Shown: positions 1-64,000 of the stretch, in pieces | How positions within the stretch are numbered: the stretch's first letter is position 1 | Layout: every line of letters starts with the position of its first letter | Origin: Planctomycetota bacterium | GTDB taxonomy: Bacteria; Planctomycetota; Phycisphaerae; Phycisphaerales; UBA1924 | Length of the DNA: 64,000 bases | Direction of reading: 5' to 3' | Assembly (NCBI GenBank): GCA_039819165.1 | Contig: JBCBSM010000001.1 | Location: forward strand, 1,674,001 to 1,738,000 | The notes under the pieces: generated by a model | What the model was told of the DNA's origin: nothing | Database searches by the model: none | The model's input: only the letters and a program-made list of their open reading frames with translations | Position numbers and translations under genes: made by a program

Positions 1-1373
1 AGGCCTCGATCGGCGAACTGCTCGCCGCGCTCGAACCGGCGACCACGCCGACGCGGCGGCTCTCGCTCTTCACCGCCGCCGCCGGCCGACAGGACGCCGC
101 CGCCCGGGGCATCGGCGAGCTGGGCGCCATCTGCGAGCGCTACAACGCCAACGAAATCGACCTGGCCGGATTCGCCGACGCCCTCGCGTCCCTGACGAAT
201 CGACGCGGGGACGTCTACCTGGCGTGGCGGCTCTTGGTGCAGGCCCGGCTCGAACTCGAGCAATTCCAGGCGGCCGCGGGCGCCGCCCGCCGCGCGGCGG
301 CGGCGCTGCCCGGCGATCCGAGGCCCGCGGGGCAGGCGGCCCTGCTCTTCTACCAGATCGGCTCCCCGGACGACGCGGTCACGATGGCCCGCCAGTGGAA
401 GGAGCGGGCCAGCGGCGACGCCGACCAGCTCCAGGCCGACATCATCATCGCGGGAAGCAGGCTCACGGCCGGGCAACCCGCCGAGGCGATCGCCCTGCTC
501 GGCCCGCGTCGCGCGACGCTCGAAGCCAGGCCCGACGTCTACACGAGGGGCCTGCTCGTGCTCGCCGAGGCGCACGCGTCCGTCGGAGACATCGCCGTCA
601 CCGACGCCATCATGCGGCCGCTCGCCGAGGGCGAACCGTGGTGGGCCAACCGGCTCGTCTCGATGGCGCCGCTCGCGCTGCCCGCATCGGCCGCCACCCC
701 GGTCGACGCCGACCGCGCTGGGGTCGCGCTGGGCTGGCTCCGCGACTTCGGCCCGGCCGTGGCCGAGGACGCCGCGGGAGCGCTCGTGCTCGCGTCGGCG
801 TGGCTGCAATTCGTCGGCCGCGCCGCGGGTGACGAGCCCGAGGACCGGATCGGGTCGCTGCTGTCCGAGGTCCGCGGGACGAGCCGCGAGTCGTGGCAGC
901 TCAACACGCTGGTTGCCCAGCTGCGAACGGACCAGGGCCGCTACGAAGAAGCCCTGGAGCGATACGAAGCGGCCCTGGGCCTGGCCGACCCGCCACCGCC
1001 CGTGCTGCTCAACAACATCGCCGACCTGCTGAGCGCTCATCTGGGCCAGCACGAGCGGGCCATCGGCTTCGCCCGCCGGGCCGTCGAGGCCATCGGCGAC
1101 CAGTCCGGGCTGCGCCAGCCGCTCTACGACACGCTCGGGGAAGCTTTTTTGCGGAGCGGCCAGGCCGACCGGGCGCTCGAGACCTTCGAGACTGCGCTGG
1201 CCTTCGACTCGGGGGCCCCGGGCCTGCGATTGGGCCGCGCACGAGCGCTCGCCGCCCTGGGTCGAAACGCCGAAGCCGAGGCCGAATTGCGACCGCTCTT
1301 GGGCCGCTCGGACTTGTCCGCGGACGAGCAATCCGCCGCGGGGCGACTCGCCGACGAACTCGGCATGCGCTAG
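1..1373 (+). CDS. TPR-repeat protein, 5' end outside window
   Basis: The frame is open from base 3 at the left edge to a TAG at 1371-1373, so the start lies outside the window. The visible 456 residues are Ala/Leu/Glu-rich helical repeats of tetratricopeptide type; the clearest are in the last third, with patterns such as YEEALERYEAAL and ADRALETFETAL. TPR proteins are protein-protein scaffolds. No catalytic domain is visible in this part, so the full-length function cannot be given. A 200 bp spacer separates it from the next gene. Confidence 0.85.
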   Translation, partial: ASIGELLAALEPATTPTRRLSLFTAAAGRQDAAARGIGELGAICERYNANEIDLAGFADALASLTNRRGDVYLAWRLLVQARLELEQFQAAAGAARRAAAALPGDPRPAGQAALLFYQIGSPDDAVTMARQWKERASGDADQLQADIIIAGSRLTAGQPAEAIALLGPRRATLEARPDVYTRGLLVLAEAHASVGDIAVTDAIMRPLAEGEPWWANRLVSMAPLALPASAATPVDADRAGVALGWLRDFGPAVAEDAAGALVLASAWLQFVGRAAGDEPEDRIGSLLSEVRGTSRESWQLNTLVAQLRTDQGRYEEALERYEAALGLADPPPPVLLNNIADLLSAHLGQHERAIGFARRAVEAIGDQSGLRQPLYDTLGEAFLRSGQADRALETFETALAFDSGAPGLRLGRARALAALGRNAEAEAELRPLLGRSDLSADEQSAAGRLADELGMR

Positions 1374-1446
1374 CCGGGCGGCACGCGGGCGGACGGAAAC
1401 GACAGAGCTAATTTCCGATAAAGTCCGCCCCAAGCGTGAGCTGCGC

Positions 1447-1476
1447 TTGCTCTTTCTCGTTCCTGGGTGATAGTAT
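1447..1476 (+). promoter_or_regulatory. weak promoter candidate upstream of PEP-CTERM gene
   Basis: This is a relatively AT-rich island in the 1374-1573 spacer. A TTGCTC hexamer (1447-1452) lies 18 nt before TAGTAT (1471-1476). It would give a leader of about 90 nt, and the downstream gene has its own GAGGGAG ribosome-binding site. It rests on hexamer resemblance only. Confidence 0.3.
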
Positions 1477-1573
1477 TTTGGGACTGGTAGGGAAGTTGGG
1501 ACCCGACCAGTCCGAAGGGAACGGAGAACCGACCCCGCCTTCTACCGGGGTCCGACGAGAGGGAGTCTGAGAA

Positions 1574-2275
1574 ATGAAGCGTGTTGCATGTGGCGTGCTC
1601 GCCGCATTTGCTGGCGTGGCCTCGGCGGAGATCATCACGCTCGACCTCGGTGCGGGCAGCCGCCACAACCCGCTGCCCGGTGCCACCGGCGCCACTGGTA
1701 CGGGCTTCGCGTCCGAGTACATCCGCGGCGGCGAATTCGTGATCTCGGGCCTGTTCTCGCATGATCCGTTCAGCTCCTTCTGCCTAGAGCTCAACGAGAC
1801 CATTGCCGGCGGCACCAGCTACATCGCGTCGGTCGACACCGCCGCGGTCAAGGGCGGCGTCGGCGGTCCCAGTCCCGATCCGCTGAGCAACGAGACCGCC
1901 GCGCTCTACCGCGAGTTTGCCCGCGGCAACCTGACCGCTGACGACGGCGAGTCGCTCGTCAACTTCCACAACGCCCTCCAGGATGCCTTCTGGTTCCTCG
2001 AGGAGGAACTGGGCGAGGTCGACTTCTCGGCCGCGACCGCTGAAGCCTCGAGCGATGTCTTCGGCGACCTGAGCGATCGTACGCAAGGCCTGATCAACTC
2101 GGTCTGGGGAACCACCGCGCCGGTCGGCGGCGTGCGGGTCCTCAACCTGGTGGACGCCACCGACGGTCGAACCGACCGCCAGAGCGTGCTCGTCCTGATC
2201 CCGCTGCCGGGCGCGGGCGGCCTCGCGCTGGCCGGGCTGCTGGGCGTCGCCGCCATCCGCCGCCGCCTGTTCTGA
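1574..2275 (+). CDS. PEP-CTERM-type exported surface protein
   Basis: 233 residues, starting at ATG 1574 with a GAGGGAG ribosome-binding site about 8 nt upstream. The N-terminus is a Sec signal peptide (KRVACGVLAAFAGVASA). The C-terminus, from about residue 210, is the tripartite sorting signal: a PLPGAG motif, a Leu/Ala/Gly transmembrane stretch and a final RRR cluster. The middle carries FCLE, an ETAALY block and a LQDAFWFLEEE block; these resemble a common class of PEP-CTERM proteins with TAYLY and LQxAIWxLE motifs (recalled family pattern). Such proteins are exported, cut by an exosortase and left on the surface or in exopolysaccharide. An exosortase-like gene lies at 36780-37634. A strong terminator follows. 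Confidence 0.85.
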   Translation: MKRVACGVLAAFAGVASAEIITLDLGAGSRHNPLPGATGATGTGFASEYIRGGEFVISGLFSHDPFSSFCLELNETIAGGTSYIASVDTAAVKGGVGGPSPDPLSNETAALYREFARGNLTADDGESLVNFHNALQDAFWFLEEELGEVDFSAATAEASSDVFGDLSDRTQGLINSVWGTTAPVGGVRVLNLVDATDGRTDRQSVLVLIPLPGAGGLALAGLLGVAAIRRRLF

Positions 2276-2323
2276 GCCCGACGGCCGGCCGAACCTCGGC
2301 ACCGCGATACCCAATGACTCCCT

Positions 2324-2353
2324 GGCCGCGGCACGCACCGCGGCCTTTTCTTT
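2324..2353 (+). terminator. intrinsic terminator after PEP-CTERM gene
   Basis: A perfect 8 bp stem GGCCGCGG (2324-2331) / CCGCGGCC (2338-2345) with a 6 nt loop is followed at once by TTTTCTTT (2346-2353). This is the clearest rho-independent terminator in the window and ends the transcript from the gene at 1574. Confidence 0.9.
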
Positions 2354-2479
2354 GCGCGCCAGCGCGATCGTCGTCGCATCTCGGGGACCGCGCATCGACC
2401 CCCGTGAGGGCTCGCTCGACCCGAGCTATCGAATGCCCGCCCGGGTCGTCTCGATCGCTGCGCATCGCCGGCGTCCCGC

Positions 2480-2490
2480 TAGTGTGACCG
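2480..2490 (+). promoter_or_regulatory. -10 box for leaderless cinA
   Basis: TAGTGT (2480-2485) lies exactly 5 nt before the cinA ATG at 2491, and no Shine-Dalgarno sequence is present. Transcription would start at or next to the A of the ATG. Confidence 0.5.
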
Positions 2491-3822
2491 ATGCCGGATG
2501 CCGCTACAGCCGCCGTGCTCGCCATCGGCGACGAGCTGATCCTGGGCGAGAAGCTCGACACCAACTCGGCCTGGCTCGCCGCCCGCCTCGGCGAGTTGGG
2601 CGCTCGCGTGCTCGAGCACCGGACGCTGCCCGACGACGCGACGGCCATCGCGGGCACCATCGCCGAACTCGCCGCCGAGCACGATGTCGTCGTGTGCGGC
2701 GGCGGGCTGGGCCCCACGCTCGACGACTGCACCCGCGAGGCGATGCGCCAGGCCATCGAGGTGCTCACCGGCGCGCCCGAGACCCTCGTCGAAGATCCCG
2801 ATTCGCTCGAGGCCATCCGCCAGTGGATGCGGGACCGCGGGAGCGATCTGATGGACGCCAACCGCGTGCAGGCGTTGCGACCGACAAAGGCGGATGCGCT
2901 CCACAACGACTTCGGCACCGCGCCCGGGATGCTGGTGGATCTGGAAGTCGCCGCCGGCCGCCGCGTGCTGGCCTCGCTGCCGGGCCCGCCCAGGGAGATG
3001 CAGCCCATGTTCGAGCAGGAGGTTGCGCCGCGGGTGGCGGGCCTCGGCGATGCGCCGCCCGGGCAGCTGCGGGTGGTGCAGGTGTTCGGGCTGGGCGAGT
3101 CGCCGCTGGCGGCGGCCATCGAGCCCCTCATGGTGCGGAGCAACAATCCCGCCGTGGGCACCACGGCTTCGGACGGCCTGGTGACCTGCCGCATCCGATC
3201 GGAGGGCGGCCGCGGGCTCGCCGGGCCCTACGACGCCGCCACTATCGACGAGGCAATGGAGGAGGCCGCGTCACGCATCGAGCGGGCGGCGCCGGGCCAC
3301 GTCGTCGGCCGCCACAACCGCCCGCTCGCCGCCAGCCTGCTCGCCGAGCTCTCTGAGCGCGGCGCCACGCTCGCCACGGCCGAGAGCTGCACGGGCGGCA
3401 TGATCGGCGCCGCGCTCACGGCCATCCCGGGCAGCTCGGCCGCCTACGCCGGGGGCTGGAACACCTACTCCAACGCCATGAAGCGCAGCCAGCTCGGCGT
3501 GCCCGAGGCCATGCTCGATGAGCACGGCGCGGTCAGCGAGGCCGTCGCCCGGGCCATGGCCTCGGGCGCCAGGCGGGCGGCGGAGGCCGACCTCGCGGTC
3601 TCGGTCACGGGCGTCGCCGGCCCCGACGGCGGCACGTCCGAGAAGCCGGTGGGCACCGTCTGGATCGGTGTGGCCCACGGCGACGACGCCACCGAGGCCC
3701 GCCGCTTCCGCTTCGGCGGCGGCCGCGAGGACGTCCGCCGGCGGTCCACGCAGGCGGCGCTGTTCCTGGCCCTGGCCGCGTGCCGGGGCGAGCGACCACC
3801 GACCTTGCTCGGCCAGGCCTAG
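2491..3822 (+). CDS. cinA: CinA family protein: MoaB-like domain plus nicotinamide-nucleotide amidase domain
   Basis: 443 residues with the full two-domain CinA layout. The N-terminal MoaB/MogA-like domain (about 1-170) starts with AIGDELILGEKLDTNS and has GGGLGPTLDD. The C-terminal PncC domain (about 300-435) has ATAESCTGGMI, SVTGVAGPDGG and KPVGTVWIG. In the known family the C-terminal domain hydrolyses nicotinamide mononucleotide to nicotinate mononucleotide (pyridine nucleotide salvage), and the N-terminal domain can have ADP-ribose pyrophosphatase activity. Length is normal for the family (about 410-440). The gene stands alone after a terminator, and the start is supported by the TAGTGT box rather than by a ribosome-binding site. 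Confidence 0.95.
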   Translation: MPDAATAAVLAIGDELILGEKLDTNSAWLAARLGELGARVLEHRTLPDDATAIAGTIAELAAEHDVVVCGGGLGPTLDDCTREAMRQAIEVLTGAPETLVEDPDSLEAIRQWMRDRGSDLMDANRVQALRPTKADALHNDFGTAPGMLVDLEVAAGRRVLASLPGPPREMQPMFEQEVAPRVAGLGDAPPGQLRVVQVFGLGESPLAAAIEPLMVRSNNPAVGTTASDGLVTCRIRSEGGRGLAGPYDAATIDEAMEEAASRIERAAPGHVVGRHNRPLAASLLAELSERGATLATAESCTGGMIGAALTAIPGSSAAYAGGWNTYSNAMKRSQLGVPEAMLDEHGAVSEAVARAMASGARRAAEADLAVSVTGVAGPDGGTSEKPVGTVWIGVAHGDDATEARRFRFGGGREDVRRRSTQAALFLALAACRGERPPTLLGQA

Positions 3823-3967
3823 CCGATCCCCGCGGTTATCGCGCCTCGTGGGCCGTTCCGACGCTCCCGTTCGGGACCGGTTGGCGCCCCGACGAATCGT
3901 GGTCGGACTCCCTGCATTTGGGCCTCCGAACGACCGATGCACTACCAGGCAGCGTGAGGAGGCCGCC

Positions 3968-4324
3968 ATGTCCCGTGAGCCCGCATCGGCTCCGCCGATC
4001 TACAGCCCGCTCGAGAACAACCCGCAGATGCGGGAGATCGTGGTGCTGTTCGTCCGCGAGCTGCCGGAGCACATCGACGCATTGCGGCGAGCCTCGGGCC
4101 CCACGCCCGATCCGGAGACCGCCCAGCGGGTCGCCCACCAGCTGCGGGGTGTCGCCGCCGCGTACGGATTCGAGGAACTCGGCGAGATCGCCGCCGGCGT
4201 CGAGGACCAACTGGTCGCCCGCGAACGGTCCGGCGGAGACGCCGAACCCCTCGCCGGCATCGTGGCGCCGCTCGTGGATTACTGCGCCCGCATCCGCGTG
4301 TCGGATGCATCCGAGGCCGCCTGA
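3968..4324 (+). CDS. HPt (histidine phosphotransfer) domain protein
   Basis: 118 residues. ATG 3968 is preceded by a strong GAGGAGG (3956-3962). The protein is a single helical HPt domain. The motif RVAHQLRGVAAAYGFEEL matches the family pattern AHxLKGxAxxxG, which makes His57 the likely phospho-acceptor. HPt proteins shuttle phosphate between histidine kinases and response regulators in the cytoplasm. The next gene, 25 nt downstream, encodes a response regulator with a diguanylate cyclase domain, so this HPt probably feeds that regulator (inference). No kinase gene is present nearby. Confidence 0.85.
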   Translation: MSREPASAPPIYSPLENNPQMREIVVLFVRELPEHIDALRRASGPTPDPETAQRVAHQLRGVAAAYGFEELGEIAAGVEDQLVARERSGGDAEPLAGIVAPLVDYCARIRVSDASEAA

Positions 4325-4349
4325 TCGTCGTGGGACCCTGGAGAAGCCG

Positions 4350-5330
4350 TTGACCTCCGCCGCCGCACCAACTCCGACCGATCAGGCCCCCACCGATCAA
4401 CCGCCGACGCCCGGCGTGCTCGTTATCGATGACTCGCCGCTCGTCCATCGCCTGCTCAAGGCACGGCTGCGGGACGAATCGATCCGCCTGCTGCACGCCA
4501 CCGACGGCGGCGAGGGCCTGGACCTGCTGGAGCAGGAGGCCGTGGCGGCCGTGCTCCTCGACCTGACCATGCCCGAGCTGGACGGCTTCGAGGTGCTCCG
4601 CCGCATCAGCGAGAACCCCGGCGCGAAGCACGTGCCCATCATCGTGCTGTCGGGCGCCAAGGACTCGCAGGACAAGGTGATGGCCTTCAGCCTGGGCGCG
4701 ATGGACTACATCACCAAGCCCTTCGACATGGCCGAGCTCCGCGCGCGGCTGCGGTCGGCCCTGCGGATCCACCGCCTCGTCACCATGCTCAGCGAGCGGG
4801 CCCACGTCGACAGCCTCACCGGCCTGTGGAACCGCAAGCACTTCGACGAGCGGCTGACCCAGGAGGTGGCCGACAACATGCGGCACGGCCGCCCGCTCTC
4901 GCTGGCCATGCTCGACCTGGACCACTTCAAGTCCATCAACGACAACTACGGCCACCCGGCGGGCGACGCCGCCATCCAGGGCACCGCCGACATCATCGCC
5001 GAAGCCACCCGCACCGGCGACACGCCCTGCCGATACGGCGGCGAGGAGCTGGCGATCATCCTGCCCGAGACCACGTCCGAGCAGGCCGCGGTGCTGTGCG
5101 ACCGCATCCGCGAAGCCGTCGCCGAGAGGGTCTGGCAGGCCCACCCCGATCGCAAGATCACGATCTCCATCGGCGTGTGCGGCTGCGACGCGGCGAGCAC
5201 CGCCTCCCCCGAGGAATGGCTCGAGGCCGCCGACGCGGCGCTGTACCAGTCCAAGGAGGGCGGCCGCAATCGCGTGACCGTCAAGGCGCTGCCCGCCTCC
5301 GACTCGCCCAAGCTGGCCGCGGCCGGCTAG
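4350..5330 (+). CDS. PleD-type response regulator with GGDEF diguanylate cyclase domain
   Basis: 326 residues from a TTG start with GGAG 6 nt upstream; no in-frame ATG fits before the receiver domain. The receiver domain (about 20-140) has the acidic pair D27-D28, phospho-acceptor D71 in LLDLTMPELDG and K123 in ITKPFD. The GGDEF domain (about 150-310) has the active-site variant GGEEL at 230-234. The inhibitory RxxD site (RTGD, 221-224) lies exactly five residues before it, so product feedback by c-di-GMP is expected. It should make cyclic-di-GMP on phosphorylation. It follows the HPt gene and shares a CTAG stop overlap with the convergent gene downstream. Confidence 0.92.
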   Translation: MTSAAAPTPTDQAPTDQPPTPGVLVIDDSPLVHRLLKARLRDESIRLLHATDGGEGLDLLEQEAVAAVLLDLTMPELDGFEVLRRISENPGAKHVPIIVLSGAKDSQDKVMAFSLGAMDYITKPFDMAELRARLRSALRIHRLVTMLSERAHVDSLTGLWNRKHFDERLTQEVADNMRHGRPLSLAMLDLDHFKSINDNYGHPAGDAAIQGTADIIAEATRTGDTPCRYGGEELAIILPETTSEQAAVLCDRIREAVAERVWQAHPDRKITISIGVCGCDAASTASPEEWLEAADAALYQSKEGGRNRVTVKALPASDSPKLAAAG

Positions 5331-5983
5331 AACGGAATCACGACGCCGACGTAGAGCAGCGGCGAATCCCGCGCCGGGTTGCGCGCCTCGCCGTTGATCC
5401 GCGCGTTCGAGATGTGGTGCCACCGCACGCCGGCGATCAGCCGCGTGTCGCCGTACAGCTCCCGCGTCACGCCCACGCCCGCACGGGGCATGAAGTTGAA
5501 GCCTGTGCCCTCGGGCGGTACGGTGTCGGTGGCGAACAGAACGCCGATGCCGATGTCGGCGAAGGCCGTCCACTTCTGGCGGTTGATGAAGTGCCAGCGG
5601 AAGCCCAGCGAGCCGCTGATGCCGCCCGAGTCGGCGCTCTCGAACTCGTTGAAGTACCAGACGCCCAGCTCGAGCAGGTACTCGATGTCGTCGACGATGA
5701 ACTCGTTGAAGCTCGCCGTGAAGCCCGTGTCCAGGGCCTCGCCGTTGGCCGCCACCGACCCGTTGAACACCCAGTTCCGCTGGCCCTCGAGGCCGTAGCG
5801 ACGCGGGCCGGCCGCCTCGGGCAGATCGCCCGCGGCCTCGTCCTGGTCGTGCGCGAACCGCAGCGGCTCGCTCGGATCGGGCTCGCTCGGCCCCAGCTCC
5901 GACAGCTGCGCAGCGGCCTGCGCCGCGACCACCAGGACGCACGCCGCGCAATACAGTCGAACCAGGGGCTTGGCCGGTGGCAT
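5327..5983 (-). CDS. PagL-like acyloxyacyl hydrolase, outer-membrane beta-barrel
   Basis: 218 residues. The start at 5983 is preferred to the in-frame ATG at 5995, because a TATGCT box lies 7 nt before it and the protein then begins directly with its signal peptide (to about residue 26). The rest alternates short amphipathic strands and ends in a C-terminal Phe, as outer-membrane barrels do. WHHISNARI (H190, S192, N193) followed by NP (202-203) matches the PagL pattern HxSN...NPG, where His and Ser are catalytic. The usual acidic partner may be D206 instead of Glu. PagL removes a 3-linked acyl chain from lipid A. The assignment is by motif and fold; the substrate is inferred. Confidence 0.7.
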   Translation of the reverse strand: MPPAKPLVRLYCAACVLVVAAQAAAQLSELGPSEPDPSEPLRFAHDQDEAAGDLPEAAGPRRYGLEGQRNWVFNGSVAANGEALDTGFTASFNEFIVDDIEYLLELGVWYFNEFESADSGGISGSLGFRWHFINRQKWTAFADIGIGVLFATDTVPPEGTGFNFMPRAGVGVTRELYGDTRLIAGVRWHHISNARINGEARNPARDSPLLYVGVVIPF

Positions 5984-5996
5984 GGCTGCAAGCATA
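5984..5996 (-). promoter_or_regulatory. -10 box for leaderless PagL-like gene
   Basis: On the minus strand, TATGCT (plus positions 5991-5996) lies 7 nt before the ATG at 5983. No Shine-Dalgarno sequence is present. Confidence 0.35.
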
Positions 5997-6043
5997 CCCG
6001 GCCGCGGCGGTCGCGCCGGCGGCACTCCCGAGAGGATGAGACC

Positions 6044-6327
6044 ATGGACCGCAGCGGCGGCGACCACGAGGGGCGGTCCCAGGAGCGCCTCACCAGCCTG
6101 GAAGAGGCCGCCATGTTCCAGGACCGGGCCGTCGGCGAACTCCGCGAGGTCGCCGACGAGTTGCTCAAGCGGCTGGTCAGCCTGGAGGGACGGCTGGGCG
6201 GCCTGGAGCGGCGGCTCGGCCACCTCGTCGACGCCGAACCCAATGTCGAGCCCGACGCCGACCCCACCACCGAGCCCCGCGGCGAGCATGGCGCACGCGG
6301 CGACGCCGAAGGCCAAGAATCCGACGC

Positions 6328-6331
<4 letters not shown>
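6044..6331 (+). CDS. slyX: SlyX-like coiled-coil protein
   Basis: 95 residues from ATG 6044, with AGAGG about 9 nt upstream. The core (about 15-65) is one coiled coil: LTSLEEAAMFQDRAVGELRE followed by leucine heptads. The ExxxxxQD block matches SlyX proteins, which are about 70-residue coiled coils of unknown biochemical role. The Asp/Glu/Pro-rich tail (about 66-95) is an extra. The stop overlaps the alaS start (ATGA), so the two are translationally coupled. That linkage is not typical of proteobacterial slyX. Confidence 0.75.
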
Positions 6332-9237
<2,906 letters not shown>

Positions 9238-9253
9238 CGCGGCGGCCTACAAC

Positions 9254-9499
9254 ATGCCCGTGGCCGACCACCAGCGCAGGGGGGGCATCACGTCCATGCG
9301 CACCCGCATGGGCGGCTGGGCGGCGGGCGTCGACTTCGCCGCGATGGTGCTGAGCTTCGTGTTGCTGGGCTGGGGCGCCGATGCCCTATTCGGCACCTCG
9401 CCCATTCTGCTGATCGTCTTCGCGGTAGTCGGGCTGCTGGCGGGCTTCACCGCGTTCCTGCGAACCGCCAGCAGGCTCAATCGGGAGCGTGACCGGTGA
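9254..9499 (+). CDS. AtpZ/AtpI-family small membrane protein
   Basis: 81 residues with two transmembrane helices (about 27-48 and 51-70). The pattern G..FA..VLSFVLLGWGADALFGTSP then VVGLLAGFTAFL matches the AtpZ/AtpI family (PF09527), in which a first helix with a G-x-x-D pattern is followed by FGTSP and a second G-rich helix. Family members are encoded with F-type ATP synthase and have been linked to cation uptake or ring assembly. No ATP synthase genes follow here, so the family call is firm but the partner is unclear. The stop overlaps the next gene's GTG (GTGA). Confidence 0.75.
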   Translation: MPVADHQRRGGITSMRTRMGGWAAGVDFAAMVLSFVLLGWGADALFGTSPILLIVFAVVGLLAGFTAFLRTASRLNRERDR

Positions 9500-10452
9500 G
9501 CGACGCCCCGCCGCAACGTGATGCCGCCGATGGCGGGGGCGAGCCCGTCGTCGCCGCCGTGCTCTCGGGCGAGCTGCGGTGCGCCGCGTGCCGGTACGAC
9601 CTGCGGGGCCTGAGCGTGCTGGAGCGGTGCCCCGAGTGCGGGCTGAAGATCGCCACCTCGATCCTCGCCGTCGTCGACCCCAGGGCGCAGGAGTTCGAGC
9701 CCGTGCGCCGGCCGTCGGCCATCGCCGCCGGGCTGATGGCCTGGGCGGCCGGCGCGTGCCTCGCGGCGCTGGCGGCCTGGGTGCTGCGGCTCGCCGAAGC
9801 ACCGGAGCTGCTGGGTTCGGCGGGCTGGCTCGACCGGCCGAGCCAGCAGCGGATCGCGCTCGTTGGCGCGGGCTGCGTGCTGCTCTCGGGCGTGGGCGCG
9901 CTCGCGCTCGTGCGGCCGACCTCGGGCCTGAAGGCATGGTCGGTCGCGTGCGCCGTGCTGGGCGTGCTGCTGTTCCTGCCGCTCGCGGCGAGCTACTGGT
10001 GGCTGCACGGCGAGCTGGACGCGATGACGACCAGCCCCTATTTCGGCCACGCCCCCGACGCGGGCCGGGCGCTGGCCCGCGGCACCGAGATGCTGCTGAT
10101 CGCCGCGATCGTGCTGCTGCTGCGGCGGCACGCCCGGGCGCTCGCCGTGCGATCCGCGCTGCTCCGCTCGGGCCGCGTCGACCGCCAGACGATGTACGCC
10201 ATCGCCGCGGCGGCGGCCGTGGGCATCGCCGGCGACGCCGTCCGGCTGGGCGGCCGCGAACTGGGCGGCGGCCCGGGCGACGCGCTGGTCATCGCGGGCA
10301 TCTCCATCGTCGCGGTGTCCTCGGCGCTGCTCACGCTGGGCATCGTCGGCGCGACCATCGACTGCCTGCGGATCGCGCGGGCCCTGCTCCGCTCGGGGCG
10401 CCGCCTGGCCAGCTACGTCTCCATGGTCGAGCCGCCGGCGCCCGTGGCATGA
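9496..10452 (+). CDS. zinc-ribbon multi-pass membrane protein of unknown function
   Basis: 318 residues, GTG start inside a GTGA overlap with the preceding gene. The N-terminus has a zinc ribbon of four cysteines, C29-x2-C32 and C45-x2-C48, in the context CRYDLRGLS and RCPECG. This signature recurs on many planctomycete membrane proteins (recalled). Five or six hydrophobic helices follow between about residues 70 and 300. No catalytic motif is visible. It sits in the middle of the slyX-alaS-atpZ-zincin run, but nothing ties it functionally to them. Confidence 0.8.
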   Translation: MSDAPPQRDAADGGGEPVVAAVLSGELRCAACRYDLRGLSVLERCPECGLKIATSILAVVDPRAQEFEPVRRPSAIAAGLMAWAAGACLAALAAWVLRLAEAPELLGSAGWLDRPSQQRIALVGAGCVLLSGVGALALVRPTSGLKAWSVACAVLGVLLFLPLAASYWWLHGELDAMTTSPYFGHAPDAGRALARGTEMLLIAAIVLLLRRHARALAVRSALLRSGRVDRQTMYAIAAAAAVGIAGDAVRLGGRELGGGPGDALVIAGISIVAVSSALLTLGIVGATIDCLRIARALLRSGRRLASYVSMVEPPAPVA

Positions 10453-10862
10453 GCATCGACGCCAGCCACCGCGCCCGGTTCGATGGGCTGCTCGAGCGGG
10501 TCATTGCCGCGCTGCCCGAGCGGGTGGCGGCCGTGCTCGAGGAGGTTCCCGTGCACGTGCTGGACGAGCCCGACGAACGCATCCTGGCGGACCTGGGCGT
10601 GCCCCGCGAGCACTGGGAGGACGAACGCGACAGCCTGTGCGGGCTGCAGACCGGGCACATGCTCACCGAACGCTCGATCGAGGACCCCGCCGACCTGGGC
10701 ACCCAGATCCACCTGTTCCGGCGCGGGATCGCCCAGGTCGCCGGCGGCTGGGAGGCCGACGATGCAACCCTTCGGGCGGAGATCCAGATAACGCTGCTGC
10801 ACGAGCTGGGCCACCATTTCGGCCTGGACGAGGAGGATCTGGACCAACTGGGCTACGCCTGA
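10449..10862 (+). CDS. zincin-like metallopeptidase family protein
   Basis: 137 residues, ATG 10449 in an ATGA overlap with the upstream gene. The C-terminal motif HELGHHFGLDEEDLDQLGY gives the zincin signature HExxHxxG, with H118, E119 and H122 and a downstream acidic ligand. The upstream block (VPVHVLDEPD ... TQIHLFRRGI) fits the small minimal metallopeptidases of the PF06262 family. Members are small soluble putative proteases; their substrates are not known. It is the last gene of the slyX-alaS run. Confidence 0.88.
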   Translation: MSIDASHRARFDGLLERVIAALPERVAAVLEEVPVHVLDEPDERILADLGVPREHWEDERDSLCGLQTGHMLTERSIEDPADLGTQIHLFRRGIAQVAGGWEADDATLRAEIQITLLHELGHHFGLDEEDLDQLGYA

Positions 10863-10936
10863 CCGCCGATGAGCGTGTAGGCTCTCTTGCTGGCCGCCCG
10901 CACCGCCGCGGGCAGGCGCACGAAAGGAAGACCACG

Positions 10937-12721
10937 ATGCCGTTGACCTTGCGACACCGCGTCCCGCTGGCCGCCGGCCTGGCGATGGCCGCCGCAACCC
11001 TTGCCCACGCCGGCGACGCCCGCGACCGCGTCGGCCTGCTCGAGATCTCCGGCACCCCCGCCGAGGCGCCCAACCCCTTCGCCTGGCTCTTCGGCGACCA
11101 GGAGCCCACCCTCCGCGACCTCGTCGGCGCCATCGAGGATTCGGCCGACAGCCAGGACCTCGACCACCTGGTCATCCGCCTCAAGGACGCGTCGCTCGGC
11201 TGGTCGCACGTCGACGAGCTGGGCCAGGCCATCGCCAAGGTCGACGTCCCGGTGACGGTCTTCGCCGAGCAGATGGGCCCGACCGACCTCATGCTCGCCA
11301 GCTACGCCGACAACGTGCTGATGCAGCGCGCCGGCGACGTATCGCTGCCGGGCCTGTACATGGAGGAGATGTTCCTGGCCGACACGCTCGACTGGGTCGG
11401 CATGGAGGCCCAGCTCATCCAGGTGGGCGACTACAAGGGCGCCAACGAGCAGCTCACCCGCTCGGGCCCCAGCGAGGCCTGGGACCAGAACATCAGCGGC
11501 CTGCTCGATGGGCTCTACGGGCACATGCTGACCACCATCGGCGACGGCCGCGGCATGGATCGGCCGGCCATCGAGGCCTCGATGGAATCGCTGTGGATGG
11601 CCCAGGCCGACGACGCCGTCCGCGCGGGCCTGGTCGATCGCGAGCTGGACCTGCCGGCATTGGCCGAGACCGTCGCGGGCGAGGACGACCCCCGCATCGT
11701 GAAGATCACCGCCGGCGCCAGCCGCGCCGACTTCGACACCTCCAACCCCTTCGCGATCTTCCAGCTGCTCTCCCGCGAGCCCGATCGATCGCTCGACGGC
11801 CCCACCATCGCGGTGCTGCACCTCACCGGCAGCATCATGACCGGCGACTCCAGCAGCGGCGGGCTCTTCGGCGGCCAGACCATCGGCAGCCGCTCGGTCC
11901 GCAACATCCTCAAGGAGCTCGGCGAGGAGGACATGGTCAAGGGCGTCGTGCTCCGCATCGACTCGCCCGGCGGCTCGGCGACGGCCAGCGAGATCATCTG
12001 GCAGGGCGTCCGCGAGCTCCGCGAGCAGAAGCCCGTGTGGGTCAGCGTGGGCTCGATGGCGGCCTCGGGCGGCTACTACATCGCCGTCGCCGGCGAGAAG
12101 ATCTACGCCAACCCCTCGAGCATCCTGGGCTCCATCGGCGTCGTTGGCGGCAAGATCAGCATGGCCGAGCTCTACGACGAGCTGAAGATCAACGTCGTCG
12201 GCCGCGCCCGCGGGCCCCGCGCCGACATCTTCGCCTCCGACCGCCGCTGGAACGACGACCAGATCGCCCTGGTCCGCGGCAAGATGGTCGAGATCTACGA
12301 CCAGTTCACCGACCGCGTGCAGCGCGGCCGCGCGGGCATCGACCTGTCGAAGACCGCCGAGGGCCGGCTGTTCCTCGGTAAGGACGCCGTCGGGCTCGAG
12401 ATGGCCGATGAGGTCGGCTCGCTCGACGACGCCGTCGCCGACCTGGCGCAGCACGTGGGCCTGACCGAGTACGACGTGCGGCCGTACCCCGGCCCCAAGT
12501 CGCTCGAGCAGTTCCTCGACGAGACATTCGGCGGCATGGCCTCGGCGCCGGGGCTGCTGGCCGGTTCGCCTTCGGTCGAGCACCTGCCGATGCTCCGGGC
12601 CGCCCGCGCCGCCATGGGCGAGGCCGCCTGGAAGCAGCTCGCCACCGCGCTCGAGGGCTTCGCCCTGCTCCGCGACGAGCACGTGGTGCTCACCGCGCCG
12701 AGCGTCTTCAGCGTTCGGTAG
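10937..12721 (+). CDS. sppA: signal peptide peptidase SppA, long form
   Basis: 594 residues, ATG 10937 with AGGAAG 6 nt upstream. A TAGGCT box at 10878-10883 could be its promoter. The N-terminus is a signal peptide ending AATLAHAG. It has two ClpP/crotonase-fold repeats like the 67 kDa E. coli SppA. The catalytic Lys is K167 (VGDYKGANE, N-terminal repeat) and the nucleophile is S377 (GSMAASGGYYIA, C-terminal repeat). Their 210-residue spacing is close to that of the E. coli enzyme. It degrades cleaved signal peptides in the membrane. The last 14 nt overlap the convergent gene. Confidence 0.93.
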   Translation: MPLTLRHRVPLAAGLAMAAATLAHAGDARDRVGLLEISGTPAEAPNPFAWLFGDQEPTLRDLVGAIEDSADSQDLDHLVIRLKDASLGWSHVDELGQAIAKVDVPVTVFAEQMGPTDLMLASYADNVLMQRAGDVSLPGLYMEEMFLADTLDWVGMEAQLIQVGDYKGANEQLTRSGPSEAWDQNISGLLDGLYGHMLTTIGDGRGMDRPAIEASMESLWMAQADDAVRAGLVDRELDLPALAETVAGEDDPRIVKITAGASRADFDTSNPFAIFQLLSREPDRSLDGPTIAVLHLTGSIMTGDSSSGGLFGGQTIGSRSVRNILKELGEEDMVKGVVLRIDSPGGSATASEIIWQGVRELREQKPVWVSVGSMAASGGYYIAVAGEKIYANPSSILGSIGVVGGKISMAELYDELKINVVGRARGPRADIFASDRRWNDDQIALVRGKMVEIYDQFTDRVQRGRAGIDLSKTAEGRLFLGKDAVGLEMADEVGSLDDAVADLAQHVGLTEYDVRPYPGPKSLEQFLDETFGGMASAPGLLAGSPSVEHLPMLRAARAAMGEAAWKQLATALEGFALLRDEHVVLTAPSVFSVR

Positions 12722-13298
12722 TCCGACGCGGCGGAGCACTCGGCGTCGAGGAGTGCCCGCCGACGACCACCCAGCCGTCGCCGGCGCGCTCCACCACCAT
12801 CGTCATGGCGCCCGCGTAAGCAAAGGCCTCGCGGTCGCCGATGGTCGCGCGGGTTCGGAACAGCGCACGGATCTCGGCCAGCCCCTCGGCCAGCGGCACC
12901 ACCTCGACGTCGCGCAGCGTCGTCTCGAGCGCCGCGCCCATCCCGCGGATCTCGCCGAGGCTGTTCGTGACGTCCGCCGCGCTGTCGTACAGGCGTACGC
13001 CATCGGTGAACCACGCGAAGCGGGCCTCATCGGCGTAGAGCGTCGCGATCGCGCCGTCGTCGCCGCCGGCGAGCGTCTCGACGTAACGCTGCGCGAAGGC
13101 CCGCAGCTCTTGGTCGAGCGCGTCGGCCGACGGATCGGTCCGCGACTGCACGACGATTGTGCCGTCCTGCAACGGCACGGGCTCGAGCGACTCGAGCACG
13201 CCGAATCCCAGCGCCGCCGTGCCTACGCACGCGGCGACGGCCACGATCGTGCGCCGGCTGCCGCATACAACTCCGCCGAATCCACATCCAAGACGCAT
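12708..13298 (-). CDS. NTF2-like (SnoaL/DUF4440-type) exported protein
   Basis: 196 residues, start at 13298 with AAAGGA about 7 nt upstream. An N-terminal hydrophobic segment (about 12-36) is a signal anchor. The rest is an NTF2-fold domain: QRYVETLAGGDDGAIATLYADEARFAW near 82-108, then GDREAFAYAGAMTMVVER and DGWVVVGGHSS, the standard ending of nuclear-transport-factor-2-like proteins that accompany ketosteroid-isomerase-type or binding functions. No ligand can be assigned. Its 3' end overlaps sppA tail-to-tail by 14 nt. The glyoxalase-fold gene starts upstream on the same strand with only 11 nt between them, so they are probably co-transcribed. Confidence 0.75.
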   Translation of the reverse strand: MRLGCGFGGVVCGSRRTIVAVAACVGTAALGFGVLESLEPVPLQDGTIVVQSRTDPSADALDQELRAFAQRYVETLAGGDDGAIATLYADEARFAWFTDGVRLYDSAADVTNSLGEIRGMGAALETTLRDVEVVPLAEGLAEIRALFRTRATIGDREAFAYAGAMTMVVERAGDGWVVVGGHSSTPSAPPRRTTER

Positions 13299-13309
13299 GG
13301 TTCGTCCTT

Positions 13310-13684
13310 TCACTGGCGCACGCCGTCGGCGTACTGCATGGCCTGGGCCACGTTGCCCTCGGTATCCCGGAACTGGAGCACGGTGCCCACGCCCTCGATC
13401 CGCATCGGCGGGCGGAGGATCTCGCCGCCGTGGTCGCGGATGGCCCCCTCGATGGCGTGTACGTCCTCGACGGCGATGCTGCACTCGTACCCGATCATGC
13501 CCGTGCCGCTGACCGGCTCGAGCCGCTCGTGCAGCGCGCCCTCGATGCCCCCGCCCGTGAACACCCGCCAGAAGCCCGGCGGCCCCCACGCCTCGAACGT
13601 CCATCCAAAGACCGAGCCGTAGAAGCGTCTCGCGCGCTCGCAGTCGTCGGCGTGGATGGCGAAGTGGGCGACGTCGTTGGCCAT
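13310..13684 (-). CDS. VOC-superfamily (glyoxalase/bleomycin-resistance fold) protein
   Basis: 124 residues. The start at 13684 was chosen over an upstream in-frame codon because GAGGGAG lies about 6 nt before it and the fold begins at once (VAHFAIHADDCERARRFY). The domain shows the paired beta-alpha-beta-beta-beta units of the vicinal-oxygen-chelate superfamily: FYGSVFGWTF, then IAVEDVHAIEGAIRDHGGEI and FRDTEGN. Members bind metals, or small molecules without catalysis; the substrate cannot be read from sequence. It probably heads a two-gene transcript with the NTF2-like gene and is divergent from the AraC regulator, 144 bp away. Confidence 0.85.
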   Translation of the reverse strand: MANDVAHFAIHADDCERARRFYGSVFGWTFEAWGPPGFWRVFTGGGIEGALHERLEPVSGTGMIGYECSIAVEDVHAIEGAIRDHGGEILRPPMRIEGVGTVLQFRDTEGNVAQAMQYADGVRQ

Positions 13685-13814
13685 CTCGATCTCCCTCGTA
13701 CAGATCAATCCCAAGTTCCGCGCACGCACCTCGGCCAGCCCGTGCGGGCCGCTCCGGCGCTACCGCCTCGCGGCACATCCAGACTACCCGACCGATACCG
13801 CGTCATCTAGTAGA

Positions 13815-13828
13815 TAGAATGCCAATAA
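13815..13828 (+). promoter_or_regulatory. -10 box for AraC-family gene
   Basis: TAGAAT (13815-13820) lies 8 nt before the ATG at 13829 in the most AT-rich stretch of this spacer. No Shine-Dalgarno sequence is present, so the transcript is probably leaderless or nearly so. Confidence 0.45.
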
Positions 13829-14605
13829 ATGTCGACAGTGCGACATATCCCAGCTTCTGAGCCGATCGTGCGATCGATCGCCGCCACGCTGCCGGGCGGC
13901 TACCGGATCGAGGAGCACGCGCACGGGTGGGCCCAGCTCGTCTACGCGATCTCGGGGGCCATGACCGTGCGGACCGCCGACGCCGCCTGGGTGGTGCCCC
14001 CGCGGCGGGCGGTGTGGATGCCGGCGGCGACGCCGCACGCGATCGAGGCGGCGACGGCGCTGTCGCTCCGCACGCTGTACCTCGCACCCTCGCTCTGCAA
14101 CACCCTGCCGACCGGCTGCCGCGTGCTTCCGGTCTCGGGTCTGCTTCGGGAGCTCGTGCTGCACGTCGTCGAAGCGGGCCACCTACGAGGCGAGCACGAC
14201 GCGGACGCCCGGCTCGCACGAGTGCTCGCCGACCGCATCGCCGTGAGTGATCCATCGCCGTTACGGCTGGCGATGCCGGCCGACGAGCGTGCGCGGCGCG
14301 TGGCGGAACGAATCCTGGCGAGTCCGGGGGCCGACGCCTCGGCCGACGAGCTGGCAGCCGGCAGCGGCGCGAGCACGCGCACCATCCAGCGGCTCTTCCG
14401 ACGCGAGGCCGGCATGACGCTCTCGAAGTGGCGCCAGCGGGCGCGGCTGCTGCACGCGGTCACGCTGCTGGCGGAGGGGCGCTCCGTCGGCCAGGTCGCC
14501 GACGCTTGCGGCTACCGCAGCGCGAGCGCCTTCGTCTCGATGTTCCGCCTGGAGATGGGCCGGACGCCCCGGAGCTACCGTGAGCACGCCGATGGAGGGG
14601 CCTAG
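13829..14605 (+). CDS. AraC-family transcriptional regulator with N-terminal cupin
   Basis: 258 residues. The N-terminal half (about 15-110) is a cupin-like sensing domain (YRIEEHAHGWAQLVYAISGAM; VPPRRAVWMPAATPHAIE). The C-terminal part (about 155-255) has the two helix-turn-helix motifs of AraC proteins: SADELAAGSGASTRTIQRLF and VGQVADACGYRSASAFVSMF, ending in GRTPRSYR. It likely responds to a small molecule and controls nearby genes; the divergent glyoxalase/NTF2-like pair is the obvious candidate target (inference). The stop shares a CTAG with the convergent frr stop. Confidence 0.93.
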   Translation: MSTVRHIPASEPIVRSIAATLPGGYRIEEHAHGWAQLVYAISGAMTVRTADAAWVVPPRRAVWMPAATPHAIEAATALSLRTLYLAPSLCNTLPTGCRVLPVSGLLRELVLHVVEAGHLRGEHDADARLARVLADRIAVSDPSPLRLAMPADERARRVAERILASPGADASADELAAGSGASTRTIQRLFRREAGMTLSKWRQRARLLHAVTLLAEGRSVGQVADACGYRSASAFVSMFRLEMGRTPRSYREHADGGA

Positions 14606-15171
14606 ACCTCCAGGACTTCCTTGCTCTTGTCGGCCACGCGCTGGTCGATCTCGGCCTCGTGCTTCTTGAGCAGCTCCTGTATCTCATCCTTGAGGATCTT
14701 CACCTCGTCCTCGGAGATGTGTCCCTCGCCGGTCTTGAGCGAGTCGGCGTGCTTGTTGGCGTCCCGCCGCGCGTTGCGGAGCACGACCTTGGCCTCCTCG
14801 CCCATCTTCTTGCATCGGGCGACCAGTTGCTGGCGCCGGTCGGCCGAGAGCGTCGGCACGCTGACGCGGACGCTCTTGTCCTCGACCACGGGAGAGAGGC
14901 CCAGGTCGGAGGTCTCGATGGCCTTGCGGATCTCGCCGATGGCACCCTGGTCGTAGGGCTTGATGAGCAGCTGCGTGGGCTCGGGCACGCTGATGGCCGC
15001 CAGCGACTTGAGCTCGGTGCTCGCGCCGTAGTAGTCCACCTTGAGGAACTCGATGAGGGCGGTGCTCGCGCGGCCGCTGCGGACGCCGCGGAGCTCCTGC
15101 TTGAGGTAGTCCACGCCCTTCTTCATGGCGTCCTCGGCCTCGAGCAGGATGGTGTCGGGGTCGGTCGACAT
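14602..15171 (-). CDS. frr: ribosome recycling factor
   Basis: 189 residues, normal for RRF (about 185). Start at 15171 with GGAGG upstream on the minus strand. Family signatures are visible: GVRSGRASTALIEFLKVDYYG near the start, PYDQGAIGEIRKAI in the middle, and RRQQLVARCKKMGEEAKVVLRN. With EF-G it splits the post-termination ribosome. It lies downstream of pyrH on the same strand, the classic pyrH-frr order. No tsf or rpsB precedes pyrH here. The stop overlaps the AraC gene's stop by CTAG. Confidence 0.97.
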   Translation of the reverse strand: MSTDPDTILLEAEDAMKKGVDYLKQELRGVRSGRASTALIEFLKVDYYGASTELKSLAAISVPEPTQLLIKPYDQGAIGEIRKAIETSDLGLSPVVEDKSVRVSVPTLSADRRQQLVARCKKMGEEAKVVLRNARRDANKHADSLKTGEGHISEDEVKILKDEIQELLKKHEAEIDQRVADKSKEVLEV

Positions 15172-15246
15172 GGCGGTGCACCTCCAACGCAGCTATAGGC
15201 GCGTCGCGCCGCGGGGCGGGGCGTCCGCCCGGGGTTCGGCCCTCGC

Positions 15247-16014
15247 TCAGCCCGCGGTCAGCCTGGTCCCGATGGCCTCGCCCCGCACGACGGCGGCGAT
15301 GTTGCCGGGCTTCTTGAAATCGAACACGACCACCGGCATGCCGTGCTCGCGGCACATCGCCAGCGCGGTCATGTCCATCACGCCCAGGCCCCGATCGAGC
15401 GCCTCGGCGAAGGTCAGCGTGTCGAAGCGCTCGGCGGCGGGGTCCTTGGCCGGGTCGGCGGAGTACACGCCGTCGACCTTCGTGCCCTTGAGCAGCAGCT
15501 CGCAACCCAGCTCCATGGCCCGGAGCGAGGCGCAGGTGTCCGTCGAGAAGTACGGGTTGCCCGTGCCGCCCGCGAGGATGACCACGCGGCCCTTCTCCAG
15601 GTGGCGGATCGCCCGGCTGCGGATGAACGGCTCGGCGACGGCTCGGATTTCGATGGCGCTCATCACGCGGCTCTCGACGCCGACGGCCAGCAGCGCCTCC
15701 CGCATCGCCAGCGCGTTGATCACCGTGCCCAGCATGCCCATGTGGTCCGCGGTCGCCCGCTGGACCAGGCCCGCCTGCGCGAGCGTGGCGCCGCGGATGA
15801 TGTTGCCCCCACCCACGACAATCGCGAGTTGCACGCCCTGCGAGGCCGCCTGGCGGACCTCCTGGCTGATGCCCACGAGGTGATCGACCGTGACGCCCGT
15901 GCCCTGGCTGCCGAAGGCCTCGCCGCTCAGCTTCAGCAGGACCCGCGAGTACCGCTGCTCGCCGGCGCGGGTGGCCGGCTGCTCGGACTCGGCTGGCTCG
16001 CTGAGGGTCGACAT
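15247..16014 (-). CDS. pyrH: UMP kinase
   Basis: 255 residues from ATG 16014. The frame stays open far upstream, but the amino-acid-kinase fold starts at RYSRVLLKLSGEAFGSQG (about residue 22), so a far longer protein is not credible. Motifs: VVGGGNIIRG, FFSTD-type loop GGTGNPYFSTDTCA, LLKGTKVDGVYSADP and VFDFKKPGNI. It phosphorylates UMP to UDP, the first committed step to UTP/CTP, and is normally hexameric and GTP-activated. The ribosome-binding site is weak (GGGAG about 13 nt upstream). frr follows after 75 nt. Confidence 0.96.
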   Translation of the reverse strand: MSTLSEPAESEQPATRAGEQRYSRVLLKLSGEAFGSQGTGVTVDHLVGISQEVRQAASQGVQLAIVVGGGNIIRGATLAQAGLVQRATADHMGMLGTVINALAMREALLAVGVESRVMSAIEIRAVAEPFIRSRAIRHLEKGRVVILAGGTGNPYFSTDTCASLRAMELGCELLLKGTKVDGVYSADPAKDPAAERFDTLTFAEALDRGLGVMDMTALAMCREHGMPVVVFDFKKPGNIAAVVRGEAIGTRLTAG

Positions 16015-16356
16015 GGGTCCGGTCGTGCTCCCAGGCCCGGCCGATAGGCCCGGGCGGTCGCCCTCGGGGGCATCGGGGATGCCACTCACCCCCGGCGTGG
16101 CCGTGCAACCGCCCGGCGTCGCCCGCGGTAGCGAGATCAGGGTAGGCGCCCGCGCGGTGCGCTCCGGGGCATCGTGGTGCGCCCCGGGGCCGACCGATCC
16201 CGGCCGTACCATGCCGCGGCGACCGCCCAGAGCCGGCCGCGTGCGGGCATCGGCGCGGCTCGACGCTTTGCCCGATGCGGGCGGGGCTTGCGGCCGAGCC
16301 CGATTCGCCCGATGGGGAGGAGAGCACGCCGCCCTCGGACACGCGCCACCGAACGC
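16015..16356. other. 342 bp divergent spacer between pyrH and the VWA-ExbBD operon
   Basis: No credible gene is present. Frames that stay open here are Arg/Pro-rich extensions of neighbours. It should hold promoters for both directions. The visible structure is a 7 bp inverted repeat CCGGGGC (16164-16170) / GCCCCGG (16181-16187), whose right arm runs into a perfect palindrome GCCCCGGGGC (16181-16190). I cannot point to a convincing -10 box for the VWA operon. Confidence 0.6.
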
Positions 16357-17340
16357 ATGGACCAGACCACCCCCAATAGCACCGCCCCCCCGGACGCCCA
16401 CGCGGACCGCGACGCCGACGAACTGCGGCCCGGACTGGTTGCATGGGTGCGCCGCCACAAGGTTCCTGTGCTGGTTACCAGCGCCTCGATCTCGCTGCTC
16501 GTGCATCTGGTCTTTGGCATCATCGCGGCGCTGTGGATGATGAACCGCCCGCCCGCGCAGATCGGCTCGGCCCAGCCCGAGGTCGAGTTCGCGGTCATGA
16601 CCGACGCCGAGCTGGCCCAGATCGCGCAGGCCGACCTGGAGCTGGACGCCCCCGACGCCTCGGACTCCGCTGCCGCCCTGGAGCTGTCGGCCGAGCTGGA
16701 CCTCGGTGAACTCGAGGTCGACCTCTCGGAGCTGACCGATTCCATCGGCGACGTCACGCTGCAGCTGGGCGGCGGCGACGTCGAGGGCCTGGGCCTGGGC
16801 GTCGGCGAGAGCGTCGGGGCGGGCGCGAGCTTCTTCGGCGTCGAGGCCCGCGGCAACCGCTTCGCCTTCGTCGTCGACATCTCCGGATCCATGCGGCTGG
16901 ACGGCAAGCTCGAGGCCATGAAGGCCGAGCTCATCCGCTCGCTCTCGGCCCTCTTCACCTCGTCGAACTTCTTCGTGATCTTCTACAGCGGCGGAGCGTT
17001 CCCGCTCGGCGGCCGCGGCGTGGACTGGGTGGAGGCCACCGACAGCGGCAAGGCCTGGGCCCGCTCCAACGTCCTCCGCGTGGAGGCCAACGGGCCGACC
17101 TTCCCGCTGGGCGCCTTCGAGGAATTGCTGCGGCTCGACCCGAGGCCCGACGCCATCTACTTCATGACCGACGGCGAGTTCCAGGACCAGCAGGCCGACG
17201 GCATCCTCAACGTCTTCCGCCGCATCGAGGCACCCATCCACTGCATCACCTTCGGCAGCCGCGAGGGCGAGGCGATCATGCGCCGCATCGCGACGAGCAC
17301 CCGGGGCACCTACACGCACGTCGAGGGCCCACGCGGATGA
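16357..17340 (+). CDS. TonB-like membrane-anchored VWA protein (first gene of ExbBD operon)
   Basis: 327 residues. Layout: short cytoplasmic N-terminus, one transmembrane helix (about 38-61), an acidic periplasmic spacer rich in Leu/Glu/Asp (about 75-150), and a C-terminal VWA domain (about 165-325). The MIDAS metal site is complete: D174-x-S176-x-S178 (DISGS), T248 and D272 (MTDGEF). The helix has S46-L-L-V-H50, the S-x-x-x-H pattern of the TonB transmembrane helix, which is needed for coupling to ExbB/ExbD. The VWA domain thus stands where TonB has its receptor-binding domain. The ATG at 16357 lacks a good ribosome-binding site; further upstream codons give only Arg-rich sequence. The stop overlaps the next gene (ATGA). 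Confidence 0.85.
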   Translation: MDQTTPNSTAPPDAHADRDADELRPGLVAWVRRHKVPVLVTSASISLLVHLVFGIIAALWMMNRPPAQIGSAQPEVEFAVMTDAELAQIAQADLELDAPDASDSAAALELSAELDLGELEVDLSELTDSIGDVTLQLGGGDVEGLGLGVGESVGAGASFFGVEARGNRFAFVVDISGSMRLDGKLEAMKAELIRSLSALFTSSNFFVIFYSGGAFPLGGRGVDWVEATDSGKAWARSNVLRVEANGPTFPLGAFEELLRLDPRPDAIYFMTDGEFQDQQADGILNVFRRIEAPIHCITFGSREGEAIMRRIATSTRGTYTHVEGPRG

Positions 17341-18464
17341 TGCGGCCACTCGTGTTGTCCATTGCGCTGCTCGCCGCCCACGCGGCGTGCGCCCAGGACG
17401 CGCTCGTGCTGCGGAGCTACGAGGCCGCCCCCGCGGGCGATGCCCTGGACGCCGGCCCGCAGGGCATCCGCGTGCGGACCGAGGCCGGCGTGGTCGTCGT
17501 TGGGTGGGATCGCGTGCTCCGCGCGCCCTCGGCGCTCGGCGTCGACGAGGCGCAGCTCGCGCGGGGTCGCGCCATCTGGCGGGCCCGCACCCGCGTGGAG
17601 CGGGGCGATCGAGTGCTGGCCGAGCCCATCCTCGAGCGGCTCTTCGCCGAGCCCGCCGCACGCACGGGGCCCACGCGGCTCGTGGTTGCCGAGGGGCTGC
17701 TGCGATGCCGGCTGGCGCGGGGCGCGACGGCGGCGGCGGTCGAGCCCTGGCTCGCCTGGCTGGACGCCAGCGCCGTCCGCGAGCCCAACACCGCCTACGC
17801 CGGCCGCGACTGGTCCGCCCGCGCGGGCCTCGCGGGCGTCACCGACGACGCCACCGAGCTGTGCCCGCAGCTGCCGCCGATGTGGCTCGGCACGACCGCC
17901 GCCCCGCTCGTGCTGGGGCTCGAGCCCATCGAGGGCGAGCGGGCCAAGACCGCGGCCCTCCGCAGGCTGTATCAGGCCTCGCTCGAGCACGAACTCGGCC
18001 GATCGATCGGCGAGCTGCCCGAGGCCAACCGCGACGACGGCGTGGCGCTCGTGCGCGAGATCGTGGCGGCGCGCGCCGGCGACGACGCCGAGCGGAACGC
18101 CGCCCGCGCCAAGCTCGGCCGCCGCCTCGAGTCGGCCCGCGGCTGGCGGCGGGCCTGGGTGCTCGCGGGGCTGGGCCGATCGCTGGTGGCCGAGGACGAC
18201 CGCGAATCGAGGCTGCGGGGCGTGGCCCGGCTGCTCCGCGTCAACCTGCTGCACCGCCGGCACGCGCCGACGCTGGCCGACATCGCGCTGGCCGAGGCCG
18301 CGGTCGTGCTCGACCGGCTGGGCGAGAATGACGCCGCCCGACGACTCGCCGCCGACCTGCAGCGGCGGCACTCCGACGCCTCGGTGCTCGCCTGGCCGCC
18401 GCTGGCCGACCTGCTGGATGCCACCGCCGCCGACCCCAGACCCGCCGGAGGATCGCCGCAATGA
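17337..18464 (+). CDS. exported alpha-helical protein of unknown function (ExbBD operon)
   Basis: 375 residues, ATG in an ATGA overlap with the VWA gene. The signal peptide (LVLSIALLAAHAACAQD) is followed by a short beta-like segment (about 23-60) and then helical repeat-like sequence without a recognised domain. No catalytic motif is apparent. It is fully embedded in the operon, with the exbB start overlapping its stop, so it is likely a periplasmic partner of the VWA/ExbBD complex (inference from context only). Confidence 0.8.
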   Translation: MMRPLVLSIALLAAHAACAQDALVLRSYEAAPAGDALDAGPQGIRVRTEAGVVVVGWDRVLRAPSALGVDEAQLARGRAIWRARTRVERGDRVLAEPILERLFAEPAARTGPTRLVVAEGLLRCRLARGATAAAVEPWLAWLDASAVREPNTAYAGRDWSARAGLAGVTDDATELCPQLPPMWLGTTAAPLVLGLEPIEGERAKTAALRRLYQASLEHELGRSIGELPEANRDDGVALVREIVAARAGDDAERNAARAKLGRRLESARGWRRAWVLAGLGRSLVAEDDRESRLRGVARLLRVNLLHRRHAPTLADIALAEAAVVLDRLGENDAARRLAADLQRRHSDASVLAWPPLADLLDATAADPRPAGGSPQ

Positions 18465-19282
18465 TGAGCCGTTTCGCCGAGGCGATCGCCGCCCCATCGA
18501 CCGACTGGATCGCCCACGCCGGCGGGCTGCTGGCCCAGGCCGACGCCGCCGGTGCGTCCGCCGCCGGCGAGGACGGCAAGACGCTGCTCGAGCACATCCT
18601 CTCGGGCGGGCCCATCGGCATCGTGATCATCGTGCTGTCCTTCTCGGCGGTGCTGATGGCGGTGTGGCTGTTCGTCGAGATCCGCTACGAGCGGCTCGCG
18701 CCCGCCCGCGTCCGCGAGGGGCTCAGCCGGCTGCTGATGGCCAACGACGTCCGCGGCGCGCTCGCCTTCTGCCAGGCCGAGGAGAACCAGTGCCTGCTGG
18801 CCCGCATGTTCGCCGCGGCGCTGACGCGGTGCCTCCGCTCGCCCTTCGGCCTGCTCGAGCTGCGCTCCGCCCTCGAGGAATCGGGACAGGAGCGCTTCGC
18901 GCAGCTGCACCGCAAGACCGACCCGATGGGGCTGATCGCCGCCGTCGCGCCCATGCTCGGGCTGCTCGGTACCGTCGTTGGCCTCGTGGGCGCCTTCGAG
19001 ACGCTGAGCGTCAGCGAGGGCGTGCGGCCCGAGGCGCTCGCGTCGAGCATCTCGGTGGCGCTCATCACCACGGTGCTCGGGCTGATCGTCGCCATCCCCT
19101 GCACCGCGATGCACACCTTCTTCCGCAATCGCGTGGATTCGCTCGCGCAACGGCTCGCCGAGGTCACCGAGGAGCTGGCGGCCTGCATCCAGTCGGCCAA
19201 GCCGGGCGGCGGACAGGCCCGCCCGCAGCAGCGTCCCGCTGGCGCGCCCCAGCAGCCACAGCCGGTCGCCAGCGGCTCGTGA
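18461..19282 (+). CDS. exbB: ExbB/TolQ/MotA-family proton channel protein
   Basis: 273 residues. An N-terminal periplasmic segment precedes the first transmembrane helix (about 49-72, GPIGIVIIVLSFSAVLMAVWLF). A cytoplasmic loop (about 75-160) is followed by two more helices with the family signature: PMGLIAAVAPMLGLLGTVVG (about 160-180) and SISVALITTVLGLIVAIPC (about 195-215). The Thr residues in these helices line the proton path in known homologues. With ExbD it forms the stator-rotor motor that couples the proton gradient to a TonB-like partner. The Gln/Pro/Ala-rich tail is an extra. ATGA overlap with the previous gene. Confidence 0.93.
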   Translation: MMSRFAEAIAAPSTDWIAHAGGLLAQADAAGASAAGEDGKTLLEHILSGGPIGIVIIVLSFSAVLMAVWLFVEIRYERLAPARVREGLSRLLMANDVRGALAFCQAEENQCLLARMFAAALTRCLRSPFGLLELRSALEESGQERFAQLHRKTDPMGLIAAVAPMLGLLGTVVGLVGAFETLSVSEGVRPEALASSISVALITTVLGLIVAIPCTAMHTFFRNRVDSLAQRLAEVTEELAACIQSAKPGGGQARPQQRPAGAPQQPQPVASGS

Positions 19283-19307
19283 TCGACGAATCCCACCGGG
19301 AGACGCC

Positions 19308-19736
19308 TTGAACATCGCCCTGCCCCCATCCCGGCCCCGGCTGAAGCTGGACATGACGCCGATGATCGACGTCGTGCTGCTGGTGATCATCTTCTTCCTC
19401 TACACCGCCCGCTTCGCCGAGGTCAGCCGCACGAGCGTCGACCTGCCGGATGAGCCCGGCACCGCCGAGGCCGCCGCCGACCCCGACGCGGTGCTCGTCG
19501 ACGTGCGGGCCGACGGCCGCTTCCTGATGAACGGCCGCGTGGTGTCGCTGGAGCGGGTCATCGAGATCGTGGGCGAGCAGGCCGATCGCGCGGGCGGGCC
19601 CGAGCGCATCCGCGTGCTGCTGCGGGCCGACCGCGCCGCGCCCGCCGGCCCGGTCAACGAGATGGCACGGCGGCTGACGCGGATGGGCGTCCGACAGTGG
19701 AGCCACGCGACCATCGACATCTCGGGCCGGGGCTGA
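19308..19736 (+). CDS. exbD: ExbD/TolR-family protein 1
   Basis: 142 residues from a TTG start with GGGAG 5 nt upstream (19298-19302). The single transmembrane helix begins DMTPMIDVVLLVIIFFLYTA; D21 is the protonatable Asp that every ExbD needs. The periplasmic domain (about 45-142) has the usual beta-alpha arrangement, with DVRADGRFLMNGR and VLLRADRAAP. It is the first of two tandem, non-identical ExbD genes, which suggests a heterodimeric rotor rather than the usual ExbD homodimer (inference). Confidence 0.92.
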   Translation: MNIALPPSRPRLKLDMTPMIDVVLLVIIFFLYTARFAEVSRTSVDLPDEPGTAEAAADPDAVLVDVRADGRFLMNGRVVSLERVIEIVGEQADRAGGPERIRVLLRADRAAPAGPVNEMARRLTRMGVRQWSHATIDISGRG

Positions 19737-19757
19737 AGGAGCAACTAGGGCACGACC

Positions 19758-20168
19758 ATGCGGCTGCGCGACTGGAACAACCGAGAGGAGCAGGAGCACC
19801 TGCCGCTGACCACGCTGATCGACGTGGTCTTCCTGCTGCTCATCTACTTCATGGTCACGGCGACCATCACGCCGCCCGAGAGCCGCGTCGCCGCCGCCCT
19901 GCAGTCCGAACGGGGCTCGGGCCAGGCGCGGGACCTGCAGCCCCAGATCGTCACCGTCGACGTCCGCGACGGCGTGCTCACCTACCGCATGGGCTCGCGG
20001 ACGTTCCTGGATCGCGAGTCGCTCGGCGTCGTGCTCGCCGAACTGCCCAAGGAGGGCGGGCTGTTCGTCCGCGTGACCGACCGGGCGCCGTGGGCCGCCG
20101 TCGCGGCCGTCATGCAGGAGGCCCTCGACGCGGGCTTCACCAAGAGGACCTATGTGCCGGCCGAGTAG
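19758..20168 (+). CDS. exbD: ExbD/TolR-family protein 2
   Basis: 136 residues, ATG 19758. Transmembrane helix HLPLTTLIDVVFLLLIYFMV, with protonatable D22. The periplasmic domain has VTVDVRDGVLTYRMGSRTF and LFVRVTDRAPWAAVAAVM, as in ExbD/TolR. It differs throughout from ExbD 1, so the pair is an old duplication. Its last 17 nt overlap the next gene, which starts inside it. Confidence 0.92.
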   Translation: MRLRDWNNREEQEHLPLTTLIDVVFLLLIYFMVTATITPPESRVAAALQSERGSGQARDLQPQIVTVDVRDGVLTYRMGSRTFLDRESLGVVLAELPKEGGLFVRVTDRAPWAAVAAVMQEALDAGFTKRTYVPAE

Positions 20169-22959
20169 CACATCCTGGCTCGCGTGCATCGCGTTGGCGT
20201 GCGGCATGGCCGCGGCCGCGGCGGCGCAGCCGGCCGACGAGGCCGGCCGCTTCGAGGCCTACCTCCAGCGGCTCGAGCTCCGCTCGGTGGCCGCCGCCGA
20301 CCTGCGCCGGCGGCTCGAGGACGCGCCGGCCGAGGAACGGCCCGCCGTCGCCACGAAGCTCGGCGACCTGTACGTCGAGCTCATCGAGCAGGCATCGACC
20401 CCCGAGGAGCGCGAACGGCTCGAGGACCTGGGCCGCCGGCTCGTGCGGCAGATCCCCGAGGAGGGCAGCGGCGATCTGCGGCTCGCGCTCGTCCGCGCCC
20501 GGTACCAGTGGGCCAAGTCGACCGCCGAACGCTCCCGCCTGGGCTCGGTCGACCCCGAGCAGGTCGAGGAGGCCGACCGCACGCTGCGCGGGCTGCTCCC
20601 CGAGCTCGGCTCGGTCGCGGACACGGCGGGCGACCTGATCGACCGGCTCGATCGCCGGCGGCTCTCGGTGGGCCTCGAGCCCGAGGAGACCGAGCTGCTG
20701 CAGGACGCGCTCCGCGTGCGCTCGACGGCGCACTACCTGCTGGGCTGGGCGAAGTACTACATCGCCATGATCGCCGGCGCCGAGCGCTTTGCGTCCGATG
20801 CGCTCAAGGACCTGGGCATGCTGCTGGGCTCCGAGCCGGGCCGCCCCGCGAGCGTCGAGCGGCTGGACACCCGGCTGCTCCGCTTCGAGCACGTGGCCGA
20901 CTCGGCCATCGCCGCGGCGTTCTGCGAGTCGATCCTGGGCAACGGCGAGACGGCACTCCGCTGGATCACCAAGATCGAGGAGGCGCCGGGATTGCCGCCC
21001 AACATCCAGGCGCGGCTGTTCGCCTGCCGGATGCTCGTGCTGGGCGAGGCCGAACGCTGGCGGGACCTGGGCTACTACAGCGACCTCCGCCGCCGCGCCC
21101 GCCGCGCCGACGGCCACCTGGGCCTCGAGCCGCTGGAGGCCCAGCTGCTCGCGCGGCTGTCGTGGGAGGCGCTGACCGACACCCGACTCCCGCCCCGCGA
21201 CCGCTCGGTGCTGGAGGAGGTCGCCTACGCCGCGCTCCAGGATCTGGTGCGGGCCGGCCAGGTCGACGCACTACGGTCACTCGTCGACCGCTTCGGTACC
21301 GCCAGCCTCGACGCGGAGGGCTTCATCTTCGCCTTCGTGCGGGGGCAGAACGCCTTCGAGCGGGCTACGTCGGCCTACGAGGACGCGGGATTCGCCGACG
21401 GCGAAATCACCACCGACGACGCCGTTCGCAACCTCTACTTCGATGCGCGGGACGCGCTCGACGCGGCGCTCTCGGCGGGCGACGCGGACCGCTACCCCGA
21501 CGAGCGGGCGCAGGCGATGCAGCTCGCCGCGATGGCCACGTTCCTGGGCGGGTCGCTGGCGGACGCGGCCGATCGCTTCGAGGCCGCCCACGCCGAGGCG
21601 GCAGACGCCGAGCAGTCCGAGCGCTCGCTGTGGCACGCGATCGTCGCGCTCGACCAGGCGGTGCAGTCGGGCCAGCAGAACCTGCAGCCCCGCCGCGAGC
21701 GGCTGGCGACCCTCTACCTGCAGAGCTTCCCGGGCACCGAGCGCGCCGCGCGGCTGCTGGTTGCCCGCGCCGGGGCGGCGGGCGCGGGCGACCCCCGCGC
21801 CATCCAGATCCTGCTGGACGTCAAGCCCGATTCGCCGCTGTACGAGTCCGCCCGCCGCCGCGCCGAGCGGCTGCTGTTCGCCCGCGTCCGCACGCTGCGG
21901 GGCGACGCCCGCGCCGCGGCGGCGCTGCGCTACCTCACGGTCGCCGACGAGCTGCTCGCCCTCGAGCGTCGGCGGGCGGCGACGGGCAGCGTGGAGGCGG
22001 CGGAGGAATCCGCCGGCCGCGCGCTCGCGCTCGCCCGCGCCATGCTCCAGACGATCCTGGCCTCCCCGCTGCCCGACATCGCGAGGGCCGAGGCCCTGCT
22101 GGCCGCCGTCGACGACCTGGCGCTCCGTGTCGGCAGTCCGCCGGACGCCATCGCCGCCGAGCTGGCCTACCGCCGCGTGCAGATCGCCCTGGCCAAGGGC
22201 ATGGTCGACGACGCCCGTCGGCTGGCCGACCAGCTCACCGAAGAGGACGAGCCGTTCTACGCCCTCGCTCGGCGGGCGCTGTACACCCACGCCGCCCGCG
22301 GCTTCGCCGAGGCCCCGCGGGACGCCGCGCTCGCGGCGCTCGTCGTCGAGTTCGGCCGGCCCGTGATCGCCGAGCTCGGCACGTCGCCGCAGAACCTTGC
22401 CTCGCCGCAGGTGTTCACGGTGCATGGCACGGTGGGGAGCGCGGCCTGGGTCCTGTGGCGGGCCCGCGAGGCCCAAGCCGAGGCCGCCCGCGCAACCGGT
22501 GCGCCCGACATCCCTCGCGAGGAAGAAGCCCGCGCGATGCTCGATCTGCTGCTGGCGATCGACGGGCGGCTGCTCGAGGCCGACCTGGCCGATGCCGCCG
22601 GCCTGCAGCGCGTCGCCTACGCCAGCGAGGCCGCCGGCCGCACCACGGACGCCCTCGATGCCTGGCGCCGCGTGCTCGCGGGCGTCGAGGCCGAGTCGCC
22701 CCGCTACCTGAGGGCCCGCTACGAGGCCGCGCGGCTGCTGTCGCAGGAGGACCCCGGTCGTGCGCTCGCGGCGCTGCGGCAGCACCTGGTGCTGCAGCCC
22801 GACGCCCCGCCGCCCTGGGACGAACGCATCCGCGCCTTGTTCGACGCCCTCGACAACGGCCGCCCGCTCCCGCCATCGCTGATCGATGCCGGCAACGAGC
22901 CCCCGCCGGCGCCGCTGGAGGAATCAGCACCGGCACCTCCCGCGGGAGGTGGACCGTGA
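20152..22959 (+). CDS. large exported TPR/helical-repeat protein (ExbBD operon)
   Basis: 935 residues, ATG 20152 inside the end of exbD2. Signal peptide to about residue 26 (CIALACGMAAAAAAQPAD). The remainder is all-alpha with repeated Ala/Leu/Glu helix pairs of TPR or HEAT character, for example the segment SLADAADRFEAAHAEAADAE; a proline-rich tail ends it. No enzyme motif is seen. As a periplasmic scaffold co-translated with the ExbBD motor, it could present or receive substrates for the VWA protein (inference). GTGA overlap to the next gene. Confidence 0.82.
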   Translation: MCRPSSTSWLACIALACGMAAAAAAQPADEAGRFEAYLQRLELRSVAAADLRRRLEDAPAEERPAVATKLGDLYVELIEQASTPEERERLEDLGRRLVRQIPEEGSGDLRLALVRARYQWAKSTAERSRLGSVDPEQVEEADRTLRGLLPELGSVADTAGDLIDRLDRRRLSVGLEPEETELLQDALRVRSTAHYLLGWAKYYIAMIAGAERFASDALKDLGMLLGSEPGRPASVERLDTRLLRFEHVADSAIAAAFCESILGNGETALRWITKIEEAPGLPPNIQARLFACRMLVLGEAERWRDLGYYSDLRRRARRADGHLGLEPLEAQLLARLSWEALTDTRLPPRDRSVLEEVAYAALQDLVRAGQVDALRSLVDRFGTASLDAEGFIFAFVRGQNAFERATSAYEDAGFADGEITTDDAVRNLYFDARDALDAALSAGDADRYPDERAQAMQLAAMATFLGGSLADAADRFEAAHAEAADAEQSERSLWHAIVALDQAVQSGQQNLQPRRERLATLYLQSFPGTERAARLLVARAGAAGAGDPRAIQILLDVKPDSPLYESARRRAERLLFARVRTLRGDARAAAALRYLTVADELLALERRRAATGSVEAAEESAGRALALARAMLQTILASPLPDIARAEALLAAVDDLALRVGSPPDAIAAELAYRRVQIALAKGMVDDARRLADQLTEEDEPFYALARRALYTHAARGFAEAPRDAALAALVVEFGRPVIAELGTSPQNLASPQVFTVHGTVGSAAWVLWRAREAQAEAARATGAPDIPREEEARAMLDLLLAIDGRLLEADLADAAGLQRVAYASEAAGRTTDALDAWRRVLAGVEAESPRYLRARYEAARLLSQEDPGRALAALRQHLVLQPDAPPPWDERIRALFDALDNGRPLPPSLIDAGNEPPPAPLEESAPAPPAGGGP

Positions 22960-25757
22960 CCGGCCCGCGCGACGGCGGATCCGCCGTGTCCCCCAGGGAC
23001 GCCGCGCTTGGGGCGATCCTCGGTACGCCACCCGGCGCCGACGCCGCCGCGCTGCTCGGCGTGGACGCGAACGATCCAGCCGACGGCGAGATCGTCGCCG
23101 CGCTCAACCGCCGGCTGTCCCAGGTCAACGCCCACGCGCGGGGCGGCACGCCATTGGGCGACGAGGTGCGGCTCGCGCTGCACGCCGCCGCCGCCCAGCT
23201 GCTGAGCGCTCGGCCCGCGTCGTCGGCGTCGGCGGCCCGCGCCACGCCCGCGGGCAACCTGCCGCCCGCCCACGTCGCCCTCGAGCAGACCGCCATCGTC
23301 GCCCTGGGCATGCACGGCGGGTGGAACCGCCGGACCATGCGGCACCTGGCCAAGCTCACGCACGCCCGCGGGCTGCGGACCGACGACCTGGCCGTCGCGC
23401 TCGCGCGGCTCGCGCGACGCTCCAACCCCGCGGCGACGCCGTCCCACAACGGACAGGCCACCGACGCCGAGGATCACGAGGCCAGCGAGTCGATCGCGCA
23501 GCGGGCCCTGTTCGACGCGGACATGGCCGGCGCCCGATCCAGCGACGCCGCCCTCTTCGCCGCCATGGCGGTCGCGGTGCTGCTGACGCTCGTCGCGGGG
23601 GCCGCGGTGCTCATCGCCATCCCCGTCATGCGGAACGCCGCCACGCACGCGCCCGCCGATCCGCCACCCGAGGTGGTCGCCACGGGACCGAGCGACGAGC
23701 AGATCGACGCCGCCCAGGAGGCGCTCTCCCGGCTCGACGAGGAGATGGTGCTGCCCCCGCCCCGGCCGATCCCCAGCGTCCGGCTGGACACGGTGGTCAC
23801 CGATCTCCGGCTGGCCGCCGCGCGACGCCGGGCGGGCGACGCCTCGGCCCAGGCCGTGTTCGAGCGATCGATCGATGCGCTCGCCCGCGGCTGGCACGAG
23901 CTGCCGGCCGACCAGCGGTCCGCCGCGCTCTCGGAGGTCATCGACCACGTCTACCTCGTCGCCGACGACCAGGCCAGCCTCGACGCGGTGCTCGGCTTCC
24001 TGGCCAGCCCGTTCTACGACGACGTCGACCAGGCCGCGGCTTCGACGCTGCCGCCCCGCATCTGGCAGTGGAGCCTGCTTGCCCGCCTGACCCGCGAGGA
24101 GGACCTGCCGGCGGCGGGCATGGCCCGCGTCCGCCGCGCCCTGGGCGACCTGCCGGCCGACCTGCGCACCACCCGCAGCTTCGACGAGGCCGCCGCCAGC
24201 GGGCTGACGGCGCTGCTGGCGTCCGAGGCAGTGCTCATCCCCGCCGATGCATCGGCGGCCATCGACCTCGACGCGTGGGACGCCTGGATCGCGTGCGCCC
24301 GGGGCGTGGGCCGCGGCGACGGACGGCTGGGCCAGCGGCTGCTGCTCGCCGGCCTGGAGCGCGTGCTCCACGCCGCCCCCGAGCCCACCGAGAGCGAGGC
24401 GTCCTTCCGCCTCGTGCGGCGGCTGGTGGTGGCGCTCTCGTGGCGACCCGGCGACGAGGCCCGCGATCGCCTGCTCGTGTGGTTCGACGACACCCAGGTC
24501 TCCATCGCCGACCTGCACGCCATCACCAACGCGCTCGCGACCGCATCGGCCGCACCCGGCGTCGACCCGACCATGGTGCTACCCGTGCTGGCCTCGCCCA
24601 CGCTGCGGTCCCAGGTGCGGGATCGCTTCGCCGGCGCGTGGGGCGTGCGGTCGTCGCTGGCGCACGACGCGGTGGCGACCAACTGGCTGGCCGCCGCCGA
24701 CGCGCTGCTCGCCACGCCCGTCGCCACCACCGCCGCCGCCAACGCGGTAGATACGGCCATCGCGGCGCGGCTGAGCGCGTCGGCGGCGCTGCTGTGGCAG
24801 GGCCGCACCGACGAGGCCGACGCCGTCCTGCTCACCCTGCGCGACGGGCTCACCGCCGACGCCGCCTCGGCCAACGCGGGCGTCCGCACCATCTGGATGG
24901 CCGCGCACGGCCAGCCGAGCGACTGGGCGCTCCGCTTCCTCGAGCAGCGCTACCCCGAGCTGCAGGTCGAGCTCATCGACGAACTCGCGAGCGGCGGGCC
25001 CCGGCACGCCGTCGAGGCCGAGCTGCTGGTCGACGCCTACCTCCGCGGCCGCGTTGCGTCGGTGCGGACGCGCGCGGGCGACGTGCTGCTGGCCAACGCC
25101 GGCTCGCCGCTGGTCATCGCCGCCGCCCTCGAGGTCCTGCCCATGCCGGGGTCGGACTTCCGCAAGGGCGAGCTCGTCGAGCTGCTCACCGGCATCCGCC
25201 TGCCCGAGGGCGACGCCCGCCCCCTCGTCGCGCGGCGGGCGCTGGTCGAGCGCCTCCTGCAACTGCTGGCCAACGAGGGCGAACTGGCGACCATCGATCG
25301 CGCCGCCGCCGCCATCGGCAACGCCTATGCGCTCGCGCTGGGCGCCGCCACTCCCGGCGTCAACCCCGCCACGTCGACGGGCGACACGCCGCCCGAGCTC
25401 GCCGCCGAGCTGCTGTGGACCCAGCTCCGCAGCCGCGCCGATCGCGTGATCCCGCCGCAGGACTGGCCCTGGCGGCCCGGCGACATCGACCGCCGGCTCA
25501 ACGGGCGGACACGCCTGGCCACCGGCCGGATCCAGCGGTTTGCGGCCTTCCAGGCGAGCCTCACCGAGATCTGGCTCTACGTCGCCGCCGGCGAGCGGCC
25601 CGAGCTCGCCGCAACCCTGGCCGAGCAGCGGCAGGCCATGCGCGACGCGCGGCGCGACGCCGGCGGCATCCTCGAGCAGCTGGCCATCGTCGAGCGGGCG
25701 CGTCTCGCGGCCTGGCGGGAGCGCGTCGCCAACGCCGGACTCGGAGGCCCCCAATGA
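22956..25757 (+). CDS. single-span membrane protein with large periplasmic helical domain (ExbBD operon)
   Basis: 933 residues. GTG 22956 overlaps the upstream stop and has GGAGGTGG (22945-22952) just before it; the frame is open far upstream, but that part is the shadow of the previous gene. A cytoplasmic N-terminal domain (about 1-195) contains repeated LLGVDANDPADGEIVAALNR-like helices. One transmembrane helix lies at about 199-222. The periplasmic part of about 700 residues is helical-repeat-like, with no recognised catalytic motif. The topology suits a protein that links cytoplasmic and periplasmic parts of the operon's complex (inference). Confidence 0.82.
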   Translation: MTGPRDGGSAVSPRDAALGAILGTPPGADAAALLGVDANDPADGEIVAALNRRLSQVNAHARGGTPLGDEVRLALHAAAAQLLSARPASSASAARATPAGNLPPAHVALEQTAIVALGMHGGWNRRTMRHLAKLTHARGLRTDDLAVALARLARRSNPAATPSHNGQATDAEDHEASESIAQRALFDADMAGARSSDAALFAAMAVAVLLTLVAGAAVLIAIPVMRNAATHAPADPPPEVVATGPSDEQIDAAQEALSRLDEEMVLPPPRPIPSVRLDTVVTDLRLAAARRRAGDASAQAVFERSIDALARGWHELPADQRSAALSEVIDHVYLVADDQASLDAVLGFLASPFYDDVDQAAASTLPPRIWQWSLLARLTREEDLPAAGMARVRRALGDLPADLRTTRSFDEAAASGLTALLASEAVLIPADASAAIDLDAWDAWIACARGVGRGDGRLGQRLLLAGLERVLHAAPEPTESEASFRLVRRLVVALSWRPGDEARDRLLVWFDDTQVSIADLHAITNALATASAAPGVDPTMVLPVLASPTLRSQVRDRFAGAWGVRSSLAHDAVATNWLAAADALLATPVATTAAANAVDTAIAARLSASAALLWQGRTDEADAVLLTLRDGLTADAASANAGVRTIWMAAHGQPSDWALRFLEQRYPELQVELIDELASGGPRHAVEAELLVDAYLRGRVASVRTRAGDVLLANAGSPLVIAAALEVLPMPGSDFRKGELVELLTGIRLPEGDARPLVARRALVERLLQLLANEGELATIDRAAAAIGNAYALALGAATPGVNPATSTGDTPPELAAELLWTQLRSRADRVIPPQDWPWRPGDIDRRLNGRTRLATGRIQRFAAFQASLTEIWLYVAAGERPELAATLAEQRQAMRDARRDAGGILEQLAIVERARLAAWRERVANAGLGGPQ

Positions 25758-26803
25758 CGCGTACCCATGCCATCGCCGCGCATCTGTGCCTGCTCGCACT
25801 CGCCGCAGCGTGCATCGCCCAGGATGCGCCCGATCCGCTCGAGCAGGTGCCGCCGCCCGCCGAGGAGCCCCGGGACCAGCCGGCCGCACCACCCGAGGAA
25901 CAGCCCGCAGCCCCCGCCGCCGAGGAGCCGCTCGAGCCCCTCGGCCCGCCCGACGCGTGGTCCCGCGTGCCCGACCTCGACGCAAGATTGGCCGCCCTCG
26001 ACGGCCGGGACGCGATGGCCTACCTCGAGCTGGCCGAGGAGGTCGCCGACGAGACCGGCAGCGCCGAGGACCGGCTGCTGTCGCGGCAGCTCTACGCCAT
26101 CGCGTACGCCGTCGAGCGGGAGACCGGCAGGCGGCCCGAGGTCATCGCCGGCGCGTGCCTCGGGCTCGCCCAGATCGAGCCGACCGACGATCGGGCGGCT
26201 TGGCTCCGCGCCGTCGCCGGCCTCATCGACGCCCGCGCGACCCAGGCCCCCGGCGCGACCGTCGGCGCCGCCGCCGTCCCCCCGGAGGTCGGCCTGCGGG
26301 CCGCCGAGGCGCTCGGGCTGGCCCGCGCCGGCCAGGGCCGCCGCGCCCAACGCCTCTACGACGACGAGGACGTCCGCCTGGTCTTCGATCGCTACGGCGA
26401 CCTGCTCGGCGGCTCGGGCGGGCTCAGCGGGCTCCGCCGATTCGAGCGCGCCCTCGGCGACTGGCCCGACGCCGAGTGCGGCGGCGCCCGCGTCGTCACC
26501 CGCCGCGTGCAGGACGGCCGCGAGACCCGTCACTGCCCGATCTGCCACGGCAACCCGGGCCCGCCGCTCAGCGAGGGCGAGTTCCTCGCCCACCTCCGCT
26601 TCGAGAGCCGGCTGCTCCGCGGCATCCACCAGAGCTGGGGCGCCCAGGTCGTCGTCGATCGCGGCGCGCCGCTCATCGACCCGGACCCCGACGAGGTGCT
26701 CGGCCAGCTGCTCGCCCGCTACGGCATCGATGCCGGCCGCCGGCTGTGGCGGAACGGTGCGTGGGCCCGATCGGACTCTTCCGCTCCAACGCCGGGCCCG
26801 TAG
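25754..26803 (+). CDS. exported protein with C-terminal Cys cluster (last gene of ExbBD operon)
   Basis: 349 residues, ATGA overlap with the previous gene. The N-terminal export signal ends near LALAAACIAQD (signal peptidase I site, or a non-ideal lipobox at C20). A Pro/Glu/Ala-rich linker (about 25-68) precedes a helical domain (about 70-235). Near the C-terminus, C242-G-G and C261-P-I-C264-H265-G-N-P-G form a cluster. CxxCH formally fits a c-type haem site, but the surrounding CGG...CPxCxG spacing looks more like a DnaJ-type zinc knuckle. Function unknown. Confidence 0.8.
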   Translation: MTRTHAIAAHLCLLALAAACIAQDAPDPLEQVPPPAEEPRDQPAAPPEEQPAAPAAEEPLEPLGPPDAWSRVPDLDARLAALDGRDAMAYLELAEEVADETGSAEDRLLSRQLYAIAYAVERETGRRPEVIAGACLGLAQIEPTDDRAAWLRAVAGLIDARATQAPGATVGAAAVPPEVGLRAAEALGLARAGQGRRAQRLYDDEDVRLVFDRYGDLLGGSGGLSGLRRFERALGDWPDAECGGARVVTRRVQDGRETRHCPICHGNPGPPLSEGEFLAHLRFESRLLRGIHQSWGAQVVVDRGAPLIDPDPDEVLGQLLARYGIDAGRRLWRNGAWARSDSSAPTPGP

Positions 26804-26852
26804 ACTCCCCGCCGCGGACCTCAATCGGCGTCCGCACAAGGAGAGCCACGCG

Positions 26853-27269
26853 ATGTCCGACGCCGCGACGACCGAGAAGAAGTCGAACGATGAGCATGCC
26901 GCCGAGGCCGAATCGCCCTTCAAGCCCGAGATCGTCTTCGAGGACTTCGCCCGCGTGGACCTCCGCGTCGCGAAGATCCTCGAGGCGGGCGACCATCCCA
27001 AGGCCGACCGGCTGCTCAAGCTGACGCTCGACGACGGCAGCGGGACGCCCCGGCAGATCTGCGCGGGCATCAAGGGCCACTACACGCCGGACGAACTCGT
27101 CGGCCGCTTGATCGTGATCGTCGCCAACCTCGCGCCCCGCCAGCTCCGCGGCGAGGAGAGCCGCGGCATGCTGCTGGCCGCCAGCGACGCCGACAAGGGC
27201 AGCGAGGAGCGCGTCGTCGCGCTGCTCTCGCCGCTGGCCGACATGCCCCCCGGCTCGATCGTGTCCTAG
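26853..27269 (+). CDS. tRNA-binding OB-fold protein (MetG C-terminal / EMAPII-like)
   Basis: 138 residues, ATG 26853 with AAGGAG (26838-26843) upstream; a TAGACT box (26802-26807) may be its -10. An acidic/Lys N-terminal tail precedes the OB fold: IVFEDFARVDLRVAKILEAG, HPKADRLLKLTLDDG, QICAGIKGHYTPDELVGR and ANLAPRQLRGEESRGMLLAA. This is the domain found at the C-terminus of methionyl-tRNA synthetase, in EMAPII/Arc1p and in free-standing CsaA-like proteins. It binds tRNA in trans. Here it stands alone and might supply the tRNA-binding domain to a short MetG encoded elsewhere (inference). Confidence 0.9.
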   Translation: MSDAATTEKKSNDEHAAEAESPFKPEIVFEDFARVDLRVAKILEAGDHPKADRLLKLTLDDGSGTPRQICAGIKGHYTPDELVGRLIVIVANLAPRQLRGEESRGMLLAASDADKGSEERVVALLSPLADMPPGSIVS

Positions 27270-27289
27270 GGCACCGCCCCGCAGCGTCC

Positions 27290-28213
27290 CTAGCCGCGGC
27301 CGCCCGGCCGCCCGGCCCGCGGCTCGAGCGGTCCGTCGCCCTCCCGGGCCCGCCGCAGCATCGCGTCAACCTCGCGTTCGATCCGCTGGGTCTTCTGGGC
27401 GCGCTCCTGCTCGAGGGTCTGGCGGCCGGTCGCCAGCCGCTGCGCCATGCGGCCCATGAACGCCTCGCGTTCCCGCATCTGTGCATCGAACTGCGCCGAC
27501 ACCAACTCGGTAAGCTCCACCCGCGCTTTGCGCACGTCGTCGCTGGTGAGTTCGCCCCCGCGGTGCTTCCGCCGGACGGCCTGGAGCAGCTCGGAGATCC
27601 GCAGCCCGTTGCGGAGCTGCTCGAGCTTGGGGCGGAACTCGGTGGCGTCGCGGCCCTCGAGGTCCTCCAGCTCGGCCACCCGCTGCCACAGCCGGGCAAC
27701 CGCCCGCCGGGCCTCCGGAGAGTCGGCCTCGCGCCGCAGCCGCTCGGCGAGCTCGGGCATGTGCCGGTCGGCGAAGGCGAGCACCCGGTTGCGGACGAGG
27801 ATGGGGTCGTCGGGCACGTCGAGCGCGGCGCCGCGACGCCGGCGATCCTCCAGCCGCCGCGCCACGCGGGAGCGATCGCCATCGACCCCCTCGCGGAAGA
27901 CGCCCCGCAGATCGCCCATGTAGCGCGCCAGCTCGCCCCGTTCGCGCAGCTCGTCGGCGATGTCCTGCAGCGACTCGCCCGCGTCGATCCGCTGGAGCAC
28001 CTCACGCAGCCGCCGCTGCTGCTGCTCGAGCTGCGCGAGGCGGCGCTCGATGACCTCCCGGCCGATCGGCGGCTGGTCCTGGGCCGAGCGTTCCGCGTCG
28101 GACCGCGACCCGGCGTCCTGGCCCGACGCGGGCGCCACGCCGGACATCCCGCCAGACACGATCGCGAGCACGCCCGCCGCGCCCGCGACCACGATCGCCT
28201 TGCAACGCGTCAT
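27290..28213 (-). CDS. exported coiled-coil protein of unknown function (ECF cassette 1)
   Basis: 307 residues. The signal peptide (IVVAGAAGVLAIVSGG ... SGQD) is followed by highly charged helices dense in Arg/Glu/Gln, including RRLAQLEQQQRRLREVLQRI and long coiled-coil stretches, with an Arg/Gly tail. The start overlaps the stop of the anti-sigma candidate by one base (TGATG), so it is co-translated as the third gene of the sigma-factor cassette. It may be a periplasmic sensor or effector for that cassette (inference). No known domain recognised. Confidence 0.75.
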   Translation of the reverse strand: MTRCKAIVVAGAAGVLAIVSGGMSGVAPASGQDAGSRSDAERSAQDQPPIGREVIERRLAQLEQQQRRLREVLQRIDAGESLQDIADELRERGELARYMGDLRGVFREGVDGDRSRVARRLEDRRRRGAALDVPDDPILVRNRVLAFADRHMPELAERLRREADSPEARRAVARLWQRVAELEDLEGRDATEFRPKLEQLRNGLRISELLQAVRRKHRGGELTSDDVRKARVELTELVSAQFDAQMREREAFMGRMAQRLATGRQTLEQERAQKTQRIEREVDAMLRRAREGDGPLEPRAGRPGGRG

Positions 28214-28689
28214 CAGCCCGCTCCTTGCTCGGACGGCTCGGAGTCAACAAACTCGTCCAGCCCGCCGAATTCCAGGTCGCCCAGCTGCGCCTCCCAGTCG
28301 GCGTCGACCAGGTCGCTGGCCCAGTCGCCGCCCGAGCCGAACAACTCGGCGTACTCCAGCCCCGCCTCGACGTGCTCGTCGAGCGCCACCACCGCGATCG
28401 ACTCCCGCGGCCCCGGCGCGAGCGGCGGGGCGAACACGACCGACGCGACGGCCGCGATCGCCAGCAGCGCCGCGATCGCGCCCACGGGCAGCAGCCAGCG
28501 CGGGCCGATGACCGCCAGCACGCCGGGCGGCCCCTGCTCGCGGGCTTCGCGGAGCGTGCCGACCGAGGCGGCGAACACCCGCGCCTCCAGGTCGCCCGGC
28601 GCCTCGTCCGGCATGGCGTCCGACAGGGCGCGCACGCGATCGGCGATGTCGCGCACGTCGTCCGGGATGTCATCGTGCTTGCTCGTCAT
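28213..28689 (-). CDS. membrane anti-sigma factor candidate (ECF cassette 1)
   Basis: 158 residues from 28689. The N-terminal cytoplasmic part (about 1-65) is acidic/helical (IPDDVRDIADRVRALSDAMP). One transmembrane helix follows (about 72-95, LLPVGAIAALLAIAAVASVVF), then a short acidic periplasmic tail. The position directly after an ECF sigma gene (13 nt gap) and the topology are typical of anti-sigma factors. No HxxxCxxC zinc motif is visible, so it is not of the ZAS class. The call rests on context and topology. Confidence 0.65.
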   Translation of the reverse strand: MTSKHDDIPDDVRDIADRVRALSDAMPDEAPGDLEARVFAASVGTLREAREQGPPGVLAVIGPRWLLPVGAIAALLAIAAVASVVFAPPLAPGPRESIAVVALDEHVEAGLEYAELFGSGGDWASDLVDADWEAQLGDLEFGGLDEFVDSEPSEQGAG

Positions 28690-28702
28690 CGGTCGTCCCC
28701 AC

Positions 28703-29338
28703 TCACGCGTCGGCCACCCGGGCCGCCGCGGCGTTGCGTGTTGCCGTTCCCTGCGCATCCGCCTGCTCGAGCAGCGTCCGAAGCTTGCGGAGCGCCCGGT
28801 GGTGCCGCGCCAGCACCGTGCCCAGCGGCTGGCCCAGCATCTCGGCGATCTGCTTGAAGCTCATGTCCGCGCGATGCCGCAGCTCGATGACCTCGCGGTC
28901 GGCCTCGCCCAGCCCGCCCAGCGCACGCCAGAGGCCCGCGGCTCCGTCGTCCGCGGGAGCCGGCCGTCCGGCGGCGGCCTCGAGCGCCTCGGGCGGCTGG
29001 TGCGTCGCCGAGCGCCGGCGCTTCCGCGCATCGTCCCGCAACCGATTGACGGCGATCCTGAACAGCCACGGCTCGAACCTTCCCCGCTCGTTGTAGCGGC
29101 CCTCCCCGAGCACCCGCGCCACGGAGACGAACACGCTCTGCGTCAGCTCCTCCGCACGCTCGGGGTCGCACCCCCGGCTGCGGAAGAGTGCAAAGAGCCG
29201 GCGGGCGTAGCGATCGACGAGATCCCGCCAGGCATCCTCGTCGCCCGAGGCCGCGCGATCCACGATCGCGCACACCTCGGCATCCGGGCCGCCGGGCTGG
29301 GGAGCATCGCTGGGCACGGCCCGATCCTCGCTTCGCAT
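28703..29338 (-). CDS. ECF-family RNA polymerase sigma factor 1
   Basis: 211 residues, start at 29338 with AGGAAG about 10 nt upstream; a TATGCT box lies some 20 nt further. Sigma region 2 (about 25-95) contains LVDRYARRLFALFRSRGCDP, AEELTQSVFVSV and FEPWLFRIAVNRLRDDARK. Region 4 (about 140-195) contains LGEADREVIELRHRADMSFK and IAEMLGQPLGTVLARHHRAL, the -35-binding helix-turn-helix. It directs RNA polymerase to a stress or envelope regulon. It heads a three-gene cassette and is divergent from DUF4286, 77 bp away. Confidence 0.93.
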   Translation of the reverse strand: MRSEDRAVPSDAPQPGGPDAEVCAIVDRAASGDEDAWRDLVDRYARRLFALFRSRGCDPERAEELTQSVFVSVARVLGEGRYNERGRFEPWLFRIAVNRLRDDARKRRRSATHQPPEALEAAAGRPAPADDGAAGLWRALGGLGEADREVIELRHRADMSFKQIAEMLGQPLGTVLARHHRALRKLRTLLEQADAQGTATRNAAAARVADA

Positions 29339-29404
29339 CGCACCCGCTTCCTTGCCGCAGCATAACGGCCCGGGCGGCCGTGGATTGCAGGCCGACGCAC
29401 GCGG

Positions 29405-29415
29405 TACCCTGCTCG
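29405..29415 (+). promoter_or_regulatory. -10 box for leaderless DUF4286 gene
   Basis: TACCCT (29405-29410) lies exactly 5 nt before the ATG at 29416. There is no Shine-Dalgarno sequence. Confidence 0.5.
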
Positions 29416-29760
29416 ATGCTCGCCTACACCGTTATCGCGACGGCCCGGGATCGAGCGGCCGCCGACGAGTTCATCGGCTGGCTCGCCCACCCCGACGGTT
29501 CCGGCCACGCCCGCGACGTGGTCGACGCCGGGGCCTCGTCGGCCGAGGTCGTCCGCCTCGATACGGAACCCTCGGGCGAGGTGCGGGTAGAAGTCCGATA
29601 TCTGTTCGTGGATCGCGCCGCGTTCGACGCCTACGCCGCGGGACCGGCAACGGCTTTGCGAGAAGAAGGCCTCAAGAAGTTCCCGCCGGGCAGCCCGATC
29701 ACGCTGGCCCGCACCGTCGGCGAGCGGGTCGCCCGCATCGGCGGCGGACCTTCTGGCTGA
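29416..29760 (+). CDS. DUF4286 family protein
   Basis: 114 residues. The pattern fits the DUF4286 dimeric alpha+beta barrel family: LAYTVIATARDRAAADEFIGW at the start, a central AGASSAEVVRLD, VEVRYLFVDRAAFDAYA, and the conserved ALREEGLKKFPPGSPITLAR close to the end. Members are about 100 residues, cytosolic and of unknown function. It stands between two divergent ECF cassettes as its own short transcript. Confidence 0.8.
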   Translation: MLAYTVIATARDRAAADEFIGWLAHPDGSGHARDVVDAGASSAEVVRLDTEPSGEVRVEVRYLFVDRAAFDAYAAGPATALREEGLKKFPPGSPITLARTVGERVARIGGGPSG

Positions 29761-29871
29761 ACCCGAGGGGGCCGATCGGCCGAGAGTCGCTCGGGGCGGA
29801 GCCGCGGACTGAACGGGACGGATGCGCGGGCGTAGGGACGCTCGGAGCGATGGGGCCGCCGGGAGAGCTGC

Positions 29872-30528
29872 GTGTCGACCTCAGACGAGCGGTTGTTCGA
29901 GATCTATCGGGATGGCGATCTCGAGGCGTTCCGCCAGCTGGTGGATCGCTATCGGAACGACCTGCTCCGCTTTCTTTACCGGCTTACCGGCTCCGCCCAT
30001 GCCGCCGAGGACGTGTTCCAGGAGACCTTCCTCCAGGTCCACACCTCGTCGGCCAGCTTCGATACCACCCGCCGCTTTCGCCCCTGGCTGTTCACGATTG
30101 CCGCGAACAAGGGCCGCGACTACCTGCGTAGGAAGGGTCGCCGGCCGGCCTCGGAGTTGATGGCTCCCGTCGGCCGGGACGGCGACGGCACCACCTTCAT
30201 CGACCTGCTGGAGGTCGAGGTGCCGCCACCGGATTCGGGCCTCCGCCGGGAGGAACTGGAGGAACTCGTGCAGCAGGCCGTCCAACGCCTGAGCCCCACG
30301 CTGCGGGAGATCCTGCTGCTGGCCTACTTCCAGCGGCTGTCCTACGCCCAGATCGCCGAGGACCTGGAGATCCCGCTGGGCACGGTCAAGAGCCGGCTGC
30401 ACGCGGCCGTCGCGTCCTTCGCCAAGCACTGGAAGACGGTGATGCGCGAGAAGGGCATGACCGGCCGCGGCGAGGACCTCCACGACCGCCTGCCCGACGA
30501 GCCGCCCGCGAGGGGAGAGAGCGCGTGA
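29872..30528 (+). CDS. ECF-family RNA polymerase sigma factor 2
   Basis: 218 residues, GTG 29872 with GGGAGAG (29861-29867). Region 2 (about 15-90): FRQLVDRYRNDLLRFLYRLT, AAEDVFQETFLQVH and FRPWLFTIAANKGRDYLRR. Region 4 (about 130-190): LSPTLREILLLAYFQRLSYA and IAEDLEIPLGTVKSRLHAAV, the -35-binding helix-turn-helix. It is clearly distinct from sigma factor 1. The GTGA overlap with the next gene couples it to its anti-sigma-like partner. Confidence 0.94.
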   Translation: MSTSDERLFEIYRDGDLEAFRQLVDRYRNDLLRFLYRLTGSAHAAEDVFQETFLQVHTSSASFDTTRRFRPWLFTIAANKGRDYLRRKGRRPASELMAPVGRDGDGTTFIDLLEVEVPPPDSGLRREELEELVQQAVQRLSPTLREILLLAYFQRLSYAQIAEDLEIPLGTVKSRLHAAVASFAKHWKTVMREKGMTGRGEDLHDRLPDEPPARGESA

Positions 30529-31715
30529 ACACCGATCCGCACGAGACCGCCGCCGGCGACATCGGACCTTCCGAGGCCCGGCTCGCGTCGGACGACGCCG
30601 CCGCCGTCGACGGCTGGTTCGATCGCCGCCGCCCCGCAACCGATCGCGAGCACCGCGTCGCCGCGCTGCTCGACCTGCTGGACACCGACCTGGCCGCCAG
30701 CGATGCGCTCGTCGATTCGACGATGCTGCGGATCGGCCGTGCCCTGCAGCCCGCGGAAGCGAACGACCCGCCGCCCGCGCTCACGCCGCTGGATGCCGAG
30801 GCCCTCGACGCCTGGCTGCTGGCCTCGGGCCGCACCGACAAGCTGCCGGCCCCGCTCCGCGTACGGGCCGAGCGGCACGCCGGCCTAGCCGACCTCGTTT
30901 CGGCGGGCGCGACGCCCGACGCCCCGGCGGACCTGGTGGATCGCGTGATGGCGTCGGTGGAGGCCGCCGAGGTCGCCGACGATCGAGAGCCCGCGATCGC
31001 CGGCCGCATCCGCCTGGCGGACCTCATGTCGATCGCCGCGGTGCTGCTGGTCGGCGTGTCGGTGATCTGGCCCATGCTGACCTCGATGCGCGAGGCCCAC
31101 AACCGCTCGGTGGGCAGCCAGCGTCTGGCGACCGCCGCCGCCGGCCTGCACGCCTATACGGGCGCCTACGACAGCCTGCCGATGGCCTCGGCCTCGCTCG
31201 CGGGCGACCCGTGGTGGGAGGTCGGTGAGAACCCGGCCCACTCCAACTCGGCGAACCTGTACACCCTGGCCAGCGAGGGATTCGTCGAGGTCGCCCACCT
31301 CGCCAGCCCGACCAATCCCGCCGCCCCGACACGCAGCCTCGACGACGCCGCCCGCGATTGGCGGTCGATGGACGAGGTGTCGTACAGCTTCAGCAACCTC
31401 TTCGGCGCGAGCGGGCGGCCCGAGTCGGTCGGGCCCGACGCGGTGCTGATGGCCGATCGCTCGCCCATCGTGCCCCGCTCCCGCCGCGGCGAGATGGCGC
31501 TCGCGACCGCGAATTCGCTGAACTACAACGGCCGGGGCCAGCACCTGCTGCTGGGTGACGGCTCGGTCCGCTGGGCGACCTCGCCGGTGCTGGAGAACGG
31601 CGACAACATCTGGCTGCCGGGCTCGGCCGAGCGGGACCTCCGCGATGACGGCCGCGCGGTGCTGCGAGGCACCGAGACCGCCGACGGCCCGGGCGACGCC
31701 TTCCTGGTGCCCTGA
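30525..31715 (+). CDS. anti-sigma-like membrane protein fused to DUF1559-type domain
   Basis: 396 residues, GTG start overlapping the sigma-2 stop (GTGA). The N-terminal cytoplasmic part (about 1-160) has two acidic helical modules, each ending in a short PADLVDRVMASVEAAE-like helix, as in anti-sigma factors. One transmembrane helix lies at about 164-186. The periplasmic part has the pilin-like pattern RLATAAAGLHAYTGAYDSLP and ends with HLLLGDGSVRW, the H-x-DG signature of planctomycete DUF1559 proteins. The fusion suggests a sigma factor held by a protein with a pseudopilin-like sensor (inference). No zinc-binding anti-sigma motif is seen. Confidence 0.75.
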   Translation: MNTDPHETAAGDIGPSEARLASDDAAAVDGWFDRRRPATDREHRVAALLDLLDTDLAASDALVDSTMLRIGRALQPAEANDPPPALTPLDAEALDAWLLASGRTDKLPAPLRVRAERHAGLADLVSAGATPDAPADLVDRVMASVEAAEVADDREPAIAGRIRLADLMSIAAVLLVGVSVIWPMLTSMREAHNRSVGSQRLATAAAGLHAYTGAYDSLPMASASLAGDPWWEVGENPAHSNSANLYTLASEGFVEVAHLASPTNPAAPTRSLDDAARDWRSMDEVSYSFSNLFGASGRPESVGPDAVLMADRSPIVPRSRRGEMALATANSLNYNGRGQHLLLGDGSVRWATSPVLENGDNIWLPGSAERDLRDDGRAVLRGTETADGPGDAFLVP

Positions 31716-31840
31716 GCCCGCTGGCCGCTCGCGGGCCCATCGCCTAACATCTCGGCCCAGCCGGCGTTGTGGTGCGTCGGGTGCGTTTCTTGCCAGCAGA
31801 CCGACCCGGGCCGCCGGCCCGCCGGGAAGGGATCGTCGCC

Positions 31841-32134
31841 ATGCCCAAGATGAAGCCGCACAAGGGCACGCTCAAGCGGATCCGCATCTCGAAGACCGGC
31901 AAGGTCCGCTCGCGGTCGGCCAACCACAAGCACCTCAGCTCGCACAAGAGCGGCAAGAGGCTGCGGCATCTCCGCAAGGATCCGATCCTGGCCAACCCCG
32001 ACGCCAAGCGGCTCGAGAAGCTGCTGTTCCGCCGCCTCCGCGGCCGGACCCAGCCGCGAACGGCGATCAAGCGGAGCCCCTCGCCCGAGGAACGCCGCGC
32101 GATGCGGGAGGCGGCCGAGAAGGCCGAGAGCTAG
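31841..32134 (+). CDS. rpmI: 50S ribosomal protein L35, C-terminally extended
   Basis: 97 residues, ATG 31841 with GGAAGGGA upstream; a TAACAT box (31745-31750) may be its promoter. Core L35 features: MPKMKPHKGTLKRIRISKTG, then KVRSRSANHKHLSSHKSGKR and LRKD. Normal L35 is about 65 residues; the extra tail of about 30 (SPSPEERRAMREAAEKAES) is unusual. It is followed by rplT after 99 nt, the normal rpmI-rplT order, but infC is not upstream. Confidence 0.95.
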   Translation: MPKMKPHKGTLKRIRISKTGKVRSRSANHKHLSSHKSGKRLRHLRKDPILANPDAKRLEKLLFRRLRGRTQPRTAIKRSPSPEERRAMREAAEKAES

Positions 32135-32233
32135 GACCACGAGCACACGAATACACGGCCGCCGCCCGGGACCACAAGACGGCATGAGCCGCCCCGATGA
32201 ACCCAGATTGATCGGCGCCAGGAGTGAATCAGC

Positions 32234-32626
32234 ATGCCACGCGTACGCATCGGCTCGGCCCGCAACCGCTCCCGCAAGCGCATCCTCAGGGCGGCCCGCG
32301 GCTACTACGGCGCCCGCGGCAAGCACCGCTACCTGGCAGCCGACGCCGTCCGCCGCGCCGGCAAGTACGCCTACGCCCACCGTCGGCTCCGCAAGCGGGA
32401 CATGCGGCGTCTGTGGATCGTCCGGATCACCGCGGCCTGCAAGATGCGGGGCACCCGCTACAGCGCGTTCATGAACGGTCTGAAGCTCGCCGGCATCGCG
32501 CTGAACCGCAAGATGCTCAGCCAGATCGCTATCGAGGACCCCAAGCTCTTCGACGAGCTGACCAAGACCGCCCTGGAGCACACCAAGGCTGGCAACCCGG
32601 GCACCTTCGAGCCGGCGGCCGCCTAG
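32234..32626 (+). CDS. rplT: 50S ribosomal protein L20
   Basis: 130 residues, with AGGAGTG upstream. The signature is complete: MPRVRIGSARNRSRKRILRA, GYYGARGKHRYLAADAVRR, RDMRRLWIVRITAACKMRG and FMNGLKLAGIALNRKMLSQI. L20 nucleates 50S assembly on 23S rRNA domain I and in many bacteria represses its own operon. A copy of a dispersed repeat follows immediately after the stop. Confidence 0.97.
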   Translation: MPRVRIGSARNRSRKRILRAARGYYGARGKHRYLAADAVRRAGKYAYAHRRLRKRDMRRLWIVRITAACKMRGTRYSAFMNGLKLAGIALNRKMLSQIAIEDPKLFDELTKTALEHTKAGNPGTFEPAAA

Positions 32627-32638
32627 AACAGCCTTGAT

Positions 32639-32672
32639 CGCTCCGTAGCGGCCTTCCGGCCGCACACTCGCT
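32639..32672. repeat. dispersed intergenic repeat, copy A
   Basis: A 34 nt unit sharing 31 positions with 45419-45452. It contains a perfect hairpin GCGGCC-TTCC-GGCCGC (32648-32663). Partial similarity extends 15 nt to the left. It lies between the convergent rplT and agmatinase-family genes and might also act as their terminator. Confidence 0.75.
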
Positions 32673-32728
32673 TTGATGAACGGGCGATGCGCCTGGACTG
32701 AGGCTGCACCGGCCCGATTGGCGGCGGC

Positions 32729-33736
32729 CTATCGGCCTAGCGCACACAGCTTGTAGAGCAGCCTCGCGCCGACGATCTCGTCGATGGATCGCCGTGCAGG
32801 GTCCGGGTCCGGCGCGACCTCGACCAGGTCGAAGCCGACGACCCTCGTGCCGCTGGCGTGGATCGCCTCGATGATGGCCGACGCTTGCTGGAAGCTCAGC
32901 CCGCCGGGCACGGGCGTGCCGGTGTTGGCGCACAGGTGCACGTCGAGCGCGTCGACGTCGAAGGTGACGTAGATCGACCCGGGCAGCATCGCGAGCGTTT
33001 CGGCGACGAGCGCCCGCAGGCCGGCGAGGTCCGGGGCCCGCTCGGCAATGTCCGCCGCCGACGCCCGGAACACGGGCTTGCCCAGCGCATCGCCGGCGTA
33101 GCGCGCAAAATCCACCTCTTCCTGGCAGAAGTCGCGGATGGCGAGCTGCGCGAGCGACGCCACGCCGACGCACAGGGTCAACGCGTTGCGCATCACCGAC
33201 GCGTGGCTGAACGCGAGGCCGCAGTACGACTCCCGCAGGTCCATGTGGGCATCGATCTGCAGGATGCCGATCTCGCCGGCGTGCGCAGCACACGCCTCGA
33301 TGGCCCCGAGCGATACCGCGTGCTCCCCACCCACGACGCCGGGGGTCCTGCCCTCGGCCAGGATGGCCGCCACCCGCTCGCGCACGAAGGCCCGGACGCG
33401 CTCGCCCGCGGCGTCGACGCGGGCCCGGGCCGCCTCGTCGATCGGCGGCTCGCCCTCGCACGCGATCAGCGGTTCGGCGTCGGGCCGGACCGCCGCCGAC
33501 AGCTCGGCGATCCACGGCTCGATGGGCTCCATGGCGATGCCCCGGGCACTGATGTCGCCCAGCCGCTCGTCGAGCGTGTCGATCTGGGCCGAGGCCCCGA
33601 GCATCGCCATGGGGCCCCGCGCCGTGCCCGGCCGGTAGGAGGTTGTCGCATCGAAGGGCACGCCCACGAGCACGACGCCGGCATCGACACGGGGCACGAC
33701 GAGGCGCAGGAAGTCGGGCTGCGGCGGCGGTGCCAT
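32729..33736 (-). CDS. agmatinase/arginase-family ureohydrolase
   Basis: 335 residues with a conserved binuclear Mn site: GGEHAVSLGAIEA, DAHMDLRESY, SHASVMR and FDVDALD. N-terminal VVLVGVPFDATTSYRPGTAR and the GLSFQQASAIIEAI block also fit. The family hydrolyses guanidino compounds to urea plus amine. The agmatinase branch (putrescine synthesis) is the best guess, but arginase, guanidinobutyrase and similar cannot be separated by eye. GGAG lies in the roughly 27 nt leader. It is convergent to rplT and divergent from the AbgT gene. Confidence 0.9.
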   Translation of the reverse strand: MAPPPQPDFLRLVVPRVDAGVVLVGVPFDATTSYRPGTARGPMAMLGASAQIDTLDERLGDISARGIAMEPIEPWIAELSAAVRPDAEPLIACEGEPPIDEAARARVDAAGERVRAFVRERVAAILAEGRTPGVVGGEHAVSLGAIEACAAHAGEIGILQIDAHMDLRESYCGLAFSHASVMRNALTLCVGVASLAQLAIRDFCQEEVDFARYAGDALGKPVFRASAADIAERAPDLAGLRALVAETLAMLPGSIYVTFDVDALDVHLCANTGTPVPGGLSFQQASAIIEAIHASGTRVVGFDLVEVAPDPDPARRSIDEIVGARLLYKLCALGR

Positions 33737-33841
33737 GCGGTCGCGTCTCCGTCGGGCGGCGCAACATAGCGCTTGCCTGGACGCGACGGCCGGGGTAGCT
33801 TGATCCGATCCCGGTTCGCGATCCCCAGCCCCGGAGCCGCC

Positions 33842-35680
33842 ATGGCCGACGCACCCGATGTTGCCACCCAGACGCCGGACCTCGCCCGGAAGCGCAGGAT
33901 CGGCGGGCCGCTCGACCTGATCGAGGCCATCGGCAACCTGCTGCCCGACGCCGCGACGCTCTTCCTGCTCGGGGCGCTGCTCGTCATGCTGCTCAGCCAG
34001 ATCGCGGTCTGGCAGGACTGGCTGGTCGTTGTGCGCACGCCCGTCGAGGTCGTCAACGACGCGGGCGAGACCGTCCGCGAGCTGCGGCCCACGGGCGAGG
34101 AGGCCGGGCCCCGCAGCCTGCTGACCAGCGACGGCATCTACTGGGCCCTCAGCTCCATGGTGGACAACTTCATGGGCTTCGCGCCCCTGGGCGTGGTGCT
34201 CACGGGCATGCTGGGCATCGGCGTCGCGGAGAAGACCGGGCTGATCTCCGCGGCGCTCAAGGCCTTCATGAAGATCGTGCCCAATCAGCTGCTGACGCCG
34301 GCGATGATCTTCCTGGGCATCATGTCGTCGATGGGCCTGGATGCGGGCTACGTGGTGCTGCCCCCGCTCGCGGCGGCGCTGTACAAGAGCGTGGGCCGCA
34401 GCCCGCTGGCGGGCATCGCCGCGGTGTTCGCCGGCGTGGCCGCGGGCTTCAACGCCAACCTGTTCGTGACCGGGCTGGACCCCATGCTCGCCGAGCTGAG
34501 TACGACGGGCGCCCAGGTGCTAGACGCCGACTACGAGGTGGCGGCGACCTGCAACTGGTACTTCATGGTTGCGTCGACGTTCGTCATCACGGGCGTGGGC
34601 TGGCTGACGACCGCGCTCTTCGTGGAGCGACGGCTCGCCAGGCGCCCCGCCGACGAGGGCGGCGCCACCGAGCCGGCCGAGGACGACGCGGCGAGCCAGT
34701 ACATGTCCTCGCGCGAGAAGCGTGGCCTCGGGTTCGCGGCGGCGTGCATGGTGGCGATCGTCGGCCTCGTGATCGTGCTGACCGGGTGGCAGGGCTCGCC
34801 GCTGTTCGATTACAAGATCCCCGGCGTGCCGACGGCCGACCAGCCCAATCCGCGAGCGGTGCTCGCCGACGTCGCGAGGGTCGATGGCGAGCCGGTGCCG
34901 ATCCCCGAGGCGACGCCCCCCGGCGCCGTGCCGATGGGCGATCGGGGCTACTACCTGAGCGACGCCCACGCTCGTTTCGTCGACGTGGAGCGGGGGCTGG
35001 TGCTCGACAAGCGGCAGCCGCCCTTCCCGCGCTGGGTCAGCGTGATCACGCCGCTGATCCTGATCGCCTCGATCATCCCCGGGCTGGTGTACGGCGTGAC
35101 CGTGGGCACGGTGAAGGGCAGCAAGGACGCCGGCCGGGTGATGATCCAGGCCATCGAGGCACTGGCGCCCATCATCGTGCTGGCCTTCTTCGCGGCCCAG
35201 TTCATCGAGTACCTCAAGTACAGTGGGCTGGACGTGATGATGGCCCACGCCGGCGGCCAGGCCCTCGCGCGGGCCGACCTGAGCCCGTACGGCCTCATGA
35301 TCGCCTTCATCCTGATGACGATGTTCTTCAACATGTTCATCGGGTCGATGAGCGCCAAGTACACGCTGTTCGCGCCCATCTTCATCCCGATGTTCATGTA
35401 CGTCGGCATCAGCCCCGAACTGACGCAGGCGACCTACCGCATCGGCGATAGCACCACCAACATCATCACGCCGCTGAACGCCTATCTCGTCATCATCCTG
35501 GTGTTCATGCAGAAGGTGGCGCCCAGGTCGGGCATGGGCACGCTGATCGCCATGATGATGCCCTATACGATCGTCTTCACGATCGCCTGGGCCATCCTGC
35601 TACTCATCTGGATGGCGCTGGGCATCGACCTCGGCCCCGCCGGCCCGCAGGCCTACGAGATACCCGCGGCGGCGGGTTAG
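33842..35680 (+). CDS. AbgT-family transporter
   Basis: 612 residues, ATG 33842 with GGAG about 7 nt upstream; TAGCTT (33797-33802) could be the -10. About a dozen transmembrane helices are visible. AbgT-family signatures: GNLLPDAATLFLLGALLVML at the start, MGFAPLGVVLTGMLGIGVAE, SSMGLDAGYVVLPPLAAAL, the NMFIGSMSAKYTLFAPIFIP hairpin and GDSTTNIITPLNAY. AbgT/MtrF proteins are inner-membrane, proton-motive-force-driven exporters or importers of p-aminobenzoyl-glutamate and related compounds. A hydrophilic loop of about 100 residues (around 330-400), longer than usual, may be periplasmic. It stands alone. Confidence 0.93.
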   Translation: MADAPDVATQTPDLARKRRIGGPLDLIEAIGNLLPDAATLFLLGALLVMLLSQIAVWQDWLVVVRTPVEVVNDAGETVRELRPTGEEAGPRSLLTSDGIYWALSSMVDNFMGFAPLGVVLTGMLGIGVAEKTGLISAALKAFMKIVPNQLLTPAMIFLGIMSSMGLDAGYVVLPPLAAALYKSVGRSPLAGIAAVFAGVAAGFNANLFVTGLDPMLAELSTTGAQVLDADYEVAATCNWYFMVASTFVITGVGWLTTALFVERRLARRPADEGGATEPAEDDAASQYMSSREKRGLGFAAACMVAIVGLVIVLTGWQGSPLFDYKIPGVPTADQPNPRAVLADVARVDGEPVPIPEATPPGAVPMGDRGYYLSDAHARFVDVERGLVLDKRQPPFPRWVSVITPLILIASIIPGLVYGVTVGTVKGSKDAGRVMIQAIEALAPIIVLAFFAAQFIEYLKYSGLDVMMAHAGGQALARADLSPYGLMIAFILMTMFFNMFIGSMSAKYTLFAPIFIPMFMYVGISPELTQATYRIGDSTTNIITPLNAYLVIILVFMQKVAPRSGMGTLIAMMMPYTIVFTIAWAILLLIWMALGIDLGPAGPQAYEIPAAAG

Positions 35681-35895
35681 CCGCCGGGGGGGCCGCAAGC
35701 GCCGCGTGAAGCTGGGATGAAGAGCGGCCATGCGCGGCAGCCGACCAGAAAATACCGGGCGACTTCGTGCATCCCCGCTGGCCCCGTCGCTCGACCGATG
35801 TAGGGTTCCGCAGCGGCAAGGCCACCCCCGGTGGCTGCGGCCGCTATCGGACTTTCCAAGGCCGGTCACGATGGGGCGAGACGGAGCTGGTGCGG

Positions 35896-36783
35896 ATGAC
35901 ATCCGTAGATGCGCGCAAGGACGGGACGGCGGCGGCACCGGGACGCCCGGTGCTGTCCGTGCCGGGCGTGCGGCAGATCGTGCTGCTGGCCGGGGCCGTT
36001 CGACCCACCACGCTCATGCGGGCCATCGGCCGATCGGTGCTGGACCTGCCGCTGCACGACGGCCGCACCGTCGGCCAGCGCTGGCTCGACGACGTGGCCG
36101 AGTTTGCGGTCGCTGCCGGCTCCGCGGATGACGGCGGCGGGCCGAGCGGCCGGCCACCAGTTCGGATCCTGATCGACCGCGACTCGCCGCCGCCGCGATC
36201 CACGGCCGCCGGCGGCGTGGACGTCCGGGCCGACGATGTCGAGTTCCTGGGCACCGGCGGGGTGCTGCAGCGAGCGGCGCAGGGATGCACGGGACGCATG
36301 CTCATCGCCACCGGAGGCAGCGTGCTGCTGCGTTCGCTGGCGAGCATCGCGCACGAACTGGATCGGGCCAACGCCGAGGTGGCCCTGCTGGCCGAACGCG
36401 ACGGTGGCCCGACGGGGATCATGCTCGTCGAGTGCCGGGTGCTCGCGGAGCTGCGGCTGGTGGGCTACGCCGACTTCAAGGAGCAGTGCCTGCCGATGAT
36501 CGCCGAGCGGCACGCGGTGCGGGTCGTCCACTCCCGGGAGCGGGCCGCGCTCAACATCCGCGATACCGAGCGATACCTTCGCTGCCTGAGGCACCTAGCG
36601 GGCGACGGGTTCGCCGTCGTCGAAGAGGGTGCGTCGATGGACCCGACGGCGCGGCTGCACGAGGCGGTCGCGCTCCGCGGCTCGCGGGTAGAGGCCCGCG
36701 CCATCGTCGCGCGGTCCGTGCTGGGCCGGGGCGGGGTGGGCCGTGGCATCATGACCGACCAGACCGCCTGGAGCGAGTCGTGA
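35896..36783 (+). CDS. nucleotidyltransferase-like protein (exopolysaccharide locus)
   Basis: 295 residues from ATG 35896 (GGAG 9 nt upstream). An in-frame ATG at 35767 would add Arg-rich sequence without homology-like features. The protein looks like a diverged sugar-nucleotidyltransferase: a Rossmann-like start (VRQIVLLAGAVRP) lacking the usual GGxGTRL loop, a central ATGGSVLLRSLASIAHELDR and a C-terminal ASMDPTARLHEAVALRGSRV of left-handed beta-helix type. The active site seems degenerate. It may be a glycan-binding or regulatory relative, and similar beta-helix sequence occurs in the sugar transferase at 38271. GTGA overlap with the exosortase-like gene. Confidence 0.6.
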   Translation: MTSVDARKDGTAAAPGRPVLSVPGVRQIVLLAGAVRPTTLMRAIGRSVLDLPLHDGRTVGQRWLDDVAEFAVAAGSADDGGGPSGRPPVRILIDRDSPPPRSTAAGGVDVRADDVEFLGTGGVLQRAAQGCTGRMLIATGGSVLLRSLASIAHELDRANAEVALLAERDGGPTGIMLVECRVLAELRLVGYADFKEQCLPMIAERHAVRVVHSRERAALNIRDTERYLRCLRHLAGDGFAVVEEGASMDPTARLHEAVALRGSRVEARAIVARSVLGRGGVGRGIMTDQTAWSES

Positions 36784-37634
36784 CGCCGCCGGCTCGGGCG
36801 GCGGCCCAGACCACGGGCCGCCGCGTCGCGCTGCAGGCGGCGATCGCCACCAGCGCCGCCGTCGTGGCGTGCCTGCCCGCGTGGCGGGACATCGCCTGGG
36901 CGGCCACGCACGACCCCGACAGCGGCTACATCGCGCTGGTGCCATTCGTCGCCGGATGGCTGGCCTACGCGAGGCGGCGGCGGCTGCGGAGCGCGGACCG
37001 CCGAGGCTCTCTCACCGGACCCGCCATCGTCGCGATGGGCGGAGCGGCCTACCTGCTCGCGGCGCACGCCGGCATCACGCCGGCCTGGCACGCCGGGGCC
37101 GTGCTCGTGCTCGTCGGCGCCCTCTGGTCGGTCGTGGGCCACAGCGTCATCCTCCGGATGCTGCCGGCGGTGCTCGCGCTGTTCTTCCTCATTCCGGTGC
37201 CCGCGCAGGTGCTGCTGCCCGTCAGCGAGCGGCTCGGATCGTGGACCATCGGCCTGTCGTCCGTGCTGCTCGAGCTCTTTGGCTTCGCCATCGAGGGCGC
37301 CGAGGAGTACCTCGCCGTCAGCGGCAACGCGGGCGTGCGGATGATCGCGGCGATCGGCCTCATCGCCTACGCCTTCGCCTACGGCACGCCTCTGCGGCAG
37401 CGCGTCCGGATCGTGCTGCTGCTGTGCACCCCGCTCGTGGCGGTGCTGGCCAACGTGATCCGACTCGTGCCCTACGCGCTGCTGGTCGACGCCTGGCCCG
37501 CGGCGCGGGGCGTGGTCGGCATCCTGAGCGGATGGCTGACGCTGGGCCTGGCGATGGCGATGCTCTGGGCGTCGCTACGGTTCATGCGCCTCGTGCATGT
37601 GCCGGCGCTGCGGTACGCGCTGGCGTACCAGTAG
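36780..37634 (+). CDS. exosortase-family membrane protein
   Basis: 284 residues, GTG 36780 in a GTGA overlap. About eight hydrophobic helices and the family landmarks are present: HDPDSGYIALVPFVAGWLA, FFLIPVPAQVLLPVSERLGS and LANVIRLVPYALL with R228. Exosortases are inner-membrane transpeptidases that cut PEP-CTERM tails. However, the expected catalytic Cys (family CSGxR) is replaced: the aligned segment reads SGNAGVR, with N183 at the Cys position, and the expected His before GW is Gly. The only Cys residues lie elsewhere. The family call rests on helix pattern, the Arg motif and the neighbouring EpsI-like gene. Confidence 0.8.
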   Translation: MTPPARAAAQTTGRRVALQAAIATSAAVVACLPAWRDIAWAATHDPDSGYIALVPFVAGWLAYARRRRLRSADRRGSLTGPAIVAMGGAAYLLAAHAGITPAWHAGAVLVLVGALWSVVGHSVILRMLPAVLALFFLIPVPAQVLLPVSERLGSWTIGLSSVLLELFGFAIEGAEEYLAVSGNAGVRMIAAIGLIAYAFAYGTPLRQRVRIVLLLCTPLVAVLANVIRLVPYALLVDAWPAARGVVGILSGWLTLGLAMAMLWASLRFMRLVHVPALRYALAYQ

Positions 37635-37647
37635 GGAGCCCTTCGCG

Positions 37648-38274
37648 ATGCGTGGCTGGCGCTCCATCTTGCTCACCCTGGTCGCCCTGCTGGCGATCGC
37701 GCTGGCCGATCCGGTGGCCGACGCGCCCCAGCCGCGCATCCCGGACGCCTGGCGTGATATTGCCGCGCAGGCAAGCCGCGACGTCGGCCCGTGGACCTAC
37801 CGCGCCGAGGACGACCCACCCCGATCGGCCTTCCGCACCAGGCACGAGGTCGTGGTGCGGCGGCTGGTCTTCCGCCACCGCAGCGGCGGCCCGCGCGCGA
37901 TGGCCGTGCTGCAAATCGTGCTGGCCGCCGACCGGCGGGACCTGCTGGCCTACGAGCCCGCCTACGCGCTGCCGCTGGCCGGCTGGCGCCCCGCGGAGCC
38001 CGACCAGCTCGAATCCCGCAGCATGCTCATGGTCCGCGGCGAGGGCCCGCTGGCCGAGCGCATCCGCGCCGACCACCAGGCGGTGCTGCCGGGCCGCGTC
38101 GCGGGCGGATGGCGGCAGGCGATCCGCGCCGAGCCCATCGGCCCGGGCTGGCCCGGCCCGGCCGCGGCGGTGCAGGTCTTCGCGATGCAGCTGGAGCCGC
38201 CCGATTACGATCGGCTCACCGATGCCGTCCGCGCGCTGGCCGAACGCCTCGGCGAGGCCGAGGTCTCGCCATGA
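37648..38274 (+). CDS. EpsI-like exosortase-associated protein
   Basis: 208 residues, ATG 37648 with GGGAG 9 nt upstream. A single N-terminal helix (about 5-20) anchors a periplasmic beta-rich domain. Position directly after the exosortase-like gene, size and layout fit the EpsI family (DUF3485), which often accompanies exosortases, sometimes fused to them. Typical features are a WRDIA-like start and a late domain with a VQVFAMQLEPPDYDRL-type strand-helix. The precise role of EpsI is unknown. ATGA overlap with the sugar transferase gene. Confidence 0.65.
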   Translation: MRGWRSILLTLVALLAIALADPVADAPQPRIPDAWRDIAAQASRDVGPWTYRAEDDPPRSAFRTRHEVVVRRLVFRHRSGGPRAMAVLQIVLAADRRDLLAYEPAYALPLAGWRPAEPDQLESRSMLMVRGEGPLAERIRADHQAVLPGRVAGGWRQAIRAEPIGPGWPGPAAAVQVFAMQLEPPDYDRLTDAVRALAERLGEAEVSP

Positions 38275-39716
38275 CCCTCGCCGCACCAGCTCCGATGCCC
38301 ACGTCCGCACGGTCCGCGGAAGCCCCGCCGCGAACGCTGTTCGGCCTGACGCCCACGGAGGTGCACGACCGCTACTGGGCGTCCCGCGGCGTGCAGGTCG
38401 TCCGCCGCGCCATGCCGACGCCGCTCGCGAAGCACGCCCAGCTCTTCCTGCTGCTGCAGCAGCGGACGCTGTGCGTCTTCGAGCTGCCGCCGGTCGTCGA
38501 TCGCATCGTGTGGGCCGACGCCGACCTGGTGGTGCTGCGGCTGCGGGACAGCGACGACCACGCCTACCGCGAACGGATCGTCGCGGACGCCAACGGGAGC
38601 TTCCAGCGATTCGAGCGGCTGTACGGCAGCGACGACAGCCGGTTTGCCCGCGCCGCGGTCACGAACCGCATGGCGGTGGCGCGGGTGTGGCAGGAGGCCG
38701 AGTCGCCGCGGCAGGGCCTCGCCCGCCTGCGCCGCGCGGTGCCGCGGGGGCACCGCTGGCCCATGTCCATCGACGCCCGCGTCTTCGACGCCGACAGCGG
38801 CACCGAGGTCGACCGCTGCATGCGGCTGCTGGTCGACCTCTGGAGGCGGCCCGAGACCACGATCGAACGGGCCCGGCCACACGGCGACGGATCGTGGATC
38901 GATGCGCAGGCCACCATCGCCGCGGGGGCGCAATGCGTCGGCCGCGTCTGGGTGGGCGCCGGCCGCACGCTGGACGACGGGGACCTCGCCGTCGGGCCCG
39001 ACGTGCTCTGGGACGACCCGGCGCACCGACCGGCGGCCGGCGGCGTCCGCTGGCTCGACCTGGAGCCCGCCGAGCGGACGCAGCCGCTCAAGCCCCGCGT
39101 GCGGCCGCCGATCGAGCGCATCCTGAAGCGTGGCTTCGACGTCGCCTTCGCGGTCGTCGCGCTGCTGCTGACCCTGCCGCTTTACCCCATCGTGATGCTC
39201 GCGATCCTGATCGAGGACGGCCGGCCGTTCTTCTTCGCCCACACCCGGGAGTCGCTGGACGCCAAGGACTTCCCCTGCCTCAAGTTCCGATCGATGCGCA
39301 AGGACGCCGAGAAGATGAAGGCCGACCTCGCGGCGCAGAACCAAGCCGACGGCCCGCAGTTCTACATCGAGAACGATCCACGGCTGACCCGGGTCGGGCG
39401 GATCATCCGCAAGCTGCAGATCGACGAACTGCCGCAGTTCCTCAATGTGCTGGTCGGCCACATGTCGGTCGTCGGACCGCGACCCAGCCCGTACAAGGAG
39501 AACCAGTACTGCCCGGGCTGGCGCGAGGCGCGGCTGAGCGTGCGGCCGGGCGTCACCGGGCTCTGGCAGGTCAAGCGGACGCGGGCCGCCGGCTCGGACT
39601 TCCAGGAGTGGATTCGCTACGACATCGAGTACGTCGAGAAGATGAGCCTCTGGCTCGACCTGTGGATCATCTGGCGGACCATCGCGATGATCGTCCGGTC
39701 GATCAAGCGGTCCTAG
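38271..39716 (+). CDS. polyprenyl-phosphate sugar-1-phosphate transferase with N-terminal beta-helix extension
   Basis: 481 residues. The C-terminal part (about 284-481) is a complete bacterial sugar transferase domain: one hydrophobic helix (RGFDVAFAVVALLLTLPLYP), CLKFRSMRKDAE, RVGRIIRKLQIDELPQFLNV, MSVVGPRP and LSVRPGVTGLWQV. It loads the first sugar phosphate onto undecaprenyl phosphate to start an exopolysaccharide. The N-terminal 280 residues are not the usual four-helix or CoA-binding region of WbaP/WcaJ. They include a short hexapeptide-like stretch (WIDAQATIAAGAQCVGRVWV). ATGA-coupled to the EpsI-like gene; last gene of the locus. Confidence 0.92.
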   Translation: MTLAAPAPMPTSARSAEAPPRTLFGLTPTEVHDRYWASRGVQVVRRAMPTPLAKHAQLFLLLQQRTLCVFELPPVVDRIVWADADLVVLRLRDSDDHAYRERIVADANGSFQRFERLYGSDDSRFARAAVTNRMAVARVWQEAESPRQGLARLRRAVPRGHRWPMSIDARVFDADSGTEVDRCMRLLVDLWRRPETTIERARPHGDGSWIDAQATIAAGAQCVGRVWVGAGRTLDDGDLAVGPDVLWDDPAHRPAAGGVRWLDLEPAERTQPLKPRVRPPIERILKRGFDVAFAVVALLLTLPLYPIVMLAILIEDGRPFFFAHTRESLDAKDFPCLKFRSMRKDAEKMKADLAAQNQADGPQFYIENDPRLTRVGRIIRKLQIDELPQFLNVLVGHMSVVGPRPSPYKENQYCPGWREARLSVRPGVTGLWQVKRTRAAGSDFQEWIRYDIEYVEKMSLWLDLWIIWRTIAMIVRSIKRS

Positions 39717-39767
39717 CCGCCGGCGGCCAACCCCCGGACCGGCCTCCGGCCGATCGCGACCGGCCCC

Positions 39768-39780
39768 TACCATCCCCCGT
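39768..39780 (+). promoter_or_regulatory. -10 box for leaderless gene at 39781
   Basis: TACCAT (39768-39773) lies 7 nt before the ATG. No Shine-Dalgarno sequence is present. Confidence 0.4.
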
Positions 39781-40326
39781 ATGGGGCGGCGGCAGACCCA
39801 CTACGAGCACGCCTTCCGGGCCTTCCTGATCGAGCGGGGCGTGCCGTTCGTGGCCGTCGACGAGGCCCGCCGGGCGCTGCTGGGATCCGATGCCGCGGTG
39901 CTCAAGACCCAGCTGGGCAGCGACAAGCCGCGGACCCTCAAGGCCTTCGACTTCCTGCTCTACGGCACCCCCAACCTGCTCGTCGAACTCAAGGGCCGCA
40001 AGCTGGCTGCCGGCTCCACGCGCCTCGAGAACTGGGTGACCGACGACGACGTGGACTCGCTGCGGCGGTGGCAGCGGCTCTTCGGCGACGGCTACGTCGG
40101 CGCGTTCGCATTCGTCTACCGCTGCGAGGGCGAACCCCCCGCCCCGCTCTTCGAGCAGGCGTGGATCCACCGCGACCGCTGGTACGCGATGCGGGCCGTG
40201 GGCGTCGACGCATACGCCGAGCGCATGCGGGTCCGCAGCGCCAAGTGGCGGACGGTGAGCCTGGCATCCAAGTCCTTCGACGAGATCAGCGGGCCGCTGA
40301 TCGCCACCGCCGGCTCGCCGGGCTAG
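39781..40326 (+). CDS. PD-(D/E)XK nuclease-like protein with N-terminal HYExxF motif
   Basis: 181 residues, ATG at 39781. The N-terminus THYEHAFRAFLIERGVPF supplies an early acidic helix (E9). KAFDFLLYG (D57) is followed by PNLLVELKGRK (E69-L-K71). This D-x11-E-x-K arrangement on two predicted strands is the PD-(D/E)XK nuclease core, found in restriction and repair enzymes. The rest has many Trp/Tyr and a final RSAKWRTVSLA block. No methylase or helicase partner is adjacent. I recall similar HYE-type proteins in planctomycetes, but cannot name a characterised one. Confidence 0.65.
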   Translation: MGRRQTHYEHAFRAFLIERGVPFVAVDEARRALLGSDAAVLKTQLGSDKPRTLKAFDFLLYGTPNLLVELKGRKLAAGSTRLENWVTDDDVDSLRRWQRLFGDGYVGAFAFVYRCEGEPPAPLFEQAWIHRDRWYAMRAVGVDAYAERMRVRSAKWRTVSLASKSFDEISGPLIATAGSPG

Positions 40327-40439
40327 GACCAAGGGGGTTCGCCGTCCGAGGCCGGGCGAGGGTGCCCTGCGGTGGAATCGGCATCCCGCGGCCGAAGCGG
40401 CCGTACACTGCGGAGATCCAACCGGCCCGGAGCCTGCTA

Positions 40440-40670
40440 ATGACGAACAATTCTCAGAATGTCCGCCGCGGGCTCGGCCTGCTGGCCGTCGCCGGGGTGG
40501 CGGTCTTGGCGTTGCACGCGGCGCCGGCGCTCGGGCAGACGATCTCGCCGCCGCGGCCGCAATCGCCGGGCGACGCGCCGGTGCTGAGCAACATCGGCAT
40601 CGCGATCCTGGTGGTGGGCGCCATCGTCGGGGCGACCGTGATCCCCTCCAAGCGCGGCCACCAGGACTGA
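40440..40670 (+). CDS. small membrane protein of unknown function
   Basis: 76 residues, ATG 40440 with GGAG 7 nt upstream and a TACACT box (40404-40409) some 30 nt before it. Two hydrophobic segments (about 10-31, possibly a cleaved signal ending HAAPALGQ, and about 50-67) are separated by a Pro/Ser loop. A short basic C-terminus (PSKRGHQD) follows. No family recognised. The next gene begins 74 nt downstream on the same strand. Confidence 0.6.
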   Translation: MTNNSQNVRRGLGLLAVAGVAVLALHAAPALGQTISPPRPQSPGDAPVLSNIGIAILVVGAIVGATVIPSKRGHQD

Positions 40671-40744
40671 CCGGACGGGCGGCCCACGCCCCGGCGGCGG
40701 GCCGCGTTCGAGCACACGATCCGCGAACACCAAGAGGAGCGTCC

Positions 40745-41068
40745 ATGACGCAGCTTCGCAGACGTTGGAGGGCCGACCAGCGAACGGCCCTGATCGCAGT
40801 CAACGCGGCCCTGGTGCTTGTGCTCGGGGTCGTCGCCCTTTCGCCGGTGGCCGACGCCCAGCAGCGGCAGCGGCCCCGCGGCGAGTATCTCATCGTGGGC
40901 GGCCAGGTGATCGGCGCCCCGACCAACGCGGTCCACGTCGTCGACGTCACCAACCAGGAGCTGGTGTCGCTGCGGTGGGACCAGTCGCGGCAGTCGTTCA
41001 TGGGCATCGGCTACCGCAACCTGGCCGACGACGCACGCAGCGATGAGCGGGGGGACGGCGGACGATGA
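40745..41068 (+). CDS. small exported or anchored protein of unknown function, copy 1
   Basis: 107 residues, ATG 40745 with GAGGAG upstream. One hydrophobic segment (about 14-37) ends ADAQ, so it is a signal peptide or anchor. The periplasmic part has RGEYLIVGGQVIGAP, then VHVVDVTNQELVSLRWDQS. It resembles the next gene's product in layout (hydrophobic helix, then a short beta domain with a V-[VL]-D-x-x-x-[EQ] strand), so the pair may be paralogues. ATGA overlap. Confidence 0.65.
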   Translation: MTQLRRRWRADQRTALIAVNAALVLVLGVVALSPVADAQQRQRPRGEYLIVGGQVIGAPTNAVHVVDVTNQELVSLRWDQSRQSFMGIGYRNLADDARSDERGDGGR

Positions 41069-41409
41069 ACGAGCACACCCACGACACGACCGGTCGCCCC
41101 GCCCACGAGGGCACGGCGGCGCTCTGGGCCAGCGCCGCAGCGCTGGCGGGCATGATTCTCATGGTCGCGGGCCGCTCGCCGGTCGCGCCGCAGCCCGCGT
41201 TCGCCGAGATGGCCGCCATCGCCGGCGACTACGCCGCCGTCACCACGCAGGGCCAGAGCAGCGCCGAGGAGTTGCTGTACGTGCTCGACCAGCGGGCCGA
41301 GCGGCTGCTGGTGTACCGCGTGGAGAACCAGCGATCGCTGGTCCTGCAGCGGTCCGAGGACATCAGCACCGTGTTCGCGCAGGCCAGAGCGGCGGCCGGC
41401 GGCCGCTAG
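41065..41409 (+). CDS. small exported or anchored protein of unknown function, copy 2
   Basis: 114 residues, ATG in an ATGA overlap. One hydrophobic segment (about 18-36) is followed by AGDYAAVTTQGQSSAEELLY, then VLDQRAERLLVYRVENQRSL and a short helix. The order of elements mirrors the previous gene. No characterised family recognised. It is followed by ricT after 33 nt, so the small genes could belong to one transcript with ricT. Confidence 0.65.
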   Translation: MNEHTHDTTGRPAHEGTAALWASAAALAGMILMVAGRSPVAPQPAFAEMAAIAGDYAAVTTQGQSSAEELLYVLDQRAERLLVYRVENQRSLVLQRSEDISTVFAQARAAAGGR

Positions 41410-41442
41410 GCGGCACCGCAGACCCAGGACCCAGGGCCCGGC

Positions 41443-42792
41443 GTGCCGATCCTCCCGCTGCCGCAGTTCGAGGCCGACCTCGCCGAGTACGAGGCCGAGC
41501 AGGATCGCCTCGCCCGCGAGCGGCTGACGCCGCCCAAGACGGTGGTCTGCCGCTTCGGCTGCATGCAGTTGATCGGCGAGTTCCGCTACGACCTCGACGT
41601 CACGCCGGGCTGCGGCAGCCGGCTGGTCGTGCGCACCTTCCGCGGCACCGAGATCGGCGAGATGCTCACCAGCACGTGCCCGAATGCGGGCTGCGGCAAG
41701 AGCGTGACCCGAAAGCAGATGCTCGAGTACATCGATGCGTCCGGCGGGCGGCAGTACCCGTTCTTCGATCGCGGGCGTGTGCTGCGCGTCCCGCTGCCCG
41801 ACGACATGGAGCGGCAGGAGGAAATCGAGCAGTCCCGCCACGAACTCAAGCTCGCCGCCCGACGCATCGCCGAGGCCGAGGGCCTGGGCATCCGCATCGT
41901 GCAGGCCGAGCCGATCCTCGGCGGCGAGACCATCACGTTCTACTTCCTGTCGGAGGGCGACGGCGGCGGCCGGGGCGGACAGCGCGGCGGGCCCCGAGGG
42001 ATGCCGCCGGGCGAGGGCTCCCGCGGCGGGCCATCTCGCGCGGACATCTCGCAGATGGTCGATGCGCTGCAGCGCGAGCACCGGGCCCGGGTCGAATTGC
42101 GGCCCGTCGGCGCCCGCGACGAGGCGCGGCTCACCGCCGACTACGAGCGGTGCGGCCAGCATTGCTGCTGCAAGAACTTCCTCAAGGTGCTCAAGCCCGT
42201 GCCCATGCGGACCGCCAAGCAGCAGAAGGCCACGCTCGACCCGCTGAAGATCTCCGGACGCTGCGGGCGGCTCATGTGCTGCCTGCGGTACGAGGACGAG
42301 AGCTACCGCGAGCTGGCGGCGCGGCTGCCCCACCGCCGCACCCGCGTCGGCACGCCCGAGGGCGCGGGCGAGGTGCTCGACACGCAGATCCTCACGCAAC
42401 TCGTGCTCGTGCGGCTAGAGGGCAGCCAGCGGGACGTGGCCGTGCCCGTCGAGGAGTTGTGCGATCCGGACGAGGCCGCCGCGAAGCACGCCGAGCCGCC
42501 GGCGGCACCCAGGCCCGAGCGCCCGCGGGCGGACGACGGCGCCCCGGCGACCAAGAAGAAGCGTCGCAAGAAGAAGCCGCGGCCACCCGGCGGCAACGAC
42601 GGCGAGGGTCCCGCCCCGCAGCACCCCTCCCCGCAGCAATCCGGCGCCGCGGGCGAGGACGGCCAGCCGCGGCCCAAGAAGAAGCGTCGCCGCAAGAAGC
42701 GGCGGCGCTCGGGCGGCGACGGGCCGGGCTCGCCCCCGAACGATCCTTCAAGCACGCCGCCGAGCACACCGCGGGGCGGGCCGCCCGCCTAG
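41443..42792 (+). CDS. ricT: RicT/YaaT-like PSP1-domain iron-sulfur protein with basic tail
   Basis: 449 residues, GTG start. The PSP1 domain (about 30-330) holds the Cys signatures: CPNAGCGKS early, CGQHCCCKNFLK and the hallmark SGRCGRLMCCLRYE. In Bacillus, RicT (YaaT) with RicA and RicF forms an Fe-S-containing complex that tunes RNA maturation by RNase Y. The C-terminal 110 residues are low-complexity Pro/Gly/Ala with two dense basic clusters (KKKRRKKK and KKKRRRKKRRR), a likely nucleic-acid-binding tail not in the standard protein. It lies 24 nt before lepB. Confidence 0.9.
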   Translation: MPILPLPQFEADLAEYEAEQDRLARERLTPPKTVVCRFGCMQLIGEFRYDLDVTPGCGSRLVVRTFRGTEIGEMLTSTCPNAGCGKSVTRKQMLEYIDASGGRQYPFFDRGRVLRVPLPDDMERQEEIEQSRHELKLAARRIAEAEGLGIRIVQAEPILGGETITFYFLSEGDGGGRGGQRGGPRGMPPGEGSRGGPSRADISQMVDALQREHRARVELRPVGARDEARLTADYERCGQHCCCKNFLKVLKPVPMRTAKQQKATLDPLKISGRCGRLMCCLRYEDESYRELAARLPHRRTRVGTPEGAGEVLDTQILTQLVLVRLEGSQRDVAVPVEELCDPDEAAAKHAEPPAAPRPERPRADDGAPATKKKRRKKKPRPPGGNDGEGPAPQHPSPQQSGAAGEDGQPRPKKKRRRKKRRRSGGDGPGSPPNDPSSTPPSTPRGGPPA

Positions 42793-42803
42793 GGCCGGCG
42801 TTC

Positions 42804-42816
42804 TATTGTGAGCACC
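42804..42816 (+). promoter_or_regulatory. -10 box for leaderless lepB
   Basis: TATTGT (42804-42809) lies 7 nt before ATG 42817. This supports the ATG over the GTG at 42808, which overlaps the box itself. Confidence 0.35.
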
Positions 42817-44511
42817 ATGGCCGATACGCCCGACAGCACGGACGCCTCTTCGGGCGGCGACGCCTCGTCGCAGAAGACGTCGATCCGCGAGACGCTCAGC
42901 TCGATCGCGATCGCCTTTGCGATGGCCTTCATCTTCCGCGCGTTCGTGATCGAGGCCTTCGTCATCCCCACGGGCTCGATGGCACCCACGCTGCTCGGCA
43001 AGCACATGGAGCACGTCGGCATGCAGACCGGCGCCCGCTGGCAGATCGGCCCGTGGGACCCGAGCAATCCGTCGTCGGCCAACGCCGCCGAGGTCGTCGT
43101 CCACGATCCCATGACGACGAGCAATCCGCGGCAGCTCGTCGAGAGCGGCCCGAGCGCCGCGCGGCGGACGGCCGACGAGATCCGCCGCCGCCAGGGCCCG
43201 CTGCGGCTGGGCGACCGCATCCTGGTGCTCAAGTATCTGCCACCGCTCTTCGCGCCCAGCCGATTCGACGTCGTCGTGTTCAAGAATCCCACCGACCCGA
43301 CGCAGAACTACATCAAGCGGCTGACCGGGCTGCCCGGCGAGCAGCTGGCCGTGGTGGACGGCGACATCTTCACACGGGACGCGGCGTCGCCGCCCTCGCT
43401 GGCCGACCGCCAGCAGCCTGGCGGCACCTGGGCGATGGACGGCTGGGCGATCGCCCGCAAGCCCGAGCTCGTGCAGCGGACCGTGTGGATGCCCGTGCAC
43501 GACACGAGCTTCGCGCCGCTCGATCCGATCCGTGACGGCTTCAACTGGTACCGCCCGCCGTGGCGGGGCGAGTCGGTCGAGGGCGAGCCGGATCCCGCTT
43601 GGTCGGGCCTCGACGGCCGGACACCGGCGTACGACGGTGCGGGCGAGACCGTGCTGCGGTGGGATCACGACGCCTGGCCCATCGTCGATCACTATCCGTA
43701 CAACGAGCGGTACCGCGAAGCCGTCGGCGGCCGCTTGCGACCCGTGATGCCGCCGACCTTCGGCGTGGGCGACGTCCGCGTCCGCGCGGGCGTCGAGCCG
43801 ACGGGCGATCCGCTGCGTCTCCTCGAGCTGCGCGTCGACACCCGATCGCACGCGTTCCGCGCCCGGCTGGAAGACGGCGAGGCGGTGCTGGAATCCAGGC
43901 CGTTGGACGCCGAAGCGGGCTCGCCGTGGACGCGGCTGGATGCGAACCGGCTCGAGCCGCTGCCACCCGGCGGGGTGACCGACGTGGAGTTCTGGCACGC
44001 CGACCAAGCGGTATGGCTCTTCGTCGGCGGCCGCCGCATTGCCTACGCCGAGTACGACTGGGGGCCGCTGGAGCGCGTCGAGCACGCGACCGGCTTCCCG
44101 CTCGAGACGGTGCTGCCCTCGATGCCCACCCCCGAGAACTACCCCTCGGCGCGGCCCACCATCCGTATCGTGGGCGGCGTGCGGCTGCATCGACTGGGCC
44201 TGGACCGCGACCTGTACTACCAAACCACGCGGAGCAACAGCGGCGCCGCGGTGCGGGGCGGGCACCCGTCGGCCGACCTAGCGCTCATGGACGACCGCCA
44301 GTACTTCGTCTGCGGCGACAATTCGGCGTCCAGCCAGGACAGCCGGCTGATGACCGAGTCGAGCGGCTGGGTGACCCCGCTGGAGGCTCCCGACGGCATC
44401 GTGCCCGAGGAGTTGATGATGGGCAAGACCTTCTTCGTCTACTTCCCCGCCCTGGAGCACCGCGGGCGGATCCCCGTGCCGGGCTTCGGCCGGATGCGAT
44501 TCGTCTGGTAG
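42817..44511 (+). CDS. lepB: signal peptidase I with large insertion
   Basis: 564 residues, far above the usual 200-330. After an N-terminal cytoplasmic stretch, one helix (about 28-50) leads to box B with nucleophile S54 (IPTGSMAPTL). The general base is K167 in NYIKRLTGLPGEQ (box D). Box E lies about 330 residues later: VCGDNSASSQDSR, GDN at 500-502. The insert (about 180-490) contains beta-rich sequence such as ELRVDTRSHAFRARLEDGE and VWLFVGGRRIAYAEYDWG, resembling a lectin-like jelly roll. A second, smaller insert lies between boxes B and D. It cleaves signal peptides at the outer face of the inner membrane. The GTG at 42808 is an alternative start. Confidence 0.92.
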   Translation: MADTPDSTDASSGGDASSQKTSIRETLSSIAIAFAMAFIFRAFVIEAFVIPTGSMAPTLLGKHMEHVGMQTGARWQIGPWDPSNPSSANAAEVVVHDPMTTSNPRQLVESGPSAARRTADEIRRRQGPLRLGDRILVLKYLPPLFAPSRFDVVVFKNPTDPTQNYIKRLTGLPGEQLAVVDGDIFTRDAASPPSLADRQQPGGTWAMDGWAIARKPELVQRTVWMPVHDTSFAPLDPIRDGFNWYRPPWRGESVEGEPDPAWSGLDGRTPAYDGAGETVLRWDHDAWPIVDHYPYNERYREAVGGRLRPVMPPTFGVGDVRVRAGVEPTGDPLRLLELRVDTRSHAFRARLEDGEAVLESRPLDAEAGSPWTRLDANRLEPLPPGGVTDVEFWHADQAVWLFVGGRRIAYAEYDWGPLERVEHATGFPLETVLPSMPTPENYPSARPTIRIVGGVRLHRLGLDRDLYYQTTRSNSGAAVRGGHPSADLALMDDRQYFVCGDNSASSQDSRLMTESSGWVTPLEAPDGIVPEELMMGKTFFVYFPALEHRGRIPVPGFGRMRFVW

Positions 44512-44624
44512 CGCTGCCACCGCGTGAAGACTTCGTGAATGCGTTCTCGCTAGGGCGGAATCCGCGGATCGGACCGTTTACGCTCCCGTTCCCCGCGTGC
44601 CCCCGGGCATTCGAAGAAAGAGAG

Positions 44625-44672
44625 CGAGAAGCGGTCCCCGGCGGGCGGAGGAGCCTGCCGGGGACTCTCTCG
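44625..44672. terminator. large hairpin between convergent lepB and tmk
   Basis: A perfect 9 bp stem GTCCCCGGC (44634-44642) / GCCGGGGAC (44657-44665) with a 14 nt loop is extended by outer arms CGAGA (44625-44629) / TCTCG (44668-44672). It lies in the 199 bp spacer between two converging genes and is followed only by a CT-rich tail, so it is probably a bidirectional terminator. The rest of the spacer shows nothing recognisable. Confidence 0.65.
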
Positions 44673-44710
44673 TTGCAGCCGGCGCTATCCGCGGTGCCGG
44701 ATGGCGCGCC

Positions 44711-45394
44711 TTAGGAGGCGTGGTGCGGCACGAATCGCGCGTGGAGCGCGGCGAGCATGTCCGCGAAGACGCAGTCGGCGTCTCGGGTGGCGTCGATGCG
44801 GGCGTACCGCTCCGGGTCGCGCTCGATCTGGTCGAGGTAGCCCCGCCGCACTCGGGCGTGGAAGGCGGCGCCCTTGGCCTCCATGCGGTCCAGCAGCGGG
44901 CTGAGCCGGCGGGCCGCGGTCTGCTCGTCGACGTCGAAGACGAGCACGAGATCGGGCTCGGCGTGGTGGGTCACCACGGCCGCGACGGCGCGGATGTCGG
45001 CCTCGGGCAGCCCGCCGGCGGCGCCCTGGTAGGCCAGCGTCGATGCGACGAAGCGATCGGCTAGCACGACGTCGCCGCGGTCGAGGGCCGGGCGGATCCG
45101 CTCGGCGACGAGCTGCGCGCGGCTGGCCATGTAGAGCAGCATCTCGCAGCGCACGTCCATGCCCGCCTGCTTGTGGTCGAGCAGCGTCTCGCGGATGGCC
45201 TCGCCGGCCGCGGTGCCGCCGGGCTCGCGGACGTCGATGACCGGCACGCCGCAGGCCTTGAGCAAGGCGTCGAGGCGGCGCAGCTGTGTGCTCTTGCCCG
45301 AACCGTCGGGCCCCTCGAACACGAGGAACAAGCCGCGGAGGCGGTCGATCCACTGCGGAGCGGTTTCGGCGAGATCGGTCGGGGGCGCGGTCAC
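44711..45394 (-). CDS. tmk: thymidylate kinase
   Basis: 227 residues from a GTG at 45394. A longer frame would run through the intergenic repeat, and a TAGACT box sits 5 nt before this GTG. P-loop EGPDGSGKST (27-36), DR-type VVLADRFVASTLAYQGAAGG and the lid region RRLSPLLDRMEAKGAAF identify the enzyme. It phosphorylates dTMP to dTDP for DNA synthesis. The P-loop has an Asp at the third position, as in human and yeast TMK, whereas the E. coli enzyme differs. Convergent with lepB. Confidence 0.94.
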   Translation of the reverse strand: MTAPPTDLAETAPQWIDRLRGLFLVFEGPDGSGKSTQLRRLDALLKACGVPVIDVREPGGTAAGEAIRETLLDHKQAGMDVRCEMLLYMASRAQLVAERIRPALDRGDVVLADRFVASTLAYQGAAGGLPEADIRAVAAVVTHHAEPDLVLVFDVDEQTAARRLSPLLDRMEAKGAAFHARVRRGYLDQIERDPERYARIDATRDADCVFADMLAALHARFVPHHAS

Positions 45395-45405
45395 GGCGGA
45401 GTCTA
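45395..45405 (-). promoter_or_regulatory. -10 box for leaderless tmk
   Basis: On the minus strand, TAGACT (plus positions 45400-45405) lies exactly 5 nt before the GTG start. No Shine-Dalgarno sequence is present. Confidence 0.5.
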
Positions 45406-45418
45406 GAGCATCTTGGAG

Positions 45419-45452
45419 CGCTCCGTAGCGGCCCTGCGGTCGCACACTCGCT
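45419..45452. repeat. dispersed intergenic repeat, copy B
   Basis: 31 of 34 positions match copy A at 32639-32672. The hairpin GCGGCC-CTGC-GGTCGC is kept through a G-U wobble while the loop sequence changes, which hints at selection on structure. It lies directly upstream of the tmk -10 box. Confidence 0.75.
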
Positions 45453-45537
45453 CCGGTAGGGCCGCTCCGGAGTGGATCCGGCGGGCCTGGACGAACACGC
45501 ACGCGACACCTGGATCGAGCCCGCTCTTGCGTGCGCC

Positions 45538-47715
45538 TCAGCCGTCGCCGTAGTCGCGCCCGAGCCGGCGCTCGAGGGCCTGGAAGCCCGAACGGTGGCG
45601 TCCGCCGCCGAGCTGGGGATCGATCGAGCGCAGCCGCAACAGATGCCCGCCGATGGTGCGACGGATCCGCTCGGCCGCGGCGGGGTCGTCGGCTTCACGC
45701 GCGAGCCGCTGGGCGTCGAGCAGTTGCAGCAGCCGCAGCCAGGTCGACCAGAACCGCGGATGGGGCGGCTCGCCCGGTGCGGGCTCGGGCATGGCGGCCG
45801 CGGCCCGGCGGTACGCGGCGAAGGCCTCGCCGCCGCGGCCCAGCTGGTCGTACGCCATGCCCGCCAGCACGCCGGCCTCGATGGACGGCGGCAACGAGGC
45901 GAGCGCCGCCAGCGCTGCGTCGGCATCCCGCGGCCGCCCGCGCTCCAGGTAGACCCGGGCCAGCACGAGCTGCGTCGCGGGCGCATCGACCCCGCCGCCC
46001 GGATGGCGATCGGCGAAGCCCGCGGCGGCGAGCACCGCGACCAGCCTTGCCTCGGGCGGCAGGGCATCGATCCGGGCGATGCGGCGGGCGTGCAGTGCGC
46101 CGGCAAGGGCCACCGCCCGCGCGCGGACGTCGCCGTCGCGGGCCGTCGCCTCGGCGCTCTCGGCCAGCGCGATCGCGCGCGCGACCGCGTCGGGCGCGCG
46201 ATCGCCGCGGAGCAGTGCAGCGGCCAGCTGCAGCCGCCAGCGGGGCGCCGCCGGATGTGTGCCGTTGGCGTCGATCGCGGCCCGCAGCAGCCGACGCCCG
46301 CGATCTAGGCCGAAGCGATCCGCATCCGCCAGCAGGAGCTGCGCGAGCGCCGCCAGCAACTCCGGTGAGGGGACGGCTGCCGACGCGTCGCCCGGCGCAT
46401 CGAGCAGGTCGATCGCCAGTGCCGCGGCCCGCTCGCGCGGCCCCGCCGCCGCGGCATCGTCGTCCGCTCGGGCGGCGTTGGCCAGCAGCACGCGGGCGAG
46501 CAGGTCGTGGACCGCGGCCGCACCCGGGGCCGGCCCGTCGGCATCGTCGAGGCGGGCGGCGTGCGCATCGAGCAGCGCCTCGGCGCGGTCGTCGAGCTCC
46601 GGGCGATCCCGGGCCACCATCGCTCGGGCGAGCCGCAGCACGACGTCCGACTCGAGCCCCGCCCAGGACGCCTCGGAGGCGGGCAGCGCAATGAGCCGCT
46701 CGTCGACCATCGCGGTCCGGGTCGCATCCGGCAGCGCGATGTCGCGGCGCCGCTCGATGTCGACCAGGCGATCGACCGCGTCGGCGTGCGCGCCCGACTC
46801 GGCCAGCAACCGAGCCGAGGCCTCGATGGCGAGCCCCACCAGCATGGGTCGTCGCAGGCCCGACCGCCGCGCAAAGGGCGGATCGTCGAGCATGCCGTCG
46901 ATCCGCTCGACGCCCGCCGGCGTGTCGTCGAGGCGAGCCCGGGCGAGCAAGGCCTCGACGAGGGCGATGGGATCGACTTGATCGTCGACGGGCAGGCCGT
47001 CCGCATCGTCCTCGAACTCGGCCCGCAGCGCATCGGCGAGCGCACCGGCCCGCTCGGTGTACTCCGATGTGCCGCTGGCGGCGAGCGCGGAGACCAGCCA
47101 GGCATCCCGCAGCGACCGCCGCGGTGTGCCCGCCGGGCCGACGGATTCCAGCAGCTGGATCGCCTCCTCGATCCGCGAGGGAAGCGCCCCGCCGGCGTGC
47201 AGCAGCAGCAGGGCGCGGGCCCGCAGCAGCGGCCGGCGGTACAGCATCTCGCCCTCCTGCAGCCGGCGATTCACCGCGCGGTCCTCGTCGGTGATGGTGC
47301 CGCCCGCATCGAGGATCGCTTGCTGGCTCGCGAAGCGACGCGCAATGTGCTCGCCTGCACGATCGGTCCATTGCACGGCGCGATCGGCGAGCATCAGCGC
47401 GCGGTCGCGCTCCCACGACGGCAGCAGACCGACGACCAGCCGGGCATCGGCGGCGGTGATCGAGAGCTGCGCGAGCAGGTCGCCGGCCTGGTCGAGCATC
47501 CACACGCCGGCGAGCGCGTCGTCCTCGAACTCTTCGATCAGCGTGGAGCGGCGGGCGACGACGCGCTCGAGCGCCTCCACCGATGGGGGCGCCGCCGACG
47601 CCTCGACCACGGCGGCGAGCAGGTCGGCCCGCTGCTGCGCGCGATCCTGGGCGTGAGCCTGGTCCTGGACCAGCGCGGCAAGGCCGACGGCGATGGCGGC
47701 GGCGAGGCGGATCAT
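45538..47715 (-). CDS. large exported TPR-like protein paired with VWA protein 2
   Basis: 725 residues, ATG 47715 in an ATGA overlap with the VWA gene's stop. The signal peptide (IRLAAAIAVGLAALVQDQAHAQ) is followed by all-alpha repeats rich in Ala/Asp/Arg; the last third shows TPR-like pairs (AGMAYDQLGRGGEAFAAYRRA). No catalytic motif. Size, export and helical repeat recall the TPR protein in the ExbBD operon (20152-22959), so the two loci share a VWA-plus-helical-repeat theme. Confidence 0.8.
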   Translation of the reverse strand: MIRLAAAIAVGLAALVQDQAHAQDRAQQRADLLAAVVEASAAPPSVEALERVVARRSTLIEEFEDDALAGVWMLDQAGDLLAQLSITAADARLVVGLLPSWERDRALMLADRAVQWTDRAGEHIARRFASQQAILDAGGTITDEDRAVNRRLQEGEMLYRRPLLRARALLLLHAGGALPSRIEEAIQLLESVGPAGTPRRSLRDAWLVSALAASGTSEYTERAGALADALRAEFEDDADGLPVDDQVDPIALVEALLARARLDDTPAGVERIDGMLDDPPFARRSGLRRPMLVGLAIEASARLLAESGAHADAVDRLVDIERRRDIALPDATRTAMVDERLIALPASEASWAGLESDVVLRLARAMVARDRPELDDRAEALLDAHAARLDDADGPAPGAAAVHDLLARVLLANAARADDDAAAAGPRERAAALAIDLLDAPGDASAAVPSPELLAALAQLLLADADRFGLDRGRRLLRAAIDANGTHPAAPRWRLQLAAALLRGDRAPDAVARAIALAESAEATARDGDVRARAVALAGALHARRIARIDALPPEARLVAVLAAAGFADRHPGGGVDAPATQLVLARVYLERGRPRDADAALAALASLPPSIEAGVLAGMAYDQLGRGGEAFAAYRRAAAAMPEPAPGEPPHPRFWSTWLRLLQLLDAQRLAREADDPAAAERIRRTIGGHLLRLRSIDPQLGGGRHRSGFQALERRLGRDYGDG

Positions 47716-48839
47716 CGGTCGCGCAGCTCCGACTCGAAGAGCAGCTTGTACGACCCTGGGCCCCCGCCGTGAATCTCGGCGATCGCCCGCATGATGCCGG
47801 TTGGGTCCTCCTCGAGGAACTGCACGCACTTGATCTGCACGTCGCGGCCGGGCGGGCCGAAGATGCTCCGGCGGACCGGGTTGGCGCGCTCGAGTTCGTC
47901 CAGGATCGCCCGCCGGCCCCGCCCCCAGCTGCCCCGGCCGCCCTGGGGCGTGCCGCGTCGAATGCTCCGCGAGAGCAGGAAGACGACGTCGGGCTCGCCC
48001 GCGAGGGCCGCCAGCAGCCCATCGAGCGGGTTGCTGCGGCCCGATGCGGCGATGTCCGCCAGCCAGCGCGCCAGCGCGAGCTTGCGCTCGGTCGTCGCCG
48101 GCCCGGGACCGTCCGAAGGGAACACGCGGACGCCCACGGCCCCGCCGGGCCCGCGGGCCGCGTCGCCGGGCCGCAGCCCAAAGAGAACGACCTGGAAGGA
48201 CTGGTCGGGCGCGAGGGCGGCCACCGAGCGTTCTAGCTCGTCGAGCACGAAGGGCAGGCTCGTCACCATCGCGCCGCTCGCGTCGACCGCGTAGATGACC
48301 CGACGCGCCCGCTCGGCCTGCACGCCGGCGAAGCTCGCGCGACCCATCGCCGAGGGCCCCGCCGCCTGCTCGCCGAGCGCCTCGGGCAGGCCCCGGCGGA
48401 GCACCGGCACGGGCTCGATGCGGTCGCCCCGCGGCAGCGGACGATCGGCGGCGACGCTCGGGGCCGAACCGTCGGCCAGTTCTTGCAGGATGGCGTCGAT
48501 CGCATCCGCCGAACCCGGCCCGTCGCCCTCCGCCGACTCGGCGTCGTCAGGCGGGGCCATCGGCGTCGCGGGGGGCGGCGGCGAGGCGGGCAGCATGAGC
48601 ACGTCCGAGACGTCGGCGGTGCCGAGTTCGAGGGCGCGGTTGGCGTCGGCACGCACCTGCACCACGCCGCTCAGCCCGAGCGCCAGGAAGGCCAGCAGGC
48701 CGGCGTGCAGCAGCAGCGAGGCGAGCACCGGGGCGGCGGCGCCGTCGGGCCGGGCCCAGCGCAGCGGGGCGAAGCGGCGGGGCGCGGGGCCGGTGGCCTC
48801 GCCGCGTCTGGCCGGTGCCGGGGCGTGCCACCTCCGCAT
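47712..48839 (-). CDS. TonB-like membrane-anchored VWA-like protein 2
   Basis: 375 residues. A basic N-terminus (about 1-35) and one transmembrane helix (about 37-58) contain S41-L-L-L-H45, again the S-x-x-x-H pattern of the TonB helix. A Pro/Asp-rich periplasmic linker (about 62-160) leads to a C-terminal VWA-like domain (about 178-375). Its metal site is incomplete: DASGA (186-190) lacks the second Ser, and the usual TDG strand reads VVFLLSRS. It may bind protein without metal. A TACGCT box 5 nt before the ATG suggests a leaderless mRNA. No ExbB/ExbD genes are adjacent. Confidence 0.8.
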   Translation of the reverse strand: MRRWHAPAPARRGEATGPAPRRFAPLRWARPDGAAAPVLASLLLHAGLLAFLALGLSGVVQVRADANRALELGTADVSDVLMLPASPPPPATPMAPPDDAESAEGDGPGSADAIDAILQELADGSAPSVAADRPLPRGDRIEPVPVLRRGLPEALGEQAAGPSAMGRASFAGVQAERARRVIYAVDASGAMVTSLPFVLDELERSVAALAPDQSFQVVLFGLRPGDAARGPGGAVGVRVFPSDGPGPATTERKLALARWLADIAASGRSNPLDGLLAALAGEPDVVFLLSRSIRRGTPQGGRGSWGRGRRAILDELERANPVRRSIFGPPGRDVQIKCVQFLEEDPTGIMRAIAEIHGGGPGSYKLLFESELRDR

Positions 48840-48850
48840 CGCACAGCGTA
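48840..48850 (-). promoter_or_regulatory. -10 box for leaderless VWA gene 2
   Basis: On the minus strand, TACGCT (plus positions 48845-48850) lies exactly 5 nt before the ATG at 48839. It sits in the 58 bp spacer shared with divergent trpE. Confidence 0.5.
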
Positions 48851-48897
48851 CGCCCGCGGGAGTGGACGCAGGCCGGCGACGCCGCGATCATCGCACC

Positions 48898-50550
48898 ATG
48901 CCCACGCCGTCGCGCCCAGCATTCGTGGACCTCGCCTCGCGGCACCTGCGGGCGCTGGAGCCCGGCCAGCGGCTCGCGATCCCGGTGGGCGTGGCGGTGC
49001 TTGCCGACCAGCTGACGCCGGTGCTCGCCTATCGCCGGCTCGTCTCGGTCGACGAGCGGACCGCGCCCTCGTTCCTGCTCGAATCGGTCGAGGGCGGAGC
49101 CCGCGTCGGCCGCTACTCGGTGCTCGGAGCCCACCCCATGCTGGAGCTCGAGGCCCGGGGCCGCCGCGCCACCATCCGCGATCACCGCGGCGGCGGCGAG
49201 CGCACGCTGGACGCCGACGACGCGTTCGCGCTCATGCGCCGCGTGGGTGAGGGCTTCCGGCTGCTCGCCGCCGACGCTGGCTCGGGACTCGCGCCGCCCG
49301 AGGGCTTGCTCGGCGGCTGGGTCGGCTACGCGGGCTACGACGCGGTGCGGTACGCCGAGCCCGGCAAGCTGCCATTCGAGGCCGCGCCCGCCGACGACCG
49401 CGATCTGGCCGACGTGTCCTTCGGGCTTTACGACGGCGTGGTCGTGTTCGACAACGTCGCGAAGCTGTGCCACGTCGTGCAGCTGGCTTTCGTCGGAGAA
49501 AGCGACGACCCCAGCGAGGCGTACGACGCGGCGCTCGCCGAAGCCCGCCGCCGGTGCGCGCAGATCGAGGAGCACAGCAAGCCGCTGCCGCTGGGCCGCA
49601 TGCAGCCCGCGGGGCCGCGGGCCGAACTGGCCAGCAACATCACCCGCGAGCAGCACGCCGCGATGGTCGAGCGAGCCCGCGAGTACATCTTCGCGGGCGA
49701 CATCTTCCAGGTCGTGCTGGGGCAGCGCTTCGAGCGGACGAGCTCGGCTGATCCCTTCGACGTGTACCGCGCGCTCCGCGTGGTCAATCCCAGCCCGTAC
49801 ATGGTGTACATGCAGACTTCCGGCGCCATCCTCGTGGCGTCGAGCCCCGAGATCCTCTGCCGCGTGCGCCGGGACGAGGCCGATGCGACGGCCCTGGTCG
49901 TCACCAACCGTCCGCTGGCGGGCACGCGGCGGCGGGGCGCGACGCCGGAGGAGGACGCCGCGCTCGAGCGGGAGCTCCTGGCCGACCACAAGGAGCTCTC
50001 CGAGCACGCGATGCTCGTGGACCTGGGCCGCAACGACGTGGGCAAGGTGGCGATCCCGGGCACGGTCTTGCTCGACGCGCTGATGCAGATCGAGCGGTAC
50101 AGCCACGTGATGCACATCAGCTCGACCGTCACCGGCAGGCTGCGCAGCGACGCCGACGCCTACGACGCCCTGCGGGCCGCGCTGCCCGTGGGCACGATCT
50201 CGGGCGCGCCAAAGGTGCGGGCCATGCAGATCATCGACGAGCTCGAGACCATCAAGCGGGGGCCCTACGGCGGGGGCATGGGCTGGATCGGCCTGCCGAC
50301 GGCGACGCACGACGAGCACCCGCGGACCGCCGAGCTCGACGTGGCGCTCACCCTGCGGACCATCGTCTGCCCGATCGATCGGTACGTGCCGCCGGCCGAC
50401 GGGCGGCCCGCGCAGTGGACCTACCACCTCCAGGCGGCGGGCGGCATCGTCGCGGATTCGGTCGCCGGGGCCGAGTACGAGGAAACGGTCAACAAGGCCG
50501 CCGCCCTCGCCCGGGCGCTCGACCTCGCCGAGGCGGCCTTCGGCGGCTAG
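48898..50550 (+). CDS. trpE: anthranilate synthase component I
   Basis: 550 residues, ATG 48898. The N-terminal regulatory region has SFLLESVEGGARVGRYSVLG; LLES is the tryptophan-binding element of feedback-inhibited TrpE, which argues against PabB. The catalytic half shows YIFAGDIFQVVLGQRFE, RPLAGTRRRGATPEED, ELLADHKELSEHAMLVDLGR, GRNDVGKVA and PVGTISGAPKVRAMQIIDEL. It converts chorismate to anthranilate with TrpG-supplied ammonia. trpG is not in the window, and trpA lies 1.6 kb away behind two unrelated genes. Its stop shares a CTAG with the convergent HAD gene. Confidence 0.95.
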   Translation: MPTPSRPAFVDLASRHLRALEPGQRLAIPVGVAVLADQLTPVLAYRRLVSVDERTAPSFLLESVEGGARVGRYSVLGAHPMLELEARGRRATIRDHRGGGERTLDADDAFALMRRVGEGFRLLAADAGSGLAPPEGLLGGWVGYAGYDAVRYAEPGKLPFEAAPADDRDLADVSFGLYDGVVVFDNVAKLCHVVQLAFVGESDDPSEAYDAALAEARRRCAQIEEHSKPLPLGRMQPAGPRAELASNITREQHAAMVERAREYIFAGDIFQVVLGQRFERTSSADPFDVYRALRVVNPSPYMVYMQTSGAILVASSPEILCRVRRDEADATALVVTNRPLAGTRRRGATPEEDAALERELLADHKELSEHAMLVDLGRNDVGKVAIPGTVLLDALMQIERYSHVMHISSTVTGRLRSDADAYDALRAALPVGTISGAPKVRAMQIIDELETIKRGPYGGGMGWIGLPTATHDEHPRTAELDVALTLRTIVCPIDRYVPPADGRPAQWTYHLQAAGGIVADSVAGAEYEETVNKAAALARALDLAEAAFGG

Positions 50551-51227
50551 CGGCCGAACAGATCGTCCACCGCCTCGGCCAGCGCATCGACGATCCGCAC
50601 GCGGGGATCCTCGCTCGCGGCCTCGAGCTCGCCGCGCGAGTGTGCGCCGCAGGTCAGGCCGTACACCCGGCTGCATCCGGCGTTCAGGCCGCTCAGGACG
50701 TCGCCGGGCGTATCGCCGGCGTAGGCGACGAGCGCCGGCTCATCGACACCCAGCCGCGCCATCGCCTCGCGGATGAGGTCGGGCGCCGGGCGGCCGCGCT
50801 CGACCTCGTCGGTGCCCACGAGCACATCGCGATCCAGGCCCACGGCGCCGAGCAGCCGGTCGGCGGGCTCTCGCGCAAACCCCGTGACGTAGCCCACCAG
50901 CACACCGGCGTCGCGGGCGCGCCGCAGCGCCCGGGGCACGCCCGGCAGGATCGCCGGCGGATCGGTGCCGAGCCGCTCGATCATCCGGCGGTCGAACGCG
51001 GCGACCATGTCGCCGAGCACGCCGGCCTCGCCCGTGCGCCGCGGCGCGTGCCGGCGGACGACCTCCGCGAACACATCCGCCTTCTTGCGGCCCGTGTTGA
51101 CGCGGATCTCCTCGTCGGACACGTCGACCCCGAGGATCTCCCGGTACACGCCGCGGAACACGGGAGTGAAGTTGCCGCTCTCGACGACGGTGCCCGCGAT
51201 GTCCAGCAGCAGCAGCCGGACGGTCAT
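50547..51227 (-). CDS. HAD-superfamily hydrolase, phosphonatase-like
   Basis: 226 residues from ATG 51227, overlapping the xthA stop (ATGA). HAD motif I is LLDIAGTVVES; motif III/IV is GRPAPDLIREAMARLG then VAYAGDTPGDVLSGLNAGC. After motif I the sequence GNFTPVFRGVYREILGVDVS and NTGRKKADVFAEVV recall the cap of phosphonoacetaldehyde hydrolases, including a Lys in the GxxKxD position. A simple phosphatase is equally possible, as the substrate-defining residues cannot be confirmed by eye. Tail-to-tail CTAG overlap with trpE. Confidence 0.8.
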   Translation of the reverse strand: MTVRLLLLDIAGTVVESGNFTPVFRGVYREILGVDVSDEEIRVNTGRKKADVFAEVVRRHAPRRTGEAGVLGDMVAAFDRRMIERLGTDPPAILPGVPRALRRARDAGVLVGYVTGFAREPADRLLGAVGLDRDVLVGTDEVERGRPAPDLIREAMARLGVDEPALVAYAGDTPGDVLSGLNAGCSRVYGLTCGAHSRGELEAASEDPRVRIVDALAEAVDDLFGR

Positions 51228-52036
51228 CCGCCGGTTCCGCCGGCATCGGACCACTCGAAGTCGACGATCACCGGGGCGTGGTCGCTGGGCTGCTTGCCCT
51301 TCCGCTCGTCGCGGTCGATCTCGGCCGCCGTGCTGGTCTTCGCGAGCACCTCGGTGGCGAGGATCGCGTCGATTCGCAGGCCGTTGCCCTTGGGGAAGCC
51401 CAGCTGGCGATAGTCCCACCAGCTGTAGACGCCGCCCTCGGGATGGTGCGCGCGGAAGACGTCGACGAGGCCGAAGCCGGCGAGCTTCTGGAGCGCGTCG
51501 CGCATCTCGGGGTGGGTGTGGACGCTGCCCTCCCACTTCTCGGGAAAGGCGACGTCCTGGTCGTCAAAGGTGATGTTCAGATCACCCGCGAAGACCAGCG
51601 GTTCGGCGGGCTCGTGCTTGGCGGCGAGCAGCTTGCCGACTCGATCGAGCCACGCCAGCTTGTAGGCGTACTTCTCGGAGCCCACCTCGCCGCCGTTGGG
51701 CACGTAGGCGCTGTAGATCCGCACGCCGTGCACGACGGCCGAGATCAGCCGGGCGTGCTCGTCCTCGGGCTCGGCGTCGCCGTCCCAGCCGGTGTTGAAT
51801 CCCCGGCGGACATCCTCGGGCGGCCGCTTGGCCAGGATGGCCACGCCGTTGTAGGTCTTCTGGCCGTAGGTCGCAGCCTCGTAGCCGGCGGCCCGCACGG
51901 CATCGACCGGGAAGGCGTCGTCGGTCGTCTTGAGCTCCTGCAGGCAGACGACGTCGGGACCGTGCCGCTCGAGCACGCCGAGCAGCCGCTCTTCGCGGAC
52001 GCGGACCGAGTTGACGTTCCAGGTGATGATCCGCAC
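51224..52036 (-). CDS. xthA: exodeoxyribonuclease III
   Basis: 270 residues, GTG start with GGAG 6 nt upstream. Endonuclease/exonuclease/phosphatase fold with all key motifs: RIITWNVNSVRVREERLLGV, VVCLQELKTTD (catalytic Glu), YSAYVPNGGEVGSEKYAYKL, VFAGDLNIT, YSWWDYR, GLRIDAILAT and a final SDHAPVI. It cleaves at abasic sites and acts as a 3'-5' exonuclease in base-excision repair. Co-directional and overlapping with the HAD gene; divergent from trpA. Confidence 0.95.
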   Translation of the reverse strand: MRIITWNVNSVRVREERLLGVLERHGPDVVCLQELKTTDDAFPVDAVRAAGYEAATYGQKTYNGVAILAKRPPEDVRRGFNTGWDGDAEPEDEHARLISAVVHGVRIYSAYVPNGGEVGSEKYAYKLAWLDRVGKLLAAKHEPAEPLVFAGDLNITFDDQDVAFPEKWEGSVHTHPEMRDALQKLAGFGLVDVFRAHHPEGGVYSWWDYRQLGFPKGNGLRIDAILATEVLAKTSTAAEIDRDERKGKQPSDHAPVIVDFEWSDAGGTGG

Positions 52037-52132
52037 GGCGGGCTCCGCCGCGGCGCACGGTGCCGGCGTCCGCCGCGGGCCGCACGATACGCCCCGCTAC
52101 CATCGGCGGTCCATCGCCGGAGTGCCCCCCAC

Positions 52133-52930
52133 GTGAACCGCATCGATTCGATCTTCGCCGGCCTGCGTGCGCGGGGGGAGCGCGGGCTGATGCCCTTTGT
52201 CTGCGGCGGCCGGCCCGCGGGCGCCCCGATGGCCGGCATCCTGCGAGCCATCGAAGAGGCCGGCGGCTCGATCGCCGAGATCGGCATCCCCTTCAGCGAT
52301 CCCATCGCCGATGGGCCGGTCATCGCCGAGGCGATGCACCAGGCCATCGAGTCCGGCGTGACGCCCGGGGGCCTCTTCGGGGAGGTCGAGGCGGCGCGGG
52401 CAGGCCTGGATATAGGCCTTGTCGCGATGGCGAGCTTCTCGATCGCCTTCCGGCTCGGCGGTCCCGACGGCTTCGCGGCGCTGGCGGCCCGATCGGGGTT
52501 CGACGGACTCATCATCCCGGATTGCCCCCTGGAAGAAGCCGGCGAGCTCGCGGTGGCCTGCGGCGAGCACGGCCTGACGCTCAGCCACCTCGTCTCGCCC
52601 ACCACGCCGCCTGCGCGGGCGGAGGCCCTGGCCCGCGCGTCCACCGGCTTCGTCTACCTCGTGGCGCGGGCGGGCATCACGGGCGAGCGGGCCGGCCTGC
52701 CCGATATCCAGGGCCGGGTCGCGCAGCTGCGGGAATGCACCGACCTGCCCATCGCCTGCGGCTTCGGCATCTCGACGTCCCAGCAGGTGGCCGAGACGGT
52801 GCGGCACGCCGACGCGGCGATCGTCGGCAGCGCCCTGGTGCGGCGTCTGGAGGCCAGCACCGCCGCCGACGCCCCGGGAGTGGTCCGCCAATTCGTCGGC
52901 GAGCTTGGTTCCGGGCTCCGGGGTGCATAG
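52133..52930 (+). CDS. trpA: tryptophan synthase alpha subunit
   Basis: 265 residues, GTG 52133 with GGAG (52119-52122); a TACCAT box (52098-52103) fits as -10. The TIM barrel has the catalytic Glu49 and Asp60 at the same numbering as E. coli: AEIGIPFSDPIADGPVI. GYVLVAR-type sequence FVYLVARAGITGERAG and PIACGFGISTSQQV are also typical. It cleaves indole-3-glycerol phosphate and passes indole to TrpB. trpB is not in the window, so the trp pathway is scattered in this genome. Confidence 0.95.
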   Translation: MNRIDSIFAGLRARGERGLMPFVCGGRPAGAPMAGILRAIEEAGGSIAEIGIPFSDPIADGPVIAEAMHQAIESGVTPGGLFGEVEAARAGLDIGLVAMASFSIAFRLGGPDGFAALAARSGFDGLIIPDCPLEEAGELAVACGEHGLTLSHLVSPTTPPARAEALARASTGFVYLVARAGITGERAGLPDIQGRVAQLRECTDLPIACGFGISTSQQVAETVRHADAAIVGSALVRRLEASTAADAPGVVRQFVGELGSGLRGA

Positions 52931-52961
52931 ACCTTTCTAGAGGATTCTGGGCCGGGGCCCG

Positions 52962-52978
52962 GCGGGCGTGTCGCCCGC
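52962..52978 (+). promoter_or_regulatory. hairpin between trpA and glnA
   Basis: A perfect 7 bp stem GCGGGCG / CGCCCGC with loop TGT (52962-52978), within a GC-rich 112 bp spacer. No T-tract follows, so it could be a trpA 3' structure or part of the glnA leader. Low certainty. Confidence 0.35.
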
Positions 52979-53042
52979 GGACGAGCCCCGGCGGGCCGCT
53001 CCGGCGGCCGTCGGACCGGAGTTACAGAAAGGACGCTCCCGG

Positions 53043-55214
53043 ATGCACAGCGGGACGACGATGGAGACCGAACGCACCGAACCCTCTTCTTCGCGGCACT
53101 CGGCATCGGCGGGGCAATTCTCGCACGCCGAGCACGCCTTCGCGCAGGACGTGTTCACCGATGCGCTAATGCAGCGGCGGCTGCCCAGCGACGTCTACAA
53201 GAAGCTCCAGAACACGATCAACCACGGCGCATCGCTCGATCCGGGCATCGCCGATGCCGTCGCCGTCGCCATCAAGGACTGGGCGGTCGACAACGGCGCG
53301 ACCCACTTCACCCACTGGTTCCAGCCGCTGACCGGGCTGACCGCCGAGAAGCACGACACCTTCGTCAAGCCCGACGGTCGGGGCGGGGCCATCAGCGAAC
53401 TCGTCGGCCAGAGCCTCGTGCAGGGCGAGCCCGACGCCTCGAGCTTCCCCTCGGGCGGGCTGCGATCGACCTTTGAGGCCCGCGGCTACACCGCGTGGGA
53501 CGCGACGAGCCCGGTCTTCCTGTCCCGCTTCGGCGACACCGTCACGCTGTGCATCCCCACCGCCTTCGTGAGCTGGACGGGCGAGGCCCTCGACAAGAAG
53601 ACGCCGCTGCTGCGCTCGATGGACGCCATCAGCACCCAGGCGCTCCGCGTGCTGCGGGCGTTGGGCGACGACCGCGGCGCGACGCGGGTGTTCTCGACCG
53701 TCGGCGCCGAGCAGGAGTACTTCCTGGTCGACGAGGAACTCGCGCAGAGCCGCAGCGACCTGCTGGTATGCGGGCGGACGGTGCTGGGCAACCAGCCGCT
53801 CAAGGGCCAGAAGCTCGACGACCATTACTTCGGCGCCATCCCCGAGCGGGTGCTGTCGTTCATGAGCGAGGTGGAGCACATCCTGTACCGCAAGGGCGTG
53901 CCCGTGGCCACGCGGCACAACGAGGTGGCACCCGGGCAGTACGAGATCGCGGCCCACTTCGAGGCCGCCAACGTCGCCTGCGATCGCCAGATGCTCGTCA
54001 TGGAGACGCTGCGGCGGGTGGCCCCGCGGCACGGCTTCCGCTGCCTGCTGCACGAGAAACCCTTCGCGGGCATCAACGGCAGCGGCAAGCACGTCAACTG
54101 GTCGCTGGCGACCGACGAGGGCCGCAACCTGCTGGCGCCCAAGGACGACCCGCACCAGAACACGACCTTCCACGCCTTCCTGGCGGCCGTCGTTCGCGCG
54201 GTGGACCTGCACGGCGACCTGCTGCGGGCCTCCATCGCCGGCGCGGGAAACGACCATCGACTCGGCGCCAACGAGGCGCCGCCCGCGATCATCAGCATCT
54301 TCATGGGCGACATGCTCACCGACCTGATCGAGCAGTTCCAGGGCGACGGCACCGCCACCAGCTCCCGCTCGGGCCAGGCCATGGACCTCGGCGCCCAGAC
54401 CCTGCCCGAGTTCGTCCGCGATAGCGGCGATCGCAACCGCACCAGCCCGTTCGCCTTCACGGGCAACAAGTTCGAATTCCGGGCCGTGGGCTCGTCGGCC
54501 GCCATCGCGCTGCCCGTCACCGTGCTCAACGCCGTCGTGGCCGACTCGCTGCGGTACATCGCCGACCGGCTGGAGGGCGAGGGCGACCCGGGCGACAAGC
54601 TGCGGAGCGTGATCAAGGACGTCTTCCGCGAGCACCAGCGGATCATCTTCAACGGCGACAACTACACCAAGGAGTGGGAGGAAGAGGCCGAGCGCCGCGG
54701 GCTGCCCAACATCCGCGCCACGCCGCAGGCCGTCCGCGCCTTCGCCAGCGACAAGAACACGATGCTGTTCGACAGCCTCGAGATCCTCTCGCCGGGCGAA
54801 ACACTCAGCCGCGCGCACATCTACGCCGAGAAGTACACCAGCCAGATCCGCATCGAGGCGCTCACGCTGCGGGATATGATCCGCGGGCTGGTGCTGCCGG
54901 CGGCCACGCGGCAGATCCGCGAGCTGTCCGAGACAGCCGCCTCGCTCGAGGCCGCCGATCTGGATCCCGCCTCCACCATGGGCGATCTCGAGGAGATGGC
55001 CGCGCTGGCCGACAAGCTGCGGTCGTCGCTCGCCGCGCTCGACCAGGCCATCCACGTGCAGCGGGACGATCCCTTCGACGACGCCGACATCGTCCGCGAG
55101 GAGCTCGTGCCGGCCATGGAGGACGTCCGCGAGCACGCCGACGCGATCGAGCTGCGGGTCTCCGACGATCTGTGGCCCATCGCCGACTACAACAACATGC
55201 TCAGCACCGTCTGA
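53043..55214 (+). CDS. glnN: glutamine synthetase type III
   Basis: 723 residues, ATG 53043 with AAAGGA (53028-53033) 9 nt upstream; an ATG at 53061 is an alternative. The length and sequence fit GSIII, not the 450-residue GSI. Motifs include [10 protein letters not shown] (metal-binding Glu), [71 protein letters not shown] and the C-terminal helical extension. GSIII is a double-hexamer ATP-dependent enzyme that assimilates ammonium into glutamine; it lacks the adenylylation control of GSI. No PII or ntr genes are adjacent. Confidence 0.96.
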
Positions 55215-55244
55215 GCCCGCTCGCGTCGCCGATCCGTTCCCGCA

Positions 55245-58091
55245 TCAGCCGTCCGTCTCGTCCGGGGCCTCCTCGGGCGAGACGGGCCGGACGATGACCT
55301 CGATGCGGTTCGGCTCGCCGTGGTAGCGACCGAACGCCTCACGGATCGCCCCGGCATCGAACTCGGCGTAGGCCTCCCGCGTCCGCGCCACCTCGTCGAG
55401 CGAGCGGCCCAGGTACTCCGCCTGGCGGAGCCGCGAGAGCCAGTAGCCCGGCGCGCGGACCGACTCGTCGTGCACGTTCTGCAGCTGGCCGATGGCGACC
55501 TCGACCTCCTCGCTCGTCGGACCATCGGCGGCAAACTCGTCGAACATCGCGCCGAGCGCCGCTGATAGCTCATCGACCCGCTCGGGATCGGTGGGTGCCT
55601 GCACGAAGAACATGCCGTAGCCCGGGAAGGTCGTCGCGGGCCGGTTGATGGCGCTAGGGCTGTAGGCCAGTCCCTCCTCCTCGCGGATCTTCTCGATCAG
55701 CCGCGTCGACAGGATGCGGGCGGCCATCTGCATCGCACGGCGATCGTCGATGTCGGCCTCGTCCACGCCGTAGTAGCCCGAGACGAGGAATGCCTGCGGC
55801 GTCGCGAGCTCGGGCTCGCGGCGAACCACCCGCGGGCCCTCGGGCCGCGGTATCGTCCGCTCGGCGCGGTTGGTCCGCGCCGACACGCGCGGACGCTCGG
55901 CCAGCGAGCCGAAGTAGGTCGCCGCCCAGCCGAGCGCGGTCTCGACGTCGACATCGCCGACGATGGCGACCTCCATCGGGCTCGCCGCGATGGCGCGCTC
56001 GAGCCAGGCCTGCGCGGCGTCGAGCTCGAGCGCCTCGAGCCGCTCGGTCGTGAGCAGCCTGGGGCGGACCTCGCCCTCGGGGAACATCGCCTCGAGGATC
56101 GCCTTGAGCGCCACGCCCTGCGGCACGCGGTCGATGGTCTGGAGCGTCTGGGCCTGCCTGCGCTTCCACTGGTCGAAGGCGGCCTGCTCGATGGCGGGCT
56201 CGGTGAGCAGCACGTGGGCGAGCTCGAATCCCGCCTGCATGTCGGCGGGGCTGCCGCTGATCGAGAGCTGCAGCCCGTCGGGGCCCGAGCCGCCGCCGAC
56301 GCCGACCTTGAGCCCGGTCAGCAGGTCGTCGATCTGGGTGCTCGAGAGTCCGCCGCCCGAGGGCCGCTGGAGTGCGATCGCCGCCGCATCGGTGATGCCT
56401 CTATTCGACGCGTCCTCGAACACCAGCCCGCCGTAGAGCTGCACCGACACCGACACGAACTCCTCGCGCTCGGTCATGGGCCGCACGTGGACGCGGACGC
56501 CGTTGCCGAGCCACGCACTCGTCACGTTCGTGGGCTGGTGCAGCGTCCGCTCGGCGATGACGCCCGGCTCGGGCTGCTCGTCGAGGATCGCCGTCGCCCG
56601 AGCCTCCTCCTCGAACGGCGGCGGGAACAACGTGCGCACGACCATCACGCCCGTGCCGAGCAGCACCTCCTCGCTGGGCAGCGATTCGTCCTCCCTGGTC
56701 TGCAGCGTGAAGACGGCCGACTCGAACTCGAACAGCTCGGCGAATCGTTCGCTGGCCTCCTCGAGCGTGATCGTCGGCGCCATCTCGGCCACGAGCTCGA
56801 GCCGCTGCGCGCCGCTGGGCACGGGCTCACCCGACGCGAGGGCCTCGGTCACGATGGATAGCACGGCGCCCGAGGGCAGCGTGGGCTCGGCCTCGGCGGC
56901 GCGCTCGGCCGCGGCGATCAGGTCTCGCCGCGCATCCTCGAGCTCCCGCTCGCTGAAGCCGTGCAGCGTGGCCCGGCGGATCTCGGTGCCCAGCTCCTGC
57001 AGGACCATGGACCAGCTACCCGGCTCGGCGCGGCCGGCCGCCTGCGTCCAGCGGATCGCGCCGGCGAAGTCCGACGAGCTCACCGAGCCGCTCAGCATGC
57101 CGAGCCGGCCCTGCGAGATGGCGTCGTCCAAACGGTCATTCATCATGCGGAGCGCCAGCGAGCGGACGAGGTCGTCGCGGTAGCCGGCCTCGGTCGTGAC
57201 CGGGGCACCGGGCGGCGCGATGAAGTTGATCGCCACCTCCTCGCGGGTTTCCTCCGGGTCGGCCGCGATGATGGCGGTGTAGCCTTCGGTCTCGGTCACG
57301 CCCACCGGGCGAGGCTCGGGCCGCCTCGCGTCGCGGCCGGCCGGTGGCCCGCGATCGAAGAACTCATCGACGAGCTCGACCATCGCGTCGGGCTCGATGT
57401 CCCCCACCACCACCGCGGTCATGTTGGTCGGCACGTACCACCGCTGGTAGTAGTCGACGAAGCGATCGCGACGGGCCTGCGTGATGACCTCCTCGGTGCC
57501 GATGGGGATCCGCTGGCCGAAGGTCGACCCCGGCGCGATCCGCTCGATGAGGTCGTAGAGGATCCGCTGCTGGGGCGACAGGATGGCCCGCCTCTCCTCG
57601 AGGATGATCGACCGCTCCTTGTCGATCTCGGAGTCCAGCAGCAGCAGCTCGTACGCCACATCGCTCAGGAAGCGCATGCCGCGGCGGATGGTCTCGTCCT
57701 CGGTGTTGGGCAGCGTGAGCGTGTAGCCCGTGCGGTCGAAGCCCGTCACCGCGTTCTGGTGGCGACCGAAGCTCAGGCCCATCTCCTGGAAGAACGGCAC
57801 GACGGTGCCGGGCGGGAAGTTGGTCGAGCCGTTGAAGGCCATGTGCTCGAGGAAGTGGGCCAGCCCCCGCTGCTCCTCGGTCTCGTTGAGCGAGCCCGAG
57901 TGCACGTGCAGCCACAGGTTGACCCGGCCAGGCGGCTCGGCGTTGGGCACGACGACGTAGTCCATGCCGTTGTCGAGCGTGCCGCGGACGATGCGGGGGT
58001 CTTCGGGCAGATCCTGGGCGACCGCGGGCGCGGCCGCAACGGCGAGCACGGCGAGGACCTGAACGGCGACGAGTCGAGTGGCGTGCAGCAT
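55245..58091 (-). CDS. periplasmic M16-family zinc peptidase
   Basis: 948 residues in the two-half pitrilysin layout. Signal peptide to about 26 (LAVLAVAAAPAVAQ). The inverted zinc motif is HFLEH (H79, E82, H83), followed by the downstream Glu region IDKERSIILEERRAILS. A second M16-type half (about 490-940) has no HxxEH, as in non-catalytic lobes, but has the substrate-clamp block RIRRE-like IEKIREEEGLAYSPSAI. It probably degrades peptides in the periplasm. TATCCT 5 nt before the ATG suggests a leaderless mRNA. It converges on glnN with only 30 nt between. Confidence 0.94.
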   Translation of the reverse strand: MLHATRLVAVQVLAVLAVAAAPAVAQDLPEDPRIVRGTLDNGMDYVVVPNAEPPGRVNLWLHVHSGSLNETEEQRGLAHFLEHMAFNGSTNFPPGTVVPFFQEMGLSFGRHQNAVTGFDRTGYTLTLPNTEDETIRRGMRFLSDVAYELLLLDSEIDKERSIILEERRAILSPQQRILYDLIERIAPGSTFGQRIPIGTEEVITQARRDRFVDYYQRWYVPTNMTAVVVGDIEPDAMVELVDEFFDRGPPAGRDARRPEPRPVGVTETEGYTAIIAADPEETREEVAINFIAPPGAPVTTEAGYRDDLVRSLALRMMNDRLDDAISQGRLGMLSGSVSSSDFAGAIRWTQAAGRAEPGSWSMVLQELGTEIRRATLHGFSERELEDARRDLIAAAERAAEAEPTLPSGAVLSIVTEALASGEPVPSGAQRLELVAEMAPTITLEEASERFAELFEFESAVFTLQTREDESLPSEEVLLGTGVMVVRTLFPPPFEEEARATAILDEQPEPGVIAERTLHQPTNVTSAWLGNGVRVHVRPMTEREEFVSVSVQLYGGLVFEDASNRGITDAAAIALQRPSGGGLSSTQIDDLLTGLKVGVGGGSGPDGLQLSISGSPADMQAGFELAHVLLTEPAIEQAAFDQWKRRQAQTLQTIDRVPQGVALKAILEAMFPEGEVRPRLLTTERLEALELDAAQAWLERAIAASPMEVAIVGDVDVETALGWAATYFGSLAERPRVSARTNRAERTIPRPEGPRVVRREPELATPQAFLVSGYYGVDEADIDDRRAMQMAARILSTRLIEKIREEEGLAYSPSAINRPATTFPGYGMFFVQAPTDPERVDELSAALGAMFDEFAADGPTSEEVEVAIGQLQNVHDESVRAPGYWLSRLRQAEYLGRSLDEVARTREAYAEFDAGAIREAFGRYHGEPNRIEVIVRPVSPEEAPDETDG

Positions 58092-58102
58092 GACGCAGGA
58101 TA
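58092..58102 (-). promoter_or_regulatory. -10 box for leaderless M16 peptidase gene
   Basis: On the minus strand, TATCCT (plus positions 58097-58102) lies exactly 5 nt before the ATG at 58091. No Shine-Dalgarno sequence. Confidence 0.5.
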
Positions 58103-58151
58103 GGGATGCGCCAGGGCAAGCCCGCCGGCCCCGAGCGAGGGCCGAACGGTG

Positions 58152-58517
58152 CTAGCTTCCCGCCGCACCGCCCGCCGCATCCACCCCCGTCCCCTCGCTC
58201 ACCGGACTGAACAGGTCCAGGATGCGGCACCGCTCGAGCGCGGTGCACGAGTGCGGCACGTTGCCGGGCAACTCGAGCACCTGGCCCGCCTGCACAAGGA
58301 CCCGCTCGCCGGGGTCGCCCACCGTGAACTCGGCCCGGCCCTCGAGCATCACCACCATCTGCTCGTTGGGGTGGCTGTGCGTGTCGATGCGGAAGCCCTC
58401 GTGCAGGACCACCTCGCTGATCATCATCCGCTCGCCGATGATCCGCCGGCGGTCGAGCAGCGGCATGGGATGATCGGTGGGCAGGTCGCCGAGCGTGTGG
58501 AGCGTGTACCTGGGCAT
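58152..58517 (-). CDS. cupin-domain protein
   Basis: 121 residues from ATG 58517, chosen because TATCGT lies 5 nt upstream and the fold starts there. A single cupin barrel: [20 protein letters not shown] (motif 1, metal His and Glu) and [17 protein letters not shown] (motif 2). Such small cupins can be metal-dependent isomerases, dioxygenases or ligand binders; the substrate cannot be told. It lies 60 nt upstream of the M16 peptidase on the same strand. Confidence 0.88.
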
Positions 58518-58528
58518 TGTGCACGATA
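58518..58528 (-). promoter_or_regulatory. -10 box for leaderless cupin gene
   Basis: On the minus strand, TATCGT (plus positions 58523-58528) lies exactly 5 nt before the ATG at 58517. No Shine-Dalgarno sequence. Confidence 0.5.
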
Positions 58529-58604
58529 GGAGCGGTCCCCATATCATCCTGTCGCAGCGGCGGCCGACGCGAGCCGCCTGCTGCGGAGCCCAAGGAGAAC
58601 GACC

Positions 58605-58835
58605 ATGCACATCGAGTGGAAGCAGGCGGCCTCGTGCGTCTCGAGCAAAACGCTCCTGGCGCTGCTGTGCGGGACGGGCATCGGCCTGGCGTCGTGCGAG
58701 CAGGCCGAGGACACGACCGAGGATGCCGTCGAGCAGGCCGAGGACGCCGCCGAAGAGGCCGGCGATGCCGTGGAGGACGCCGCGGACGAGGTCGGCGACG
58801 CCATCGAGGATCCCACCGGCGGCGCCGGAGGCTGA
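58605..58835 (+). CDS. small acidic lipoprotein, entericidin-like in size
   Basis: 76 residues, ATG 58605 with AAGGAG upstream. The signal ends in a lipobox LASC (C at about residue 31). The mature part is a strongly acidic helix built of repeating heptad-like units: [20 protein letters not shown] then [16 protein letters not shown]. It resembles small entericidin or envelope-stress lipoproteins only in size and layout. The DUF1328 gene begins 55 nt downstream with the same ribosome-binding-site context. Confidence 0.75.
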
Positions 58836-58890
58836 GCAGGCCGGCGGTCATAGGGCCACCAGCAACGGCCACCAAAAGGAGAACGACGCC

Positions 58891-59058
58891 ATGCTCGGCT
58901 GGGCGATCGCGTTCCTGGTCGTCGCGATCATCGCGGCGGTCTTCGGCTTCGGCAACATCGCGGCGGCGGCAACCGGCATCGCCCGCGTGCTGTTCTTCAT
59001 CTTCATCGTGCTCTTCGTGCTGAGCCTGCTGGCCAGGCTGTTCAAGGGCAGGAAGTAG
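58891..59058 (+). CDS. DUF1328 (YtjA-like) small membrane protein
   Basis: 55 residues, ATG 58891 with AAAAGGAG (58874-58881). Two transmembrane helices: [20 protein letters not shown] and [20 protein letters not shown], with the family pattern AxxFGFGxIA between them. The DUF1328/YtjA family has 50-60 residues and is often induced by stress; its function is unknown. It probably shares a transcript with the preceding small lipoprotein. Confidence 0.88.
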
Positions 59059-59121
59059 CCGGCGAGATCGCAGCACGAGGCAACGGGATGGATCCTCCGC
59101 GCACGCAACACGCGTGGCGGT

Positions 59122-59188
59122 GATCCCGACGCCGGGATCGACTCCCTCGTCGCGCTCGCGCGAACCGAGGTAAGACCGCCTCGCGGTC
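59122..59188. terminator. two tandem hairpins between convergent DUF1328 and mlaD genes
   Basis: Hairpin 1: GATCCCG (59122-59128), loop ACGC, CGGGATC (59133-59139). Hairpin 2: GACCGC (59174-59179), loop CTC, GCGGTC (59183-59188), ending at the mlaD stop. Both stems are perfect. There is no T-tract, so termination is inferred from the convergent position. Confidence 0.5.
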
Positions 59189-59189
59189 G

Positions 59190-60476
59190 CTAGCCGCCGA
59201 CCTCGAGGACCTCGTCCAGAAGCCGCTGCTCGGCGTCGCGGAAGCGGCCGAAGGTGTCGACGAGTTCCTGCTGCAGACGCTCGATGGCGGCCTGGCGGTC
59301 GCCCAGGTCGACCGGACCGTCCTCGTCGGTGCTCAGCGCGAGCAGCGAGTCGCTAGCCGACCGCAGATCGCTGGCGGCCTGCGCGAAGCTGCGGGCGGCG
59401 TCGTAGACCAGCTCGCTCTCGAGCTCCCGCGTCGAGGGCGTCTGCAGCAGCCGCCACGGGCTGCGGCGGACCTCGAGCATCGTCAGCTTCGCCTGGTCGC
59501 TGGCCAGCCGCAGATTCGCCAGCGTGCGGCGGATGCCCGGCGCCTCCTGCTCCAGCAGCGCCTGCAGATCGGCCATCGTCTGCGAGGCGTCGGCGCTCGC
59601 CCGCTCGATGCCGGGCAGCACCTCGGTGTTGGTCCGCTCGGCGACGTCGGCGACGTTGTCGATGATGCCGTCGATCTTGGGGCGGTTGTCCGCCAGCAGC
59701 GCCCGCGCCTCGGCGAGGATCTGCTCGATCTCGTCGGCGCGGGCCTCGAGCTGCTCGGCCAGCGTCCGCCACTCGGCCACGGCGCCCTCGGCCGTCTCCA
59801 GCGTGCCATCCACGCGGTCGCCGATCTCGGGCACGCGCACGCGGACGTCGGCGATGATCGCCTCGACGTCGGCCATCGACCGCGCGAGCAGCTCGAGCGC
59901 CTCGTCGATCCGCGGCTGGTTGGTCTCCAGCAGCTCGTTCGCGCTGGCCGAGAAGCGGGCCAGATTCTCGATGGACTCCTGGATGAGGGCGATGTCGTCG
60001 GTAGTCAGGCCGGCCTGGGCCAGCAGCCCCGGGCTGGCGCGGCCTCGGATGCGCTCGCCCTCGGCCAGCAGCGGATCGCCGCCCATGGGCGCGTCCACGT
60101 TGCCCACGCCCGGATCGACGATGTTGACGGCCGCGCCCGTACCCAAGATGGGGATCTCGACCTGGATGATGGCGTCCTCGTAGATCGACACGTCGTCGTC
60201 GACCTCGATCTCGGCGAGCAGCCACGCCGGTATGCCATCCTGCAGGTCGATCCGCACGTCCGCCACGCTGCCCACCGAGGAGCCGCCGATCCGCACGTCG
60301 GCGCCCGAGGTGAGCACGCCGGCGTTGACATCCAGCGGGAATTCGACGGTGTAGCGTTGCTTGGCCTCGAGCGCCGCGACGGCGTCGGAGAGGACGGCCG
60401 TCACCGCGACCGCGATGCCGACGACGACGATGAAGAACCCGCCCACGATCGCGTTGCGCCCACCCGGTGTCGGCAT
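59190..60476 (-). CDS. mlaD: MlaD-like MCE-domain protein
   Basis: 428 residues. One N-terminal transmembrane helix (about 9-32, AIVGGFFIVVVGIAVAVTAV) precedes a single MCE domain (about 40-150): YTVEFPLDVNAGVLTSGADV and RIGGSSVGSVADVRI are the hallmark strands. A long C-terminal coiled-coil region (about 155-400) is rich in Ala/Glu/Leu. MCE proteins form hexameric rings that carry phospholipids across the periplasm. It follows the ATPase gene by 24 nt on the same strand. The coiled coil is longer than in E. coli MlaD and resembles the tunnel-forming helices of larger MCE proteins. Confidence 0.88.
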   Translation of the reverse strand: MPTPGGRNAIVGGFFIVVVGIAVAVTAVLSDAVAALEAKQRYTVEFPLDVNAGVLTSGADVRIGGSSVGSVADVRIDLQDGIPAWLLAEIEVDDDVSIYEDAIIQVEIPILGTGAAVNIVDPGVGNVDAPMGGDPLLAEGERIRGRASPGLLAQAGLTTDDIALIQESIENLARFSASANELLETNQPRIDEALELLARSMADVEAIIADVRVRVPEIGDRVDGTLETAEGAVAEWRTLAEQLEARADEIEQILAEARALLADNRPKIDGIIDNVADVAERTNTEVLPGIERASADASQTMADLQALLEQEAPGIRRTLANLRLASDQAKLTMLEVRRSPWRLLQTPSTRELESELVYDAARSFAQAASDLRSASDSLLALSTDEDGPVDLGDRQAAIERLQQELVDTFGRFRDAEQRLLDEVLEVGG

Positions 60477-60500
60477 CGTGTCGCCCCCGCTCCCGAGCCG

Positions 60501-61556
60501 CTAGGACTCGAGCACCCGCCGCAGCTTCTGGAAGATGCCCTCGTCCTCCGTCCGCGGAACCATACGCGAGGGCTCGACGCTGCGCAACCCCGGCACGCCC
60601 GGGCGGGAGCCCAGGATGTCGGCCTCCCAATTCGATGCGCCCTGCCGCTCGGACAGCGGGCCCTCGGCCGCACCACGGAGGAACTGGCGGATCAGCAGCT
60701 CGTCGTCGGACAGGCCCTCGACGTCTTCGGCGTCCCGCACGCGCTCGAACCAGCCGCGTGGCTCGACGGCGAGCATCCGGCCCTTGTCGAGCATCGCCAT
60801 GCGGTCGGCGATGGTGAAGGCCGAGTCCATCTCGTGGGTCACCACGACGCACGCGATGCCGATCTTCTTGGTCAGGTCGAGCAGCAGCCTATCGATCTGC
60901 GCGCTGGTCACCGGGTCGAGCCCGGCGCTGGGTTCGTCGCAGAACAGCAGCTGCGGATCCAGCGCCATCGCCCGCGCCAATCCCGCACGCTTCTTCATGC
61001 CGCCCGAGATCTGGGCCGGATACAGGTCGGCGGCGTGCCGCATCTGCACCTGCTCGAGCTTGATCTTCACCTGGATGTCGATGATCTCCTGGCTCAGCCG
61101 CGTGTGCTCCTGCAGCGGCAGCGCGACGTTCTCGGCCACGGTCATCGACTGGAACAGCGCACCGCTCTGGAACAGGATGCCGAACTTCAGGCGGACCTTG
61201 TTGAGCTCCTCCTCCGACAGCCCGCAGATGTCCTGCCCGAACACCTCGATCGAGCCTGCATCATTCCTAAGCGAGCCGATGATCAGCCGCAGCAGCGTGC
61301 TCTTGCCCGAGCCCGAGCCGCCCATGATGACCATGGTCTCGCCCGGCATGACCTCGAGCGTCACGCCGCGGAGCACCTCGCGGCCGTCGAAGCTCTTGCG
61401 GAGGTTGTCCACGCGCAGCACAGGCCGGCCCGGGTCGTGCGATCCGCTCGCCGCCCCGCCGGCAGTCCCGGTGTTGGGCTGGGTGCCGGGTCCGGCGCTG
61501 GAACTGGCGCTGGAATCGGCGGCTTCACCCTCCACGGCGTCAGCCTCCCCCGCCAT
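60501..61556 (-). CDS. mlaF: MlaF-like ABC transporter ATP-binding protein
   Basis: 351 residues from ATG 61556. A low-complexity Ala/Gly/Ser N-terminus (about 1-45) precedes the ABC domain: Walker A VIMGGSGSGKSTLLRLIIGS, the MlaF-type Q-loop LKFGILFQSGALFQSMTVAE, signature QISGGMKKRAGLARAMALDP and Walker B LLFCDEPSAGLDPV. The C-terminal extension of about 80 residues is unusual. It would power lipid transport with MlaD, but no mlaE permease gene is present in the window. It overlaps the DUF4190 gene by 17 nt. Confidence 0.92.
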   Translation of the reverse strand: MAGEADAVEGEAADSSASSSAGPGTQPNTGTAGGAASGSHDPGRPVLRVDNLRKSFDGREVLRGVTLEVMPGETMVIMGGSGSGKSTLLRLIIGSLRNDAGSIEVFGQDICGLSEEELNKVRLKFGILFQSGALFQSMTVAENVALPLQEHTRLSQEIIDIQVKIKLEQVQMRHAADLYPAQISGGMKKRAGLARAMALDPQLLFCDEPSAGLDPVTSAQIDRLLLDLTKKIGIACVVVTHEMDSAFTIADRMAMLDKGRMLAVEPRGWFERVRDAEDVEGLSDDELLIRQFLRGAAEGPLSERQGASNWEADILGSRPGVPGLRSVEPSRMVPRTEDEGIFQKLRRVLES

Positions 61557-62415
61557 CGCCCGGCTCGCCGCCCTCGTCCCCGCCGTCCTGGCCTCCGCCG
61601 CCCTCGTCTCCACCGGCAGCCGGCGGGTCCGCCGGTGCGGGCGGCGCTGGCGTGCCCGGCCCCGCCGCCGGCGTGCCGCCGGGCGTGGAGAGCAGCCACA
61701 GCAGCGAGCCGTCGGGAGCCGTGATGGCCATGTTGTGGGCCGCCGGCAGCTGGCTAGGCGCCGGCTGCTGGTTCCTCTGGTCGGCCACGATGAACATCAC
61801 GGCCGTGCCCCGATCGAACGCCACCGGCAGCGGCATGATCGTCCAGTTGGGCGGCGGATACTCCGACTGCACCTCGATCTGCGCCGTGCTCATCGTCGAT
61901 CCGACCTCGCCGAAGCGCGCGAAGAACTCGAACGGCCCCTTCGGCGGAGCGGCCGACGGACCCCACGCCGCATCCAGCGCCGACCCATACTCCGACAACC
62001 GCTGCGCATCGACGCCGCTGCGGGTGTCCGAGTGCATGTAGCTCTGCACCGTGCCCAGGTCCCCGGCTTCGATCGCGGTGACAACCTCGCCGTATCGCGT
62101 GTACTGCTGAAACACCCAGTTGCCGCCGATGATCATCGCCACGTTGATCGCGCCGGCGATCAGGCCCAGCACGACGGCGGCGATCGCGAAGCCCGTGCCC
62201 TTCTTGCGGCCGTCGGACATCGAGATCGAGATCAGGGCGATGGCCCCGAGCACGAGGCCCAGCGTGCCCACCATGCCTACGACCGGCACGCAGCAGAGCA
62301 CGAAGCCCAGCAGCGAGGCCACGAACGCGACGATCGCCAGCACGCTCGTCTTGGGCTCGAGGTACTCCGGCTGGTGGCCCGGCATGTCCATCGGCTGCGA
62401 GAAGGTGTCGCTCAT
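61540..62415 (-). CDS. DUF4190-like membrane protein
   Basis: 291 residues. Two transmembrane helices (about 22-45 and 50-68) and a third near 75-97 form the DUF4190 pattern: KTSVLAIVAFVASLLGFVLC, then GLVLGAIALISISMSDGRKK and GTGFAIAAVVLGLIAGAINV. The C-terminal part has a small globular domain (about 110-240) and a Gly/Pro/Asp-rich tail. Function unknown. It overlaps mlaF, so it is co-transcribed with the Mla genes. TACCCT lies 5 nt before the ATG. Confidence 0.82.
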   Translation of the reverse strand: MSDTFSQPMDMPGHQPEYLEPKTSVLAIVAFVASLLGFVLCCVPVVGMVGTLGLVLGAIALISISMSDGRKKGTGFAIAAVVLGLIAGAINVAMIIGGNWVFQQYTRYGEVVTAIEAGDLGTVQSYMHSDTRSGVDAQRLSEYGSALDAAWGPSAAPPKGPFEFFARFGEVGSTMSTAQIEVQSEYPPPNWTIMPLPVAFDRGTAVMFIVADQRNQQPAPSQLPAAHNMAITAPDGSLLWLLSTPGGTPAAGPGTPAPPAPADPPAAGGDEGGGGQDGGDEGGEPGDGGGG

Positions 62416-62426
62416 GCCGCAGGGTA
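62416..62426 (-). promoter_or_regulatory. -10 box for leaderless DUF4190-mlaFD transcript
   Basis: On the minus strand, TACCCT (plus positions 62421-62426) lies exactly 5 nt before the ATG at 62415. No Shine-Dalgarno sequence. Confidence 0.5.
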
Positions 62427-62485
62427 GCCAGAAAGGGCCGGGACAGCCCTAGGCCCGTCCGGCGTCGAGCGAACGACTCGGACGC

Positions 62486-63652
62486 TCAGATCGCCGCCGT
62501 CACCACCCGCCACGCCTCGGCGATGGCGTCGGCCGCCTGCGACACCTCATCATCGGTCGTGAAGCGCGACAGGCTCAGCCGAAGCGAGCCCGCGGCCAGC
62601 CGCGTGTCGACGCCCATCGCGCACAGCACCGGGCTGGGCTCCAGCGAGCCGCTGCTGCACGCCGACCCCGCCGACGCGCACACGCCCATCTCGGCCAGCG
62701 TCAGCAGGATGATCTCGGCGTCGACGCCGGGCAGCGCGATGTTGGTCGTGTTGTACAGCCGGCAGTGCGGACCGACCGACCCGTTGACCGACGCGCCCGG
62801 CACGCGCCCCAGGATCTCGCGCTCCAGGCGATCCCGCTGCGCCGCGATGCGCTCGCGGTGGCCCTCGTCGGCGAGCCACTCGGCCGCCTGCGACGCGGCC
62901 ACGCCCAGCCCGACGATGCCCGGCACGTTCTCGGTGCCGCCGCGCCGGCCGAGCTCCTGCGAGCCGGGCGTCAGCTTGCACAGCTTCACGCCGCGGCGGA
63001 TCCACAGCACGCCCACGCCCTTCGGCCCGTGGAACTTGTGGGCCGAGCACGTCAGCATGTCGAAGGGCATGTCCTGCAGGTTGGCGGGCATCCGACCGAC
63101 CCACTGCGTGCCGTCGACGTGCATCAGCGCACCCGCCGCCCGCGCCATCTCGCCGATCTCCTCGACGGGCTGCACCGCCCCGGTCTCGTTGTTGACCCAC
63201 TGCAGGCTGACGAGGCACACGCCCTCGGTGATCACCCCGCGGGCGGCCTCCACGTCGACGACGCCCCGCCCGTCAACCGGCAGCCAGCGGACCTCGTGGC
63301 CGTCGCACTCGCCGAAGGACTTGGCCAGATCCCGCACCGCCGAGTGCTCGACCGGCGAGGTCACCATCGTCCGCCAGGGAGTGGGCGACTCGAAGTCCGG
63401 ACGCCCCAGCGCCCCGCGGATGGCGATCTGGCACGACTCGGTGCCCCCCGAGCAGAACACCACCTCCCGCGGACCGACGCCCAGCAGGTCGGCCATCGCC
63501 CGCCGGGCCTTCTCGACCCGGGCCCGGGCGGTCTGCCCCGGGCGGTGGATGCTCGAGGGGTTGGCCCAGCAGTGCTCCAGGGCCTCGGACATCGCCGACA
63601 CCACCTCGGGCAGCGGCCGCGTCGTCGCGTTGTTGTCCAGGTAGGCCTTCAA
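62486..63652 (-). CDS. cysteine desulfurase (NifS/IscS family)
   Basis: 388 residues from a TTG at 63652 that encodes the usual start KAYLDNNATTRPLP; a TAGAAT box lies further upstream. The PLP Lys is K206 (CSAHKFHGPKG), the active Cys is C332 in the loop GSACSSGSLEPSPVL, and the substrate block SGGTESCQIAIRGAL is present. It moves sulfur from cysteine to Fe-S or tRNA-thiolation acceptors. No iscU or other Fe-S genes are adjacent, so IscS versus NifS cannot be decided. Confidence 0.95.
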   Translation of the reverse strand: MKAYLDNNATTRPLPEVVSAMSEALEHCWANPSSIHRPGQTARARVEKARRAMADLLGVGPREVVFCSGGTESCQIAIRGALGRPDFESPTPWRTMVTSPVEHSAVRDLAKSFGECDGHEVRWLPVDGRGVVDVEAARGVITEGVCLVSLQWVNNETGAVQPVEEIGEMARAAGALMHVDGTQWVGRMPANLQDMPFDMLTCSAHKFHGPKGVGVLWIRRGVKLCKLTPGSQELGRRGGTENVPGIVGLGVAASQAAEWLADEGHRERIAAQRDRLEREILGRVPGASVNGSVGPHCRLYNTTNIALPGVDAEIILLTLAEMGVCASAGSACSSGSLEPSPVLCAMGVDTRLAAGSLRLSLSRFTTDDEVSQAADAIAEAWRVVTAAI

Positions 63653-63766
63653 GAGCGAAACCCCCGCCCGCCCCGGAAGCGGGCGTGCAGGGGATTCTAC
63701 TGAACCCGCGGGGCCGGCGTGACAGCCAATCCGGAGGCGACGACCGAAGGGGAGGCGCCGGGCGCG

Positions 63767-64000
63767 TTACCGGTCGTCGTCTCCATCGGCGTCCTCACCG
63801 TCGCCATCCTCGTCCTCGTACTCCTCGTCGTCCTCGTACTCGTCCTCGTAGTCGTCGTCCTGGGCGTGATCCTCGGCGGCCCGGTTGCGCTCCTCGAGCA
63901 ACTCCTTGAGCTGATCGGGGTTGAGCACCCGCACCAGGCCGTCCTTGAGCCGCCGCTGGGCGAAGTTGATGATCAGGCCCAGCTCCAGCTCCAGGCTGCG
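63767..64000 (-). CDS. C-terminal part of a GxxExxY-like protein, 5' end outside window
   Basis: 78 codons run from the right edge to a TAA (63767-63769). The visible start ELELGLIINFAQRRLKDGLVRVLN matches the end of GxxExxY proteins, a PD-(D/E)XK-fold family in which a GLLINF strand is followed by a basic helix (recalled pattern). The tail after NPDQLKELLEERNRA is extraordinarily acidic: repeated DEYEDD-type units up to the stop, produced by GAC/GAG/TAC codons. The diagnostic GxxExxY motif itself would be outside the window. Confidence 0.55.
   Translation of the reverse strand, partial: RSLELELGLIINFAQRRLKDGLVRVLNPDQLKELLEERNRAAEDHAQDDDYEDEYEDDEEYEDEDGDGEDADGDDDR

Follow-up and report, generated by a model that had tools for sequence, protein, structure and literature searches.

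Gene-order, conservation and domain data suggest that an eight-gene operon in the window, i.e. the whole 64,000-nucleotide stretch of planctomycete DNA analysed here, probably encodes a force machine of the vWA-transducer type that is powered by protons and works in the periplasm, where the MIDAS of a VWA protein would grip a partner in a periplasmic scaffold. In this model, (i) ExbB and two ExbD subunits would form the motor, (ii) the VWA protein would dock on the side of the motor by means of its S-x-x-x-H helix, (iii) the periplasmic domain of ExbD would capture the D-box of the VWA protein, (iv) motor cycles would pull or reorient the VWA domain, and (v) the MIDAS would bear the load by gripping, in a metal-dependent manner, an acidic side chain of the partner. 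The most likely candidates for such partners are the operon's own helical-repeat proteins (g2, g6 and a g7-g8 unit), which may build a scaffold that connects the inner membrane with the wall or the outer membrane. The proposal is built on the gene order, the conservation of the helix motif and of the MIDAS, the D-box, the decay of the D-box with motor loss and g7-g8 fusions, as read from the sequences; it would entail physical coupling, proton use, a bound metal, a partner within the operon and a role in the envelope. The sequence-only reading, according to which the proton gradient drives a metal-binding VWA domain in the periplasm, is supported by these data; within it, the proton-driven force, the binding of a metal and the load are inferred.

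Table 1. Features of the VWA operon (positions within the window)
Feature	Position	Strand	Description
vwa	16357..17340	+	327 aa; N-terminal helix, D-box, acidic/glycine-rich linker, C-terminal VWA domain
TM helix of VWA protein (~residues 38-62)	16468..16542	+	contains S46-x-x-x-H50; predicted from hydropathy
D-box-like stretch of VWA protein, V76-EFAVMTDAE-L86	16582..16614	+	pattern from PMC10907165
VWA domain (~residues 168-322)	16858..17322	+	VWA_3 match at 170-320; PDB relatives
g2	17337..18464	+	exported, 375 aa; small beta region followed by TPR-like helical repeats
exbB	18461..19282	+	273 aa; MotA/TolQ/ExbB family, motor type A
exbD1	19308..19736	+	142 aa; TTG start
exbD2	19758..20168	+	136 aa
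g6	20152..22959	+	exported, 935 aa; TPR repeats
g7	22956..25757	+	933 aa; GTG start; one membrane helix
g8	25754..26803	+	exported, 349 aa; C-terminal Cys cluster

The eight packed reading frames described in the sequence-only reading are all open, and its statement that most of them are linked by ATGA or GTGA overlaps agrees with four of the seven junctions, the others being one 17-base overlap and gaps of 25 and 21 bases. In Pfam searches, the VWA protein matched VWA_3 (8e-7, passing the cut-off), ExbB matched MotA_ExbB (1e-27) and the two ExbD proteins matched ExbD (3e-19 and 3e-13); g2, g6, g7 and g8 matched no family at its cut-off. Bat/MoxR VWA operons contain a MoxR-type ATPase in the operon; the Pfam search detected neither a MoxR-type ATPase nor any other ATPase family among the eight genes.

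The arrangement extends well beyond this species. The exact order vwa-g2-exbB-exbD-exbD-g6-g7-g8 was found in 80 of 143 non-redundant VWA loci, which were picked by the VWA gene alone in a way that favoured close VWA matches, and the arrangement therefore exceeds what is expected by chance. Each of the 46 genomes sampled from the window's family carries the VWA gene, and the full order also occurs at two loci (L197 and L198) of another planctomycete family, f73. VWA matches across the phylum, in 332 of 392 genomes, were set aside as evidence because many of them span the VWA domain only.

All the residues of the VWA protein on which the original proposal rested (S46, H50, D174, S176, S178, T248 and D272) are present. 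For the analysis of homologues, 165 VWA proteins were thinned to 147 by dropping proteins sharing an identical 80-residue stretch, a set that still includes close relatives. The S-x-x-x-H motif has not been lost among them: the His is found in 146 of 147 proteins, and the first position is S in 142, T in two and A in three. Similarly, the MIDAS residues D174, S176 and S178 are kept in 147/147 and D272 in 146/147, and the T248 position holds T in 138 (S in seven, A in one, P in one). In an alignment of 49 VWA proteins with a mean column identity of 31%, seven columns are invariant, namely those of the helix His, the D/S/S/D of the MIDAS and two Gly. Profile searches identified PDB relatives of the VWA domain with E-values down to 8.9e-14; given the MIDAS residues, the domain may bind a metal.

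The accessory proteins are rich in helical repeats. The profile of g6 matches designed TPR proteins (best 1.7e-14). The predicted structure of g2 (pLDDT 91.2) aligns in VIA-align with TPR proteins at Z 10-13, a range common for helical repeats; g2 and g8 yielded no informative hit in PDB profile searches, and Foldseek returned no PDB entry with E up to 0.001 for the models of g2 and g7. In g7, an N-terminal helical domain is weakly DnaJ-like in a PDB profile search (two DnaJ rows, E 0.39 and 0.75, not significant), a membrane helix lies near residue 204, and the large C-terminal part, which we take to be periplasmic, is all-helical (model pLDDT 81.2, pTM 0.45). A CxxC...CxxC pattern is present in 86 of 112 g8 homologues, the window's g8 having no first Cys of the four. 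In three loci, each from a different genome, g7 and g8 are fused with no internal signal peptide, indicating that g8 lies on the same side of the membrane as the C-terminus of g7. A lipobox is almost absent from g2 (0/134), g6 (2/129) and g8 (2/112).

The operon shares features with both classical systems of envelope energization. Like TonB-ExbB-ExbD, it combines an S-x-x-x-H helix with an ExbB/ExbD motor and a D-box at a similar spacing; unlike that system, it has two ExbD genes, no TonB C-terminal domain (TonB_C) was detected in the VWA protein by Pfam search, and no TonB-dependent receptor was found in the genome. The cluster encodes no outer-membrane receptor, as had been noted from the sequence, and a plug-domain search of the whole genome likewise returned none; profile searches of the whole genome for TonB_C, Plug, TolB_N and TonB_2 found nothing. 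The idea that the VWA protein is the genome's only TonB-like protein was dropped: a second S-x-x-x-H protein, with the layout PD40 / S-x-x-x-H / CarboxypepD_reg, adjoins another exbB/exbD pair (gene calls were crude in two steps, including the reading of this locus), and the VWA protein is therefore not the sole candidate. Like Tol-Pal, the operon pairs a TolQ/TolR-like motor with a TPR protein; unlike Tol-Pal, it has no Pal, no TolA C-terminal domain was found in the VWA protein by Pfam search, and TolB_N was found in none of 25 genomes, with matches obtained in control genomes.

These comparisons bear on a sub-case of the force-machine model in which the machine replaces Tol-Pal and holds or moves the outer membrane at division. 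The absence of TolB_N from the 25 genomes and the presence of the VWA gene throughout the family are consistent with such a replacement, as is g2, which superposes on the TPR domain of YbgF (Z 12.2, rmsd 2.8 over 123 residues), TPR proteins of the CpoB/YbgF type being partners of Tol-Pal. However, a Z of about 12 between helical repeats may reflect only a common arrangement, the top VIA-align row for g2 being an unrelated regulator (Z 13.3), and OmpA-family domains are present in 25/25 genomes, yet none lies within the operon. We consider this sub-case rather unlikely.

In E. coli TonB the D-box begins 25 residues after the helix His, which we take to be His20, and in the window's VWA protein its first residue lies 26 after H50. 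The D-box is the TonB stretch that binds ExbD, and both the search pattern and the E. coli peptide used for the spacing are from PMC10907165. The family consensus is VEFAVMTEAEL. Among 116 VWA proteins encoded in operons, 68 have the pattern at +23 to +30 relative to the His, compared to 2.6 expected from shuffled linkers, and a D-box profile, trained on the same 102 proteins that it then scored, exceeded 95% of shuffles in 94 of these 102.

The motor genes are absent from 14 clusters. Simple motor loss was rejected for six of these, in which a type-A ExbB is encoded elsewhere in the genome; for the other eight, no type-A motor was found anywhere in the genome. The median D-box score is 8.2 in these eight, 27.0 in the 102 with the motor in the cluster and 30.0 in the six with the motor elsewhere. 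Comparing operons with and without the motor as two whole groups gave p = 0.11; the split by presence elsewhere in the genome was introduced after this result, and with it a one-sided rank test gave p = 0.005 for the D-box and p = 0.94 for the score of the VWA domain. The losses fall in at least two clades of a g6 tree, which does not include L173, and are not independent. By a cut of 11, set after the scores were known, low scores also occur in 14 of the 102 operons with the motor in place (families f2, f4, f5, f7, f9 and f73, none in f1), one of which, L059, reflects a helix misread by the helix finder. The D-box of L173 is perfect in a genome that yielded no type-A motor, and that of L031 scores a weak 10.4 in a genome that did yield one. 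In total, the sequences suggest that the D-box has mostly decayed where the type-A motor was not found.

The helix behaves differently from the D-box, and this opens a second alternative, namely that the VWA protein serves as an assembly factor or as a tether, anchored beside a motor that acts elsewhere, the His docking without transfer of force. S-x-x-x-H is kept, together with the VWA domain, in all eight operons whose genomes show no type-A motor, and the His in 13 of 14 VWA proteins with no nearby motor gene; moreover, docking of the TonB helix may be separable from force, as argued in PMC10907165. Against a mere tether, the D-box, the presumed force-taking segment, is conserved with the type-A motor and mostly decayed where that motor was not found, and we regard this alternative as improbable. 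Given that S-x-x-x-H persists in these eight genomes, the VWA protein would there need another motor.

The force-machine model has a close precedent. Williams-Jones et al. 2025 described inner-membrane vWA force transducers with an SHLS motif, whose genes neighbour those for TolQ, two TolR and a TPR protein, and in their AlphaFold3 model of such relatives a conserved His docks the vWA helix at the side of the motor (PMC12204202). Coupling of a VWA arm to the motor through the helix is thus already proposed there, and the novelty is lower than the sequence-only reading held. Common to both are an N-terminal helix with an SHLS-type His, a disordered linker with a motor box, a C-terminal vWA domain, neighbouring TolQ-like, two different TolR-like and TPR genes, and occurrence in Planctomycetes. 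The window differs in that vwa is the first gene rather than downstream, and its conserved set is unusually complete, adding g2, g7 and g8. In the main text of PMC12204202 the words 'MIDAS' and 'metal' do not occur, and its passages on these transducers mention neither MIDAS conservation nor D-box decay after motor loss. To that account, our data add the co-conserved genes, the invariance of the MIDAS, D-box decay, the g7-g8 fusions and the lack of a recognisable TonB, plug receptor or TolB in the genome. A second family, the TolR-like vWA proteins, resembles the window in having a membrane-anchored vWA protein adjoining a TolQ gene; it is described as having an Asp in the vWA helix, no ExbD/TolR partner and no SHLS (PMC12204202), whereas the window has both an ExbD pair and the SHLS-type His, and its helix contains no Asp. 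A third alternative is a machine for gliding or for adhesion to surfaces in which the VWA domain ratchets an adhesin, as suggested for relatives in PMC12204202, which states that an ExbBD-like motor moves the VWA adhesins of myxobacterial gliding. We consider it very improbable, given that the conserved set has no adhesin, barrel or glycan gene, that the inner membrane anchors the VWA domain and that g2, g6 and g8 have almost no lipobox.

Extending the force-machine model, we tentatively propose, as a possible if doubtful scenario, that the VWA operon is the core force-transducing system of the window's planctomycete family and replaces Ton and Tol, with a metal-gripping arm whose motor contacts are separable: the His would dock any related ExbB, and the D-box would be specific to its own ExbD pair and decay once that pair is lost and another motor takes over.

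No phenotype accompanied the naming of the vWA transducers in 2025 (PMC12204202). The operon supplies this family with a constant gene set, which makes g2, g6 and g7-g8 directly testable as candidate partners. Genomes that kept the arm and lost the motor provide a natural test of whether the helix or the D-box is the force-bearing contact, the same question that is asked for TonB. Where recognisable TonB, TonB-dependent receptors and TolB are few or none, the operon may be a main route by which energy reaches the outer envelope.

The eight genes vwa-g2-exbB-exbD1-exbD2-g6-g7-g8 lie where the sequence-only reading had placed them, and its statement that most are linked by overlaps is borne out by ATGA or GTGA at four of the seven junctions, the others being one 17-base overlap and two short gaps. 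Pfam matches above cut-off are to VWA_3, MotA_ExbB and, twice, ExbD; g2, g6, g7 and g8 matched no Pfam family above cut-off, and an NCBIfam search of the eight genes gave sub-cut-off matches only. A single-protein search found one vwa copy in the 3.14 Mb genome. The flanking genes look unrelated to the operon.

Coordinates of the operon, its neighbours and a second transducer candidate
Feature	Location	Strand	Remark
Eight-gene operon	window 16357-26803	+	
frr, pyrH, tRNA-binding-domain protein	window 14602-16012; about 26850-27269	-; +	read by eye
Second transducer candidate, about 1040 aa	L102:3739-6858; G000 (the window's genome) contig C2, about 63.7-66.9 kb	-	adjoins exbB/exbD pair

As first read, the VWA protein has a single membrane helix with S46-x-x-x-H50 followed by an acidic linker, and its VWA domain carries the full set of residues of the MIDAS metal site. 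In 49 aligned VWA proteins (31% mean column identity) H50, D174, S176, S178, D272 and two glycines are invariant, and conservation of S46 and T248 is 90% or higher. Nor is S-x-x-x-H lost among 147 non-redundant VWA proteins: column 50 is H in 146 and column 46 is S in 142, T in 2 and A in 3, and a separate helix scan places [ST]xxxH inside a hydrophobic stretch in 144. D174, S176 and S178 are conserved in all 147 and D272 in 146; column 248 holds T in 138 and S in 7. Because of the conservation of H50, S46 and the MIDAS columns, the strongest constraints on the protein fall on the metal site and on the residue that docks to the motor.

A third feature shared with TonB is the D-box; in E. coli TonB it lies immediately past the helix and is captured by ExbD, according to PMC10907165. 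Of 116 operon VWA proteins, 68 contain the published D-box pattern, beginning 23-30 residues past the His, compared with 2.6 matches expected in shuffled linkers. The D-box of the window protein, VEFAVMTDAEL, is at +26, against 25 in E. coli TonB when counted from its helix His, His20.

The gene set is not confined to one species. Close relatives with named records are Phycisphaerae/Phycisphaeraceae metagenome assemblies. A VWA match at E 0.001 is present in 139/151 sampled genomes of the order and in 46/46 of the window's family (E 2.1e-36 or better); weak matches outside this family may represent different VWA proteins. Selection of loci relied on the VWA gene with neighbours ignored. It took in 60 loci centred on the best VWA match (in most cases a single one per genus), 80 named loci, and 20 full-length matches picked by hand across the wider phylum, and 143 were left after VWA proteins with an identical 80-residue stretch were dropped. 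The exact eight-gene order is found in 80 of these and, with split open frames, in three more; in 14 the cluster lacks exbB and exbD (12 are vwa-g2-g6-g7-g8, L173 is cut by a contig end and L192 has no g2 match), and other loci are cut by contig ends or hold VWA genes of other types. Outside the order, same-strand exbB/exbD are nearby in 12/20 phylum loci and absent nearby in 8/20, and the full order also occurs in another planctomycete family, f73 (L197, L198). Other planctomycete families have VWA proteins with an S-x-x-x-H helix and exbB/exbD not nearby (L203-L208, L212), and two clusters (L069, L213) have two VWA genes and three ExbD genes each. The operon is also carried by L132 and L195, from records titled Cyanobacteria bacterium and Leptolyngbya, names that are probably wrong; the g6 tree places L195 among planctomycetes.

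In ExbB trees the operon motor (type A) is distinct from an orphan exbB-exbD-exbD triplet (type B) and from smaller groups. Type B was seen at L101, L104, L096-L098, L100, L105, L106, L109 and L110, and none of these loci showed a transducer gene close by; at the loci that were read, such as L101 and L104, it sits behind thiL and tsaE, names from sequence reading.

All 14 motorless operons keep S-x-x-x-H and MIDAS. Six have a type-A ExbB elsewhere in the genome (E 1.5e-37 or better); none was found in the genomes of the other eight (best match 2.4e-24 or weaker), four of which are 95-98% complete (G022, G032, G092, G101). The median D-box profile score is 27.0 in 102 operons with motor, 30.0 in the six with a type-A motor elsewhere and 8.2 in the eight without, where six score under 11 and the exceptions are L037 (20.5) and L173 (33.4). 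Motor-bearing operons served as the training set of the profile, with ten-fold hold-out. This drop gives p = 0.005 in a one-sided rank test (p = 0.0006 without L173), with the split by motor elsewhere and the score cut-off set after the data were seen; the unsplit comparison of motor-bearing and motorless operons is not significant (p = 0.11). The VWA-domain score does not drop in operons without a type-A motor (p = 0.94). Low D-box scores also occur in 14/102 motor-bearing operons, none known as family f1 and one a misread helix, and in L031 (10.4) despite a type-A motor elsewhere. In the g6 tree, from which L173 is absent, motor losses occupy two or more clades; one of them, formed by G022 and G032, is nested among motor-bearing operons. 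These two genomes each carry a second type-B motor (L091 and L093) adjoining genes read as zwf-like and lolC/ftsX-like.

Among the remaining genes, g6 matches designed TPR proteins (1.7e-14), and g2 is predicted with high confidence to fold into a small beta part followed by TPR-like helices (pLDDT 91.2), for which Foldseek gave no match at E 0.001. The g7 model (pLDDT 81.2, pTM 0.45) comprises a helical domain at the N-terminus, a single membrane helix and a long stretch of further helices; a structure search gave no match at E 0.001, and the DnaJ rows of a profile search (E 0.39 and 0.75) are a hint at most. A CxxC...CxxC pattern is present in 86/112 g8 homologues and wholly missing in 16/112. 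Since g7 and g8 are fused as one open frame in L060 and L063 (both f2) and L083 (f1), and the joint contains no signal peptide, g8 acts on the same side as the C-terminus of g7.

Among 25 genomes chosen for tests, TonB_C was found in 5, Plug in 8, TonB_2 in 5 (weak), TolB_N in none and OmpA-family domains in all, partly MotB adjoining MotA; searches of the window's genome for TonB_C, Plug, TonB_2 and TolB_N found none. This genome has a TonB-like candidate besides the VWA protein: another exbB/exbD pair is followed by a protein with a PD40 propeller (3.9e-12), an S-L-L-I-H membrane helix, a long Ala-rich linker and CarboxypepD_reg (7.2e-8). Homologues with S-x-x-x-H adjoin exbB/exbD in 5/5 further genomes retrieved for this protein (L244-L248), and we regard it as a candidate second, different TonB-like transducer; among the papers listed by one literature search, none described it.

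The operon belongs to an already known kind, since PMC12204202 (Williams-Jones et al. 2025), in its accessible part, proposes the same coupling for a family of vWA proteins, Planctomycetes among their hosts, whose genes accompany TolQ, two TolR and a TPR gene, and calls the family's function unknown. Among the papers listed by searches covering few subscription journals and preprints, none gave a further account. That part of the paper mentions neither MIDAS nor metal. Conservation, the published model of relatives and the D-box decay are the basis for coupling; the metal, the force and the partner are inferred. In the best supported mechanism the VWA protein would be coupled to the motor via the helix His and the D-box, and the MIDAS would grip a periplasmic partner, probably one encoded by this operon.
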